64,000 bases of DNA from Candidatus Acutalibacter stercorigallinarum (lineage in GTDB: Bacteria; Bacillota; Clostridia; Oscillospirales; Acutalibacteraceae). The notes below the pieces were generated by a model. It was not told the origin of the DNA. It did no database searches and saw only the letters and a program-made list of their open reading frames with translations. Made by a program: the position numbers and the translations under genes. The stretch is from assembly GCA_019112625.1 (NCBI GenBank), contig DXIW01000013.1:32960-96959 (forward strand), written 5' to 3'. This document shows, one piece after another, positions 1 to 64,000 of the stretch. Positions within the stretch are counted from its first letter, which is position 1. Each line of letters starts with the position of its first letter.

Positions 1-824
1 TCGTCGCCGTCGTAGATTGTCTCGGTGGAGCCGTCCTTGCGCCACAGGGAGAGGCCGGCGATGCGGGAGATGGACTCCACGGACAGGGTGCCCTCGGGGC
101 CCTGGAAGTCGGTATTGGCCCCGGCCTGGCCCAATTTAGAGTAGGTGAGGGTGACCAGCTTATCCGGGTACTCCATGGTGATGACCCCGGCCCCGTCCGC
201 GCCGCTTTCCAGCATCCGGGGGACGATTTGGAAGCGCTCGGGCCTGCCGAACAGGTACAGGGCGGGGTAGACGCAGTAGACCCCCAGGTCCATGAGGGCG
301 CCGGTCTCCAGCTTGGGGTTGAAGATGTTGGGCAGCTCCCCCTTCTGGTAGGCGTCCAGCTTGGAGGAGCGCTGGCAGAAGTCAATCTTCGCCAGGGAGA
401 TGGGGCCCAGCTGCTCCAGGGCCTCCTCCAGCAGTTTGCGCTGGGGGAGGTGGAGGAACATGATGGCCTCTAAAAACACCACGCCCTGGGCCGCGGCGAT
501 GGCCTGGAGTTCCCGGACCTTGGCCGCCTGGGCGCAGAGGGGCTTTTCGCAGATGACGTGCTTGCCGTGCTCCAAAAGCACCTTGCAGTGCTGGTAGTGG
601 AGGGCGTTGGGGCTGGCCACGTACACCGCGTCCACCTCCGGGGAGGCGGCCATGGCCTGGACGCTGGTAAAGGCCAGCTTCGCGCCGTGGCGGTCCGCGT
701 AGGCCCGGGCCCGCTCCTCGGTGCGGGAGTAGACGGCGGTGAGCTGCCACAGGCCGCTGTCTAAAGCGCCGTGGATGTATTCATCGGTGATCCAGCCGGA
801 GCCGATGGTGCCGAATCGCAGCAT
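1..824 (-). CDS. Gfo/Idh/MocA family oxidoreductase (3' end outside window)
   Basis: Reverse-strand translation from ATG at 824 (MLRFGTIGSGWITDEYIHGAL...EKPLCAQ...) has the Rossmann start and EKP motif of the family; not listed as one ORF because it runs off the window edge. Confidence 0.85.
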   Translation of the reverse strand, partial: MLRFGTIGSGWITDEYIHGALDSGLWQLTAVYSRTEERARAYADRHGAKLAFTSVQAMAASPEVDAVYVASPNALHYQHCKVLLEHGKHVICEKPLCAQAAKVRELQAIAAAQGVVFLEAIMFLHLPQRKLLEEALEQLGPISLAKIDFCQRSSKLDAYQKGELPNIFNPKLETGALMDLGVYCVYPALYLFGRPERFQIVPRMLESGADGAGVITMEYPDKLVTLTYSKLGQAGANTDFQGPEGTLSVESISRIAGLSLWRKDGSTETIYDGD

Positions 825-834
825 AGGGACCTCC

Positions 835-2043
835 TTACTCCACCAGATAGGCCGCGGTCTTGATGATCTCCTTGATGGCCTCCATGTCCTCTAAAACGGC
901 GTACTCCAGCTTGCCGTGGGCGTTGGCCCCGCCGGTGCAGATGTTGGGGCAGGGCAGGCCCATGTAGGAGAGCCGGGCCCCGTCGGTGCCGCCCCGGATG
1001 GGCAGGGTGATAGGCTCGACGCCGTTTTGCCGCATGGCCTTCTCCATGACCTCGATGACCTGGTAGTGGGGGAGGATCTGCTCCTTCATGTTGGAGTAGG
1101 TGTCTTTGATGGTGACCTTGACCGGCTGGCTGGGATATTTGACGTTGAGGTAGGCGGCGGCCTGCTCCATCAGGTCCTTCTTCTGCTGGAAGAGGGTTTT
1201 GTCGTGGTCCCGGATGAGGAACTGCATTTTGGTGTGCTCCACGTCGCCCTGGATGGCGTCCAGGTGGATAAAGCCCTCGTAGCCCTCGGTGAGCTCGGGC
1301 ACGGCCCCTTTGGGCAGCAGGGAGCAGTATTCCATGGCCACGGACATGGAGTTTATCATCTTGCCTTTGGCGGCGCCGGTGTGGATGCTGAAGCCGGTGA
1401 CCTCCACAGTGGCCGCGGCGGCGTTGAAGTTTTCGTACTCCAGCTCGCCCAGGAAGCCGCCGTCCACGGTGTAGGCGAAATCGCAGCCAAAGCCCGGCAC
1501 GTCGAAGTGGTCGGCGCCGGAGCCGATCTCCTCGTCGGGGGTGAAGCCCAGCTTGATGGCGCCGTGGGGCTTGTTCTCCCGGATAATCTCCGCGGCGGCG
1601 CAGAGGATCTCCGCCACGCCGGCCTTGTCGTCGCCCCCCAGGAGGGTGGTGCCGTCGGTGGTGATGATGGTCTTGCCTTTTTGCTGGAGCAGGGCGGGGA
1701 AATCGCTGGGGGACAGGGTGAGGCCGCTGGTGCCCAGGGGGATGTCGCCGCCGTCGTAGTTTTCGATGACCTGGGGGTTGACGTTCTCCCCGGAGACGCC
1801 GCCGTAGGTGTCCATGTGGGCGATGAAGCCCACGGTGGTGTTCCGCTCCGCGGTGGCGGGGATGGTGCCGTAGACGTAGCCCAGGTCGTCCATGTGGGCG
1901 TCGGCGATGCCCATGGCTTTCATCAGGTCGACGATGTGGGCCCCCAGGACTTTCTGGCCCGGGGTGCTGGGGACGGTGGTGCTGGTCTCGTCGGAAGCGG
2001 TGCTGTAGGAGACCAGGTCGAGAAAGGTTTCTTTGACGGACAT
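835..2043 (-). CDS. pepT: Peptidase T (tripeptide aminopeptidase, M20 family)
   Basis: 402 aa; GFIAHMDTYGG, GGDDKAGVAEIL and TPDEEIGSGADHFD motifs typical of PepT. Confidence 0.95.
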   Translation of the reverse strand: MSVKETFLDLVSYSTASDETSTTVPSTPGQKVLGAHIVDLMKAMGIADAHMDDLGYVYGTIPATAERNTTVGFIAHMDTYGGVSGENVNPQVIENYDGGDIPLGTSGLTLSPSDFPALLQQKGKTIITTDGTTLLGGDDKAGVAEILCAAAEIIRENKPHGAIKLGFTPDEEIGSGADHFDVPGFGCDFAYTVDGGFLGELEYENFNAAAATVEVTGFSIHTGAAKGKMINSMSVAMEYCSLLPKGAVPELTEGYEGFIHLDAIQGDVEHTKMQFLIRDHDKTLFQQKKDLMEQAAAYLNVKYPSQPVKVTIKDTYSNMKEQILPHYQVIEVMEKAMRQNGVEPITLPIRGGTDGARLSYMGLPCPNICTGGANAHGKLEYAVLEDMEAIKEIIKTAAYLVE

Positions 2044-2083
2044 GGGTGGTTACCTCGCTTTAGAATGGGATGTGGGGGAGCGG

Positions 2084-2962
2084 TCAGACTTCGCTCCAGT
2101 AGCGCTTTAAGTTGGCCAGGCCGATGCGCATGGCGTCCACGGCGGGCTCCATACCTTCGAACTCGATGGCGATAACGCCGTCGTACCCAGAGGCCTTTAA
2201 GATATGCAGACACTGTTTGACCGGTACGTTGCCCTGGCCCACGATGGTGCCCCGCAGGTAGTTGCCGCCCCGGGTCTGGAAGGCGCCCTCGCCGGGGTCG
2301 GCGTCGTTATAGCTGCGCCAGATGAAGTCCTTGGCGTGGACGTAGCGGGTGTAGGGGGCCACCCGGGCCACGGCCAGGGCGGGGTTTTCGTCGGCGCACA
2401 TAAAGTTGCCCATGTCGCACAGGAGGGCGAAGTTGGGGTGGTTGACCGCGGTGTAGAGTTTTTCCACCCGGTCGGAGTCCTGGGAGAAGAAGCCGTGGTT
2501 CTCCGTCATGGTCATGACGCCCTTGGAGGCGGCGTAGTCGGCCACCTCCCGGACGGCCTGGGCCAGGACGGGGATCAGGCTCTCGTAGCTGCAGGCCTTC
2601 TCGCCCTTGTAGCCCTGGGTGATGTCGTGGCGCATGCGGGGGGCCCCCAGGGCGGCGGCGATGTCCACGTTCTCCTTGACCCGCTGAATCTCCGCCTGGG
2701 TGTCGCCGCCGCTGCCGTTGAGGAAGTCGGCGCCGGTGGCGTAGGAGGAGAACACAAGGCCGCACTTCTCCGCCTCGGCCTTGAGCTCCGCCGCCCGCTG
2801 GAGGCGCTCCTCCTGGGTGGCGCAGTCGCCGAAGTTTACGAAGTCCACGGCCTCCACGGCGTCGAAGCCCAGCTCTTTGGCCTTGGCGATGGAGGACAGG
2901 GGGGTGAGCTCACCCTTGCGGATGGCGCTGAAAAAGCTGTAGATGCTGGCAGAAAACAACAT
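2084..2962 (-). CDS. Sugar phosphate isomerase/epimerase (xylose isomerase-like TIM barrel)
   Basis: MLFSASIYSFFSAIRKGELTP... with TENHG and HAKDF motifs; internal Met preferred as start. Confidence 0.8.
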   Translation of the reverse strand: MLFSASIYSFFSAIRKGELTPLSSIAKAKELGFDAVEAVDFVNFGDCATQEERLQRAAELKAEAEKCGLVFSSYATGADFLNGSGGDTQAEIQRVKENVDIAAALGAPRMRHDITQGYKGEKACSYESLIPVLAQAVREVADYAASKGVMTMTENHGFFSQDSDRVEKLYTAVNHPNFALLCDMGNFMCADENPALAVARVAPYTRYVHAKDFIWRSYNDADPGEGAFQTRGGNYLRGTIVGQGNVPVKQCLHILKASGYDGVIAIEFEGMEPAVDAMRIGLANLKRYWSEV

Positions 2963-3000
2963 GGTAAAAACTCCTCTCGAAAATATGGTTGTTAGGTTGG

Positions 3001-4077
3001 TCAATCGCCGAAGCTGATGCCGATCTGGCGGGCGGCCTGGATCTCGTCGCAGTCCACGGGCACGCCCTTGAGCTTGCCGGCTACGTCACCCAGGGGGACG
3101 GGGACGCACTGGCCGCCCACCATGCCCACCATGACGCCGAATTTCTTCTCTTTGATGAACCGGGCGGCGGTGGCCCCCAGGCGGGTGCACAGCACCCGGT
3201 CGTAGGCGCAGGGGCTGCCGCCCCGCTGGAAGTGGCCGGGCACGCAGACGCGGATCTCGTTGTCCACCTTGCCGGCCAGCTCCTCGGCGATGCGGTACAC
3301 GATGGAGGGGTGGGGGAAGTTCTCCCGGGCCTTTTTCCGCTCCTTTTTGGTGAGGGCGGCCTCCTCTTTGGAGATGGCCCCTTCGGCCACCGCCAGGATG
3401 GAGAATTTCTTCCCGGCCTTGATGCGGTCGTTGAGGCATTTGGCCACCTTGTCGATGTCGTAGGGGATTTCGGGCAGGAGGATCACGTCGGCGCCGCCGG
3501 CGATGCCCGCGGACAAAGTGAGCCAGCCCACCTTGTGGCCCATGACCTCCACGATGAACACCCGGCCGTGGGAGGTGGCGGTGGTGTGGATGCAGTCGAT
3601 GACGTTGGTGGCGATCTCCACCGCGCTGTGGAAGCCGAAGGTCACGTCGGTGCCCCAGATGTCGTTGTCGATGGTCTTGGGCAGGTGGATGACGTTGAGG
3701 CCCTCCTCCCGCAGGAGATTGGCAGTCTTTTGGGTGCCGTTGCCGCCTAAAATCACCAGGCAGTCCAGCTTCATCTTCTTGTAGTTGTCCTTCATGTTCT
3801 TGACCTTGTCCACGCTGTTCTCGTCGATGACGCGGATGGTCTTGAAGGGCTGGCGGGAGGTGCCCAGCAGGGTGCCGCCCAGGGTGAGGATGCCGGAGAA
3901 ATCCTCGGGTTTCATCAATTTGTACTCCCCGAAGATCAGCCCCTTGTAGCCGTCCCGGATGCCGTAAATCTCCACGTCTTTCCCAAACTCGGTGTACAGG
4001 CCTTTGGCCACGCCCCGGATGGCGGCGTTGAGGCCCTGGCAGTCGCCGCCGCTGGTAAGGATACCCACTCTCTTCAT
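3001..4077 (-). CDS. 6-phosphofructokinase family (GGNGT subgroup)
   Basis: MKRVGILTSGGDCQGLNAAIRG, LGGNGTQKTAN, LPKTIDNDIWGTD motifs. Confidence 0.9.
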   Translation of the reverse strand: MKRVGILTSGGDCQGLNAAIRGVAKGLYTEFGKDVEIYGIRDGYKGLIFGEYKLMKPEDFSGILTLGGTLLGTSRQPFKTIRVIDENSVDKVKNMKDNYKKMKLDCLVILGGNGTQKTANLLREEGLNVIHLPKTIDNDIWGTDVTFGFHSAVEIATNVIDCIHTTATSHGRVFIVEVMGHKVGWLTLSAGIAGGADVILLPEIPYDIDKVAKCLNDRIKAGKKFSILAVAEGAISKEEAALTKKERKKARENFPHPSIVYRIAEELAGKVDNEIRVCVPGHFQRGGSPCAYDRVLCTRLGATAARFIKEKKFGVMVGMVGGQCVPVPLGDVAGKLKGVPVDCDEIQAARQIGISFGD

Positions 4078-4139
4078 TTTGCTTTCCTCCTGTTTTCCAA
4101 AAAATACGGACTGTGATAAGTAGGGCAGCGAAGGGGCGG

Positions 4140-6254
4140 TTACTGGCCCGCGTCCTCCGCGGAATGGATGGGGATCAGCGGGCTGTCTTTCTCCACCCGC
4201 TGCAGTTCCTTCAGCCGGTCCTGGGCCCGGCGGTAGAAGGTGAGCTGGCAGCTGAAGGCTGTCTTGCCCCGGCGGTCCACGTGCTTATAGGTGGTGTCGG
4301 GGAGCATCATACGGGCGTTGGTGTTGTCCTGAAGGAAGGTGTCCAGGGTCTCGAAGGCCCGCTGCTTCAAATCCTCCTCCTCGATGGGGAACACCAGCTC
4401 CACCCGGCGGTCCAGGTTCCGGGGCATCCAGTCGGCGCTGCCCATGTAGATCTTGGGGTCGCCGGCGTTCTCGAAGCGGAAGATGCGGCTGTGTTCTAGG
4501 AGCTGGCCCACAATGCTGATGACAGTGATGTTCTCGCTGACGCCGGGGAGGCCCGGGATGAGGCAGCAGATGCCCCGGACCACCAGCTTCACCGGCACGC
4601 CGGCCTGGGAGGCCTGGTACAGAAGGCCGATGATCTCCGGGTCCACCAGGGAGTTGACCTTGGCGGTGATGCCGCAGGGCAGGCCCTTTTTGGCGTTCTC
4701 GGTCTCCTCTTTGATGCGGCGGACAAAGAAGCTGCGCATGCCGTGGGGCGCCACCACGAAGTGCTGGTACTCCGGGGGACGGGAGTAGCCGGTGATGACG
4801 TTGAACAGGGAGGAGGCGTCGGCGCCGTACTGGCTGTTGCAGGTGAACAGGCCCATGTCGGTGTAGATTTTGGCGGTGGAGTCGTTGTAGTTGCCGGTGC
4901 CCAGGTGCAGGTAGCGGCGGATGCCGTCCTCCTCCCGGCGGACCACCAGGGCGATCTTGCAGTGGGTCTTGAGACCCTGGAGGCCGTAGATCACGTGGCA
5001 GCCGGCCTTTTCCAGCTTATTGGCCCAGTTGATGTTGTTCTCCTCGTCGAAGCGGGCTTTGAGCTCTACCAGCACGGTGACCTGCTTGCCGTTTTCCGCG
5101 GCCTTGATGAGGGCGGCGATGATGGGGGAGTTGCCGGACACCCGGTACAAGGTCTGCTTGATGGCCAGCACGTCCTCGTCCTCGGCGGCCTGCTCGATGA
5201 ATTTTACCACGCAGTCGAAGCTCTCGTAGGGGTGGTGGACCAGGCGGTCCTTCTCCCGGATGGCGGCGAACAGGTCGTCATAGCCCCAGAAGTCGGCGGC
5301 GGGCACCGGGGTGATGGGCTTGAAGCACAGGTCCTCGCAGCCCTTGATGCCGGCGAATTTGGAGAGGAAGGTCAGGTCCAGAGGGCCGGGGACCTCGTAG
5401 ATCTCGCTCTTTTTGATCTTCAGCATGTCGATGAGGAAGGAGCGGATGCTCTTGTCGCAGTGGAGCAGCAGTTCCAGGCGCACGGGGCGGCCCCGCTTCC
5501 GGCGCTTGATGGACTTCTTCACCTCGCTCATGAAGTCCTCGGCTTCCTCGTCGATCTCCAGGTCGGAGTCCCGGGTGATGCGGAAGGGGCAGGCGGCCTT
5601 GATCTCATGGAGCTCGAAGAGCTCGTCCAGCTTATAGATGATGATGTCCTCTAAAAGAGTGAAGGCCCGGCCCTCCTGGGAGGGGAGCTCTAAAAAGCGG
5701 GGGAGGATGGAGGGCACCTGGACGATGGCGAAGTTCTTCTCCTCCTTGCGCTCTTTGGATTTGAGGTACACGGCGATGTTCAGGGTCTTGTTGGCCAGCA
5801 TGGGGAAGGGGCGGCTGCCGTCTACCGCCAGGGGGGTGAGGACCGGGAAGAGGATCTGCCGGAAGTACTGGGAGATGTAATCCAGCTGTTCCGGGGTCAT
5901 GTCCTGGCAGCGGAGGAAACGCAGGCCCTGCTTCGCCATGGCCGGGCCGATGGACCGGTGCAGGCAGGAGTACTGGCGCTCCATGAATTTGTGGGCTTTT
6001 TCCTCCAAAAGGGGGAGAAGCTCCTGGGGGGTGAGGTCGAAATCGTTTTTGCTTTTATAGTTGGAGTTGACCTGGGCCTTGACCCCGGCCACCCGCACCA
6101 TGAAGAATTCGTCCAGGTTGGAGCCGGTGATGGCCAGAAAGCGCAGGCGCTCCATGAGGGGGTTCTCCTTTTTCGTGGCCTCCTCCAGGACACGGGCGTT
6201 GAAGTCCATCCAGCTCAGCTCGCGGTTGTAATAGGGCAGTTTTTTCTCCGGCAT
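4140..6254 (-). CDS. ppk1: Polyphosphate kinase 1
   Basis: 704 aa; YYNRELSWMDFNARVLEEA, full PPK1 domain layout including HLGTGNYND and MGSADWMPRNLDRRVE. Confidence 0.96.
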   Translation of the reverse strand: MPEKKLPYYNRELSWMDFNARVLEEATKKENPLMERLRFLAITGSNLDEFFMVRVAGVKAQVNSNYKSKNDFDLTPQELLPLLEEKAHKFMERQYSCLHRSIGPAMAKQGLRFLRCQDMTPEQLDYISQYFRQILFPVLTPLAVDGSRPFPMLANKTLNIAVYLKSKERKEEKNFAIVQVPSILPRFLELPSQEGRAFTLLEDIIIYKLDELFELHEIKAACPFRITRDSDLEIDEEAEDFMSEVKKSIKRRKRGRPVRLELLLHCDKSIRSFLIDMLKIKKSEIYEVPGPLDLTFLSKFAGIKGCEDLCFKPITPVPAADFWGYDDLFAAIREKDRLVHHPYESFDCVVKFIEQAAEDEDVLAIKQTLYRVSGNSPIIAALIKAAENGKQVTVLVELKARFDEENNINWANKLEKAGCHVIYGLQGLKTHCKIALVVRREEDGIRRYLHLGTGNYNDSTAKIYTDMGLFTCNSQYGADASSLFNVITGYSRPPEYQHFVVAPHGMRSFFVRRIKEETENAKKGLPCGITAKVNSLVDPEIIGLLYQASQAGVPVKLVVRGICCLIPGLPGVSENITVISIVGQLLEHSRIFRFENAGDPKIYMGSADWMPRNLDRRVELVFPIEEEDLKQRAFETLDTFLQDNTNARMMLPDTTYKHVDRRGKTAFSCQLTFYRRAQDRLKELQRVEKDSPLIPIHSAEDAGQ

Positions 6255-6290
6255 GGGGTTCCGTCCTTTCTCTATGGTTGAAAACAGGTG

Positions 6291-7838
6291 TTATGACAGC
6301 ATGGTGAGCTTGACCGTGAGCTCGGGGGAAAGGCCGAACACATCGGTGAAGAAGGCGGCGGACTCCCGGAAGGACCAGCGCTCCAGCAGGGTGTTGCCGG
6401 AGGCCTCCGCCTTGAAGATGACCCGGTCCTCCTCCATGGAGACCTTCAGGTCCCGGAGCTTGGCCCGGTGGGATTTGTCCAGGGCGTTGGCCATGCGGAA
6501 CATGGCGGCCAGCTTGGAGATGACCAGCTTTTCCTCGTTGGGCAGCAGGGAGAAGTCGGGGTTTTCCTCCACCGCCAGGTTGTTGGAGATGCTGCCGGCC
6601 ACGAAGGCCACCTCCAGCACCTCGCTGCTGGAGAGGCCGAAGATGTCCATGCCCTTGATGAGGTCGAAGGTGCAGCGGTTGTGCTGCCGCACGCTGACGA
6701 ACCTTCCGCAGCTGTGGAGGGTGGCGGCCAGCTGTAAAATCAGGCGCTTGGAGGGGTCCAGGCCGTGGACCCGCTTCATCTTGTCGAAGATCTTGCAGGC
6801 AAAATCGCCGATAAAGCGGCAGTGGTCCAGGTCGCAGCCAAAGCGCAGGGCGGTCTGCTCGGCGCAGGCCAGGGCGCTCTGCTGCAGGTAGGCGTCCCAC
6901 TCGGCGCCGGCCTTGGGGATGAGCAGGTAGCGCACCACGGCCTCGGAGATGTCCACCACCGGGGCCAGGAAGCTCTTGGCGCCGGGGCAGAACCGCAGCA
7001 TGCCGTGGTAGATGAACAGTGCCGTGTACAGTACGGCGGCCTTCTCCTCGGGGATGGCGAAGCGGGTGGCGATGCTCTCGGCGGTGAGGGAGCGCACCGA
7101 CTGGAACAGGGCGGAGAGCTTGGCCGTGGGGATGGCGGGGACGGGAGTGGCCAGGGCCCCGCAGAGCTTGGTCACCAGGCCGATCTGGGAGCCGGTGAGG
7201 ACCAGGTTCTGCACCTGGAAGGATGCGATGTCCACGCGGTTGAGGATGGTGTCCATGTACTCCTCCAGGATGATGTGGAAGTCCTCCGCCCGGGTGCGCA
7301 GGCCCCGGAGCACGTCGTGGAGCTTGGAGGCGCCCATGGAGATGTTCTGGGAGTAGATGATCTTGGTGCCGTCGAACACGGCCACGCCGATGCTGCCCGA
7401 GCCGATGTAGGCGATCATGGTGTTGCCGGACAGGGGCGGGCGGCCCGACAGCTTTTTGATGATCTCGGAGTAGATATAGGCCTTCTCCTGGCTGTCCTCC
7501 AGCACCTGGACCTCCAGGCCGTTGCGCACCCGGAGCTGGTCGGCCACCAGGGAGCGGTTTCTGGCCTCCCGCAGGGCGGTGCAGGAGATGACCTTGGGTT
7601 TTTCGACACGGTAGGAGAGCAGGGCCGCGGAGAATTTCCCCAGGACGGCGGAGAGCTCCCGGAGGCTCTCGAAGCTGATGAGCCCGTCGGCGAACACGTC
7701 GTGGCCCAGGCCCACGGGGTATTCCAGCTGGTCCAGGGTGACCACCTGGTCCTTGCTGAGCTGGGACACGTGCATGCGCACATTGTTGGAACCGATCTCG
7801 ATGACGGCCGCAGTGCGGGCGGCGCTTTTTTTGTTCAA
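6291..7838 (-). CDS. ppx: Exopolyphosphatase, Ppx/GppA family
   Basis: AAVIEIGSNNVRMHV, AYIGSGSIGVAVFDG motifs and C-terminal HD-like region; likely TTG start at 7838 preceded by GGAGGGG; the ORF upstream of that is out of family. Confidence 0.85.
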   Translation of the reverse strand: MNKKSAARTAAVIEIGSNNVRMHVSQLSKDQVVTLDQLEYPVGLGHDVFADGLISFESLRELSAVLGKFSAALLSYRVEKPKVISCTALREARNRSLVADQLRVRNGLEVQVLEDSQEKAYIYSEIIKKLSGRPPLSGNTMIAYIGSGSIGVAVFDGTKIIYSQNISMGASKLHDVLRGLRTRAEDFHIILEEYMDTILNRVDIASFQVQNLVLTGSQIGLVTKLCGALATPVPAIPTAKLSALFQSVRSLTAESIATRFAIPEEKAAVLYTALFIYHGMLRFCPGAKSFLAPVVDISEAVVRYLLIPKAGAEWDAYLQQSALACAEQTALRFGCDLDHCRFIGDFACKIFDKMKRVHGLDPSKRLILQLAATLHSCGRFVSVRQHNRCTFDLIKGMDIFGLSSSEVLEVAFVAGSISNNLAVEENPDFSLLPNEEKLVISKLAAMFRMANALDKSHRAKLRDLKVSMEEDRVIFKAEASGNTLLERWSFRESAAFFTDVFGLSPELTVKLTMLS

Positions 7839-7972
7839 GGACGACCCCTCCAAAACTTGCAGATTCTTTGATACATTATACCAAATCCTGGCCGGAGATT
7901 CAAACATAGTTTTGCGGAACTTACCTATTTTTAACAGAAAATTTTTTCTCGCAAAAAAATCGCAAAAAGGGG

Positions 7973-8001
7973 TTGATTTTTCGGGAAGGATTCGATATAA
8001 T
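7973..8001 (+). promoter_or_regulatory. Promoter for tRNA-Ser
   Basis: TTGATT - 17 nt - TATAAT, 20 nt before the tRNA 5' end. Confidence 0.75.
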
Positions 8002-8021
8002 ATTAAAGCCGTCAAGGATAC

Positions 8022-8108
8022 GGAGAGGTATTCTAATTGGTAAGGAGCCACATTGGAAATGTGGTGTGCCGCAAGGCATTGTGCGTTCGAGTCGCATCCT
8101 CTCCGCCA
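8022..8108 (+). tRNA. tRNA-Ser (GGA anticodon), CCA encoded
   Basis: GGAGAGG/CCTCTCC acceptor, anticodon stem CCACA-TTGGAAA-TGTGG, long variable arm, TTCGAGT loop. Confidence 0.95.
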
Positions 8109-8109
8109 T

Positions 8110-8144
8110 GCCGGGGCAAAGGAAACTTTGCTCCGGCTTTTTTG
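8110..8144 (+). terminator. Rho-independent terminator after tRNA-Ser
   Basis: GCCGGGGCAAAG-GAAA-CTTTGCTCCGGC followed by T-run. Confidence 0.9.
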
Positions 8145-8271
8145 TTTTCGCGGGGGGCGGTTTTCCCCGGGAAGTTTATTTTTTTCTTGCAGATTCGGCT
8201 GTTCTGCGGTATGATAAGAGGAAAGCGACCAACGAAAGGGAGGGAGCAGTTTCCCGTAAACTGCGCTGCAC

Positions 8272-9666
8272 ATGAAACGAGAAGAAGTAGCTGCGTTTTA
8301 CCGCGACCTGGACGCCTACGCCGGCAAGACGGTGACCGTCTGCGGGTGGGCCAGGTCCATCCGTGACTCCAAGGCACTGGGCTTTATCGACCTGAATGAC
8401 GGCACCTGCTTTAAGGGTGTGCAGGTGGTGTTCGAGGCGGACAAGCTGGAGAATTATAAAGAGATCGCCGCCCAGAACGTGGGCGCCGCCCTGGTGGTGA
8501 CCGGCACCCTGCTGGCCACCCCCGAGGCCAAGCAGCCCTTTGAGATCCACGCCACGAACATTGTGGTGGAGGGGCCCTCCACCCCGGAGTACCCCCTGCA
8601 GAAGAAGCGCCACACTGTGGAGTACCTGCGGACCATCGCCCACCTGCGGCCCCGGACCAACCTGTTCAGCGCGGCCTTCCGCATCCGGTCCGCGGCGGCC
8701 TTCGGCATCCACAAGTTCTTCCAGGAGAACGGGTTCGTCTACGCCCACACGCCCATTATCACCGGCAGCGACTGCGAGGGCGCGGGGGAGATGTTCCAGG
8801 TGACCACCCTGGACCTGGAGGACCTGCCCAAGGGCGAGGACGGGACTGTGGACTATAAGAAGGATTTCTTCGAGAAGCCCACGTCTCTGACGGTCTCTGG
8901 CCAGCTGGAGGCGGAGTGCATGGCCATGGCCTTCGGCAAGGTGTACACCTTCGGGCCCACCTTCCGGGCGGAGCGCTCTTACACCCAGCGCCACGCCGCG
9001 GAGTTCTGGATGATCGAGCCGGAGATGGCCTTCGCCGACCTGACCGACGACATGGACGTGATCGAGGCGGCTATCAAATATGTGATCAACTACGTGATGG
9101 AGGCCTGCCCCCAGGATATGGCCTTCTGCAACCAGTTTGTGGACAAGGGGCTGCTGGAGCGGCTGCGCCACGTGGCTTCCTCGGACTTTGTGCGGGTGAG
9201 CTACACCGAGGCGGTGAAGATTCTGGAGCCCCACAACGACGAGTTTGAGTACAAGGTCTCCTGGGGCTGCGATTTGCAGACGGAGCACGAGAAGTTCCTG
9301 ACGGAGAAGCACTTTGGCAAGCCGGTGTTCGTCACCGACTACCCCAAGGAGATCAAGGCCTTTTACATGCGCCTCAACGACGACAACAAGACTGTGGCCG
9401 CCACCGACCTGCTGGTCCCCGGCATTGGGGAGCTGGTGGGCGCCAGCCAGCGCGAGGAGCGGTATGACGTGCTGCTCCAGCGCATCCACGAGCTGGGGCT
9501 GAATGAGGAGGACTACTGGTGGTATTTGGACCTGCGGCGCTTTGGCGGCAACAAGCACGCGGGCTTCGGCATTGGCTTTGAGCGGCTGGTGATGTACCTG
9601 ACCGGCATCGCCAACATCCGGGACGTGCTGCCGTTCCCCCGGACCACTGGTTCGGCGGAGTTCTGA
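8272..9666 (+). CDS. asnS: Asparaginyl-tRNA synthetase
   Basis: 464 aa; class II motifs; C-terminus [34 protein letters not shown]. Confidence 0.96.
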
Positions 9667-9679
9667 GAGAGATAGGGAA

Positions 9680-9709
9680 GAGGGAGGCGGTGGCCTCCCT
9701 CTTTTTTTG
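9680..9709 (+). terminator. Terminator after asnS
   Basis: GAGGGAGGC-GGTG-GCCTCCCTC then T-run. Confidence 0.9.
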
Positions 9710-9748
9710 CGGCGGGGAAAAGATCGGAAAATTTTTCTCGAATTTGCC

Positions 9749-9777
9749 TTGACAAAGAGGGCGCGATTGCATATAAT
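9749..9777 (+). promoter_or_regulatory. Promoter for the tRNA-Gly/tRNA-Cys unit
   Basis: TTGACA - 17 nt - TATAAT. Confidence 0.9.
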
Positions 9778-9803
9778 ATAAAAGTCGCTGAAATACAACA
9801 AGC

Positions 9804-9879
9804 GCGGGAGTAGCTCATCTGGTAGAGCGCCACCTTGCCAAGGTGGAGGTAGCGAGTTCGAGCCTCGTCTTCCGCTCCA
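9804..9879 (+). tRNA. tRNA-Gly (GCC anticodon), CCA encoded
   Basis: GCGGGAG acceptor, CCACC-TTGCCAA-GGTGG anticodon arm, cloverleaf complete. Confidence 0.96.
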
Positions 9880-9882
9880 AGC

Positions 9883-9919
9883 GAAGAAAAGACGCACCAC
9901 ACGGGAGCGTCTTTTCTTC
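9883..9919. repeat. Perfect 13-bp inverted repeat between two tRNA genes
   Basis: GAAGAAAAGACGC - 11 nt - GCGTCTTTTCTTC. Confidence 0.9.
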
Positions 9920-9925
9920 AACAGT

Positions 9926-10000
9926 GGTGACATAGCCAAGTGGTAAGGCAAAGGTCTGCAAAACCTTCATTCCCCGGTTCAAATCCGGGTGTCACCTCCA
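9926..10000 (+). tRNA. tRNA-Cys (GCA anticodon), CCA encoded
   Basis: GGTGACA/TGTCACC acceptor, AAGGT-CTGCAAA-ACCTT anticodon arm, CCGGTTCAAATCCGG T arm. Confidence 0.96.
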
Positions 10001-10001
10001 C

Positions 10002-10032
10002 AAAGAGCCCTGGCGGTTTGCCAGGGCTCTTT
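10002..10032. terminator. Bidirectional terminator between tRNA-Cys and the XerC-like gene
   Basis: AAAGAGCCCTGGC-GGTTT-GCCAGGGCTCTTT. Confidence 0.9.
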
Positions 10033-10039
10033 CGTTTTA

Positions 10040-11062
10040 TTATGAATCTTCGGCCGGGCCGGAGGGGTCCGGCTTTTTCTTTTCCTGGCTGGGGGTCACC
10101 TTGGACAGGGGGTTCGCGTTGATGGCGGACTCCATCTGGGTGCTGGAGGTGTGGGTGTAGATCTCGGTGGTGCCCAGGTTGGCGTGGCCCAGGATGTCCT
10201 GGAGGACACGGATGTCCACGTTGCCGTAGCGGTACATGAGGGTGGCGGCGGTGTGGCGCAGCTTGTGCACGGAATAGCCGGGGCCGCTGAGGCCGATTTT
10301 CTCCAGGTATTTTTTGACCAGGTGCTGGACGGTTTTGGGGCTGATGCGCTTGCCGCGGTTGCTGAGGAACAGGGCGTTGCGGTCGATGACGCCGTCCTTG
10401 GGGCGGACCGCCAGGTAGGCGGCGATGGAATCGAGACAGGCCTGGTTGAGGTAGACGATGCGCTCTTTGTTGCCCTTGCCCAGGATGCGCAGGGTGTTGT
10501 TGTTGCGGATTACGTCGTTGAGGTCGATGCCCACCAGCTCGGAGAGGCGCATGCCGCAGTTGAGGAACAGGGTGAGGATGCACCGGTCCCGCTGGGCGTC
10601 CGGGCCGTCCACGGCGTTTAAGAGTTCGATACTTTGTTCGAGGGATAGGAAATGGGGAAGGGCCTTGGCTTTTTTGGGCGGGGTCAGGTTTTCCGTGGGG
10701 TCCTCGTCCAGCAGTTTTTCGTGGGCGGTGAGATAGTGGAAAAAGGATTTGAGGGACGTGGCCTTCCGCTGGCGGGTGGAGCTGATATTATTGCGCTCGT
10801 CCGCGATGAAGTTCATAAACTCGAAGATCTCGTAGGAGGACACGGCGCGGAGGGACTCCAGGTCCAGGTCGCGGACAGTGATCTCGTCCTGGGGCGCATC
10901 GGCAGCCACCAGGCCCCGGTTGATTTTTAAGAAGCGGAAAAAGGTGCGCAGGTCCAGACAGTATTCGTCCACGGTTTTGGGCGACAGGCCGCGGACATTC
11001 CGCAGGTACATGGCGTATTGCTGGGCCAGCTGCGGCATTTCATCTTTGATGGAAAAGCTCAT
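10040..11062 (-). CDS. Tyrosine recombinase, XerC-like
   Basis: SAM-like N-terminal domain; catalytic set R (GMRLSEL), K, HKLRHTAATLMYR, GHANLGTTEIYTH. Confidence 0.92.
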   Translation of the reverse strand: MSFSIKDEMPQLAQQYAMYLRNVRGLSPKTVDEYCLDLRTFFRFLKINRGLVAADAPQDEITVRDLDLESLRAVSSYEIFEFMNFIADERNNISSTRQRKATSLKSFFHYLTAHEKLLDEDPTENLTPPKKAKALPHFLSLEQSIELLNAVDGPDAQRDRCILTLFLNCGMRLSELVGIDLNDVIRNNNTLRILGKGNKERIVYLNQACLDSIAAYLAVRPKDGVIDRNALFLSNRGKRISPKTVQHLVKKYLEKIGLSGPGYSVHKLRHTAATLMYRYGNVDIRVLQDILGHANLGTTEIYTHTSSTQMESAINANPLSKVTPSQEKKKPDPSGPAEDS

Positions 11063-11087
11063 GGCGGTTTTCTGCGATCCTCCCCTG

Positions 11088-11117
11088 AATTATACAAAAT
11101 ATTGATTTTGTATAATT
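11088..11117. promoter_or_regulatory. Perfect palindrome upstream of the recombinase gene, overlapping TATAAT on both strands
   Basis: AATTATACAAAAT-ATTG-ATTTTGTATAATT, 13-bp perfect arms. Confidence 0.75.
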
Positions 11118-11623
11118 ACGGTTTTTTCTTTTCCGGGGAGCGGACAGGGCTCCCCTGGGCGGTGCGGCGGTTCTGTTTTTGGCAGGGCTTGTTTTACAAC
11201 GGGCAGTTGCCATCCAATCCCTGCATGACAGGAATGCGGTTTTGCCGGCGTGCCCTCTCGGGTACGGCGTTTGGGTTTCTGGCGGCGGGTGTGGACTGGA
11301 TGGTTTTGTGTTCCGGTTTGCTGTGGTGTACGGTTTTGTGGTGCTGGGCGCGGGAAAAAATCCGTTTCCAGCGTTTTCTCGTGTTCCCCTGGTACCGTAG
11401 GTCATTCCGCCGGCGCTGGATGGCTGGATTTTAGCTGGGTTTGGGTTCAGCCCGGGAAATCCCCGGTGTGGTGCTGGACCGGGAAGTCGGACAGCGGCTG
11501 GGGCTTGGGGCCGGCTTCGTTTCCTGCTCCCCTGGAGCTTCGGCTGGGCCTTGCCCGGCATATCTGCGCGGGAGCTGGCTGAGGCTGTTTGAGTGTTTTG
11601 CGGGGCTGGGAAAAAACCAGCGG

Positions 11624-11657
11624 AATCGAACAAAATTTCAAATCGAACAAAACTTCG
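11624..11657. repeat. Two tandem 17-bp direct repeats containing LexA-box-like CGAAC-N4-TTC
   Basis: AATCGAACAAAATTTCA / AATCGAACAAAACTTCG (15/17 identical). Confidence 0.75.
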
Positions 11658-11663
11658 AAAAGG

Positions 11664-13037
11664 TTAGGTGGAGGCCTCGAAGGCGTCCCGGATGTTCCGG
11701 GCGCCGATGACCTCCACCCCCTCGCATTTGGAGGCGGAGAGGTTCTTCAGGCCGTGGTAGGGCACCACGCACCGGGTGAAGCCCAGGCGGGCGGCCTCGG
11801 CGATGCGCAGGTCGCTGTGGCTGACGCTGCGCAGCTCCCCGGTGAGGCCGATCTCCCCGAACACCACGGTGTCCTCCCGCACGGGCTTGTCCTTCAGGCT
11901 GGAGATGAGGGCCACGGCCACGGCCAGGTCCACGGAGGGCTCGTCCAGCCGCAGGCCCCCCACCACGTTCACGTAGGAGTCCAGGTTGGAGAAGTAGTAC
12001 CCGGCCCGCTTTTCCAGCACGGCCAGGATGAGGGCCATGCGGTTATAGTCGAAGCCGGTGGCCATGCGCCGGGGCGTGCCGAAGCCGGAGGTGGTGGCCA
12101 GGCCCTGGATCTCCGCCAGGAGGGGCCGGGTGCCCTCCATCACGGCGGTGACACAGGTGCCGGAGGCGTCTTTGGGACGGCCGGAGAGCATGGCCTGGGA
12201 GGGGTTTTCCACCTGCTTGAGGCCGTGGTCCCCCATGTCGAACACGCCGATCTCGTTGGTGGAGCCGTAGCGGTTCTTCACCGCCCGGAGGATGCGGTAG
12301 GTCATCTGGCGGTCGCCCTCGAAGTAGAGCACCGCGTCCACGATGTGCTCCAGGACCTTGGGCCCGGCGATGGCGCCGTCCTTGTTCACGTGGCCCACGA
12401 TGAGGATGGGGATGTCCAGGGATTTGGCGCAGCGCATCATCAGGTTGGTGCACTCCCGCACCTGGGTGACGCTGCCCGGCGAGGAGGTGAGGTCGGTGTG
12501 GTTCATGGTCTGGATGGAGTCGATCATCACCAGGTCGGGCTTTTCCGTGCGGATGTGTTCCGCCACCAGCTGGGCGTCGGTCTCGGTGAGGATGAGGAGG
12601 TTGGGGCTCTGCACCCCCAGGCGGCTGGCCCGCAGCTTGATCTGCCTTGCGCTCTCCTCCCCGGAGACGTAGAGCACCCGCAGGCTTTGGCCCAGGTATT
12701 CGCAGATCTGCAGGAGGATGGTGGACTTGCCGATGCCCGGGTCGCCGCTGATGAGCACCAGGGAGCCCTTGACGATGCCGCCCCCCAGCACCCGGTCCAG
12801 CTCGGAGAGGCCGGTGTGGTACCGCTGCTCGTCGGCGGTGCTGATCTCGTTGATGGGCACAGCGTGGGAGATGACCCCCGCGGGCCGGGCCCCGGTGCCC
12901 CGCTGGGGCAGGGCGGGCTCCTTTACCGCTTCCTCCATGGTGTTCCACTCCCCGCAGCCGGGGCACTTCCCCAGCCATTTGGGGGACTCGAACCCGCACT
13001 GGCTGCACTGATAGATGATCTTGCTCTTCCCTGGCAT
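11664..13037 (-). CDS. radA: DNA repair protein RadA
   Basis: Zn finger YQCSQCGFESPKWLGKCPGCGEWNT, Walker A GDPGIGKST, KNRYG motif. Confidence 0.97.
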   Translation of the reverse strand: MPGKSKIIYQCSQCGFESPKWLGKCPGCGEWNTMEEAVKEPALPQRGTGARPAGVISHAVPINEISTADEQRYHTGLSELDRVLGGGIVKGSLVLISGDPGIGKSTILLQICEYLGQSLRVLYVSGEESARQIKLRASRLGVQSPNLLILTETDAQLVAEHIRTEKPDLVMIDSIQTMNHTDLTSSPGSVTQVRECTNLMMRCAKSLDIPILIVGHVNKDGAIAGPKVLEHIVDAVLYFEGDRQMTYRILRAVKNRYGSTNEIGVFDMGDHGLKQVENPSQAMLSGRPKDASGTCVTAVMEGTRPLLAEIQGLATTSGFGTPRRMATGFDYNRMALILAVLEKRAGYYFSNLDSYVNVVGGLRLDEPSVDLAVAVALISSLKDKPVREDTVVFGEIGLTGELRSVSHSDLRIAEAARLGFTRCVVPYHGLKNLSASKCEGVEVIGARNIRDAFEAST

Positions 13038-13089
13038 AGGCTTTCCCCGTCCCTTGGTGTAGATTTCTTTTTTATATTATAGCATATAC

Positions 13090-13815
13090 TCAGCCGTTTG
13101 CCAAACTTTCGTTTGCGGGGGTGTCCTTTAAGTAGCGGACAAGGCCGTTATAGATGGCCTGGGCCATCTGCTTTTGGTAGTCTGGGTCCGCCAGGGCTGC
13201 CGCTTCTTCCGGATTGGAGAGGAAGCCGCACTCCACCAGCACGGCGGGGACCTGGCACTGCTCCAAGAGGTAGACGCCCTCCCCCACCTTGTTCTGGCGG
13301 GTGTTCTCCGGCTGGAGGGTTTCTGTGATGCTGGCCCGGATGGCCTCGGCCAGGGCCTCGCCGCGGGGGTCGTTGGCGGAGTAGAACACCTGGGCCCCGC
13401 TGTACTGGCTTTCGGTGAAGAAGTTCTGGTGGATGCTGAGGAGGACGCAGCCGCCGCTTTCCTCCACCAGGCGCAGGCGCTGCTGCAGGTCGGACCGCTT
13501 GCGCTGGGCCACGGTGGGAAGGTTTTGGTCGGCGAGGTCGGTGTCCCAGTCCCGCACCATGACCACCTCAAACTGGTGCTGCTCCAGCAGGCGCTGCAAT
13601 TCCAGGGCGATGGCCAGGTTGATGTCTTTTTCCAGCTCCCCGTGGACGCCGGTGGCGCCGCCGTCCTCCCCGCCGTGGCCGGCGTCCACCACCACGGTGC
13701 CCTTTTTCTCAAAAAAATCGGCGTGAAAGGCCACCACGCCGAAGGCCCGCATGGTCTGCGCCCCGAACAGCGCCAGGGCCGCAAAAAACAAAAGCCAGGC
13801 CGCGTATCGCTTCAC
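13090..13815 (-). CDS. cwlD: N-acetylmuramoyl-L-alanine amidase, CwlD-like (Amidase_3)
   Basis: VVVDAGHGGEDGGATG, LLSIHQNFF, VPAVLVECGFLSN. Confidence 0.85.
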   Translation of the reverse strand: MKRYAAWLLFFAALALFGAQTMRAFGVVAFHADFFEKKGTVVVDAGHGGEDGGATGVHGELEKDINLAIALELQRLLEQHQFEVVMVRDWDTDLADQNLPTVAQRKRSDLQQRLRLVEESGGCVLLSIHQNFFTESQYSGAQVFYSANDPRGEALAEAIRASITETLQPENTRQNKVGEGVYLLEQCQVPAVLVECGFLSNPEEAAALADPDYQKQMAQAIYNGLVRYLKDTPANESLANG

Positions 13816-13949
13816 ATAGGTCCCCCCCTCTCTGCTTTTAGGCTTATGCCCCGGAATTTTTGCCTATTCTTCCTTTTCAAAAAACCTTTGCCATGGTATA
13901 ATGAGAGATAATTTACGCAAACGTCTTTGCAAGAGGGAGTTGGGATAGC

Positions 13950-14810
13950 ATGAAGATCAAAGAGCTGCTGGACCGGGACCAGATCACCTTTTCCTGCGAG
14001 ATCTTCCCGCCCAAGAAAGAGCTGGCCTTCAGCGGCATCCACCAGGTGGTGGACCAGATCCAGGCGCTGGAGCCGGCGTTTATCAGCGTGACCTATGGGG
14101 CCGGGGGCAGCACGTCGAAAAAGACGGTGGAGGTGGCCTCCTACATCCAGGACACCCACCACATCCCCGCCCTGGCCCACCTGACCTGCTGCGATTCCAC
14201 CCGGGAGGACATCCGGGAGCGGCTGGCCCAGCTGAAGGAGCGGGGCATTGAGAACATTCTGGCCCTGCGGGGGGACAAGCCCAAGGATTTTGTGGGGGGC
14301 GGACCCTACACCTATGCCATCGACCTGATTCGGGACATCAAGAGCCAGGGGGATTTCTGCATTGGCGGGGCCTGCTACCCCGAGGGCCACGTGGAGTGCG
14401 AGCACAAGGAGCAGGACATCGGGTTTTTGAAGGAGAAGGTGGAGGCCGGGTGCGACTTCCTCACCACCCAGATGTTCTTCGACAACAACGTGTACTATAA
14501 CTTCCTGTACCGGGTGCTGGCCGCGGGCATCCAGGTACCGGTGATCCCCGGCATCATGCCGGTCATCAACGCCAAGCAGATCAAGCGCAGCTGCGAGCTC
14601 TCCGGCACGGTGCTGCCGCCCCGCTTCAAGGCCATCGCCGACAAGTTCTCCGACGACCCCCTGGCCATGGAGCAGGCGGGCATCGCCTATGCCACGGAGC
14701 AGATCATCGACCTGATCGCCAACGGGGTGAAGTACGTGCACCTGTACACCATGAACCGGCCCCAGACCGCGGCGCGGATCGTGGAGAACCTGAGCCATAT
14801 TTTGAAATGA
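13950..14810 (+). CDS. metF: 5,10-methylenetetrahydrofolate reductase
   Basis: FSCEIFPPKKE, GGDKPKDF, TTQMFFDN motifs. Confidence 0.94.
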   Translation: MKIKELLDRDQITFSCEIFPPKKELAFSGIHQVVDQIQALEPAFISVTYGAGGSTSKKTVEVASYIQDTHHIPALAHLTCCDSTREDIRERLAQLKERGIENILALRGDKPKDFVGGGPYTYAIDLIRDIKSQGDFCIGGACYPEGHVECEHKEQDIGFLKEKVEAGCDFLTTQMFFDNNVYYNFLYRVLAAGIQVPVIPGIMPVINAKQIKRSCELSGTVLPPRFKAIADKFSDDPLAMEQAGIAYATEQIIDLIANGVKYVHLYTMNRPQTAARIVENLSHILK

Positions 14811-15463
14811 GGGGGCTGTGGGACAAGGAGGAGGTCCTCCGGTATTTGGGGGCCTCCCGCAGCGACACGGCCCTGGACGGGATGATCGCCAGGGCCCAAG
14901 AGGAGATCGAGAGGGCCAGCCAGCCCAGGCAGGCCTGCCGGTTGTTCCCCATCCAGGTGGAGGAAAGCGGCGTCACCATAGGAGGTACGAGGCTTCCGGG
15001 CGGCTCCCTGGCCGCCCATTTGCAGGGGTGCCGGGAGGCGTATCTCTTCGCCTTTACGTTGGGGCCGGGGGTGGACCGGGTGATAAAGCGGTACACGGTG
15101 ACGGAGATGCCCCTGGTGCCGGTGCTCCAGGCCTGTGCCGCCGCCTGGACCGAGGCCCTGGCCGACCAGGCCCAGACACGGCTGGAGGCCGAGGCAAAGG
15201 AGCGGGGCCTGTACCTGCGGCCCCGGTACAGCCCGGGCTACGGGGACTTTCCCCTGACGGCACAGCGCTTTTTGTTCGACGCCCTGGAGGTGACCAAGCG
15301 CACGGGCATCACCCTGACGGAGGGCTGCCTGATGCTCCCCAGCAAATCCATCACCGCGGTGATCGGCCTTTCCCCCGACCCGTCCCTCTGCCACGTGGGG
15401 CGGTGTATGAGCTGCACCGCCCAAAACTGCCCTTTTCGGAAAAAGGAGACTTCCCATGAATGA
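14807..15463 (+). CDS. Methionine synthase reactivation (B12-dependent activation) domain protein
   Basis: RPRYSPGYGDFPL and C-terminal CHVGRCMSCTAQNCPF; overlaps metF stop and metH start. Confidence 0.88.
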   Translation: MRGLWDKEEVLRYLGASRSDTALDGMIARAQEEIERASQPRQACRLFPIQVEESGVTIGGTRLPGGSLAAHLQGCREAYLFAFTLGPGVDRVIKRYTVTEMPLVPVLQACAAAWTEALADQAQTRLEAEAKERGLYLRPRYSPGYGDFPLTAQRFLFDALEVTKRTGITLTEGCLMLPSKSITAVIGLSPDPSLCHVGRCMSCTAQNCPFRKKETSHE

Positions 15464-17834
15464 GATCTTGCAGAATTTAGGTTCCCGGCTGGTATTTTTC
15501 GACGGCGCCATGGGCACGCAGCTCCAGGCCAAGGGCCTGCCCCCCGGCTATGCCCCGGAGCTGTGGAATTTGGAACAGCCGGAGACCATCCGGGCCGTAC
15601 ATACCGCCTATCTGGAGGCCGGGGCCCAGGTGCTGAAGAGCAATACCTTTGGGGCCAATCCCATCAAGTGCCGGGAGCTGGGGGTGTCCGCCGCCCAGCT
15701 GGTGGCCGCCGGGGTGGCCCTGGCCCGGGAGGCTGCGGCGCAGTCGGGGAAACAGGCCGCGGTGGCGCTGGACATGGGCCCTACAGGGAAGCTGCTGGCC
15801 CCCATGGGGGACCTGCCCTTTGAGGAGGCTGTGGCCGCCTTTGGGGAGATGGTGGAGGCGGGGGCTGCCGCCGGAGCGGACTGCGTGCTCATCGAGACCA
15901 TGAGCGACCTGTACGAGGTGAAGGCCGCGGTGCTGGCGGCGAAGGAGCGCGCCAGCCTGCCGGTGTACGTCACCATGACCTTTGACGAGACCGGGAAGCT
16001 GCTGACCGGGGGGAGCCTGGAGGCTGCCGTGGCCGTGCTGGAGGGCCTGGGGGTGGACGCATTGGGCCTCAACTGCGGGCTGGGGCCTAAGCAGATGCTG
16101 GGCCTGACCAGGCGGCTGGCGGGGCTGTCCTCCCTGCCGGTGATTGTGAACCCCAACGCGGGGCTGCCCACCCAGCGGGAGGGCAGGACCTGCTATGACG
16201 TGGGGCCGGAGGAATTCGGGACGCTTATGGCGGAGATTGTACAGGCCGGGGCCCAGGCGGTGGGGGGCTGCTGCGGCACCACCCCGGAACACCTGGCCCA
16301 GGTGGTGGAGAGCTGCTCTCCCCTCCCCTGCCCGCCGGTGCCCCGGTGGGAGCGGACGGTGGTGGCCTCGGGCATCCAGGCGGTGGAGTTTGGCGGGAAG
16401 CCGGTGCTCATCGGGGAGCGGATCAACCCTACGGGGAAGTCGCGGCTGAAGCAGGCTTTGCGGGAGAAGGACATGGCCTACCTGCTGGGGGAGGGCATCG
16501 CCCAGCAGGACGCGGGGGCCCATGTGCTGGACGTGAACGTGGGCCTGCCGGAGATCGATGAGCCCAGCCTGATGTGCCAGGTGATCGGGGAGCTGCAAGG
16601 GGTGTCCCCTCTCCCCCTGCAGATTGACACCGCCGACCCGGAGACCATGGAGCGGGCCATGCGGCTGTATAACGGCAAAGCGCTGGTGAACTCCGTCACC
16701 GCCAAAGAGGCGTCCATGGAGGCTATCTTCCCCCTGGTGAAGCGCTATGGCGGCGTGGTGGTGGGGCTCACCATCACCGAGGAGGGCATCCCCCAGACGG
16801 CCCAGGGAAGGCTGGAGGCCGCCCGGCGCATTGTGGAGACCGCGGGGCGCTATGGCATTTCCAGGAAGGACATTATCATCGACCCCTTGACCATGGCGGT
16901 GAGCGCCGGGCAGGACGCGGCGAAAGTCACCCTGGAGGCATTGTCCCTCATCAAAAAGGAGCTGGGGGTGGCGGTGTCCCTGGGAGTGTCCAACGTGTCC
17001 TTCGGCCTGCCCCAGCGGGAGAACGTGACCTGCGCTTTCTTCCTCATGGCGCTGCAGGCCGGGCTGGACGGGGCCATTATGAATCCCAAATCGGAGGCCA
17101 TGATGCGGGCGTACCGGTCCTTCTGTGTGCTGGCGGGGTTTGACGAGAACTGCATGGAATATATCGCCGCCTACGGCCAGGAGCAGGCCGTCCCGGCCCC
17201 AAAGGCCAGCCAGGCATACACCCTGGGGGAGGCCATTGAAAAGGGGCTGAAGGACCAGGCCTACCAGGCGGCACAGCGGCTGGGCGAGAGCTGTGCCGGG
17301 CTGGAGATTATCAACGGGGAGATTGTGCCGGCGCTGGACCGGGTGGGCAAGCGGTTTGAGGAAAAGACCCTGTTTTTGCCCCAGCTGCTGATGAGCGCCG
17401 AGGCGGCCAAGGCGGCCTTTGACGCGGTGAAGAGCCGCCTGGGCGGCGAGGGCTCGGGCCAGCGGGGGCTTACTGTGGTGCTGGCCACGGTGAAGGGGGA
17501 TGTCCACGACATCGGGAAGAACATTGTGAAGGTGCTGCTGGAGAACTACGGCTTCCCGGTCATCGACCTGGGGAAGGATGTGGCCCCGGAAGCGGTGCTG
17601 CGGGCCGTACAGGAAAAAGGCGCCGGCCTGGTGGGCCTGAGCGCCTTGATGACCACCACGGTGGCCGCTATGGGAGAGACCATCGCATTGCTGCGGCGGG
17701 AGGCCCCGGGCTGCAAGGTGATGGTGGGGGGAGCGGTGCTCACCCAGGAGTACGCCGACCAGATCGGCGCGGATTTTTACGGCCCGGACGCCATGGCTTC
17801 GGTGCGGTACGCGGTGGGGCTGGAGCAAGGCTAA
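15456..17834 (+). CDS. metH: Cobalamin-dependent methionine synthase (Hcy, pterin and B12 domains; no activation domain)
   Basis: FFDGAMGTQLQ, GGCCGTTPEH, B12-binding DVHDIGKNIV. Confidence 0.95.
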   Translation: MNEILQNLGSRLVFFDGAMGTQLQAKGLPPGYAPELWNLEQPETIRAVHTAYLEAGAQVLKSNTFGANPIKCRELGVSAAQLVAAGVALAREAAAQSGKQAAVALDMGPTGKLLAPMGDLPFEEAVAAFGEMVEAGAAAGADCVLIETMSDLYEVKAAVLAAKERASLPVYVTMTFDETGKLLTGGSLEAAVAVLEGLGVDALGLNCGLGPKQMLGLTRRLAGLSSLPVIVNPNAGLPTQREGRTCYDVGPEEFGTLMAEIVQAGAQAVGGCCGTTPEHLAQVVESCSPLPCPPVPRWERTVVASGIQAVEFGGKPVLIGERINPTGKSRLKQALREKDMAYLLGEGIAQQDAGAHVLDVNVGLPEIDEPSLMCQVIGELQGVSPLPLQIDTADPETMERAMRLYNGKALVNSVTAKEASMEAIFPLVKRYGGVVVGLTITEEGIPQTAQGRLEAARRIVETAGRYGISRKDIIIDPLTMAVSAGQDAAKVTLEALSLIKKELGVAVSLGVSNVSFGLPQRENVTCAFFLMALQAGLDGAIMNPKSEAMMRAYRSFCVLAGFDENCMEYIAAYGQEQAVPAPKASQAYTLGEAIEKGLKDQAYQAAQRLGESCAGLEIINGEIVPALDRVGKRFEEKTLFLPQLLMSAEAAKAAFDAVKSRLGGEGSGQRGLTVVLATVKGDVHDIGKNIVKVLLENYGFPVIDLGKDVAPEAVLRAVQEKGAGLVGLSALMTTTVAAMGETIALLRREAPGCKVMVGGAVLTQEYADQIGADFYGPDAMASVRYAVGLEQG

Positions 17835-17836
17835 AC

Positions 17837-18628
17837 TCAATACCAGTCCCCGGGGATCGCCTCCCCGCTGAGGAAAAGGTCCGGTTCCTTTTCCAGCAGC
17901 GCCGAGGCGATCCTCTCCATATCCCGGGCTTTGCCGTAGGCGCACAGGGCGTCGCCGAATTTGCCGTACCGGAGGGCGCCCAGCCGCCGGAAGGGGGCTT
18001 CCAGCTTGCCGTAGTTTTCGGACACGTCGCCCCCGGCCCGGTCCGCCGCCACGCAGTGGTGCCGGTGCATGGCCACGTGGTACTCCTCCCCCTGGGGGCC
18101 CAGGATGGTCAGGTCCTCGGTCCAGGGGGAGATACGGTCGGGGATGCCGGCCCACTCCTCCACCCCGTGGATAAAGGTGTTGGAGCGCAGGGAGCAGCCC
18201 AAAAACAGGATGGTGGCGTCCCGGTCCAGGAGCTTGCCCCAGCAGCCGGCGCGGGGCAAGGGGGTGGCGGCGTGCTCCTCTCCGGCGGTGTAGTCCACCG
18301 CGTCCCTCCCCAGGGCGGCCACGGAGTGGGTGGGGTGCAGGGAGCGCACCACCCCCGGCCGGTGGCGGAACAGCTCGGAGAGGATGCCCACGCAGCTGGG
18401 GTCACTGCGGGAGTCGTACACAGGGTGCTTCTTCCCCACCCTGTTCCAGGTGTGGGTGGGGAAGATCAACAGGCCGTCCCGGTAAAATTCGCTCCAGGCG
18501 TCCAGCACGGTGTGGGCCCCGCCCTCTACCGGGCCGATGGCCTTGCAGGAGGAGTGGATGAGCAGCGTCCCCGCGGGGTCCAGCCCCAGGGACCGGATGT
18601 CCCGCAGCAGGTCGTATTTGGTGTGCAC
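17837..18628 (-). CDS. Aminoglycoside N(3)-acetyltransferase (AAC(3)) family protein
   Basis: LLIHSSCKAIGPVEGG, FPTHTW, HPTHSVAALG motifs of the Antibiotic_NAT family. Confidence 0.85.
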   Translation of the reverse strand: MHTKYDLLRDIRSLGLDPAGTLLIHSSCKAIGPVEGGAHTVLDAWSEFYRDGLLIFPTHTWNRVGKKHPVYDSRSDPSCVGILSELFRHRPGVVRSLHPTHSVAALGRDAVDYTAGEEHAATPLPRAGCWGKLLDRDATILFLGCSLRSNTFIHGVEEWAGIPDRISPWTEDLTILGPQGEEYHVAMHRHHCVAADRAGGDVSENYGKLEAPFRRLGALRYGKFGDALCAYGKARDMERIASALLEKEPDLFLSGEAIPGDWY

Positions 18629-18689
18629 AGCGGCACCTCCTTTTTGATTTTCTCTATTGTACGGGAGAAACGGGAAAAAAGCAAGACAA

Positions 18690-18717
18690 AAGAGCCCCGG
18701 CGTGTGCCGGGGCTCTT
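18690..18717. terminator. Intergenic terminator hairpin
   Basis: AAGAGCCCCGGC-GTGT-GCCGGGGCTCTT. Confidence 0.85.
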
Positions 18718-18737
18718 CCCTGTATCTGGGCAGATTT

Positions 18738-19760
18738 TTACTCGCTGTGGTCGCGGTCTTTCAGCTCGGACTTTTTGATGAGGCGGCCGTTGACGTAGAC
18801 AAACTTGTCGCTGTCGTCCTCGTCCTCCTCTTCCCCATCGTCCTGGTTGAAGAGGCCGGAGAAGCGCTCGGACTCCTGGGGCTCCCCGGGCTGGCTTTCG
18901 GCCACACCGTTTTTCTCCCGCTCCAGGCGCTCCTGGTAGGGCTTGATCAGGTAGCGGTCGATGAGGGGGTACACGGTGAAGTTCACCAGGAAGGAGAAGA
19001 AGGAGAAGAGCAGGAAGATGAGGAGCAGCAGGTAGATAAACACGGTGAGGGCGGTGAGGGGAATCACCATAAGGACCAGGAAGCCCAGGCCGCCGATGAT
19101 GACGGTGAGCAGCAGGTTCCGCAGGAAGCCGGCGATGGAGAAGATAAAGGCGTTTTTATAGGCCTGGCGGAAGGTGAGGTCGAAGGTGATGAACATCACC
19201 GGCAGGTAAAACTGGGCCCAGCAGAAGATGAGGGCCAGGAGGATGCAGATCCAGAAGGGGATGTAGAAGATCCAGTCCTGGGAGAGCTGGTTGCTGTAGT
19301 ACAGCAGGGAAAAGGAGAGCACCACGTAGACGGCGTAGACGATGACGCCGTTTAGGAGGAAATACTTCCAGTTGCCCTTGACCGCGTCCCAGAAGTCGGA
19401 CCAGACGAAGGCGTGCTCCTCCCGGGCGAAGTTGCGGGAGATGTAGGTGAGGCCCGCCGTAAAGGGCGACAGGAGCACCAGGGGCAGGGGCACCGCGTAC
19501 AGGACCCAAACGTCTACCTGCAGGGCCCCCGAGGTGGTGGGCAGCTGCAGCATGAAGTGGGTGGGGCACAGGTAGATGAGGAACATCAGGACGAAGGCCG
19601 CCAGGGTGGGCAGGAGGAAGATCAGGTTCGCCTGCACCAGCTTGGTGAATTTCCGGCCGAAGATCTCGAAGAAGCGGACAGGCGCCGCCTTGGGGGGCTC
19701 GTCCTTGCTGACGCCGGGACCGGGCTTGTCGTAATTTCCAAAAAGTCCTAAGAAAGCCAA
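18738..19760 (-). CDS. Multi-pass membrane protein (YesL/DUF624-like) with acidic C-terminal tail
   Basis: Several hydrophobic helices; NFAREEHAFVWSDFWDAVKGN motif region; tail DDGEEEDEDDSDKF. Confidence 0.65.
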   Translation of the reverse strand: MAFLGLFGNYDKPGPGVSKDEPPKAAPVRFFEIFGRKFTKLVQANLIFLLPTLAAFVLMFLIYLCPTHFMLQLPTTSGALQVDVWVLYAVPLPLVLLSPFTAGLTYISRNFAREEHAFVWSDFWDAVKGNWKYFLLNGVIVYAVYVVLSFSLLYYSNQLSQDWIFYIPFWICILLALIFCWAQFYLPVMFITFDLTFRQAYKNAFIFSIAGFLRNLLLTVIIGGLGFLVLMVIPLTALTVFIYLLLLIFLLFSFFSFLVNFTVYPLIDRYLIKPYQERLEREKNGVAESQPGEPQESERFSGLFNQDDGEEEDEDDSDKFVYVNGRLIKKSELKDRDHSE

Positions 19761-19808
19761 AAGACCAACTCCAATTCCAAAATAGATTTCCGCGCTGGTG
19801 GGCGCGCT

Positions 19809-20699
19809 TTACCCCAGTTTTGCCTTGGGGTGGCAGTCCTGATAGACCTGTTTGACATGGTTGTCCAGCAGCTGGACATAGACCTGGGTGGAGGAGATGT
19901 CCGCGTGGCCCATCATGGTCTGGATGTCCTTGACCGAGGCGCCGCCCTCCAGCAGGTGCAGGGCGAAGGAGTGCCGCAGGGTGTGGGGAGTGATCTCCTT
20001 GGTGATGCCGGCCTCGGTGGCATAGCCTTTGACAATTTTCCAGAAGCCCTGGCGGGTGAGCCTGCCGCCGTTTAGGTTGACGAACAGGGCGTTGCCGCTC
20101 TCCGGGCCGGTGATGAGCCCCCGCATGCGGTAGATGTAGTCGGACACGGCTACCACCGCGGAGGGGTACACCGGGATGGAGCGAATCCCCTTGCTGCCCC
20201 GGCAGTACAGCACGCCGGAGCGCAGGTTGATGTCTTTGATGTTCAGGTTGATGAGCTCGGAGGCGCGGATGCCTGTGGCGTAGAGCAGCTCCAGCATGGC
20301 CTTGTCCCGGCAGCCCTTGGGCTCGGTGATGTCCGGCTGGGCCAGGAGCAGCTCGATCTCGGCGCCGGACAGGACCTGGGGCAGCTTCTTCTCCGCCTTC
20401 TCCAGCTTGATGCCCTTGGCCGGGTTGGTGTCCATAAGGCCCCGGTAGATGAGGAATTTGTAGAAGCACCGCACCGAGGCCAGGTTCCGGGAGATGGTGG
20501 TGGGCGAGCGGTTCAGGTCGTGGAGGTGGTCCACAAAGCCCTGGATCTCCCCCTCCCCCGCCTCCTCGGGCAGGACGCCCTGCTGGGCCAGGTATTCCAG
20601 ATAGTACATGGTATCCCGCAGGTAAGACTCCCGGGTGTTGGCAGAATTGGGCTTCTGCTCCGAGAGGTACTCGCTGAATAAAGAATAGTAGTCCGTCAT
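19809..20699 (-). CDS. xerD: Tyrosine recombinase XerD
   Basis: TGIRASELINL, HTLRHSFALHLL, MMGHADISSTQVYV; next to spoIIM as in Bacillus. Confidence 0.92.
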   Translation of the reverse strand: MTDYYSLFSEYLSEQKPNSANTRESYLRDTMYYLEYLAQQGVLPEEAGEGEIQGFVDHLHDLNRSPTTISRNLASVRCFYKFLIYRGLMDTNPAKGIKLEKAEKKLPQVLSGAEIELLLAQPDITEPKGCRDKAMLELLYATGIRASELINLNIKDINLRSGVLYCRGSKGIRSIPVYPSAVVAVSDYIYRMRGLITGPESGNALFVNLNGGRLTRQGFWKIVKGYATEAGITKEITPHTLRHSFALHLLEGGASVKDIQTMMGHADISSTQVYVQLLDNHVKQVYQDCHPKAKLG

Positions 20700-20721
20700 G
20701 TCTTACCCACCCTCACCTTAC

Positions 20722-21363
20722 TTACAGATGAAAAAATACCGCAAAAACGGCTGCCGCCAAAGCGCCTGCCAGAGAGACCGCCACCGCCAGGCTGAGAGCA
20801 GCCAGGAGGTCCCTCCCATAGGCGGAAAAGCCGGGGGATGCCTCCCGGGCGGAACAGCCGGCCCGGGCCAGGCTGCTGGAAAAGGCCAGGGCCCGCACGC
20901 CGAAGGACAGGCACAGCAGGCAGAAGGCGGCCGCAGCCGGCAGATAGCAGAGCGCGGAACGGCAAAGGCCCAGAGGGCCCTCCCCCGCCAGAAACGAAAA
21001 GGCGCCGATGCCCGTGGCCACCCCCTTGAAAAAGAGGAGGGCCGGGACCCCGAAGGGGCCCAGCACGGAGAGGCCCAGCAGGAACAGCAGGCTCAGATAA
21101 AGGAGCCCATGGAGCAGGAACGTGGTAAAGCAGGGGAAAAAGCCCTGCTCCGCGGCGGGGATGCCGGAGAAGAGCAGGGGCACCCCGCGAAAGCCCTGGA
21201 AAAGCCCCAGGCCCACCGAAGCGCAGGAGCCCGTTATGACCCCTCCCAGGAGGAAGAGGGCCAGAAGCCAGAACGCGCCCCGGGGCGTCACCCGCCGGAA
21301 CAGGGGGACGCCGGGGAACAGAGAGCCCGGCGGATCGGGAAGCCTGTCTTTTTGTGGTCTCAT
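20722..21363 (-). CDS. spoIIM: Stage II sporulation protein M family
   Basis: Small hydrophobic protein with SpoIIM-type layout (FKGVATGIGAFSFL) next to xerD; likely start MRPQKD at 21363. Confidence 0.75.
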   Translation of the reverse strand: MRPQKDRLPDPPGSLFPGVPLFRRVTPRGAFWLLALFLLGGVITGSCASVGLGLFQGFRGVPLLFSGIPAAEQGFFPCFTTFLLHGLLYLSLLFLLGLSVLGPFGVPALLFFKGVATGIGAFSFLAGEGPLGLCRSALCYLPAAAAFCLLCLSFGVRALAFSSSLARAGCSAREASPGFSAYGRDLLAALSLAVAVSLAGALAAAVFAVFFHL

Positions 21364-21660
21364 GGTATGCACCTTCTTAGAAAAAGCGTTTCGGTACATA
21401 CCTATGGCCCCGGGGGACCGGCTATGCCCCGCCGGGGATATGGGAAAGCGGAATGGATACATATAAGATTTTACCGGGAAACCCAGGTTGCTCTTTTTTG
21501 CAAACAGGAGGGAATGGGACCGGATTTCATAAAGTTCCGTAAACTACATTCCCGGGGCGAAAAAAAGAGGGGGGCTTCCCCGCCCATCCGGGCGCAATCA
21601 CAAGATATGCCGCTTCCCCTTTGGAAAATGGGTATATCTTGGGGCGGGGACAGATGGCCA

Positions 21661-21950
21661 TAAATCTAGTATCCATGCGGGTTTTCCACATTTCCACAAG
21701 GTTTCCACAGCAGGAAATACCCGCTGTAAAGAAACACCCTGTGGATATATACTATAACCCATACGGGAGATTTTTTCAAGAGAAAATCACGAATATTTTT
21801 ACTTTTTTATTTCAACTTCGGGATTTTATGTATTTTATATTATGTTAACCAATGTATATTCCGAGGAAGTATTATGTTCCCTCCCCTAAATATTGTGTGC
21901 ATAAAAATACACATGGCAATACCATGTGTATTTTTCCCTCTCCCCTATTC
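21661..21950. other. AT-rich noncoding island with DnaA-box-like cluster, dif-like motif and hairpin
   Basis: TTTCCACA at 21683, 21691 and 21702; TGTGGATAT at 21740; long T/A runs; strongly contrasts with GC-rich surroundings. Confidence 0.6.
21903..21935 (-). terminator. Hairpin terminator downstream of the TIGR04086-like gene
   Basis: AAAAATACACATGG-CAATA-CCATGTGTATTTTT, 14-bp perfect arms. Confidence 0.8.
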
Positions 21951-21960
21951 TTTTTTGCGG

Positions 21961-22374
21961 TTAAAATTTCACCCGCTTTTTCCGGTTGACCCCCAGGACG
22001 CCCCCGATGGCGCCGCTGAGCAAAAGGGCGGCCAGCTTCCCCAAGGCGGCGGGGCCCAGGGTCTGGCCGGTGAAAAAGGCGGCGGCCCCCAGGCAGGCGG
22101 CGAACAGCGCCCCGCAGCCCAGGCCGTACCAGAGGCCCCTCTCCCCGCTGAGGAGGGAGGCGGTAAGTCCCCCGGCAAAGACGGCGGCGCAGCACAGGGC
22201 CGTGGCGAGCAGGGGCAGGAGGTCCCAGGGCATGAGGCCGGCTTTGGACAGGACCAGGGCCGCCCCGGCCAGCAGCAGAAGGGCGGAGGCGGCCATCACC
22301 CCGGCGGCGGACAGCAGGACTTTCACGGTTTTTCCCATAACAAAAGACCTCGCAGGCAAGTATGTGTGTTCCAT
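21961..22374 (-). CDS. TIGR04086-like small membrane protein
   Basis: Four predicted hydrophobic segments, usual position upstream of yajC/tgt/queA; start could be MGKTVK at 22338. Confidence 0.7.
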   Translation of the reverse strand: MEHTYLPARSFVMGKTVKVLLSAAGVMAASALLLLAGAALVLSKAGLMPWDLLPLLATALCCAAVFAGGLTASLLSGERGLWYGLGCGALFAACLGAAAFFTGQTLGPAALGKLAALLLSGAIGGVLGVNRKKRVKF

Positions 22375-22424
22375 ACTATGACCTGGGAGGCCTTTTTATG
22401 CTGCTATACCGCTGGGAAAGATGC

Positions 22425-22763
22425 TTAGGCGGCGCCGTCGTCCTCGTGGACGGTGTCCACGCTGCCAATGGCCCAGCGCTTGATGCGGAGCTTCGCCTTG
22501 TCGCTGCCGGTCTCGATGACCACCGAGTCGGTCTCGTCCTTGACGGCGATGATGCGGCCGCAGATGCCGCCGATGGTGGTGATCTCATCCCCCACCTGGG
22601 CGTTCTTGCGCATCTCCGCCTCTTTTTTCTTCTTCTTGCTCTGGGGGCGGAAGAAGATGAAGTAGAGGGCGAGGATAAATACCGCATAGACGGCCAGCAT
22701 CAGGAGCATGCTCAGGGGGCTGCCGCTCTGCGCGCCGGATTCCAGGGTCATAAACTGGTTCAT
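22425..22763 (-). CDS. yajC: Preprotein translocase subunit YajC
   Basis: MLLMLAVYAVFILALYFIFFRPQSKKKKK...VGDEITTIGGICGRI. Confidence 0.94.
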   Translation of the reverse strand: MNQFMTLESGAQSGSPLSMLLMLAVYAVFILALYFIFFRPQSKKKKKEAEMRKNAQVGDEITTIGGICGRIIAVKDETDSVVIETGSDKAKLRIKRWAIGSVDTVHEDDGAA

Positions 22764-22852
22764 GGTGTACATTCCTTTCTTTTGCTGATTCGCTTTATTA
22801 TAGCAAGAAAGCAGGTCCCTTGCAAGTGCTACAAAGGAAATTTCTCGTTTGT

Positions 22853-23989
22853 TCAGATACGGCGGCCCAAGGCCTCCACGTGCTCCTGGCAGAAGGATTC
22901 GTACCGGCCCTCGTCCAGGGCCTGGCGGATCTCCTCCATCAGGTGGTTGTAGAAGTAGAGGTTGTGCATCACCGTGAGGCGCATGGCCAGCATCTCCCCC
23001 GCCTTGAACAGGTGGTGGATGTAGGCCCGGGTGAACTTCTGGCACACGGGGCACTGGCAGTCCTCGTCCAGGGGGGCTTCGTCCAGCTCGTATTTCTTGT
23101 TCATCAGGTTGCGGCAGCCCTCCCAGGTGAAGGCGTGGCCGTGGCGGGCGTTGCGGCTGGGCATGACGCAGTCGAACAGGTCCACGCCCCGACGGACCCC
23201 CTCCAGGATATTGGCGGGGGTGCCCACCCCCATGAGATAGCGGATTTTCTCTTTGGGCATGTGGGGCTGTACCGCCTCGATGATGCGGTACATCTCCTGG
23301 GTGGGCTCCCCCACCGCCAGGCCGCCGATGGCGTAGCCGTCCAGGTCCATGTCCGCGATGCGCTTCATGTGCTCCACCCGCAGGTCCTCGAAGGTGCAGC
23401 CCTGGTTGATGCCGAACAGCAGCTGATGGGGGTTGACGGCGTCCTCCCGGCTGTTTAAGCGGGCCATCTCCTGCTTGCAGCGCTCCAGCCAGCGGGCGGT
23501 GCGGGCGCAGGAGGCCTTGGCGTATTCGTAGGCGGCGGGGTTCTCCACGCACTCGTCGAAGGCCATGGCGATGGTGGAGCCCAGGTTGGACTGGATGCGC
23601 ATGCTCTCCTCGGGGCCCATGAAGATGCGGCGGCCGTCGATGTGGGAGGCGAAGGTGACGCCCTCCTCTTTGATGTTCCGCAGCTTGGCCAGGGAGAACA
23701 CCTGGAAGCCGCCGGAATCGGTGAGGACCGGGCCGTCCCAGCCGGTGAATGTGCGGATGCCCCCCAGCTTCTTCACGGTTTCGTCCCCGGGGCGCAGGTG
23801 GAGGTGGTAGGTGTTGCAGAGCTGCACCTGGCAGTGGAGGTCCTTTAAGTCGTAGGCGGACACGGCCCCCTTGATGGCCCCGGCGGTGGCCACGTTCATA
23901 AAGGCCGGGGTCTGCACGGTGCCGTGGACGGTGGTAAACTCCCCCCGGCGGGCGGCCCCTTCTTGTTTTAGCAGTCGGTACATAGGCAA
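22853..23989 (-). CDS. tgt: Queuine tRNA-ribosyltransferase
   Basis: FMNVATAGAIKG, LTDSGGFQVFSL, CxCxxC zinc site. Confidence 0.97.
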   Translation of the reverse strand: MPMYRLLKQEGAARRGEFTTVHGTVQTPAFMNVATAGAIKGAVSAYDLKDLHCQVQLCNTYHLHLRPGDETVKKLGGIRTFTGWDGPVLTDSGGFQVFSLAKLRNIKEEGVTFASHIDGRRIFMGPEESMRIQSNLGSTIAMAFDECVENPAAYEYAKASCARTARWLERCKQEMARLNSREDAVNPHQLLFGINQGCTFEDLRVEHMKRIADMDLDGYAIGGLAVGEPTQEMYRIIEAVQPHMPKEKIRYLMGVGTPANILEGVRRGVDLFDCVMPSRNARHGHAFTWEGCRNLMNKKYELDEAPLDEDCQCPVCQKFTRAYIHHLFKAGEMLAMRLTVMHNLYFYNHLMEEIRQALDEGRYESFCQEHVEALGRRI

Positions 23990-23995
23990 ATCTCC

Positions 23996-25036
23996 TTAGG
24001 AAATAAACATGGCGTCGCCGAAGCTGAAGAACCGGTACTTCTCCCGCACGGCCACCTCGTAGGCGTGGAGCACGTGCTCCCGGCCAGCTAACGCGGACAC
24101 CAGCATGATGAGGGTGCTCTCCGGCAGGTGGAAGTTGGTGATAAGGCCGTCCAGGCCCTTGAAGTCATAGCCGGGATAGAGGAAGATGTCGGTCCAGCCC
24201 TCGCTCTCCGTAAAGCGGCCCTCCTTCTGGGCCACGGACTCGATGGTGCGGCAGCTGGTGGTGCCCACGGCGATGACCCGGCCTCCCTTTTCCTTGGTCT
24301 CGTTGATCAGGTCGGCGGTGGCCTGGGGCATGTGGTAGTGCTCGGCGTGCATTTTGTGGTCGGTGATCTTCTCCGCGGTGACGGGGCGGAAGGTGCCCAG
24401 TCCCACGTGGAGGGTGACAAAGCCCAGCTTGACCCCCTTTTCCTGGACCTTTTCCAGGAGCTGGGGGGTGAAGTGCAGCCCGGCGGTAGGGGCGGCGGCG
24501 GAGCCGGTCTCTTTGGAGTAGACCGTCTGGTAGCGCTCCTTGTCCTCCAATTTGGCCTTGATGTAGGGCGGCAGGGGCATCTGGCCGATCTGGTCCAGGA
24601 GGTGAAAAAAGGAGCCGTCGTACTCGAAATGGACCAGGCGGTTGCCCCCCTCCAGCACGGCAGTGACCTCCCCCTTCAGCAGACCCTCGCCAAAGACGAA
24701 ACGGCTGCCGGGCTTGGCCTTTTTCCCGGGGCCGGCCAGGGCCTCCCAGGTGTCGTTCCCCTTGTTTTCCAGGAGGAGAAACTCCACCTGGGCGCCGGTG
24801 CCCTCTTTGACGCCGTAGATGCGGGCGGGCAGCACCCGGGAGTCGTTGAGGATGAGGCAGTCTCCGGGATGGAGCAGGTCCACGATGTCGTAGAAGTGGT
24901 AGTGGCCGATGGCCCCGGTCTTTTTGTCCAGGGTCATCAGCCGGGAGGCGTCCCGGGGCTCCACCGGGGTCTGGGCGATGAGCTCCTCGGGCAGGTCGTA
25001 GGCGAAATCTTTTGTTTCTAAAGTAGTTGCAGGCAT
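23996..25036 (-). CDS. queA: tRNA preQ1(34) S-adenosylmethionine ribosyltransferase-isomerase
   Basis: [41 protein letters not shown]. Confidence 0.97.
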
Positions 25037-25087
25037 TTCATTCACCGGTCCCAGCAAATTTTAATACAATAATTATGGCTGAAAAAA

Positions 25088-25116
25088 TTGACAACAGGAA
25101 CAAACTACGGTATGAT
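25088..25116 (+). promoter_or_regulatory. Promoter of the asd-dapA-dapB operon
   Basis: TTGACA - 17 nt - TATGAT directly upstream of the riboswitch. Confidence 0.9.
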
Positions 25117-25123
25117 AAAGGCA

Positions 25124-25281
25124 AATAGAGGCGCGGCTTTGCAAAAGTAGCGGGCGGGAGGTTTGCCAAAACCGGCGAAGCCCCGTGAAAGGGCGGGCCG
25201 CCGAAGGGCGCATTTGGCAGATGGGCCCTGGTTGTAACCGCGAACAGCGTTGCGACTGTCATCTTTATGATGGAGTGCTAT
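25124..25281 (+). ncRNA. Lysine riboswitch (L box)
   Basis: GAGGCGCGGC, AAAAGTAGCGG, GTGAAAGGGCGGGCCGCCGAAGGGCG, CTGTCATC...GATGGAGTGCTA consensus elements upstream of asd. Confidence 0.92.
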
Positions 25282-25352
25282 TTACCTTTCGTTTTTCCGG
25301 CGGGCTCGTTTGGTTGGAAAAACACAGCATTTCTATTATAAAGGATGGGCAG

Positions 25353-25377
25353 CCGGTTTTCAACCGGTTTTTTTATT
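25353..25377 (+). terminator. Riboswitch expression-platform terminator
   Basis: CCGGTT-TTC-AACCGG followed by TTTTTTT before asd. Confidence 0.85.
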
Positions 25378-25429
25378 CTCCGGCCGGCCCGCCGGGTCAA
25401 CTCCAGTTACAGAAAGGATCATTGTGGAT

Positions 25430-26509
25430 ATGAAACAGTATCGCGTGGGAATCATCGGATGTACGGGAATGGTGGGGCAGCGTTTTGCCACCCTGCTGGA
25501 AAACCACCCCTGGTTTACGGTGACCGCACTGGCGGCCAGCGCCCGCTCCGCCGGGAAAACCTATGAGGAGGCTGTGGGCAGCCGCTGGGCCATGAAGGTC
25601 CCCATGCCTGCCAGCATGGCGAAAATGACCGTTTACGACGCGGAAAAGGACATGGACGAGATCGTGTCCCAGGTGGATTTTGTGTTCTGCGCCGTGAATA
25701 TGAAGAAGGAGGACATCCGCGCCCTGGAGGAGGCCTACGCCAAAAAGGAGTGCCCGGTCATCTCCAACAACAGCGCCCACCGGGGCACCCCCGATGTGCC
25801 CATGATTATCCCGGAGATCAACGCGGACCACGCCGCGGTGATCGAATCCCAGCGCAAGCGGCTGGGCACCAAGCGGGGCTTTATCGCCGTGAAGTGCAAC
25901 TGCTCCCTGCAGAGCTATGTGCCCGCAATCCATCCCCTGCTGGATTTGGGGGTGACCAAGGTGCTGGCCTGCACCTACCAGGCCATCTCCGGCGCGGGCA
26001 AGACCTTTGAGACCATGCCCGAGATCGTGGACAACGTGATCCCCTACATCGGCGGCGAGGAGGAGAAGTCTGAGCAGGAGCCCCTGAAGATCTGGGGCCA
26101 TGTGGAGAACGGGGTCATCGTGAACACCAACACCCCCTCCATCACCTCCCAGTGCCTGCGGGTGCCTGTGTCTGACGGGCACATGGCGGCGGTGTTCTTC
26201 TCCATGGAGAAGAAGGCCACCCTGGCGGAGATCATCGACCGCTGGGAGCGGTTCCGGGGCCCGGCCCAGGAGCTGGAGCTGCCCAGCGCCCCCAAGCAGT
26301 TCCTCCACTACTTTACCGAGAACGACCGGCCCCAGCCCAAGCTGGACCGGGACCTGGAGGGCGGCATGGCGGTGTCGGTAGGCCGGCTGCGCACCGATAC
26401 CCAGTACGACTACAAGTTCGTGTGCCTTTCCCACAACACCCTGCGGGGCGCCGCGGGCGGGGCGCTGCTCATGGCCGAGCTGCTGTGCAAAAAAGGCTAT
26501 TTTGACTGA
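25430..26509 (+). CDS. asd: Aspartate-semialdehyde dehydrogenase
   Basis: MKQYRVGIIGCTGMVGQRF, VKCNCSLQSYVPAIHPLL, QAISGAGK. Confidence 0.95.
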   Translation: MKQYRVGIIGCTGMVGQRFATLLENHPWFTVTALAASARSAGKTYEEAVGSRWAMKVPMPASMAKMTVYDAEKDMDEIVSQVDFVFCAVNMKKEDIRALEEAYAKKECPVISNNSAHRGTPDVPMIIPEINADHAAVIESQRKRLGTKRGFIAVKCNCSLQSYVPAIHPLLDLGVTKVLACTYQAISGAGKTFETMPEIVDNVIPYIGGEEEKSEQEPLKIWGHVENGVIVNTNTPSITSQCLRVPVSDGHMAAVFFSMEKKATLAEIIDRWERFRGPAQELELPSAPKQFLHYFTENDRPQPKLDRDLEGGMAVSVGRLRTDTQYDYKFVCLSHNTLRGAAGGALLMAELLCKKGYFD

Positions 26510-26530
26510 GTTTTCCTGGGAGGAGATACC

Positions 26531-27424
26531 ATGAAGAAAGACATGATCTTTACCGGGGCGGGCACCGCCCTGGTCACCCCCTTTACCCCCGCCGGGGAGA
26601 TTGCCTGGGAGGAGCTGGAGAAGCTGGTGGACTTCCAGCTGGAGGGCGGCATCGACGCCATCATCGCCTGCGGCACCACCGGCGAGGCGGCCACCATGAC
26701 CGCCGAGGAGCACCTGAAAGTGGTGGATTTCATCATCAAGAAGGTAAACGGCCGGGTGCCTGTTATCGCCGGGACCGGCAGCAACGACACCGCGTTCTGC
26801 GTGGAGCTGTCCCAGGAGGCGAAACAGCTGGGGGCCGACGGCCTGCTGCTGGTGACCCCCTACTACAACAAGACCTCCCAGAAGGGGCTGGTGGAGAGCT
26901 TTGACTACATCGCCGACACGGTGAAGATGCCCTGCATCCTCTACAATGTGCCCAGCCGCACCGGGTGCAATATCCAGATTGAGACCTACTGCCAGCTGGC
27001 CAAGAACCCCTATGTGGTGGCGGTGAAGGAGGCCAGCGGCAACGCGGCCCTGGCTGCCCGGATTGTGGCCCAGTGCGGCGACAGCCTGACGGTCTACTCT
27101 GGGGAGGACAACATGACACTGTCCCTGATGGCGTTGGGCGGCAAGGGCGTGATCTCGGTGTTCTCCAACGCCCTGCCCCGGCAGATGCACGACCTGGCCG
27201 CCGCCATGTTAAACGGCGACCTGGACACCGCCCGGGCCCTGAACAACCAGTACCTGGACCTGATGGACGGGTTCTTCCTGGACGTGAACCCCATCCCCAT
27301 CAAGGAGGCGCTGTACCAGATGGGGCTGATTGGGTCCAACTTCTGCCGCCTGCCCCTGACCACCATGACCGAGGCCGGGGCGGCGAAACTCACTGTCCTG
27401 CTGAAAAAGCACCAGCTGGTGTAA
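26531..27424 (+). CDS. dapA: 4-hydroxy-tetrahydrodipicolinate synthase
   Basis: GTALVTPF, GTTGEAATM, YNVPSRTGCNI, KEASGN. Confidence 0.97.
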   Translation: MKKDMIFTGAGTALVTPFTPAGEIAWEELEKLVDFQLEGGIDAIIACGTTGEAATMTAEEHLKVVDFIIKKVNGRVPVIAGTGSNDTAFCVELSQEAKQLGADGLLLVTPYYNKTSQKGLVESFDYIADTVKMPCILYNVPSRTGCNIQIETYCQLAKNPYVVAVKEASGNAALAARIVAQCGDSLTVYSGEDNMTLSLMALGGKGVISVFSNALPRQMHDLAAAMLNGDLDTARALNNQYLDLMDGFFLDVNPIPIKEALYQMGLIGSNFCRLPLTTMTEAGAAKLTVLLKKHQLV

Positions 27425-27466
27425 AGCCCGGGACCCGGGGAATGAAAAAAAGGAAGGATGGTAGCC

Positions 27467-28219
27467 ATGACGGAGCTTATTTTGTGCGGCTGCGGGGGAA
27501 AGATGGGCGCCGCGGTACGCAACTTCGCGGAGGGCCGGCAGGACTGTAAGATCGTGGCCGGTGTGGACATCGCCGGCGGGGACCAGGCGGGCTTTCCCGT
27601 ATATTCCAGCCTGGACCAGGTGAAGGAGCGGGGGTCGGTGATCATCGACTTCTCCCATCCGTCCTGCCTTGCCTCCATCCTGGACTACTGCCGCTCCCAC
27701 CCCGGGGTGGCCGCGGTGCTGTGCACCACCGGCTACAGCCAGGAGCAGACCGAGGCCATCAAGGAGGCAGCCAAGGAGCTGCCCCTGTTCTACTCCCGGA
27801 ACATGTCGCTGGGGGTGAACCTGCTCATTGAGCTGGCGAAAAAGGCGGAGAGCGTACTTGGCGAGGACTTCGACGTGGAAATCGTGGAGGCCCACCACAA
27901 CCAGAAGATCGACGCCCCCAGCGGCACGGCGCTGATGATCGCCGACGCCATCAACCAGGTGCGGCAGGAGAAGATGCGCTACACCTACGACCGGCACTCC
28001 CAGCGGAAAAAGCGGGAGAAGGACGAGATCGGCCTGCACTCGGTGCGGGGCGGCACCATTGTGGGGGAGCACCAGGTGATTTTCGCCGGACAGCATGAGG
28101 TCATCACCTTGTCCCACTCCGCCCAATCCAAGGAGCTGTTCGCCGCCGGGGCTGTGAACGCCGCCCGCTTTATGGACGGGAAAGGCCCCGGGCTTTACGA
28201 TATGTCCCACTTGATTTGA
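27467..28219 (+). CDS. dapB: 4-hydroxy-tetrahydrodipicolinate reductase
   Basis: GCGGKMGAAV, VEAHHNQKIDAPSGTA, GEHQVIFAG; start 27458 or 27467. Confidence 0.95.
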   Translation: MTELILCGCGGKMGAAVRNFAEGRQDCKIVAGVDIAGGDQAGFPVYSSLDQVKERGSVIIDFSHPSCLASILDYCRSHPGVAAVLCTTGYSQEQTEAIKEAAKELPLFYSRNMSLGVNLLIELAKKAESVLGEDFDVEIVEAHHNQKIDAPSGTALMIADAINQVRQEKMRYTYDRHSQRKKREKDEIGLHSVRGGTIVGEHQVIFAGQHEVITLSHSAQSKELFAAGAVNAARFMDGKGPGLYDMSHLI

Positions 28220-28245
28220 GGGGAGCACCCCGGAAAGGAGCCGTT

Positions 28246-28704
28246 ATGAGCGATTCTATGGTCATCAGCACGGTAGACGACATCACCCTGGTCACCCTGG
28301 CTGGGTTCCCCGCCAAGGTGGAGACCTTGGCGAAGCTGTTCGACGCCATTTCCAAGTACCACATCAACATCGACATGATCTCCATGGCGCCCACCCAGAG
28401 CGCCTACACCGGCCTGTCCTTTACCATCGCGGACAGCGACCTCATCGACATCCTCTCCTTTACCTCGGCCCTGAAGAAGGAGAAGGACCTGGACGTGATT
28501 GTGAGCAGCGTGAACCACAAGATCTCGGTGCGGGACCCGGCCATGAAAAACACCCCCGGCATCGCCGCAAGGGTGTTTGGCGCCATCGCCCAGACCGACG
28601 CGGACATCCGGCTCATCACCACCTCGGATATTGAGATCTCCCTTGTCGTCACGGCGGCGGATTTTGACAGCGTACTGGAGGCCATCCAGGCCGCCAAGGG
28701 CTGA
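28246..28704 (+). CDS. Stand-alone ACT-ACT protein resembling the aspartokinase regulatory region
   Basis: DDITLVTLAGFPAKVETLAKLFDAISKYHINIDMIS...PGIAARVFGAIAQTDADIRLITTSDIEISLVV; no kinase domain. Confidence 0.85.
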   Translation: MSDSMVISTVDDITLVTLAGFPAKVETLAKLFDAISKYHINIDMISMAPTQSAYTGLSFTIADSDLIDILSFTSALKKEKDLDVIVSSVNHKISVRDPAMKNTPGIAARVFGAIAQTDADIRLITTSDIEISLVVTAADFDSVLEAIQAAKG

Positions 28705-28728
28705 ACGGACGAATCAAATAAGAAACAG

Positions 28729-28761
28729 CAGCTCCCGGTTGGAACGCCCAGCCGGGAGCTG
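28729..28761. terminator. Terminator between convergent ACT and yfhO genes
   Basis: CAGCTCCCGGTTGG-AACG-CCCAGCCGGGAGCTG. Confidence 0.8.
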
Positions 28762-28768
28762 TTCTATT

Positions 28769-31408
28769 TTAGAGATGGAGCAGGAGCCACGCCCCCATCG
28801 GGAAAAGGTAGAGCAGGGTGATCTCCGCTGTGAACAGGGCCAAGAGCAGGGACGGCGCGGCCCGGCACCAGTGCCGCCGGAGGGACTCCCCCGCCCGGGT
28901 GCGGGAGAAAAACCGCCAGCCAAGGCACAGGGCCGCCCCGGCCGCGGTGAGGGCCAGGCCCAATCGCAGCCCTTGGGGCACCAGGGTCACCTCCACCTGG
29001 TGCTGGCCCAGGGCGAGGGGGATTTCCAGGAAGCAGCCCAGCACGGTGCGGGCGGGGACCTCCTCCCCGTCTACGGTGACGCGCAGGCCCGGGTCACCGG
29101 GCAGGGAGAGGAACAGGGACTGCCCCTCCCCCGCCTGGACGGTGCCGGTTATCCGGCCCTGGGAAAAGCCCAGGGAGGTGTCGTCTAAAGCTGCCCGGAA
29201 CCGGTGGAGGCGCGCCTGGGGCAGGCCGCAGACCCCGAAGGAGGAGAGCCGGACGGGCTTGCGCACCTCCACTTCTACGGTGACGGTCTGGTGGGAGAAA
29301 TCGCCCAGCTTTAGGATGCCGTTCTGGCTCTGGGTGGGGTAGCTGTCCGCGACCACCCTGCCGTTGACTGTCACCTGGAAGGCGTCGTTGATATCCTCCT
29401 TCAGGCGGACGGTGTTGTCCCGAAAGGCGTCGAAATAGAGGATCTCCCTCTCCCCTACCTGGATATGGTAGGTAAGGCGGGCGCTGTCACTCACCGGGGT
29501 GAGGGTGAGGACGCCGTCGGTTTCCTCCCAGGTGAGGCCGTGGAGCTGGCTGGGCTGGCAGCGGCGGAAGGCGCCGGTCCCCTCCCCGGTGAGGCTGCGG
29601 TACACCGCGTCCTGGAGGGCGAAGCGGTCGCGCTGCTCCAGGGTCTCCGGCAGGGAGCCGGTCTGCACCAGATAGCCCAGGTTTCCGCTGCCGGTGGGGG
29701 TCCAGCGCAAATCGGAGGAGAGCACGTACTTGTTGGAGAGGAGGGTGTCGCTGAGGGCGGTGCCGCCGCTGGAGGAGGTCTCCATCCAGTAGGAACTGTA
29801 CCCCAGCTGCTTGACGGTGTGGAGGTAGCTGTCGCCGGTGAAGGAGGTGTAGTGGTCCAGGGTGGGGTAGCCCAGGGCCCCCAGGAGATTCACATCGCAG
29901 AATTTGTGGGAGGTCTTGACCCGGTAGAGGCCCTCGTCGGGGATGGCCGGGGCGGCGAGGAGGGATTGCTCCCCCTGGGGCACCCGGGCGGGAGGGCCCA
30001 GGAACAGCGCTGCTTGGAAAGCACTCTGCACCAGGCAGGCCAGCAGCAGGGCCCCGGTGAGGGCCCGTCCCCCTAATCGGCGGCGCTTGCGCAGCAGGAG
30101 GGCGCTGCCGATGGCACCGGCGGCGGGCAGGGCCACGGCGCACAGGGCGGCGAAGCTGGGGCCGTCCATCCACAGGGAGGAGGTGTAGGCGTCAATGGCC
30201 TCCAGGCGGAAGAGGAGGAGCCAGGCCCCTCCCCCTGCCGCCAGCAGGAGGAAGGCCCCGGGCAGCAGGGGCCAGGGGGATTGCAGGCGGCGGGGCGCGG
30301 GGGCGTTTTCCAGGCTGGCCAGCGCATCCGCCCCATACCACAGGGCCAGGAACAGGGGGATGTACCCGTAGCGGGCGGGGAAGGCCTGGTAGCTCCCCGT
30401 GTGCCACAGGGAGTTGACGGGCTCCACCACCAGGGGCAGGGCTGTGAGCAGGAGGGACAGGAGCAGGGCGCGCCGCTTGGGCGTCGCCGGGAAGGCGTGC
30501 CACAGGAGGGGCAAACACACCGCCCCGGCGGTGCACAGGAGCATGGGCAGGGTGGTGAGGCAGGAGGTGAAAAATCCCCCGGTGCGCAGGTGGTCCAGGA
30601 GGGTCTTTTCCATGCGGGCGGAGCGGAGGCACTGGAGCAGACTGGGCAGCCACACCACTGCGGTGAGGAGCAGGGAGACGATGGCGCAGGCCCCCAGCTT
30701 CCCGGCGGCGGGGGCGCGCTCCCCTTTGGGGAGGCAGAAGAACAGGAACAGCCCGCCGCAGAGCACCAGGGCCAGCAGGAGCATGTAACTGAGGTAGTAA
30801 TTCACCACCAGGGCGGCGGACAGGGCCAACAGGAACAGGCGGTACCGGCCCCGGTACACCAGCTGGGAGAAGCCGCGCATCACCAGGGGGAACAGGCAGA
30901 GCATGTCCAGCCACACCAGATTTTGGTAGTAGAGGAGCCCGTACCCGCACAGGCCGTAGGAGAGGCCGAAAAACAGGTGCTTCCCCCGGCCCAGGGAGGG
31001 GTACTCCCGCTGGAAAAACCAGGCCCCGCTGGCCGCGGCCAGGGAGAGCTTGAGGAGCACCAGGAGGTTTGCCAGCAGGTAGAGCTGGGCCTTCTCCCAA
31101 AAGAGGGCGAGGAAGCTGAAGGGGCTGGCCAGAAAAAAGAAGAACACCCCATAGAAGCTCATGCCGCCGGCGTTTTGCAGGTTGAGGAAAAAGCCGCTGT
31201 CCCCCTGGAGGATGTCCTGGAGCTCCATGAGCAGGGGCACCACCTGCTGATCCATGTCCCCCCAGGAGAGGGTCTTTTCCCCCAAGGGGTATAGGCCGAA
31301 GCAGGCGTACACCAGGCACAGCAGCCCCGCTGCCATAAGGAAGGCCAGGGCGGCTGTGACGGCCGCGGCCCCTCTCCCCTCTGTTTTTCCTGTGCAGGCG
31401 CGGGCCAT
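28769..31408 (-). CDS. YfhO family membrane protein
   Basis: 879 aa, about a dozen TM segments; SWGDMDQQVVPLLMELQD, LQNAGGMSFYGVFFFFLASPFSFL. Confidence 0.85.
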   Translation of the reverse strand: MARACTGKTEGRGAAAVTAALAFLMAAGLLCLVYACFGLYPLGEKTLSWGDMDQQVVPLLMELQDILQGDSGFFLNLQNAGGMSFYGVFFFFLASPFSFLALFWEKAQLYLLANLLVLLKLSLAAASGAWFFQREYPSLGRGKHLFFGLSYGLCGYGLLYYQNLVWLDMLCLFPLVMRGFSQLVYRGRYRLFLLALSAALVVNYYLSYMLLLALVLCGGLFLFFCLPKGERAPAAGKLGACAIVSLLLTAVVWLPSLLQCLRSARMEKTLLDHLRTGGFFTSCLTTLPMLLCTAGAVCLPLLWHAFPATPKRRALLLSLLLTALPLVVEPVNSLWHTGSYQAFPARYGYIPLFLALWYGADALASLENAPAPRRLQSPWPLLPGAFLLLAAGGGAWLLLFRLEAIDAYTSSLWMDGPSFAALCAVALPAAGAIGSALLLRKRRRLGGRALTGALLLACLVQSAFQAALFLGPPARVPQGEQSLLAAPAIPDEGLYRVKTSHKFCDVNLLGALGYPTLDHYTSFTGDSYLHTVKQLGYSSYWMETSSSGGTALSDTLLSNKYVLSSDLRWTPTGSGNLGYLVQTGSLPETLEQRDRFALQDAVYRSLTGEGTGAFRRCQPSQLHGLTWEETDGVLTLTPVSDSARLTYHIQVGEREILYFDAFRDNTVRLKEDINDAFQVTVNGRVVADSYPTQSQNGILKLGDFSHQTVTVEVEVRKPVRLSSFGVCGLPQARLHRFRAALDDTSLGFSQGRITGTVQAGEGQSLFLSLPGDPGLRVTVDGEEVPARTVLGCFLEIPLALGQHQVEVTLVPQGLRLGLALTAAGAALCLGWRFFSRTRAGESLRRHWCRAAPSLLLALFTAEITLLYLFPMGAWLLLHL

Positions 31409-31431
31409 AGGATGGCCTCCTTCCCGATTGA

Positions 31432-31480
31432 TTTATAGTTATAAACCAGGTTGTCCGCTTTTAGTTTATAACAATAAACC
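31432..31480. promoter_or_regulatory. Twin palindromic motifs upstream of yfhO
   Basis: TTTATAGTTATAAACC (31432) and TTTATAACAATAAACC (31465), each TTTAT-N4-ATAAA, 33 bp apart. Confidence 0.65.
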
Positions 31481-31556
31481 ACCGGCGTCAAGGGGAAAGA
31501 TGTCGGGAAAAAGAAAGGGCCGGGGTCTCCCCCGGCCTCGAAAAAACGGAATGGAT

Positions 31557-32783
31557 TTACTGCAAGGTGACTTTGTGGAACACTTTCTTGCCCTTGCGGA
31601 TGATGAGCTGGCCGTCCTGGAAATCGGCGGGGCCGAAGCTCTGGGCCACGTCGGTGACCTTCTGGTCGCTGACGGTGACGCCGCCCTGCTGCACCAAGCG
31701 GCGGCCCTCCCCCTTGGAGGGGACCAGGCCGGTCTTCAACAGCAGCTCAAGGATGTTGATCTTCCCGTCGGTCAGGTCATCCTGGGAGAGCTGGGTGGTG
31801 GGCATGTTGTCGGTGTTGGCGCCGCCGCCGAACAGGGCCCGGGCGGCCTGTTGGGCCTTTTGGGCCTCCTCCTCGCCGTGGACCATTTTGGTGAGCTCGA
31901 AGGCCAGGATCTCCTTGGCCTTGTTGAGCTCCGCGCCCTCCCAGCGGTCCATCTCGTCGATCTGCTCCAGGGGCAGGAAGGTGAGCATGCGCACGCACTT
32001 CTTCACGTCCGCGTCCTCCACGTTGCGCCAGTACTGGTAGAAGTCGAAGGGGCTGGTCTTTTCCGGGTCCAGCCACACGGCGTTGCCCGCGGTCTTGCCC
32101 ATCTTCTTACCCTGGGAGTCGGTGAGCAGGGCGATGGTCATGGCGAAGGCGTCCTTGCCCAGCTTGCGGCGGATGAGCTCGGTGCCGCCCAGCATATTGC
32201 TCCACTGGTCGTTGCCGCCAAACTGCATGTTGCAGCCGTAGTGCTGGTACAGGTAGTAGAAGTCGTAGCTCTGCATGGGCATGTAGTTGAATTCCAGGAA
32301 GGAGAGGCCCTTCTCCATGCGCTGCTTGAAGCACTCGGCCCGGAGCATGTTGTTGACGGAGAAGCAGGCGCCGATGTCCCGGATGAAGTCGATGTAGTTC
32401 AGGTTTAAGAGCCAGTCGGCGTTGTTGACCATCTGGGCCTTGCCCTCGCCAAACTCGATGAAGCGCTCCATCTGCTTTTTGAAGCAGGCGCAGTTGTGCT
32501 CGATGGTCTCCCGGGTCATCATGGAGCGCATGTCCGTGCGGCCGGAGGGGTCGCCGATCATGGCGGTGCCGCCGCCGATGAGGGCGATGGGCCGGTTGCC
32601 CGCCATCTGCAGGCGCTTCATCAGGGTGAGGGCCATGAAATGGCCCACGTGGAGGCTGTCCGCCGTGGGGTCGAAGCCGATGTAGAACACGGCTTGGCCG
32701 TTGTTGATGACCTTGCGGATCTCCTCCTCGTCGGTGACCTGGGCGATAAGGCCCCGGGCTTTCAGTTCTTCGTAGATCTCCAT
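31557..32783 (-). CDS. tyrS: Tyrosyl-tRNA synthetase
   Basis: YIGFDPTADSLHVGHF, GGNDQWSNM, KMGKTAGNAVWLD. Confidence 0.97.
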   Translation of the reverse strand: MEIYEELKARGLIAQVTDEEEIRKVINNGQAVFYIGFDPTADSLHVGHFMALTLMKRLQMAGNRPIALIGGGTAMIGDPSGRTDMRSMMTRETIEHNCACFKKQMERFIEFGEGKAQMVNNADWLLNLNYIDFIRDIGACFSVNNMLRAECFKQRMEKGLSFLEFNYMPMQSYDFYYLYQHYGCNMQFGGNDQWSNMLGGTELIRRKLGKDAFAMTIALLTDSQGKKMGKTAGNAVWLDPEKTSPFDFYQYWRNVEDADVKKCVRMLTFLPLEQIDEMDRWEGAELNKAKEILAFELTKMVHGEEEAQKAQQAARALFGGGANTDNMPTTQLSQDDLTDGKINILELLLKTGLVPSKGEGRRLVQQGGVTVSDQKVTDVAQSFGPADFQDGQLIIRKGKKVFHKVTLQ

Positions 32784-32814
32784 GGTAGTTGCTCCTTTCG
32801 TCTTTCTGGGGGCA

Positions 32815-33092
32815 AAAGAAAACGCCCCCTGTGTTTCACAGAGGGCGATAGAGTATCGCGGTACCACCTCAGTTTACCGGGGCCTCACGGCCCGCGGCCT
32901 CATCGGGCGCACAGGAAAAGCCTGGATGCCCTTGCAGAGTAACGCCTGCAGACGGCCGCCTCTACTGACTTTGCGCGTTCCAGGCGGCAGCTCGGGAAGG
33001 TAGCTTCGGCCGTGCCCTGGTCCCGCTTCCACCAGCCGCGGGCTCTCTTTGCCATAACAGGCAGGGCCTACATGGTTCCGTCATCGCTGTTA
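32815..33092 (-). ncRNA. T-box leader of tyrS
   Basis: Reverse strand: perfect promoter TTGACA-17-TATAAT (33127..33099), T-box TGGTACCGCG (32866..32857), terminator CGCCCTCTGTG-AAA-CACAGGGGGCG-TTTTC (32847..32823). Confidence 0.95.
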
Positions 33093-33123
33093 GGAGTTAT
33101 TATACGGTGGGACGGGGGAATTG

Positions 33124-34782
33124 TCAAGCCTTTTTGATCAATTCCTCGGCCATGTCCAGCTGCAGCTGGGTCACCTGGTCGCCGCCGATGATGCGGGCCA
33201 GCTCCTCCTTGCGGCCCTCCAGGTCCAGGGGTTCCACCTGGGTGTAGGTGCGGTCCCCCTTTACGTGCTTGGAGATGCGCAGGTGGTGGTCCGCCAGGGC
33301 GGCGATCTGGGCCAGGTGGGTGATGCACAGCACCTGCCGGTCCCGGGAGACCTGCTTGAGCTTTTGCCCCACCTTATTGGCGGCGGCGCCGCTGATGCCC
33401 GTGTCCACCTCGTCGAAGATCAGGGTGTCCACTTTGTCCTTGCCGGAGAGCACCGTTTTGATGGCCAGCATGATGCGGGACAGCTCGCCGCCGGAGGCGA
33501 TCTTAGCCATGGGTTTGGCGGGTTCCCCTTTGTTGGCGGAGACCAGGAATTGCAGCTTGTCGCAGCCCATAGCGGTGAGGGGCACCCGCTGGATGTCCAC
33601 CAGAAACTCCATGCCCGGCATATTGAGGAAGGCAAGCTCCGCTTTGACGGCCTTGGCGAAGGCCAGGGAGGCCCGTTTTCGCTGCTCGGAGAGCTGTTTG
33701 GCCAGGGCGATGGCGCGCTGCTTCTCCTCCTCGTAGAGGGCGGTCAGGCGCTCCCGCTCCTCGTCGGAAAACTCGATGGCGTGGAGCTTCTCCTGGCAGT
33801 CCGCCAGGTACTGGAGGATCTTCTCCTCGCTGTCGCCGTACTTGCGGCCCAGCTTGTAGAGCAGGTCCAGCCGCTCCTCGATCTGGTCCAGGGCGGCGGG
33901 GTCGAAATCGATGGCGGCGCTGTGGAGCAGGCTGTCCGCGTCCTCCAGGAGGTACTGGGCCTCTCGGAGCTTTTGGGCGGCCTCCTCCGCCTCCGGCAGG
34001 TAGGGGGCCACCCGCTCCATGGCGGCGGCGGCCTGCTCCACCCCGGAGAGGGCGCCGGCCTGGTCCTCGTCCCCCTGGAGCAGGGCCTTGGCCAGCTCTA
34101 CCCCGTCGGCGATCTTCTCGCTGTTGCGGATTTTCTCCCGCTCCTGGGCGAGCTCCTCCCCCTCGCCCACCCGGACCTGGGCCTCGTCGATCTCCTGGAT
34201 CTGGTAGCGGAGCAGGTCCACCTGCCGGGCCTTCTCCCCCTCGTCGGTGACCAGGTCCTCCAGCTGGCGCTGGAGCTCCCGCAGGCGGTGGTAGCTCTGC
34301 TGGTACTCCCCCAGGAGGGGCTCCAGGCCGGCGAAGCTGTCCAGGTAGGTCATGTGCACCTCGGGGGACAAAAGCTCGTAGCTCTCGTGCTGGCCGTGGA
34401 TGGTGACCAAATAGGGGCCCACGGCCTTCAGCATGGAGACGGTGGCCGGGGCGCCGTTTAATTTGCACAGGGAGCGGCCCCCCGCCTTGATCTCCCGCTG
34501 GACCAGGAGGGTGCCGTCCTCCTCCCAGGGGATGGAGAGGTCGGAAAGGACAGCGTGGACCTCCTCCCCCAGGCCGGTGAACAGGGCGGAGACCGAGGCG
34601 GTATCCGCCCCGGTGCGCACCAGCTCTTTGGAGGTGCGCTCTCCCAGCACCGCGTGGATGGCGTCGATGATGATGGACTTGCCGGCTCCCGTCTCGCCGG
34701 TGAGCACGGTGAAGCCCCGGTCCAGGTCAATGGAGGCCCGCTCGATCACCGCGATGTTGTTGATGTAGAGCTGTGCCAGCAT
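33124..34782 (-). CDS. recN: DNA repair protein RecN
   Basis: MLAQLYINNIAVIERASIDLDRGFTVLTGETGAGKSIIIDAI; FDEVDTGISG. Confidence 0.96.
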   Translation of the reverse strand: MLAQLYINNIAVIERASIDLDRGFTVLTGETGAGKSIIIDAIHAVLGERTSKELVRTGADTASVSALFTGLGEEVHAVLSDLSIPWEEDGTLLVQREIKAGGRSLCKLNGAPATVSMLKAVGPYLVTIHGQHESYELLSPEVHMTYLDSFAGLEPLLGEYQQSYHRLRELQRQLEDLVTDEGEKARQVDLLRYQIQEIDEAQVRVGEGEELAQEREKIRNSEKIADGVELAKALLQGDEDQAGALSGVEQAAAAMERVAPYLPEAEEAAQKLREAQYLLEDADSLLHSAAIDFDPAALDQIEERLDLLYKLGRKYGDSEEKILQYLADCQEKLHAIEFSDEERERLTALYEEEKQRAIALAKQLSEQRKRASLAFAKAVKAELAFLNMPGMEFLVDIQRVPLTAMGCDKLQFLVSANKGEPAKPMAKIASGGELSRIMLAIKTVLSGKDKVDTLIFDEVDTGISGAAANKVGQKLKQVSRDRQVLCITHLAQIAALADHHLRISKHVKGDRTYTQVEPLDLEGRKEELARIIGGDQVTQLQLDMAEELIKKA

Positions 34783-34788
34783 CCGCCC

Positions 34789-35241
34789 TCACCTGCCCAT
34801 CAGCTTCCGGAATTCTTCCTGGGCCTCCTGGGCGGCGGCCTCACTGCGGCAGACGATGAAGATGGTGTCCTCCCCCGCCAGGGTGCCCACGAAATTCTGC
34901 CAGTGCATGGCGTCCATGGAGGCGCACACCGCCTGGGCCATGCCGGTCATGCACTTGACCACCAGCATGTTCATGGCCGCCTCTACCGAGAGCACGGAGT
35001 CGCTGAACAGGGAGTAGAATTTGGCCGACATGTCGTTGGTGGTCTCACTGCCGGTGGAGTATTTGTATTTGCCGGAGCGGGACAGGGTTTTGACCAGCCG
35101 CAGCTCTTTGATGTCCCGGGAAACTGTGGCCTGGGTCACGTCGAAGCCCTCTTCCCGCAGGTGGCGGAGCAGCTCGTCCTGGGTGTCGATGTCGTGCTCT
35201 TTGATGAGCTCCAAGATCTTGGCGTGGCGTCGAGTCTTCAT
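34789..35241 (-). CDS. argR: Arginine repressor
   Basis: ATVSRDIKELRLVK wHTH, GTLAGEDTIFIVCR C-terminal domain. Confidence 0.94.
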   Translation of the reverse strand: MKTRRHAKILELIKEHDIDTQDELLRHLREEGFDVTQATVSRDIKELRLVKTLSRSGKYKYSTGSETTNDMSAKFYSLFSDSVLSVEAAMNMLVVKCMTGMAQAVCASMDAMHWQNFVGTLAGEDTIFIVCRSEAAAQEAQEEFRKLMGR

Positions 35242-35272
35242 GGTTCACCTTTCCTTTCCGAAAAATCTCGGC

Positions 35273-36100
35273 TTAATTGATCTTTTGGTTGAGCCTGTCG
35301 TAAAAATCCGTGGCGGTCAATCGCAGGAACCGGGCGGCCCGCCGGGAGCGGGCGAATACCAGCCGATGCCCGGCTCCCAGCTGCACCGGCTCCTCCCCGT
35401 CTACGGTGAGGAACAGCCGCCCCAGGTTTTTGGGGATGTCCACGGTAAGGCGGGTGTCCCCGCCGAAGATAACGCTGCGGTGGAACAGGGAATGAGGACA
35501 GATGGGGGTGTAGAGGAGGCAGTCCATGGTGGGCTCTACCACCGGGCCCCCGGCGGACAGGGAATAGGCCGTGGACCCGGTGGGGGTGGCCACGATGAAG
35601 CCGTCCGCCCGGCAGCGGTAGCCCTGGTTGTTCCCCAGGGCCATGCGGTAGTCGATGATGCGGGCCAGCTCCCCGGTGACCACCGCGTCGTTGAGGGCGT
35701 AATACTCCCGCTCCCCCTGGGGGGTGGAGAGGGTGACGCTGAGCATCAGCCGGCGCTCCTCCTGATAATTGCCCTGCACCAGGTTGGGCAGCAGGTGGAG
35801 CTCGTCCCGCTCTACCCCGGCGTTGAAGCCCAGCTTGCCGGCGTTGACCCCCAGCACGGGCTTCTGGAACAGGGCGGCGGTTTTGGCGGTGTGGATGATG
35901 GTGCCGTCCCCGCCCACAGCCAGGAACAGGTCGCAGGCGGCAAGCTCTGGGTCGTGGGCCTCCTGGTAGACGCCGTTTTCGTCGAACAGGTCGGTTTTGA
36001 GCAGCACCTGGCACCCGCACCCTTTGAGGATGGAGAGCACCTCGTCGGTACAGGCTTTGGCCTCTTTTTTTGTGAGATTGGGGACTACTGCGATCTTCAA
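35273..36100 (-). CDS. nadK: NAD(+) kinase
   Basis: AVGGDGTIIHTAK, GVNAGKLGF, TPTGSTAYSLSAGGP. Confidence 0.95.
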   Translation of the reverse strand: MKIAVVPNLTKKEAKACTDEVLSILKGCGCQVLLKTDLFDENGVYQEAHDPELAACDLFLAVGGDGTIIHTAKTAALFQKPVLGVNAGKLGFNAGVERDELHLLPNLVQGNYQEERRLMLSVTLSTPQGEREYYALNDAVVTGELARIIDYRMALGNNQGYRCRADGFIVATPTGSTAYSLSAGGPVVEPTMDCLLYTPICPHSLFHRSVIFGGDTRLTVDIPKNLGRLFLTVDGEEPVQLGAGHRLVFARSRRAARFLRLTATDFYDRLNQKIN

Positions 36101-36122
36101 GGGTCCGCCTCCCGTATAGTTT

Positions 36123-36929
36123 TTACCGATCCAGCTGGGCGTGGGACGCCTCGACCACCTGCCGGGCCTGGGGCACGGTCTCGGCCTGGGTGGGGGCGTC
36201 GCTGCGCTGTAAGTAGGCCAGGTACTCGATGTTCCCCTCCGGCCCTTTTACCGGGGAGAAGGTGAGCCCCAGCACGGAATAGCCGTTCTCCAGGGCGAAG
36301 GAGAGGATTTTCTCGATGACCTCCTGGTGCACCGCCGGGTCCCGGACCACGCCCTTCTTCCCCACCTTCTCCCGACCCGCCTCGAACTGGGGCTTGATGA
36401 GGCACACCGCCCGGGCGTTTTCGGAAAGCAGGGGGCGCACCGCGGGCAGGATGAGGGACAGGGAGATGAAGGACACGTCTACGGAGAAGAAGTCGATGGG
36501 CTCGGGCACCTGCTCCTGGGAGAGGTGGCGGGCGTTGGTGCGCTCTAAATTCACCACCCGGGAGTCGGTGCGCAGGGACCAGGCCAGCTGGCCGTAGCCC
36601 ACGTCTATGGCGTAGACTTTTTTCGCCCCGTTTTGGAGCATGCAGTCGGTAAAGCCCCCGGTGGAGGCGCCCACGTCCATACACACCAGGCCCGTGAGGG
36701 TGATGGGGAACTCCGCCATGGCCTTTTCCAGCTTGAGGCCGCCACGGCTCACATATTTCAGGCCCTTGCCCCGGACTTCGATGGGGGCTTCCTCCGGGTA
36801 GAGGTCGCCGGGCTTGTCCGCCTTCTGCTGGTCCACGTACACATCCCCGGCCATGATGAGGGCTTTCGCCTTTTCCCGGCTCTCCGCCAGGCCGCGCTCG
36901 GTCACTAAAATGTCCAGCCGTTTTTTCAC
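36123..36929 (-). CDS. tlyA: TlyA family RNA methyltransferase
   Basis: KRLDILVTERGLAESREKAKALIMAG, DVGASTGGFTDCML. Confidence 0.95.
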   Translation of the reverse strand: MKKRLDILVTERGLAESREKAKALIMAGDVYVDQQKADKPGDLYPEEAPIEVRGKGLKYVSRGGLKLEKAMAEFPITLTGLVCMDVGASTGGFTDCMLQNGAKKVYAIDVGYGQLAWSLRTDSRVVNLERTNARHLSQEQVPEPIDFFSVDVSFISLSLILPAVRPLLSENARAVCLIKPQFEAGREKVGKKGVVRDPAVHQEVIEKILSFALENGYSVLGLTFSPVKGPEGNIEYLAYLQRSDAPTQAETVPQARQVVEASHAQLDR

Positions 36930-38806
36930 CGGCGGGCACCTCCTCTCTCTTCATCACACTGGGCCAGGATGGCCCGCTCCATCCCCGCCGCGTTCAGGCC
37001 CAGAGCCTCCAGGGAGCGGAACATGGGGGCGTGGCGCACGAAGGGGTCCTCCACGGCGTGGAGGTGATAGGACCCGGCAAAGCCGGCCTCCTGGAGCAGG
37101 CAGGAAAATTCCTCCCCGACACCCCCCTGGCGGATGCCCTCCTCGAAGAAGAACACGTGGCGGCAGGGTAAGGCCGCCTGTACGGCCTGGGGGTCGATGG
37201 GCACGATGCGGTTGAGTTTGATGACGCGCACTGGCAGTCCCAAACGTTCCAGGCGCTCCGCGCACTCGGCGGCAAAGGAGAACAGCCGGCCATAGGTGAC
37301 CAGGGCGATGGGGGCGTCCTCCGGGCCGTAGAAGGCCACGGGCTCTACGGTGCTGTGGAAGCCGCTGGGCTTATAGAGCTCCTTGCCCCGGGGGTAGCGG
37401 ATGGCGCACAGGCCCTGGCCCTGCTCCATGAGATACGCAAGCTGCAGCCGGAGCTCCCGGAAATAGCAGGGGGAATAGACGGTGACGCCGGGGATGGTGC
37501 GGAGGAAGGCGACGTCGAACAGGCCCTGGTGGGTCTGGCCGTCCTCCCCCACCAGCCCGGCCCGGTCGATGGCCAGCACCACCTTGGTGTGCTGCAGGGC
37601 CACGTCGTGGATGAGCTGGTCGTAGGCGCGCTGCAAAAAGGTAGAGTACACCGCGAACACCGGCAGCATGCCCCCGGCGGCCAGGCCCCCGGCAAAGGTG
37701 ACGGCGTGCTCCTCGGAGATGCCCACGTCGTAGAAGCGGTCCCGGAAGCGCTCCCGGAACCCCGTAAGCCCCGTGCCGTCCTGCATAGCGGCGGTGATAG
37801 CGCAGATGCGGGAGTCGTCCTCCGCCAGCTGGCAGAGGGTCTCCCCGAACTCGCTGGAGAAGTTTTTGGGCTGCTCCCCGGTGTCGCCGGTGGTCACGTC
37901 GAACCCGGAGAGGCCGTGGTAGATGCTGGGGTCCTGCTCGGCGTACTGGTAGCCCTTGCCCTTGTAGGTGCGCACGTGGAGCAGCACCGGCTTGTGGATG
38001 AGCTTGGCGCTCTCCAACGTCTCGGTGAGCTCCTTTAGGTCGTGGCCGTCGAAGGGGCCGTAGTAGGCGAAGCCGAAGTCGTCGAAGATGGTGGAGTTGT
38101 AAAACAGCTTTTTGATGGCGTCCTTCAGCCGGCGCAGGCTCCGGGCGATGGCCTTGCCCACCACCGGCAGCCGCTGCAGGGAGCTCTCCACGTTGTTTTT
38201 GACCTTGATATACCCGGGCTTGGTGCGGATATAGGTGAGGTACCGGGCCATGGAGCCCACGTTTTTGGAGATGGACATGGTGTTGTCGTTGAGGATCACG
38301 ATCAGGTTGCGGTGGAGGCGCCCGGCGTTGTTGAGGCCCTCGTAAGCCAGGCCGCCGGTGAGGGCGCCGTCCCCGATGACCGCCACCACGTAGTCCTCCT
38401 TCCCCTGGAGGTGGTTGGCCTCGGAGACGCCCAGGGCCGCGGAGATGGAGGTGCTGCTGTGGCCGCAGGTGAACAGGTCGTAGGGGCTCTCCTCCCGGCA
38501 GGGGAAACCGGCCAGGCCCCCCTCCTTGCGGATGGTGGAGAACTGGCCGCCGCGGCCGGTGAGGAGCTTATAGGCGTAGCTCTGGTGGCCCACGTCCCAC
38601 AGGATGGTGTCCTGGGGCGGGTCGAAGGCCAGGCCCAGGGCCACGGTGAGCTCTACCACCCCCAGGTTGGAGGCCAGGTGGCCCCCGTTGTGGGATACCG
38701 TATCGATGATGGCTTCCCTGAGCTCCTCGCAGAGGGCGTCCAGCTCCTCTTTGCCCAGGGACTTCAAATCTTTGGGGGAGCGGATCTGATCCAGGATCTT
38801 TCCCAT
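36926..38806 (-). CDS. dxs: 1-deoxy-D-xylulose-5-phosphate synthase
   Basis: GHQSYAYKLLTGR, GDGALTGGLAYEGLNN, DRAGLVGEDGQTHQG. Confidence 0.97.
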   Translation of the reverse strand: MGKILDQIRSPKDLKSLGKEELDALCEELREAIIDTVSHNGGHLASNLGVVELTVALGLAFDPPQDTILWDVGHQSYAYKLLTGRGGQFSTIRKEGGLAGFPCREESPYDLFTCGHSSTSISAALGVSEANHLQGKEDYVVAVIGDGALTGGLAYEGLNNAGRLHRNLIVILNDNTMSISKNVGSMARYLTYIRTKPGYIKVKNNVESSLQRLPVVGKAIARSLRRLKDAIKKLFYNSTIFDDFGFAYYGPFDGHDLKELTETLESAKLIHKPVLLHVRTYKGKGYQYAEQDPSIYHGLSGFDVTTGDTGEQPKNFSSEFGETLCQLAEDDSRICAITAAMQDGTGLTGFRERFRDRFYDVGISEEHAVTFAGGLAAGGMLPVFAVYSTFLQRAYDQLIHDVALQHTKVVLAIDRAGLVGEDGQTHQGLFDVAFLRTIPGVTVYSPCYFRELRLQLAYLMEQGQGLCAIRYPRGKELYKPSGFHSTVEPVAFYGPEDAPIALVTYGRLFSFAAECAERLERLGLPVRVIKLNRIVPIDPQAVQAALPCRHVFFFEEGIRQGGVGEEFSCLLQEAGFAGSYHLHAVEDPFVRHAPMFRSLEALGLNAAGMERAILAQCDEERGGARR

Positions 38807-38825
38807 GTTACCACCTGTCTGTCTG

Positions 38826-39683
38826 TTAGTCTTGTACCCCGTGCTGCAGCTTGGCGGCGGAGACGGTGTTCTTCAGCAGCATGGCGATGGTCATGGGCCC
38901 CACGCCGCCGGGCACCGGGGTGATGTAGCCCGCGATGGGCTCTACCGCGGCGAAGTCCACGTCGCCGCAGAGCTTGCCGTTCTCGTCCCGGTTCATGCCC
39001 ACGTCGATGACCACGGCCCCGGGCTTTACCATGTCCGCGGTGACGAAATGGGCCTTGCCCACCGCGGAGACCAGGATGTCCGCCCGGCGGCAGATCTCTG
39101 CCAAATCTTTGGTGCGGCTGTGGCAGATGGTGACCGTGCCGTTGTTGTGGAGCAGCAGCATGGCCATGGGCTTGCCCACGATGTTGCTGCGGCCGATGAC
39201 CACGCACTCCTTGCCGCTGATCTCCACCCCGGTGGAGCGGATGAGCTCGATGACGCCGGCGGGGGTGCAGGGCAGGAAGCGGTAGTCGCCGATCATGATC
39301 TTGCCCACGTTGTAGGCGTGGAAGGCGTCCACGTCCTTTTTGGGGTCGATGTGCTCCACCACCAGGGCCTCGTCCAGGCCTTTGGGCAGGGGGGACTGGA
39401 CTAAAATACCGTTGATCTCCGGCTTTTCGTTGAGCTGGCGGATCAGGTCCAACAGCTCCTGCTGGGTGGTGGAGGCGGGCAGGGCGTACTCCTCGGAGTA
39501 GATGCCCGCGGCGGCGCAGGCCTTCTTTTTGTTGTTCACATAGATGCGGGAGGCGGGGTCGTCCCCCACGATGACCACGGCCAGGCCGGGCTGGATGCCC
39601 TTTTTCACCAAGGCCTCCACCTCGGCCTTGACCGATGCTTTTACCTGGGCGGAGACGGCCTTCCCGTCGATGAGCTTTGCCAT
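38826..39683 (-). CDS. folD: Bifunctional methylenetetrahydrofolate dehydrogenase/cyclohydrolase
   Basis: [51 protein letters not shown]. Confidence 0.96.
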
Positions 39684-39696
39684 GGCTGGTCCCTCC

Positions 39697-40824
39697 TTAT
39701 TCCTTTGGCTCCGGCTGGGCCGGGGCCTCCTGGTCCTCTTCCTCCGCCGGCTGGGGGGCGTCCTCCTGGGGAGCTTCGGGCTCCTCCCCTGCCCCGGCGG
39801 GCTCTTCGGTCTCAGCGGGTTCTTCGGCCTCAGCGGGCTCCTCGGTTTCGGCAAGTTCCGCCTCTTTGGCCTCTTTCTCCTTCTTCCGGTTGGGGAAGAT
39901 CTCGTCCAGCTCCTCGGGGGGCAAATCGCCGAAGATGGTGCTCTTCTCCAGCTCCGGGTCCACCACGGGCTCTACCAGGCCCACGGCCTCCATGACCTTG
40001 CGGCTGCCGCAGCCGGTGAGGCTGGTCTTATGCCGCAGCAGGAACAACAGGACCAGGCCTACCACCACGCAGGCGCCGGCCAGCACCTGGGACACCCGCA
40101 GGGAGGTGCCGGGGATGATGAGGCTGTCGGTGCGCAGGCCCTCGATGAAGAAGCGGCAGGCCCCGTACCACACGATGTACAGCAGGAAGGTCTGGCCGTC
40201 GTAGCGGCGGAGATAGAGGTTGAAGAAGTGCAGCAGCACGAAGCCTACCACGCACAGCAGGGACTCGTACAAAAAGCAGGGGTGCACCGGGCTGCTGCCC
40301 ACCACGGCCTGGGTGTTGTCGCTGACCATGCCCCAGGGCAGGTCGGTGGCGGTGCCGAAGGCCTCCTGGTTTACGAAGTTGCCCCAGCGGCCGATGGCCT
40401 GGCCGATGAGGAAGCCCAGGGAGGTCACGTCCAGCACGGCGGCCACCTTCAGCTTGCGCAGCTTGGCCATGAGCCCGCCGAACACCAGGGCGCCGATGAT
40501 GCCCCCGTAGATGGCAAGGCCCCCCTCCCGGATGTCGAAGATCTTAATGGGGTCGCTCCAATACTTGTCGCCGTCGTAAAAGACGCAGTAGTAGAGGCGG
40601 GCGCAGACGATGGCCCCCACCAGGCCCACCAGCACCGCGTCGAAGAGGCGGTCGGAGTCCACGTTCATCTTCTTGCTGGCCCAGAAGGCGTAGCCTACCC
40701 CCAGCAGGAAGCCCAGGGCGATGAGGATGCCGTACCAGCGCACCTGGAAATTGCCGATGGAGAAGGCCACTTCGTTTACCGTACATTCGATCCCCAGGCC
40801 GGGGAAATCCACTACATGAGTCAT
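39697..40824 (-). CDS. lgt: Prolipoprotein diacylglyceryl transferase with Glu/Pro-rich C-terminal tail
   Basis: [21 protein letters not shown]; tail [28 protein letters not shown]... Confidence 0.94.
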
Positions 40825-40858
40825 GTTGTTTCCTTTCTGCTGTCTTGCCTATGAATTG

Positions 40859-42142
40859 TTACAGGGTCTTTACGATGGAGAGCACCTGCTGCTCCAGGGG
40901 AAGCCCTGCCAGGAACTGCTCCACATCGGCCACCGTGATACCTGCCAGGGCGTGGATGTAGGAGAAGAGCTCCCTGCCCTTGAAGGTGAGGCTGAGGATG
41001 GCGTTGGCGATGCTGGCCGTGCTGTTGAGGGCGGCCAGGTTCTGGCCGTAGAGGCTGCGCCGGGAGCGCTCGAAAGCGGCGGGGTCGATGCCCTCTTGCC
41101 GCAGGCGCAGCAACTCCTCCGTGATGGCTGCGGCCACGGCCTCCGGGTCGTTGGATTCGCCGCCGAACATGAGGGTGGCGTAGCCCTCCCCCTCGAAAAA
41201 TTCCGAGGCGAAGCTGGACTCGTTGACCAGGCCGCTGTCCAGCAGGCGGCGGAACAGCGGGGAGGCCTCGGAGGCCAGGACTTCCAGGAGGACCTCGGCG
41301 GCGGCCAGGTCCTTCTCCCCCCGGGGCGCTGTCCCGGGCAGCTTATAGCCAAACTGGAACAGGGGCAGGGCCACAGAGAGGGCCTCCTCCACCCGGGGCT
41401 GGGCCACAGAGGCGGGCTCGTCGGGGAATACCCGGCGGACGGTGACGGGGTCGCAGGGCTTGAGCATCTGGTCCAGGAGCTGGCACACCCGGTCCACGTC
41501 GAAGCTGCCCGCCAGGACAAAGGCCATGTTGTGCAGGTTATAGAAGGTGCGGTAGCAGCGGTACAGGTGGTCCGGGGTGATCTTGGCGATGCTCTCCACC
41601 GTGCCGGCGATGTCCTGCCGGATGGGGTGGGCGTGGTACATGGCCCGCAGGTAGTTGAACATCACCCGCCACTGGGGGTCGTCGTCGTACATTTTGATCT
41701 CCTGGCCGATGATGCCCTGCTCCTTGCGCACGGTCTCCTCGGTAAAATAGGGGGACTGGACAAAGTCCAGCAGGATCTCCAAGGAGTCGTAGAGCCGGTC
41801 GGTACAGGAGAACAGGTAGCTGGTGTTCTCGAAGGAGGTGTAGGCGTTGGCGCTGGCGCCGGTCTCGGCGTAGCGCTGGAAGGCGTCGCCGTCCTCGCTC
41901 TCGAACAGCTTGTGCTCCAGGTAGTGGGCGATGCCCTCGGGCACCGTCTCCGGGGCGGGCTCGTCGCTGCGCTGGAAGCAGCTGTCGATGGAGCCGTATT
42001 TCGTGCTGAAAATGGCGTAGGTGGTGCTGCTCTTCTCCTTGGGGTACAGAAAGACCCGCAGCCCCGAGGGGTGGGTGCCCGTGTAGTAGAAATCCCCTAC
42101 CGAGCCGCCGGTAATTTTTTGCAGTTCCATCTCAGCCGGCAC
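40859..42142 (-). CDS. yfmH: M16 family peptidase (YfmH type, catalytic motif present)
   Basis: GIAHYLEHKLFE (HxxEH zinc motif). Confidence 0.85.
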   Translation of the reverse strand: MPAEMELQKITGGSVGDFYYTGTHPSGLRVFLYPKEKSSTTYAIFSTKYGSIDSCFQRSDEPAPETVPEGIAHYLEHKLFESEDGDAFQRYAETGASANAYTSFENTSYLFSCTDRLYDSLEILLDFVQSPYFTEETVRKEQGIIGQEIKMYDDDPQWRVMFNYLRAMYHAHPIRQDIAGTVESIAKITPDHLYRCYRTFYNLHNMAFVLAGSFDVDRVCQLLDQMLKPCDPVTVRRVFPDEPASVAQPRVEEALSVALPLFQFGYKLPGTAPRGEKDLAAAEVLLEVLASEASPLFRRLLDSGLVNESSFASEFFEGEGYATLMFGGESNDPEAVAAAITEELLRLRQEGIDPAAFERSRRSLYGQNLAALNSTASIANAILSLTFKGRELFSYIHALAGITVADVEQFLAGLPLEQQVLSIVKTL

Positions 42143-43391
42143 CTCCTTTCAAGCGGTAGGACACGGCGTGCTTCAGCCGCCGGGCGGCCTGGACCACGTC
42201 CTCCGCCGTGTAGTGGGTGAGAAGGTCCGCGGCGTCCTCCGGGCTCTGGGTGGGGAGGTCGAAGGCCCGGGACAGGTACCAGTTCTCCACCGCGGGGAGG
42301 GAATCGGCCACGGAGCGCAGGGAATTCCTCATGGCCAGCTTGGCGTGGGAGAGCTCCTCCTCGGTCACGTCCCCCTGGCAGATGGCGTCCAGCTGGGCTT
42401 GGATGGCCTCCTCGGCCCGGTCCATATTGCTGGGCTCTACCCCGCTGTCGATGAACATGGCACCGCTGGCCCAGGAGAAGGCGGAGGAGCAGTAGTAGCA
42501 GAGGCTCATCTTCTCCCGCACGTTCAAAAACAGCTTGGAGCTCACTGTGCCGCCCAGCACCGCGTTTACCAGCTGGAACAGCATGCGCTCCTGTGGGGCG
42601 GCGTCCACCCGGTAGGCCAGGGACAGCTTGCCCTGGCTGACGGGCTGCTCCTCGGTGACACGCAGGACCTCCCGGGGCTCCCGGTAGGGGGCCTTCCCCA
42701 AAAGGCGGGGCTGCCCTATGCCCTGGAACCGCTGCCGGAAGGCGCTGGCCTCCGGCTGGCAGTCCCCCAGGGCGAAGATCTCGATCCGGGCGGTTTCCAG
42801 GGTCTGGCGCCAGGCCTGGTACAGGCCTTCCCGGCGGAGATTCTGAACGGCCTCCCGGCTGCCGCAGCGGTCAATGCCCGCCCGCTGGCCCTGGAACAGA
42901 AGCTCCTCGCAACGGCGGCGGGCGTAGACCATTTTGTCGTTGTACTCGGCGTCCTTCAGCTCCAGGAGCTGGCGCTTCTCCTGCTGGAAGCCCTCCTGGG
43001 GGAATTCCCCCTCCCTGTCCAGCAGGGGGTCGAAGAGGGCGTCGAACAGGAGCTGGGACAGCTCGGCCAGCATGTCCTCGCCCCCGAAGGCGTAGCGGCT
43101 GGCGATGCCGGAGACGGAGAGCTCCAGCACCTGGTACTCCCCGAACTTCCGCACGCCGGAGCGCAGGCTGGCCCCGTAGAGCTCCGCCAGGCGGCAGCTT
43201 AAGGCGGTGTAGTCGGGATACCGCCGGGTGGCGCGGCTGGCCAGGGCGGGCAGGATGCCCCGCTGGGCGGCGGTGGCCTCCTCAAGGGGCAGCAATAAAT
43301 CTACAGACAGGCCCAGCGTCTTAAAGCGAGGGTCTGTAAAAGTGTTTAGCTTTACAGCATTGTTGATCTGTTCCACAGATAGGGTGCTCAT
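42132..43391 (-). CDS. yfmF: M16 family protein (YfmF type, no HxxEH)
   Basis: VNAVLGGTVSSKLFLNVREKMSLCYYCSSAFSW; overlaps the YfmH-type gene; likely start 43391. Confidence 0.82.
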   Translation of the reverse strand: MSTLSVEQINNAVKLNTFTDPRFKTLGLSVDLLLPLEEATAAQRGILPALASRATRRYPDYTALSCRLAELYGASLRSGVRKFGEYQVLELSVSGIASRYAFGGEDMLAELSQLLFDALFDPLLDREGEFPQEGFQQEKRQLLELKDAEYNDKMVYARRRCEELLFQGQRAGIDRCGSREAVQNLRREGLYQAWRQTLETARIEIFALGDCQPEASAFRQRFQGIGQPRLLGKAPYREPREVLRVTEEQPVSQGKLSLAYRVDAAPQERMLFQLVNAVLGGTVSSKLFLNVREKMSLCYYCSSAFSWASGAMFIDSGVEPSNMDRAEEAIQAQLDAICQGDVTEEELSHAKLAMRNSLRSVADSLPAVENWYLSRAFDLPTQSPEDAADLLTHYTAEDVVQAARRLKHAVSYRLKGGAG

Positions 43392-43566
43392 AGTTAGCTC
43401 GTTCTCTCCTGGGATTGTATAAATATTCGTGAAAAAGCAGGTCACTGCCAATCATTATACCACATTTTCCAGGTAAATGAAGTGGGAAATGAAAAATTTT
43501 GGTGTGTGTAGAAAAACGCACCGCTTTGTGGGAAAGCGGCACGTTTTCGAGGTCGTCGTTTTGTCA

Positions 43567-44202
43567 TCACATGGTGCCGAAGATCCGGTCCCCCGCGTCC
43601 CCCAGGCCGGGAAGGATGTAGCACTTCTCGTTGAGGCAGCGGTCCACGGCGGCGCAGTACACCTGCACGTCGGGATGGGCCTCGGCCAGGGCCTGGATGC
43701 CCTCGGGGGCGGCGATGATGCACAGGAATTTGATGCTCTTGGGGTGGCTGCGCTTGATGATGGTGACCGCGTCGATGGCGGAGCCGCCGGTGGCCAGCAT
43801 GGGGTCCAGGACGATGACGTCACGTTCTTCAATGTCCTGGGGCAGCTTGTTGTAGTACTCCACGGGCTTGTGGGTCTCGGGGTCCCGGTACAGGCCGATA
43901 TGCCCCACCTTGGCGGAGGGCACCAGGCTCAGCATGCCGTCTACCATGCCCAGGCCCGCCCGGAGGATGGGCACGAAGGCCAGCTTCCGCCCGGCGATGA
44001 CCTTGGTGGTGGTCTTTTCCAGGGGGGTGACGGTCTCTACGTCCATCAGGGGCAGGTCACGGGTGGCCTCGTAGCACATGAGCATGGCAATCTCACTGAC
44101 CAGCTCCCGGAAATTTTTCGTGCCCGTGGACACGTCTCGCAGAAAAGTGAGCTTGTGCTGGATCAGGGGATGATCCATGACAAAGACGTTTGGATATTCC
44201 AT
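43567..44202 (-). CDS. upp: Uracil phosphoribosyltransferase
   Basis: [38 protein letters not shown]. Confidence 0.97.
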
Positions 44203-44238
44203 GGCAAACTACCTCCCAAAAAATTCAGTCCGGCGGGG

Positions 44239-44685
44239 TCACAGCTCCCCTGCCTCGATCTGGGCGATCTGGTCGATGCGCCGCTGGTGGCGGTCCCCGT
44301 CGAAGCCGGTGTGGAGGAAGATCTCCGCCAGCTTTACGCCGGTGGCGGTGTCCACCACCTTGCCGCCCATGCACAGGATGTTGGAGTTGTTGTGGCGGCG
44401 GGTCATCTCGGCGCAGTACTCGTTGGTGCACAGCGCCGCCCGGATGCCCTTCACCTTATTGGCGGCGATGGACATGCCGATGCCGGTGGAGCACACCAAA
44501 ATGCCGTAATCCGCCTGGCCCTGGGCCACGCAGCGGGCCACCTGAGCGGCGATGGGGCCGTAGTCTACCGAATCCTCGCTGAAGGCGCCGAAGTCCTGGC
44601 AGGGGATGTGCTCCTGCTCCAGGTAGGCGCGCACGGCCTCTTTTAAGGCAAAGCCGCCGTGGTCGCAGCCGATCGCAACTTTCAT
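44239..44685 (-). CDS. rpiB: Ribose-5-phosphate isomerase B
   Basis: IGCDHGGFALKEAV, VCSTGIGMSIAANKVKGIRAALC. Confidence 0.96.
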   Translation of the reverse strand: MKVAIGCDHGGFALKEAVRAYLEQEHIPCQDFGAFSEDSVDYGPIAAQVARCVAQGQADYGILVCSTGIGMSIAANKVKGIRAALCTNEYCAEMTRRHNNSNILCMGGKVVDTATGVKLAEIFLHTGFDGDRHQRRIDQIAQIEAGEL

Positions 44686-45398
44686 AGGGAGATCCCTCCT
44701 TGTTTTTGTTCCATTCGTTGTTTCAGTTCCCGCTCCGCCTGGGGCAGCCGCAGGTACACCGGGACCAGCTCCGCCGGGCTGCAGGCGGGGCGGGTCTCCT
44801 CACAGGCCAGCAGGGCCACGGAAGAGGCCCGCTGGTACCGCTGGGCCTCGGGGGCCAGCCGCGCCCCCCAGGGGGAGAAGGCCTTGTGGCACAGGGCGGC
44901 GCCGTCCCCCAGAAGGAGCAGGCGCTCCCCGTAGGGGCGGCACTCCTCCCCCAGCTGTTGGATGGACAGGGCCCGGTCCCCGGTGAGGCGGCGGAGCGTG
45001 CCCCCCTGAGCCTGGAACAGGGCGTTGTACACCTGTCCGCAGCGGGCGTCCATCACCGCGCAGAGGATGGCGCCCTCCTGGCCCAGGCCGCCGTAGGCGA
45101 TGGCCTCCAGGGTGGAGAGGCCGCAGCAGGGGGTATTGTGGGGAAAGGCCAGGCCTTTGACGCAGGACACGCCGATGCGCACCCCGGTAAAGGAGCCGGG
45201 GCCGTGGGTCACGGCGAAGCGGTGGAAATCGCCGGGGGACTTCCCCAGGCTTTGCAGCAGGCCCTGGACCATGGGCAGCAGGGTCTGGCTGTGGGTCTGC
45301 TTTGTGTTCATGTAAAATTCCCCCAGCAGCCGGCCGTCCTCCGCCACGGCGGCAGAGGCGGCGACGGCCGAGGAGTCGATGCCTAAGACCAGCATGTT
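44682..45398 (-). CDS. tsaB: tRNA t6A biosynthesis protein TsaB
   Basis: MLVLGIDSSAVAASAAV, THGPGSFTGVRIGVSCVKGLA. Confidence 0.94.
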   Translation of the reverse strand, partial: NMLVLGIDSSAVAASAAVAEDGRLLGEFYMNTKQTHSQTLLPMVQGLLQSLGKSPGDFHRFAVTHGPGSFTGVRIGVSCVKGLAFPHNTPCCGLSTLEAIAYGGLGQEGAILCAVMDARCGQVYNALFQAQGGTLRRLTGDRALSIQQLGEECRPYGERLLLLGDGAALCHKAFSPWGARLAPEAQRYQRASSVALLACEETRPACSPAELVPVYLRLPQAERELKQRMEQKQGGISL

Positions 45399-45831
45399 AC
45401 AGCTCCCCCTTCCAGCCTGTGATGGTGATGACCCGCTGGGTCTCCCCTTCTCCCGGGGCGATGGCAATGGTCACTGTGCCCTCCGGCAGGGCCTCGGCGA
45501 TGTTTTCGCTCCACTCGATGACCAGCACCCGGTCCGTGTCCAGGTAGTCGAAAAAGCCGGTGGAGTACAGGTCGTCCCAGCCGGTGACGCGGTACATGTC
45601 GAAGTGCTCTACGGTCAGGCGGCCCTGGTACTCGTTGACGATGGCGAAGGTGGGGCTGGAGACCACGTCCCCCGCCCCCAGGCCCCGCATGAGGCCCCGG
45701 GTGAAGGCGGTCTTGCCCATGCCCATGCCCCCGGTGAAGGCCAGCACCTCCCCGCCGGTGAGCCGGGCGGCCAGCCGGGCGGCCAGGGCCTCGGTCTCCG
45801 CCGGGGAATTGGTGGTAAAGCGCTGCTCCAT
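45397..45831 (-). CDS. tsaE: tRNA t6A biosynthesis ATPase TsaE
   Basis: TGGMGMGKTAFTRGL, VSSPTFAIVNEYQG, HFDMYR. Confidence 0.95.
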   Translation of the reverse strand: MEQRFTTNSPAETEALAARLAARLTGGEVLAFTGGMGMGKTAFTRGLMRGLGAGDVVSSPTFAIVNEYQGRLTVEHFDMYRVTGWDDLYSTGFFDYLDTDRVLVIEWSENIAEALPEGTVTIAIAPGEGETQRVITITGWKGEL

Positions 45832-45834
45832 AGC

Positions 45835-47511
45835 TTAGAACAGGCCGTGGATCACAGCCTGGCTGTCCACGTCGATCTTCTCGGCGGCGGGGACCTTGGG
45901 CAGGCCGGGCATGGTCATGATGTCGCCGGCGTAGGCCACCACGAACCCGGCGCCGGAGGAGAGCTTCAGGTCCCGGATGGTGATGGCAAAGCCGGTGGGC
46001 CGGCCCAGGAGGGCCGGGTCGTCGGAGAGGGAGTACTGGGTCTTGGCGACACAGACGGGCATCTTGTCGCCGCCCAGGGCCTTGATCTCCTTTAAGGACT
46101 TTAAGGCCTTGCTGGTGTAGGTCACCTTGTCCGCGCCGTAGATGGTCTTGGCGATGGTCTCGATCTTCTCCTCCACCGGGGCCTCGTCGGGGTAGATGGG
46201 GGCGAAGTGGGACTTGCCCTCCGTCTCGTCGATGACGTCGCAGATGGTCTGGGCCAGCTCCTTGCCGCCCTCGCCGCCCTTGGCGAACACCTCGGACAGG
46301 GCGTAGCGCACCCCCAGCTCCTTGCAGCAGTTGTCGATGACCTGGAGCTCCCCGTCGGTGTCGGTGCCGAAGCGGTTGATGGCCACCACCACGGGGATGC
46401 CGAACTTCTGCATGTTCTCCACGTGGGCTTTCAGGTTCACCACGCCTTTTTCCAGGGCGGGGATGTTCTCCTCCCCTAGCTGGGCCTTGGGCACGCCGCC
46501 GTTGTACTTCAGGGCGCGGACCGTGGCCACCACCACCACGCAGGAGGGGGTGAGCCCGGCCATGCGGCATTTGATGTCCAGGAATTTCTCGGCGCCCAGG
46601 TCGGAGCCGAAGCCAGCCTCGGTGATGCAGTAGTCCGCCAGCTTGAGGGCCAGGCGGGTGGCCCGCACGGAGTTGCACCCGTGGGCGATATTGGCGAAGG
46701 GCCCGCCGTGCATGATGGCCGGGGTGCCCTCGATGGTCTGCACCAGGTTGGGGTTCACCGCGTCCTTCAGCAGGGCGGTCATGGCGCCGTCGGCCTTGAT
46801 GTCCCGGGCGTAGACGGGCTGGCCGCTGTAGGTGTAGGCGATGAGCATATCCCCCAGCCGCTTTTTCAGGTCGTCCATATCCTTTGCCAGGCACAGGATG
46901 GCCATGACCTCGGAGGCCACAGTGATGATGAAGCCGTCCTCCCGGGGCACGCCGTTGATCTTGCCGCCCAGGCCCACCACCACGTTGCGCAGGGCCCGGT
47001 CGTTCATGTCCAGGCAGCGCTTGATGAGGATGCGCCGGGGGTCGATGCCCAGGGCATTCCCCTGCTGCAGGTGGTTGTCCAGCATGGCGCAGCACAGGTT
47101 GTTGGCGGAGGTGATGGCGTGCATGTCCCCGGTGAAGTGGAGGTTGATGTCCTCCATGGGCAGCACCTGGGCGTAGCCGCCGCCGGCCGCGCCGCCCTTG
47201 ACCCCGAACACCGGGCCCAGGGAGGGCTCCCGCAGGGCGATGATGGCGTTTTTGCCGATTTTGGCCATGGCCTGGCCCAGGCCCGCCGTGGTGGTGGTCT
47301 TCCCCTCACCGGCGGGAGTGGGATTGATGGCCGTTACCAGCACCAGCTTGCCGTCGGGCTTGTCCTGCAGGCGCTGGAACAGGGACTGGTTCAGCTTGGC
47401 CTTGTAGCGGCCGTAGAGCTCCAGCTCCTCCTCTTCGATGCCCAGTTCTTTCGCGACCTGGACGATGGGCTTTAACTGCGTGCTCTGGGCGATCTCGATA
47501 TCTGAAAGCAT
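45835..47511 (-). CDS. fhs: Formate-tetrahydrofolate ligase
   Basis: [56 protein letters not shown]. Confidence 0.97.
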
Positions 47512-47704
47512 TTCCCCCACACCTTTCCGACCGTTGCCGGCCAAAAAATGATTTGCATACGCAGTCCTATTATAGAATATCTTGCCGGAAGTGTAAAGCC
47601 CGAAACAAAAAACTTGAAGCCCGCGGGGGGATATGCTATAATAGTTTGACATAATTTGTGAAGAAACCGCCCCCGCGGGGGCTTTGGGAAAGAACAGGAC
47701 TGCT

Positions 47705-48901
47705 ATGGCAAAACGATTTTTCAAGGGACTTTGGGACTACATCAAAAAGGCGGACATCATTTTGTGGCTGCTGCTGGCCATGATCTCCGCCTACAGCCTG
47801 GTGCTGCTGCGCAGCGTGGACTACGCCACGGGGTCGGGGTACTTCCGCACCCAGCTGCTGGCCATCGGGCTGGGGGTGGCGGCCGCGGTGGTGGTCACCC
47901 TCATCGACTACGCGGAGATTGCCAATTTCTGGTACCTGCTGGCGGGGTTCTCCATCTTTCTGATGGTCTACACCAGCTTCTTCGGGGAGCAGGTGGTGGG
48001 CAGCGGCGGCGTAGACGCCAAGGCGTGGATCAACATCGCCGGCAGGACCTTCCAGTCCTCGGAGCTGGTGAAGATCGCCTTTATCCTCACCTTCGCCAAG
48101 CACCTGGACGTGCTGCGCAAGGGCAGCAAGCTGGACCACCCCCTCCACGTGATGCTGCTGGGCTGCCACGCCCTGGTGCCCATGCTCCTGTGCGAGATGC
48201 AGGGCGACACGGGGGCGGCCATCGTGTTTTTCGCCATTTTCCTCACCATGAGCCTCTCCGCGGGCATCAAGCTGCGGTATTTCGCCGCCCTGGGGGGCAT
48301 CGTGCTGGTGGCGCTGCCCCTGCTGTGGATGTTCGTGATGAAGGACTACCAGAAGGCCCGGTTCACCGCGGTGTTCAACCTGGAGGACCCCACGGTGCAG
48401 ATGGAGGACGGCTACCAGCAGTACCAGGGGCGCATCTCCATCGGCAGCGGCAGGCTGGACGGGACGGGGCTGTTTAACGGCACCCGGGTCGCCAACAAGA
48501 GCGTGCCCTTCCAGCAGAGCGACTACATCTTCTCTGTGGCAGGCGAGGAGCTGGGCTTTATCGGGTGCTCGCTGATCCTGTTGCTGCTGCTGCTGTTCAT
48601 GGCCAAGGTGCTCCACGTGGCCAGCACCTCCCGGGACGATTTGGGACGGTATATCTGCTTCGGCTTCTTCGGGATGATCGCCCTGCAGAGCGTATCCAAC
48701 ATCGGCATGTGTCTGGCGCTGCTCCCCGCCATGGGCGTGACCCTGCCCTTCTTCAGCGCGGGCGGGTCCTCGGCGGCCTGTATGTACCTGGGCTTCGGCC
48801 TGGTGCAGGCGGTGTACATGCGCCGCAAGGAGAGCGACGGCATGCGGCTGAAACGGAAGCAGCCCTTACGCTTCTTCTACAAGCAGCTGAAGGATATTTG
48901 A
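47705..48901 (+). CDS. rodA: Rod shape-determining protein RodA (FtsW/RodA/SpoVE)
   Basis: Polytopic; [27 protein letters not shown]-like region, [17 protein letters not shown]. Confidence 0.88.
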
Positions 48902-48914
48902 ACAGACATCATGG

Positions 48915-48951
48915 AAAAAAGGCTGCCGTTGTGAACACGGCAGCCTTTTTT
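48915..48951. terminator. Bidirectional terminator after rodA and the flavin reductase gene
   Basis: AAAAAAGGCTGCCGT-TGTGAAC-ACGGCAGCCTTTTTT. Confidence 0.92.
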
Positions 48952-49008
48952 GGCGTTTTACAAAAAAACGGGATCGTATTGCTCTTTCAAAGCGTGAGAG
49001 CGCATTCC

Positions 49009-49659
49009 TCAATACTCGCTGTAATCCCGTATCTTTTTGAGAGCGCCGACATAATCGTGAGCAGTCCCCTTAAAATTATCTGGATCGATCGGGTGATGGA
49101 TATTATAAAGGATCCCCGTTTCTCCCGTCCTTCCCAGATCATCCTCGTCTATATGCCTCTCATCAATATGGACATTGACGATTTCGAGACATACCAAAAC
49201 AGAATCGTCGCCTTCGGCAATTTCTTTCTCCCACTTGAAGCGGCACTCCAGGTTCATAAAACATTCATCGACCAGCGGGGCGTTCACCTTTTCCGCTTTC
49301 CTCCAGGTCAATCCAGCGGTTTTGATCTCATCTATCTCAAACTCGTTGTTTCTACAGGTCGACATACACTTATCATACAAATCGGCAGACATAAAATTGA
49401 TGACAGCCTCCCCCGTTTCCTGGAGCGTTTGATATAGATGCCCGTATTTGCCAACAGCGGAAACAATGGCAAAATAACCGTTTTCCCCGCCGGTGAATGT
49501 CGTCCAGGACTGCATACAGGCGTTAGGCTGTCCATTGCTTTTATACGAAGTCATGATAAAGAGCGGAGAAGGGACTGAGGTGACGAACTCCATCCAGTGG
49601 AACCCATACATCTCCATGTTCTCCATCGATGCAGGCAACGTGCTGTACTGCTTTTTCAT
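49009..49659 (-). CDS. Flavin reductase family protein
   Basis: MEFVTSVPSPLFIMTSYKSNGQPNACMQSWTTFTG; noticeably lower GC than neighbours. Confidence 0.8.
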   Translation of the reverse strand: MKKQYSTLPASMENMEMYGFHWMEFVTSVPSPLFIMTSYKSNGQPNACMQSWTTFTGGENGYFAIVSAVGKYGHLYQTLQETGEAVINFMSADLYDKCMSTCRNNEFEIDEIKTAGLTWRKAEKVNAPLVDECFMNLECRFKWEKEIAEGDDSVLVCLEIVNVHIDERHIDEDDLGRTGETGILYNIHHPIDPDNFKGTAHDYVGALKKIRDYSEY

Positions 49660-49679
49660 ATCGATTTTTCTCCTCAAAA

Positions 49680-50687
49680 TCAGATCCCGGCCACATATTT
49701 GCGAAAGGTCGGCAGCATGCCGATCTTGTCCGGGGTGTGGGGCGGCATTTGGAGGATGTCGTAGCCGGGCAGGTTGTTGCCCTCCACGAACACGGGGCCG
49801 TTGGGGGTGACGCCCACGTCCCAGCCGATGTAGCGCATTTGTGGCACCCGGGTGGCGGCCTTGAGGCACAGGGCCTTGGACTCCTCCCAGTAGGGGATCT
49901 GGAAGCCCACCAGCTCTACCCCGGTGAGGGGATGGCGCTGGTAAGTGACCCGCTCCTTGTCGTAGCCGGGGGCGGAGATTTTGCCGGTCTCCAGATCGAT
50001 GGGGGCGAACATGCCCCCGGAGTGGAGGTTGTCCACCGGGCGGTCGCTGTTGCCGATGCGCACGAAGCCGTAGACGATGTGGGGGCCCTGGTCATTGAGG
50101 ATGGTGACGATGCGCAGGGTGTTGAGGCAGTGGGGGTTCAGGGCGTCCATCTGGGGGTGCTGGGTGATGACCTCCTCCACCACGCCGATGTTGTCCTGCT
50201 TCAGTTTGGCGTAAAGGCTGGCAACATCGGGGAAATCGGCGGTACGCAGTTTCTCCACGCCCTTTCCCCCGCTCTCCGCGTCGGGCTTGACCATGAAGGT
50301 ATCTTTGCCTTGGAGGAAGCGGGCCAGGTCCTCTTTGGAGGCCTTGGTGAAGTCCAGCCAATCCCGGCCCATACAGTCGGAGAAGGTGGTGTAAAAGTCT
50401 TTTTTGTTGTCGAACAGGTGGTAGTAGGCCCGGTCGTTTAAGAGGGCCACCAGCTTGTTGTTCACCTGGCGGGTGATGTAGGTGGCCCGCTGCTCCTCGG
50501 TGAGGTTGTAGAACTCGCAGAGGAGATAGTCGTTGTAGCCCGCGCCGTAGCGCAGGCCGCATTTGACCACGTCCGTCAGGATGGAGAGCCGGTTTTTCCC
50601 GCAGGCCTTGTGGACCTTGGACACGGTCTGGAACAGGCCGGCGTAGTCCATGCGCACCAGGCACTGGACCAGAAATTTCACATTCAT
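49680..50687 (-). CDS. Sugar-transfer-associated ATP-grasp domain protein
   Basis: FMVKPDAESGGKGVEKL, NTLRIVTI, YIGWDVGVTPNGPVFVEGNNLPG. Confidence 0.82.
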   Translation of the reverse strand: MNVKFLVQCLVRMDYAGLFQTVSKVHKACGKNRLSILTDVVKCGLRYGAGYNDYLLCEFYNLTEEQRATYITRQVNNKLVALLNDRAYYHLFDNKKDFYTTFSDCMGRDWLDFTKASKEDLARFLQGKDTFMVKPDAESGGKGVEKLRTADFPDVASLYAKLKQDNIGVVEEVITQHPQMDALNPHCLNTLRIVTILNDQGPHIVYGFVRIGNSDRPVDNLHSGGMFAPIDLETGKISAPGYDKERVTYQRHPLTGVELVGFQIPYWEESKALCLKAATRVPQMRYIGWDVGVTPNGPVFVEGNNLPGYDILQMPPHTPDKIGMLPTFRKYVAGI

Positions 50688-50704
50688 CTGCTTCCCTCTC
50701 TTTC

Positions 50705-50926
50705 TCAGCCGCCGAAGGCCCTGCGCTGCTTGTCCAAAATGCGCTGGCGGCGGCGCTGGGTCTCCTCTTCGTCCAGGCGCAGCTCCCCCTCGTCGGTGAT
50801 CTGCAGCACGCAGCCGGGCTTGGCCTCTTTGGGCAGCTCCGAGAGCTCGATGGCGAAGTACTTCTGGTCGCTGTCCTCGCAGATGGCGTATTTCCCCTCG
50901 AAGCGGTCGATGACTAGCTGTTTCAT
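50705..50926 (-). CDS. DUF3006 domain protein
   Basis: MKQLVIDRFEGKYAICED...IELSELPKEAKPGCVLQI. Confidence 0.82.
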   Translation of the reverse strand: MKQLVIDRFEGKYAICEDSDQKYFAIELSELPKEAKPGCVLQITDEGELRLDEEETQRRRQRILDKQRRAFGG

Positions 50927-50950
50927 AGTGTGAACCATCCTTTTTTCCAA

Positions 50951-51895
50951 CTATTTTTCGGTCTCTATGGTAAGGGCGCCCTCCTCTACGGAGAACACCA
51001 CCGTGCCGTCGGTATCGGTGCGGTAGATTTCTGCCCCGGCTTTCTCCAGGCGGCGCAGGGGTTTGTCCCGGGGCAGCTCGTTGCGGTCGGGCCCCACGGA
51101 GATCACGGCGTATGCAGGGCTTACCGCCTCTACAAAGCGCTTGCTGCAGGAGCTGGCGCTGCCGTGGTGGGGGACCTTGAGCAGGCCGGCGCTCAGGTCC
51201 AGGCCGGATTTTACATAGTCAAGCTCCGCCTCCTCCTCGATGTCCCCGCAGAACAGGGCGGTGAAGCCCTGGTACTCCAGCCGGCACACCAGGGAGGAGT
51301 TGTTGGTGTCCTCGTACTCCCGGAAAGGGCCCAGCACGGTGAACACCGCCTCCCCCAGGGAGAAGGTGTCCCCCTGGGCCAGGGCGCGCCGGGAAAAGCC
51401 GCCCCGGTCCAGCTCCCGCTGGAGGGCGTCGTATTCCAGGCTGTCCGCCTCCAGGGCAAACTCCGACTGGAGGAAGGCCTTGACCGGCACCTCCCGGAGG
51501 ACCTGGGCCATACCGCCGATGTGGTCGCTGTCCGGGTGGGTCATCACCACAAAGTCCAGGGAGGTGACGCCCTGGCGGGCCAGGTAGTCCACCACCACGT
51601 CCCCGCCGTCGGCGGCCCCGGCGTCGATGAGGCCGGCGTGGTCCCCGCACTGGACGAGGATGGCGTCGGCCTTGCCCACGTCGATTACGTGGATTCGCAG
51701 GCCGGAGACCTCCTCCGCCCCGCCGAAGCCCGAGGCCAGGAAGAGCCGGTTCCAGAACACCCGGCCGGGGTAGCTGGCGGAGAACAGCAGCACCGCGGCC
51801 AGGAGCAGCATGCCCGCCACCGGCAGAAAGTCCCGGAGACTGAGCTTGGGAAAACGCTTTTTGGCCCGGTGGGCCGGGCGGGACCCCTTCCCCAT
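50951..51895 (-). CDS. ComEC/Rec2-type MBL-fold hydrolase
   Basis: IHVIDVGKADAILVQ, THPDSDHIGGM, LKVPHHGSASS. Confidence 0.9.
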   Translation of the reverse strand: MGKGSRPAHRAKKRFPKLSLRDFLPVAGMLLLAAVLLFSASYPGRVFWNRLFLASGFGGAEEVSGLRIHVIDVGKADAILVQCGDHAGLIDAGAADGGDVVVDYLARQGVTSLDFVVMTHPDSDHIGGMAQVLREVPVKAFLQSEFALEADSLEYDALQRELDRGGFSRRALAQGDTFSLGEAVFTVLGPFREYEDTNNSSLVCRLEYQGFTALFCGDIEEEAELDYVKSGLDLSAGLLKVPHHGSASSCSKRFVEAVSPAYAVISVGPDRNELPRDKPLRRLEKAGAEIYRTDTDGTVVFSVEEGALTIETEK

Positions 51896-51898
51896 GGT

Positions 51899-54619
51899 TC
51901 AGTCCTCCTCCGGCGGGGGAGGCACGTCGGGCTTTTGCATGTTCTTCTCCATCCACTGGGCGTAGGTCATCAGCACCTGGCGGGGCTTGGAGCCCTCGTG
52001 GGGGCCCACCACGCCCAGCTGCTCCATGTCGTCGATGAGGCGGCCCGCCCGGGCATAGCCCAGCCGCAGCCGGCGCTGGAGGAGGGAGGTGGACGCCTGG
52101 CCCGCCTCTACCACCACTTTGATGGCCTCGTCGATCATGGGGTCGTTGCCGCCGCTGTCGCCGTCGGAGCTGTCGCCGCCGGAGGACTCGCTGGCGGCGT
52201 TGCGCTCGATCTCCTCCAGCACGTCTTTGTCGTATTCCAGGGACTTGGATTTCTTGACAAAGTCCACCACCGCGGCGATCTCCCCGTCGGTGACGTTGCA
52301 GCCCTGGACGCGGATGGGCTTATTCACCCCCACCGGGGCGAAGAGCATATCGCCGTAGCCCAGGAGCTTCTCCGCGCCGGCGGCGTCCAGAATGGTGCGG
52401 GAGTCCACGGCGTTGGACACGGTGAGGGCGATGCGGCTGGGGATGTTGGCCTTGATGAGGCCCGTGACCACGTCTACCGAGGGGCGCTGGGTGGCCACCA
52501 CCAGGTGCATCCCGGCGGCGCGGGCCAGCTGGGCCAGGCGGCAGATGGAGTCCTCCACCTCCTTGGGGGCGGCCATCATCAGGTCGGCCAGCTCGTCGAT
52601 GATGATGACGATCTGGGGCATGGCGGGCATGGGCTGGCCGTTTTCGTCCTGGTAGTTCTGGGACTCCGCCAGGGAGTTGTAGCCCTTTAGGTTGCGCACG
52701 TTGCACTCGGAGAAGATCTTATAGCGCTTCATCATCTCCGACACCGCCCAGCCCAGGGCCCCGGAGGCCTTGTGGGGGTCGGTGACCACGGGCACCAGCA
52801 TGTGGGGCATGCCGTTGTACTCGGTGAGCTCCACGGCCTTGGGGTCGATCATCAGAAAGCGCACCTCGTCGGGGGTGGCTTTATAGAGCATGCTGATGAT
52901 AAGGGAGTTGATGCACACCGACTTGCCCGAGCCCGTGGTGCCCGCGATGAGCAGGTGGGGCATCCGGGCCAGGTCCGCCACCACAGGCTGGCCGGCGATG
53001 TCCCGGCCCAGGGCCACGGTGAGCTTCCCCTTGGAGGTCTGGAATTGGTTGGACTGGATCAGGTCCCGCATGCGCACGGAGCTGCGGGTCTTGTTGGGCA
53101 CCTCGATGCCCACGGCGGCCTTGCCGGGGATGGGGGCCTCGATGCGCACGCCGGTGGCGGCCAGGTTCAGGGCCAGGTCGTCGGCCAGGTTGGTGATCTT
53201 GCTGATCTTCACCCCGGCGGCGGGCTGGATCTCATACCGGGTGACAGCAGGGCCCCGGCAGATGTCAAGAATCTTGGTCTGGACCCCGAAGCTCTTCAAG
53301 GTGTCCACCAGGATGCGGCCATTGGTCTGGAGCTCCTCGGTCTCGGCGGCGGGGTCGCCCTGGGGGCTCTCCGCCAGCATGGTGATGGGCGGGAAGCAGT
53401 AGGCGCTCTGGGGCTGGGCAGCCTGGTACTGGAATTGCTCCTGGGGGGTGGCCTCCCGGCGCTTGCCCTCCTCCCGCTTCTGGAGAAACTCCTCGGTGAG
53501 GGCGGCCACCTCGTCCAGGGGCTCCTTCCCCTCCTCCAGCAGGTCCTCCTTCTCCCCGGCGGGGGGAGCTTCCTCCGTCACGGCGGGCTCCTCCGGGGAC
53601 TCCTGGGAGGCCTCGGGCACCGGGGAGTGGACCGTATGTACCGGCGGGGCGGGGAGCTTCAGCTCCTGGACGGCCTTCACGGCCTCTTCCAGCTCCTGGG
53701 TGCCGGTGACGATGGCGGACGCCGCTTCCTCCTGGGGGTCGGCCTCTGAGGCGGAGCCGTCGGCCAAGCCAAAGACAGCCTTGAGTTTATCCAGCTTCTC
53801 GTTGGGCTCTTTCTGCTTTTTCTTGGGTTCCGGTTTGGGGAAGGAGCCGGCAGTCCCCAAGGACTGCACCGGGTGGGCGGGCAGCGGGGGCTCTAAGGGC
53901 ACGTCGATGTCCGCGCGCTCCTGCTCCAGGAGCTGGCGCTCCTCTTCCCTGCGCTGGCGGGCGTTCTGGATGCCCTCGCTGACCACGTCCACCGGCTTTT
54001 TCAGGGTGCGGAACAGGCCGATGAGGGTGGTGCCCGTGAGGACCATGATGGCCACGAACAGCAGCAGCAGGACGATGATCTTGGCGCCCAGCTCACCGGC
54101 GGCGTAGAGCAGGGGCTGGCCCAGCAGGCCCCCCACCACCCCGCCGCTGGTGTTGGCGTTGCGGCTGTACAGGATGCTGAGATATTCCCCGAAGTTGAGG
54201 CCGTCGGGAAGCTTGGATGCGCCGAAGATGAAGCCGGTGGCGCAGAACAGCACGATGACCACCACGGTCATCCAGATTTTACCGGTGATGGAGCCCCGGG
54301 GCTTTTCCAGGGCGGTGATCACCGCCACGTAGACCATGAGCACGGGCCACAGCAGGGCCCAGCTGCCGAACAGGCCCAGCACCGCATTGTGGGCCCAGTT
54401 CCACAGGTTGTCCCCGGGGATGAGCACCAGGCAGGCCAGCAGGATGGCGCAGGCGAAGAGCACCACCGCCCGGACCTGGTTTTTCTGCCGCACCTGTTCG
54501 GCGGTGGGGCGCTGGGGGGCGGTGTTCTTCCCCCGGCCAGCGCCGCGGCCGGCGGGGGCGGCGCCCCGCTTCGCGGCAGTTTTCTTTTTCCCGGCAGAAG
54601 CCGGCTTTTTCGCAGCCAA
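51899..54619 (-). CDS. ftsK: DNA translocase FtsK/SpoIIIE
   Basis: Four N-terminal TMs, acidic linker, [16 protein letters not shown]-terminal gamma wHTH. Confidence 0.96.
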
Positions 54620-54659
54620 GATGTTTCCCCTCCCTTTTCTTACTCTTCCGGCTGGGCCC

Positions 54660-55601
54660 TTACAGGGGGGCGCCGGTGAACAGGTTCTTATTGAGGATAT
54701 GTTCGATGATGCCCAGCACCGTCACCAGCGTGCCGGCGATGAGGGTGTAGTAGGCGAAGATGGTCAGCTTGTTGGTGGTGACGATCCACTTTAAGAGCTT
54801 GATGGCCAGAAAGCCCACGATGGCCGCGGTGATAACCCCGGCGATGAGGGGCGCGGCGCCGATGGCGGCGCCGTCGGAGCCCAGGTCCTTGAGGGACACC
54901 ACAGCCGCCGCGGCGATGGCAGGGATACCCAGCACGAAGGAGTAGTCCAGGGCGGTCTGCTGGTTGATGCCCCGCAGCAGCCCCACCGAGAGGGTGGAGC
55001 CGGACCGGGAGAGCCCCGGGAACACGGCGGCCACGCACTGGGTAAGGCCGATGACGATGGCGTCTACAGTGTGGAGCTTCTTCCGGCCGGGATTTTGCAC
55101 CCGCCTGCCCTGCCGGTCCTGGATGGTCTTTTTATGGGTGAGGCGGTCGGCCCGGATGCCCAAAAACAGCAGGGCGCTGGTGGCCAGCAGGGCCAGGCCC
55201 TCGGCCAGCATGCTGGAGTCGGAGCCCAGCTGGTCGGACAGGTCCTTGAGCTGCATGCCGGTGCCCGGGATGGGGGCGAACAGCAGGAACAGGGGCAAAA
55301 GCCCGATGATGAGCATGAAGATCAGCCGGCGGTCGTGGTTCATCTCGCTCCACTTGAATTTGCCGTGGACCACGTCCACGCACAGGGAGCCAAACTCCTT
55401 GAGGAGTCGCCAGATGAGCTTCCGGTACACGAACACCACCGCCACCAGGGTGCCCAGGTGGAGCATGATGTCGAACAAGATGCCCGGCAGCTCGATGCCG
55501 AACAGGTGCTTGGAGATGGACAGGTGCCCGCTGCTGGAGACCGGCAGAAACTCGGTGGCGCCTTGGATGATACCCTGGATGATGGCTTCGAAAACTGTCA
55601 T
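54660..55601 (-). CDS. uppP: Undecaprenyl-diphosphatase
   Basis: [26 protein letters not shown]. Confidence 0.96.
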
Positions 55602-55638
55602 ATGTTCCTCCTATGTAGCGGCGGAGCCGCCGGGCGGG

Positions 55639-56400
55639 TCATTTGGCCCGTTTCCGCGGCTGCGCCGGTCTGTTGCGTTTTTTCTTCTCCTGGCCGATCA
55701 TGCCGGTCAGGCAGTCCATGGCGTCGGACAGGGAGCCCAGCGAGTCGATGAGCCCCTCCTCCACCGCGTCGGGGCCGTCCAGGACCGTGCCCACGTCCAT
55801 CACCAGCTCCTGGGTGTTCATGGCCAGGGTGGTGAAGCGCTCCCGGCTGATGTGGGAGTTCTGCACCACGAAGTTGGTGATGCGGTCCTGCATCCGCTGG
55901 AAGTACTCCAGGGTCTGGGGGATGCCCAGCACCAGGCCGTTCATCCGCACCGGGTGGATGGTCATGGAGGCGCTCTCGGCGATAAAGGACCGTTTGGCCG
56001 CCACCGCCAGGGGCACCCCGATGGAGTGGCCGCCCCCCAGCACCAGGGAGACGGTGGGCTTTTTCATGCCCGCCACCAGCTCCGCCAGGGCCAGGCCGGC
56101 CTCCACGTCGCCGCCCACGGTATTGAGCAGCACCAGGAGGCCGTCGATCTGGGGGTCCTCCTCCACCGCGACGATCTGGGGGATGACGTGCTCGTACTTG
56201 GTGGTCTTGTTCTGGGAGGGCAGGATATAGTGGCCTTCGATCTGCCCGATGATGGTGAGGCAGTGGATGGTATGCCCGCCCACCCGGGTGGTGACGGAAC
56301 CGCTCTCCGCGATCTGGCGGCACTGGTCCGGCGCCTGGCCGGGGGCCTGGTCCTCCAGGTCCTTCTCCGCCCGGACGCGCTTGGCTGTGTCTTTTTTCAT
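55639..56400 (-). CDS. ClpP-fold protease-like (TepA/YmfB type)
   Basis: LVLLNTVGGDVEAGLALAE, GGGHSIGVPLA; position next to ftsK/spoIIIE matches Bacillus tepA. Confidence 0.85.
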   Translation of the reverse strand: MKKDTAKRVRAEKDLEDQAPGQAPDQCRQIAESGSVTTRVGGHTIHCLTIIGQIEGHYILPSQNKTTKYEHVIPQIVAVEEDPQIDGLLVLLNTVGGDVEAGLALAELVAGMKKPTVSLVLGGGHSIGVPLAVAAKRSFIAESASMTIHPVRMNGLVLGIPQTLEYFQRMQDRITNFVVQNSHISRERFTTLAMNTQELVMDVGTVLDGPDAVEEGLIDSLGSLSDAMDCLTGMIGQEKKKRNRPAQPRKRAK

Positions 56401-56626
56401 AAACGGCACATCTCCTTTCGGAGATAGTCTGCCGTGGGCAGGGCAAAATCATACCTTGGCCGGGGGAAATTCCCGCCGGACTGGAATGAACCAATCTATT
56501 ATACCATTTGTTTCCGGTTTCAGCAAGGAAAAAGCGGCGGCGGGGGAAAAAATCCTCTCTCCCTTTACGTTGCGGTTGGACCGTGATATAATTTGTGCGA
56601 AGAGACCACGTGAGAGGAGCGGGAGG

Positions 56627-57568
56627 ATGGAAAGTTTACGGATTGCCCTGGAGACGGTGCTGCCTTTATTTTTGCTGCTGGCCATCGGGTATGTGGTGAA
56701 GCTGTCCGGCATGATGAACGAGACCTCGGTAAGGCAGATGAACAAGGTCATCTTTCAGATTTTCCTGCCGCTGCTGGTGTTCACCAACATCTACAACACG
56801 GAGCTGGCGGAGAGCTTCCGCTCGGACCTGCTGCTGTACGCGGTGGCCGGGGTGCTCATCCAGTTCCTCCTCTCCCTGTGCATCGTGCTGCTGGGGGTGA
56901 AGGACAACGCCAAGCGGGGGGTGATGCTCCAGGGCATGTTCCGCAGCAACTTCGTGCTGTTCGGCATCCCCATCAGCACCACCCTGTACGGGGACACCGC
57001 CGCGGGGCTGGCGTCCATCCTCATCGCCGTCATCATCCCCCTGTACAACGCCCTGGCGGTGGTGGCCCTGGAGATGTTCAACGGCAAGAAGCCCAGCTTT
57101 TTCAAGATTTTATTCGGCATCCTCACCAACCCGCTGATCCTGGCCTCGGCGGCGGGCATCCTGTTCGTGGTGTTCCAGATCCCCCTGCCGGAGATGGTCT
57201 ACGACGCCGCCATGGACCTCTCCGCCATCGCCACGCCCCTGGCCTTCATCATCCTGGGGGCCTCCTTCAGCTTTGGGGACGTGGGCCGCTATGTCAAAGA
57301 GCTGTTCCTCACCCTGGGGATGAAGCTGGTGGTCTTCCCTGCCCTGTTTTTGGGGATTGCCATCCTCCTGGGGTTCCGGGACGCCTCCCTGGCGGTGCTG
57401 CTCACTGTGTTCGCCGCGCCGGTGGCGGTGTCCTCCTTCACCATGGCCCAGCAGATGGGCGGCGACGACAAGCTGGCCGCCCAGATCGTGGTGTTCTGCA
57501 CCCTGTTTTCCATCCTCACCATTTTCCTGCTGGTGTTTTTCCTCAAGGAGTTCCATTTCTTCGCGTGA
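56627..57568 (+). CDS. AEC family transporter
   Basis: LLAIGYVVKLSGMMNETSVRQMNKVIFQIFLPLLVFTNIY; ten hydrophobic helices. Confidence 0.88.
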   Translation: MESLRIALETVLPLFLLLAIGYVVKLSGMMNETSVRQMNKVIFQIFLPLLVFTNIYNTELAESFRSDLLLYAVAGVLIQFLLSLCIVLLGVKDNAKRGVMLQGMFRSNFVLFGIPISTTLYGDTAAGLASILIAVIIPLYNALAVVALEMFNGKKPSFFKILFGILTNPLILASAAGILFVVFQIPLPEMVYDAAMDLSAIATPLAFIILGASFSFGDVGRYVKELFLTLGMKLVVFPALFLGIAILLGFRDASLAVLLTVFAAPVAVSSFTMAQQMGGDDKLAAQIVVFCTLFSILTIFLLVFFLKEFHFFA

Positions 57569-57629
57569 CCTTTCCTCCCGCCGCTGCTGGCGGGAGGATG
57601 TTTTTTGTGGAAAACGCTCTGTTCTTTCC

Positions 57630-57676
57630 TTGACAGAACCGGGCTTTTGTTAGATAATATACCTATCATATTACAA
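57630..57676 (+). promoter_or_regulatory. acn-icd-rex promoter with overlapping imperfect palindrome
   Basis: TTGACA-17-GATAAT; 57647..57676 TTGTTAGATAATATACCTATCATATTACAA is an imperfect dyad. Confidence 0.7.
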
Positions 57677-57690
57677 GGGGGAGAAACCTC

Positions 57691-59625
57691 ATGGGCAGCA
57701 CAATCGCACAAAAGATCATCGCCGCGCACCTGGTAAGCGGCAGCATGCAGGTGGGCGAGGACATCGGCCTGCGCATCGACCAGACCCTGACCCAGGACGC
57801 CACCGGCACTATGGCCTATCTGGAATTCGAGGCGATGGGCGTGCCCCGGGTAAAGACGGAGCGCAGCGTGGCCTATATCGACCACAACACCCTGCAGAGC
57901 GGCTTTGAGAACGCCGACGACCACAAGTTCATCCAGTCCGTGGCGAAGAAGCACGGCATTTACTTCTCCAAGCCCGGCAACGGCATCTGCCACCAGCTGC
58001 ACCTGGAGCGCTTCGGCGTGCCGGGCAAGACCCTCATCGGCTCGGACAGCCACACCCCCACCGGGGGCGGCATCGGCATGCTGGCCTTTGGCGCCGGCGG
58101 CATGGACGTGGCCGTGGCCATGGGCGGCGGGGAGTACCATATCACTATGCCGAAGATGATGAAAATAAATCTCACCGGCAGGCTCTCCCCCTGGGTCTCC
58201 GCCAAGGACGTGATCCTGGCGGTGCTCCAGAAGCTCAGCGTGAAGGGGGGCGTGGGCCGCATCATCGAGTACGCCGGGGAGGGCGTAAAGACCCTGTCCG
58301 TGCCGGAGCGGGCCACCATCACCAACATGGGCACCGAGCTGGGCGCCACCACCTCCATCTTCCCCTCTGATGAGATCACCAAGGCCTTTTTGGAGGCCCA
58401 GGACCGGGGGGACTGCTGGGTGGAGCTGAAGCCCGACGAGGACGCGGTGTACGACGAGGTCATGGACCTGGACCTCTCCGCCCTGGAGCCCCTGGCCGCC
58501 TGCCCCCACAGCCCCGACGCGGTGAAGTCCGTGGGGGAGCTGGGGCCCATCCATATCGACCAGTGCTGCATCGGCTCCTGCACCAACTCCTCCTATCTGG
58601 ACATGATGCGGGTAGCCTCGATTCTGAAGGGCAAGACCGTGCACCCCGACGTGGACCTGACCATCGGCTGCGGGTCCAAGCAGGTGTACAACATGCTGGC
58701 CCTAAACGGCGCGTTGGCGGACATCATCGCCGCGGGGGCGCGGGTGCTGGAGTGTACCTGCGGCCCCTGCATCGGCATGGGCCAGTCCCCCCGGTCCGGG
58801 GGTGTGTCCCTGCGCACCTTTAACCGGAACTTCGAGGGCCGCAGCGGCACCGCCGACGGCCAGGTCTACCTGGTGAGCCCGGAGACCGCCGCCGCCTCCG
58901 CATTGGCCGGGGTGCTCACCGACCCCCGCACCCTGGGTGACTATGAGCCCATCGCCCTGCCGGAGCAGTTCCTTATCAACGACAACATGATCCTGCCCCC
59001 CGCTCCGGAGTCGGAGATGGACCAGGTGGAGATCCAGCGGGGGCCCAACATCAAGCCCTTCCCCGTGTCCCAGGCGCTGCCGGAGTCCATTGAGAAAAAG
59101 GCGATTCTGAAGGTGGGTGACAACATCACCACCGACCACATTATGCCCGCGGGGGCCAAGATTCTGCCCTTCCGGTCCAACATCCCCTATCTGTCCCAGT
59201 TCTGCTTCGGCGTGTGCGACAAGGAGTTTCCGGAGCGGTGCAAGGCGGCGGGAGGCGGCATCATCATCGGCGGCTCCAACTACGGCCAGGGTTCCTCCCG
59301 GGAGCACGCTGCCCTGGTGCCCCTGTACCTGGGGGTGAAGGCCGTGGTGGCCAAGTCCTACGCCCGCATCCACTGCGCCAACCTGGCCAACGCCGGGCTG
59401 ATCCCCCTGCAGTTCAACGACGAGGCCGACTACGACAAGATCGACCAGATGGACGACCTGTGCCTGCCCCACATCCGCAAGGAGCTGGAACAGGGCACCG
59501 ACGTGACCATGCAGGACCTGACCAAGGGCGTGGAGTTCCGGCTGACCGCCATGCTCACCCCCCGGGAGCGGCAGATGGTGCTGGCCGGCGGCCTGCTGAA
59601 TTACACCAAAGAGAGGAATGAGTGA
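57691..59625 (+). CDS. acn: Aconitate hydratase
   Basis: [62 protein letters not shown]. Confidence 0.95.
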
Positions 59626-59626
59626 T

Positions 59627-60847
59627 ATGGCAGCGTTTGAGAAAATCCCCATGAAAACACCGCTGGTGGAGATGGACGGGGACGAGATGACCCGGGTCAT
59701 CTGGAAGATGATTAAGGACATCCTGCTCCTCCCCTATCTCGACCTGAACACGGAATACTACGACCTGGGCCTGGAGAACCGGGATAAGACGGGCGACCAG
59801 GTGACCATCGACTCTGCCGAGGCCACCAAGAAATACGGCGTGGCGGTAAAGTGCGCCACCATCACCCCCAACGCCGCCCGCATGGACGAGTACCACCTCC
59901 ACGAGATGTGGAAGTCCCCCAACGCCACCATCCGGGCCATTCTGGACGGCACGGTGTTCCGGGCGCCCATCCTGGTGAAGGGCATCACCCCCTACATTCC
60001 CAACTGGAAAAAGCCCATCACCATCGCCCGCCACGCCTATGGCGACGTGTACAAGAGCGTGGAGGCCCAAGTGCCCCAGGGCGCCAAGGCGGAGCTGCTG
60101 GTCACCAAGGCCGACGGCACGGAGGAAAAGTACCCCATTCACGAGTTTACCGAGAGCGGCGGCATCATCCAGGGCCTGCACAACCTGGACAAGAGCATCC
60201 AGAGCTTTGCCCGGGCCTGCTTCAACTACGCTTTGGACACCAACCAGGACCTGTGGTTTGCCACGAAAGATACCATCTCGAAAAAATACGACCACCGCTT
60301 CAAGGACATCTTTCAGGAAATCTATGACATCGAGTACGCGAAGAAGTTCCAGGAGGCGGGCATCGAGTACTTCTACACCCTCATCGACGACGCGGTGGCC
60401 CGGGTGGTCCGCAGCGAAGGGGGCTATATCTGGGCCTGCAAAAACTACGACGGCGACGTGATGAGCGACATGGTGGCCACGGCCTTCGGGTCTTTGGCCA
60501 TGATGACCTCGGTGCTGGTCTCCCCCGACGGCACCTGCGAGTACGAGGCCGCCCACGGCACGGTGCAGCGCCATTACTACAAGTACTTAAAGGGCGAGAG
60601 CACCTCCACCAACTCGGTGGCCACCATTTTCGCCTGGACCGGCGCCCTGCGCAAACGGGGCGAGCTGGACCAGAACGTGCCCCTGGTGAGCTTTGCCAAC
60701 AAGTTGGAGCGGGCCACCATCGAGACCATCGAGTCCGGCGTGATGACCGGGGACCTGGCCGCTATGTCCACCCTGCCCCAGGTGCAGCGGGTGGACACCG
60801 AGGGCTTCCTGCAGGCCATCCGCCAGCGGCTGGACGCCCTGCTGTAA
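59627..60847 (+). CDS. icd: NADP-dependent isocitrate dehydrogenase
   Basis: [40 protein letters not shown]. Confidence 0.95.
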
Positions 60848-60881
60848 GCACAGAAAATACTTAGGAAAGAGTTCGATCCCC

Positions 60882-61526
60882 ATGCAGAAAAAAGATTCCG
60901 TTTCCATGTCGGTCATCCGCCGGCTGCCCCGGTACCACCGGTTCCTCTCGGAGCTGGAGCACAAGGGCGTGACCCGCATCTCTTCCAAGGAGCTCTCGGA
61001 GGAGATGGGCCTTACCGCCTCCCAGATCCGCCAGGACCTGAATTGCTTTGGCGGCTTTGGGCAGCAGGGCTACGGCTACAACGTGCCCCAGCTGTGCGAG
61101 GAGATCAAAAAGATCCTGGGCCTGGGGGCGCACCACAAGTGCGTGCTCATCGGCGCGGGCAACCTGGGGCGGGCCATTGTGGGGCACATGGCCTTCGACC
61201 AGCTGGGGTTTTCCCTCATCGGGGTGTTCGACAACTCCCCACGGGTGATCGGCAGCCAGATCAGCGGCCACGCGGTGCTGGACTACCGGGACATCGCCGC
61301 CTTTGTCCAGCGGGAGGAGCCCATTATGGCCATCCTCTGCGTCCCCAAGGAGAGTGTGGCGGAGATCTCCGACCAGCTGTACGGGCTGGGCATCCGGGCG
61401 TTCTGGAATTTCAGCCACTTCGACATCTCCCTGAGCCACCCGGACGCGGTGGTGGAGAACGTCCACATGAACGACAGCCTGATGACCCTCTGCTACCGGC
61501 TGAGCGCGGAGGAGCCCGGCAGATAA
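60882..61526 (+). CDS. rex: Redox-sensing transcriptional repressor Rex
   Basis: VIRRLPRYHRFLSEL, LTASQIRQDLNCFGGFGQQGYGY, GAGNLGRAI. Confidence 0.96.
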   Translation: MQKKDSVSMSVIRRLPRYHRFLSELEHKGVTRISSKELSEEMGLTASQIRQDLNCFGGFGQQGYGYNVPQLCEEIKKILGLGAHHKCVLIGAGNLGRAIVGHMAFDQLGFSLIGVFDNSPRVIGSQISGHAVLDYRDIAAFVQREEPIMAILCVPKESVAEISDQLYGLGIRAFWNFSHFDISLSHPDAVVENVHMNDSLMTLCYRLSAEEPGR

Positions 61527-61535
61527 CGACGGTAA

Positions 61536-61573
61536 AAAAAGAGGGGCTGCCCCGCGGGGCGGCTCCTCTTTTT
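61536..61573. terminator. Bidirectional terminator after rex
   Basis: AAAAAGAGGGGCTGCCCC-GC-GGGGCGGCTCCTCTTTTT. Confidence 0.88.
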
Positions 61574-61585
61574 GCTGCACGTTTA

Positions 61586-62431
61586 TTATTCGTAGGGGAC
61601 GATCTCGATGCTCTGAATGACCACGGGCTCGGCGGGGGCGCCGGTGTCGGGGTCGGCCTCCACCTGGGAGAGGGCGGTGACGTTCTCCATGCCCTCGAAC
61701 ACCTGGGCGAACACGGTGTGGCCGGTGCCCGCGGTGGAGTAGGCGCCGTCCAGGTAGGGGTTGCCGCCGTGCTCGGTGTACAGGTCCTGCACCGCGTCGG
61801 TGGCCTTATCCATGTTGACGGTGTTGGCACCCAGGCTGTCGTAGTAGTCGGCGTCCTGCTTGTAGACCTCATAGTTCTCCTCGTAGAGGTCCCAGTCGGG
61901 GGCGGTGCCGGTGCAGTTGATGAAGAATTGGCTGCCATTGGTGTCTGCCCCGGAGTTGGCCATGGACACGGCCCCGTCGATGTTCATGAGGTTGGGGGAA
62001 AACTCGTCCTCGAAGGCCTCGCCCCAGACGCTCTCGCCGCCGGTGCCGTCGCCGTTGGGGTCGCCGCCCTGGATCATAAAGTTCTCAATGATCCGGTGGA
62101 AGGTGAGGCCGTCGTAGTAGCCCTCCATGGCGTGGCGCTTAAAGTTATATACCGTCTTGGGGGCGGCCTCGGGGAAGAACCGCAGCTTGATGACCTCGCC
62201 GGTCTCCATGGTGATGACGGCGATCTCCTCCCCCGCCTCGGGCATGTCCAGCTGGTAGCCCACGGAGCCGAAGTCCGGGTCGCCCCGCAGGTCCTTTTCG
62301 GCCACCAGCTCCGAGGAGGCGTCCTCGGAGGCGCCGGCCACGGTCACGGCGGCCTCGTAGTTGCTGCCGCTGCAGGCCGCCAGGGGCAGGGCCAGCAGCA
62401 AAGCCAAGATCAATGGGATCAATTTTTTCAT
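61586..62431 (-). CDS. Cyclophilin-type peptidylprolyl isomerase, predicted lipoprotein
   Basis: Lipobox [47 protein letters not shown]. Confidence 0.92.
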
Positions 62432-62571
62432 AACAGGCAAATTCCTTTCTGTTGCAGAATAGCAGTTCCTATTGTAGCGCAAAAGCCGCCGCCCTGCAAG
62501 GGGGAAATTCCCGGGTCATGTTCCCCCGGCGGCGGTCATATACTGCTCTGTAGAAAAAGGAGGATGCCAAA

Positions 62572-63498
62572 ATGAGATTTTACCCGGAAGGCCGTTTGAT
62601 CGACACCCCTGAAAACCGCGCCGCCCTCCGCTCCCCCGCCGCCCTGGCCGAGGCCATGGGGAACGGCCGCATCTTAGAGGCCAGGGCCCTGCTGTGCGAC
62701 AGCTCCCACGACCTGGTGGTGGACCTGGGCCCCATGCGGGGCCTCATCCCCCGGGAGGAGGGGGCCATCGGCATCCGGGAGGGCACGGTGCGGGACATCG
62801 CCATCCTCTCCCGGGTGAACCGGCCGGTGTGCTTCCTGGTACAGGATATGTTCCGGGACGGGGCGGGGCGGCTCACCGCCCTGCTCTCCCGCCGGGCCGC
62901 CCAGGAGCGCTGCCGGGAGCACTACGTAAACGCCCTGCTGCCCGGGGACGTGATCGAGGCCAGGGTCACCCACATCGAGCCCTTTGGGGTGTTTGCGGAC
63001 ATCGGCTGCGGCATTGTCTCCCTGCTGCCCATCGATTCCATCTCCGTCTCCCGTATCGACCACCCAAGGGAGCGGTTCTCCGTGGGGATGGACATCAAAG
63101 CTGTGGTGAAGTCCCGGGAGAACAGCCGGGTGACGCTCTCCCACAAGGAGCTTTTGGGCACCTGGGAGGAGAACGCCGCCCAGTACCACCCCGGGGAGAC
63201 GGTGGCAGGCACGGTGCGCAGCGTGGAGAGCTACGGGGTCTTTGTGGAGCTGGCCCCCAACCTGGCGGGCCTGGCGGAGCGGAAGGAGAACGTGTTCCCC
63301 GGGCAGCAAGCCAGCGTGTTCGTCAAGAGCATCCTCCCCACCCGGATGAAGGTAAAGCTGGTGATCATCGAGACCTTTGACCGGGAGGGGGAAAAGCCCG
63401 CCCCGCCCCGGTATTTCTTCACCGGCAGCCACATGGAGGAGTTCCGGTACTCCCCGCCCCAGTGCGAGAAAGAGATCCTCACCCGGTTTGGCCCCTGA
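62572..63498 (+). CDS. S1 RNA-binding domain protein (S1-like)
   Basis: GDVIEARVTHIEPFGVFADIGCGIVSLLPID and GETVAGTVRSVESYGVFVELAPNLAGLAE repeats. Confidence 0.88.
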   Translation: MRFYPEGRLIDTPENRAALRSPAALAEAMGNGRILEARALLCDSSHDLVVDLGPMRGLIPREEGAIGIREGTVRDIAILSRVNRPVCFLVQDMFRDGAGRLTALLSRRAAQERCREHYVNALLPGDVIEARVTHIEPFGVFADIGCGIVSLLPIDSISVSRIDHPRERFSVGMDIKAVVKSRENSRVTLSHKELLGTWEENAAQYHPGETVAGTVRSVESYGVFVELAPNLAGLAERKENVFPGQQASVFVKSILPTRMKVKLVIIETFDREGEKPAPPRYFFTGSHMEEFRYSPPQCEKEILTRFGP

Positions 63499-63506
63499 AA
63501 CAGGAA

Positions 63507-63541
63507 AGGCCCGCCCAGGCACAGCCCAGGCGGGTCTTTTT
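63507..63541. terminator. Terminator between convergent S1 and clpC genes
   Basis: GCCCGCC...GGCGGGT followed by TTTTTT. Confidence 0.7.
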
Positions 63542-63557
63542 TATGGGATATGGGGAA

Positions 63558-64000
63558 TCAGGCGGTGACTTCCTCGTAGGAGAATTTGCCGCCGGCGTAG
63601 GTGCAGCGGTACCGCTTCCCGGCGGTGATGCTGCCCTCCAGCATCCGCTCGGACACGTCGTCCTCAATCTGGCTCTGGATGACACGCCGCAGGGGCCGGG
63701 CGCCGTAGGTGGGGTCGTAGCCCTTCTCGGCAACAGCCTCCACCGCCTCGGGGGCAAACTCCATCTGGATATCCATCTCCTGGAGCTTCGCCCGCAGGGT
63801 CTCCAGCATCTTCTCCGCGATGCGGGAGGTGTCCTCCTTCGTCAGCTTGTGGAACACGATGATGTCGTCCACACGGTTGAGGAATTCGGGCTTGAAGAGG
63901 TTCTTCAGCTCGCCCATGACTAGGTCCTTGGTCTTTTCGAAGTCCGCCTCGCCGGTGGCGTCCCCCTGGGTGAAGCCCAGGCTCTGCTGCTTCTCGGTGA
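63558..64000 (-). CDS. clpC: ATP-dependent Clp protease ATP-binding subunit ClpC/ClpB type (5' end outside window)
   Basis: ELKNLFKPEFLNRVDDIIVFHKL...GYDPTYGARPLRRVIQ. Confidence 0.9.
   Translation of the reverse strand, partial: TEKQQSLGFTQGDATGEADFEKTKDLVMGELKNLFKPEFLNRVDDIIVFHKLTKEDTSRIAEKMLETLRAKLQEMDIQMEFAPEAVEAVAEKGYDPTYGARPLRRVIQSQIEDDVSERMLEGSITAGKRYRCTYAGGKFSYEEVTA

Follow-up and report, generated by a model that had tools for sequence, protein, structure and literature searches.

In the stretch of 64,000 nucleotides from Candidatus Acutalibacter stercorigallinarum analysed here (the window), the AT-rich interval between a spoIIM-like gene, which xerD follows, and the DUF3792 gene upstream of it is predicted from its sequence to be the promoter and control region of an operon comprising the spoIIM-like gene and xerD. 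An array of direct ACATAA units lies upstream of the predicted promoter and most likely binds XerD monomers, and we consider the chances evenly balanced that XerD regulates its own operon through these units. In relatives, the orthologous locus is located at the replication terminus, and a separate palindrome beside a XerC-like gene is probably the site at which chromosome dimers are resolved in this lineage.

The interval had been singled out in a first-pass annotation for a cluster of DnaA-box-like motifs next to AT-rich DNA, and these features are present. TTTCCACA occurs at 21683, 21691 and 21702 on the plus strand and TGTGGATAT at 21740, and the three copies of the former within 21661-21860 compare with a mean of 0.024 and a maximum of 1 in 2000 dinucleotide shuffles. 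The sole further TTTCCACA of the window is found at 57606, and two copies within 15 bp are unique to this spot in the window's own assembly (86% complete). GC content drops from approximately 65% to 34% over 21700-21899, in keeping with the otherwise GC-rich surroundings described earlier, and we likewise found no credible gene covering 21464-21960. The T/A stretch placed at about 21770-21850 is AT-rich as reported, but extends from approximately 21740 to 21935, where it ends in a perfect inverted repeat that is kept in most congeners and was not among the calls of a terminator scan with a GC rule. Strong conservation resides in this AT-rich part and not in the TTTCCACA boxes, and the easily unwound element proposed there reads instead as a promoter of the sigma-A type, oriented towards the spoIIM-like gene and xerD and preceded by the repeat array (table 1). 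Rfam families had zero matches to the AT-rich element or the leader; elsewhere in the window they identified a lysine riboswitch (25118-25288) and a T-box leader (32838-33093).

Table 1. Features of the xerD control region and of the XerC-like locus, in window coordinates.
Feature	Position	Strand	Remarks
XerC-like tyrosine recombinase gene	10040..11062	-	relatives keep all six catalytic residues
Perfect palindrome ATTATACAAAA-TATTGA-TTTTGTATAAT	11089..11116		27 bp upstream of XerC-like gene; candidate lineage dif
DUF624/MusI-like membrane protein gene	18738..19760	-	downstream of xerD
xerD	19809..20699	-	TIGR02225, 306 bits (cut-off 329.6)
spoIIM-like gene	20722..21363	-	213 aa; start corrected to ATG at 21363
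Sporulation-sigma-like promoter GCATA-N17-CATAGGTA	21399..21428	-	before spoIIM-like gene
Three TTTCCACA boxes	21682..21709	+	presumed 5' leader of minus-strand transcript
TGTGGATAT (ATATCCACA on minus strand)	21740..21748		at presumed transcription start
-10 hexamer TATAGT of sigma-A-type promoter	21751..21756	-	faces spoIIM-like/xerD; TATAGTA invariant in 17 congeners
-35 hexamer TTGAAA	21774..21779	-	congeners mostly TTGCAA; spacer 17 bp
Conserved AAAAATATTCG box	21790..21800	-	immediately 5' of -35
TACATAAAATC	21822..21832	-	holds promoter-proximal ACATAA unit; next unit 14 bp away
GGTTAACATAA unit	21840..21850	-	order-wide form AGTTTACATAA; matches dif XerD arm
GGAACATAATA	21870..21880	-	distal ACATAA unit
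Perfect 14-bp inverted repeat	21903..21935		loop of 5 nt, A and T runs on either side; probable DUF3792 gene terminator
TIGR04086/DUF3792 membrane protein gene	21961..22374	-	upstream of element

A DNA search among 24 congeners matched the region in 17 genomes (possibly counting the window's own), mainly from 21737 upward and at 66-80% identity; the SpoIIM-like protein has only 35-51% identity across congeners. On the minus strand the conserved blocks follow the order ACATAA units, AAAAATATTC, TTGCAA or TTGAAA, the 17-bp spacer and TATAGTA, with the ACATAA units and TATAGTA invariant across the 17 congeners with nearly no exceptions. We infer that the sigma-A-type site is an active promoter and that the AT-rich part is conserved in the congeners because it is the promoter region. 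Transcription from this site (21779-21751, minus strand) would produce a leader of approximately 380 nt followed by the spoIIM-like gene and xerD, and a putative promoter within the leader, which we take to be of the sporulation type, would provide a second input to the operon. The TTTCCACA boxes would then belong to the leader, as additional DnaA sites or as arms of RNA stems, and not to an origin. The xerD product matches the E. coli XerD structure 1a0p (E=6.7e-49), and its SpoIIM-like neighbor scores 29.7 bits against TIGR02831, under the cut-off of 100.2, with no match in Pfam. The leader also holds a palindrome, AACCTGGGTT (21480-21489), whose AACC/GGTT-type dyad is kept by almost every congener, a candidate for a regulator site or a second promoter.

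The order-wide consensus unit of the array, AGTTTACATAA, is the exact reverse complement (11/11 bases) of the right, XerD-binding arm of B. subtilis dif, TTATGTAAACT (PMC3025954), and it is on account of this identity that XerD is proposed as the binder. GTDB genomes supplied 80 named xerD loci, and a pair count covered the 76 eligible Oscillospirales loci among them. Of these, 43 carry a strict 14-bp ACATAA pair in the 2 kb ahead of xerD and on its strand, at distances of 0.2-1.8 kb; no such pair was found elsewhere in 1.34 Mb. The pair heads the operon irrespective of its first gene, be it spoIIM-like, proC or xerD itself (-172, -230, -326), and in other genera of the order the direct arrays are longer, their units spaced at 14 and 20 bp. 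Beyond the genus, an element-wide sequence model returned one clearly strong other genus only, and the 14-bp pair pattern used in its place matched 91 of 295 genomes of the order, usually once each. GTTWACATAA is in excess in two genomes, putatively owing to coding bias.

Bound 5' of the -35 hexamer, XerD monomers would control the operon that encodes them. The units lie approximately 45-100 bp upstream of the -35, so that upstream action or DNA looping would be likelier than simple occlusion of the polymerase. A search of open-licence papers for regulation of xerD brought up none. Several observations weigh against autoregulation. The strict pair is missing at 33 of the 76 xerD loci, and in the window species one unit only is near the full consensus. 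AT-rich Clostridia beyond the order have similar pairs away from xerD, and so do 11 of 30 fetched array loci within it, the remaining 19 having xerD, a spoIIM-like gene or proC adjacent. One strain (G250) has two further arrays approximately 230 kb from dif (C11, locus L311, 7280-7316 and 14848-14870), one of which adjoins the start of dnaE.

As in the XerCD/dif system (CodV-RipX/dif in B. subtilis), the array has the sequence of a XerD half-site, is found beside xerD and is located at the terminus. It differs in consisting of direct units 14 bp apart with no XerC arm, whereas dif has two inverted 11-bp arms around 6 bp. A canonical dif within the element was considered and rejected: a dif-like pattern had a sole match in one congener (G011), and this match is the element, whose arms are not inverted.

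The terminal position of the locus rests on relatives, since the window assembly is fragmentary (70 contigs, 86% complete). Orthologues lie opposite dnaA and, where measured, approximately 4 kb or less from the GC-skew flip. The skew of the Neglectibacter timonensis chromosome (G008, NZ_LT160640.1) is positive up to a flip at 633-634 kb and negative thereafter, and xerD with its element is found at 635.8-637.9 kb (element at 637.8 kb). For the complete genome G023 the corresponding positions are 1.770-1.771 Mb (flip) and 1.768 Mb (xerD). Skew in the window is positive across the locus, up to approximately 48 kb. The orthologous loci in G008 and G023 are thus near the skew maximum rather than the minimum at which oriC would be expected. 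The earlier remark that dnaA and dnaN are absent from the vicinity is borne out: the two genes are side by side with their own boxes on another contig (C56). An origin at the gap, the layout first suggested for it, is rejected on this gene context together with the skew position of the orthologues.

A search of the terminus for dif in relatives found a palindromic motif, ATTATACAAAA-N6-TTTTGTATAAT, immediately in front of another recombinase gene, which is XerC-like. Of 295 genomes searched in the order, 105 carry the motif, almost all of them once, and a reversed-pattern control was almost empty. It adjoins the XerC-like gene in the examined loci, even where xerD is 10 kb off, and two further loci have a variant, ACGCAACAAAA-N6-TTTTGTTGCGT, next to their XerC-like gene. 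In four single-contig genomes the palindrome is 45-52% of the chromosome from dnaA, and in G008 and G023 the skew flips at most 1 kb from it, a flip not seen in the fragmented window assembly. The palindrome is probably the dimer-resolution site of the lineage, and it looks like a symmetric dif module found across the order and new to the literature, as far as the open-licence papers checked are concerned; a search of these for the palindrome sequence gave nothing on dif or Xer. It resembles the sites of XerS/difSL and XerH/difH in its single copy, its terminal position in relatives and its place right in front of one recombinase gene (PMC2731167). Unlike the 31-bp difSL, it is perfectly symmetric (11-6-11, 28 bp) and of other sequence, and an xerD orthologue is also kept nearby.

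The palindrome and XerC-like gene of the window (10040-11116) are at least 8 kb from xerD, which belongs to the block at 18738-21462; compared with most relatives they are inverted and set apart from it. This arrangement, with no accompanying skew flip, is a candidate for a recent inversion or an assembly artefact. Another genome has two extra palindrome copies 2.5 kb apart (G309:C62:321 and 2859), the pattern that insertion of an element at dif would leave. One congener with no clear xerD (G004; loci L024, L028 and L030) has three copies of a classical-dif-like sequence, TTGCGYAAAATATGAATTATGTAAACTT, possibly the ends of Xer-using mobile elements.

Xer recombination is usually described in terms of two conserved recombinases with one asymmetric site in common, with single-recombinase exceptions in streptococci and lactococci and in the epsilon-proteobacteria. 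All six catalytic residues are present in 33 of 33 XerC-like proteins, including the canonical hairpin lysine column. In XerD, R, H, R, H and tyrosine are retained in 79-80 of 80 sequences and the lysine column of the GKGNKER hairpin in 0 of 80; a lysine is found somewhere else in the hairpin in 67 of 80, and a loss of XerD activity can for this reason not be claimed. It is conceivable, and we put it forward tentatively, that the Oscillospirales have a split system, in which the XerC-like enzyme would act alone at the palindromic dif and XerD would serve as a DNA-binding regulator and terminus organiser at the half-site array of its own operon. If so, an abundant gut order would have a further Xer arrangement, a symmetric recombinase-linked palindrome at the terminus combined with XerD half-sites put to new use in a promoter array, and recombination would be separated from the other roles of XerD. 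A role in terminus organisation would be directly testable in cultured species such as N. timonensis.

Two other accounts of the array have to be weighed. XerD sites at the B. subtilis terminus unload SMC and are XerD-type half-sites without a XerC arm, to which the array, judged by its sequence, is alike in type and in its terminal location. The array could accordingly be a landing site for XerD in terminus chromosome work, its place before xerD being secondary, with dimers resolved by the XerC-like enzyme at the palindrome. The terminal position of the orthologues, the separate symmetric dif and the contrast in the hairpin lysine column all fit such a landing site, which we nevertheless think rather unlikely: B. 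subtilis has several sites, whereas here there is usually one regularly phased array per genome, at the xerD promoter and not spread over the terminus, and XerD keeps most of its catalytic residues, a hairpin lysine often among them. Single XerD half-sites clustered around the terminus were not found. Alternatively, another transcription factor may bind the ACATAA repeats, and the match to the XerD arm would be fortuitous, a product of AT richness. Direct repeats rich in A and T frequently serve as operators, and similar pairs exist outside the order, not at xerD; the identity of all 11 bases to the B. subtilis arm, and an array placement that tracks xerD whatever gene intervenes, make this explanation improbable in our view.

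The boxes present a different problem. TTTCCACA is the most widely shared 8-mer of the congeneric orthologous leaders. It occurs in 8 of the 17 species, which are phylogenetically non-independent, with 13 copies in 4.4 kb, whereas 43 kb of flanks had 0 and shuffles gave 0.3. The conservation sought in the first-pass annotation thus holds as enrichment within the genus, but box positions shift between species, the dense cluster is confined to the window and its closest relative (L004), and no clear enrichment was detected upstream of xerD beyond the genus. In the predicted RNA fold the TGTGGATAT site pairs with a leader TGTGG, and the whole window leader has a z of -4.9 against shuffles. Loci L011 and L013 hold inverted TTTCCACA...TGTGGAAA pairs, and L014 has a related one that involves TGTTGAAA. 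The leader boxes could serve as RNA stem arms, as DnaA sites or in both capacities. Were they the arms of a structured leader RNA, the operon could be subject to attenuation, as the inverted pairs and the better-than-shuffled folds of most congener leaders would allow; with z-values in those leaders ranging from +0.2 to -3.5, and neither a common fold nor an Rfam match found, we regard attenuation as unlikely. A DnaA-dependent locus, either datA/DARS-like or placing the xerD operon under DnaA control, draws on a box cluster far above chance, its enrichment in congeneric leaders and the similar TGTGGAA boxes in the dnaA-dnaN region of the same genome. The locus does share with E. coli datA and DARS a non-coding cluster of DnaA-box-like motifs away from oriC, but it differs in that its boxes sit in an operon leader, at positions that are not conserved, and are able to form hairpins there, and we find DnaA dependence quite improbable. 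A second or alternative origin, suggested by the box cluster adjoining an AT-rich flank, is least credible, indeed scarcely tenable, given orthologues opposite dnaA near the skew maximum and an AT-rich block that reads as a promoter region.

A second conserved intergenic region with several TGTGGAAA-type boxes was observed upstream of a TrmH/RlmB-like RNA methyltransferase gene (L324, G000:C45:57500-63000, at approximately 60140-60268; also L325 and L303), with an inverted GTTTACATAA pair 118 bp apart in two genomes. This region is a better candidate than the xerD leader for a DnaA-box locus distant from dnaA.
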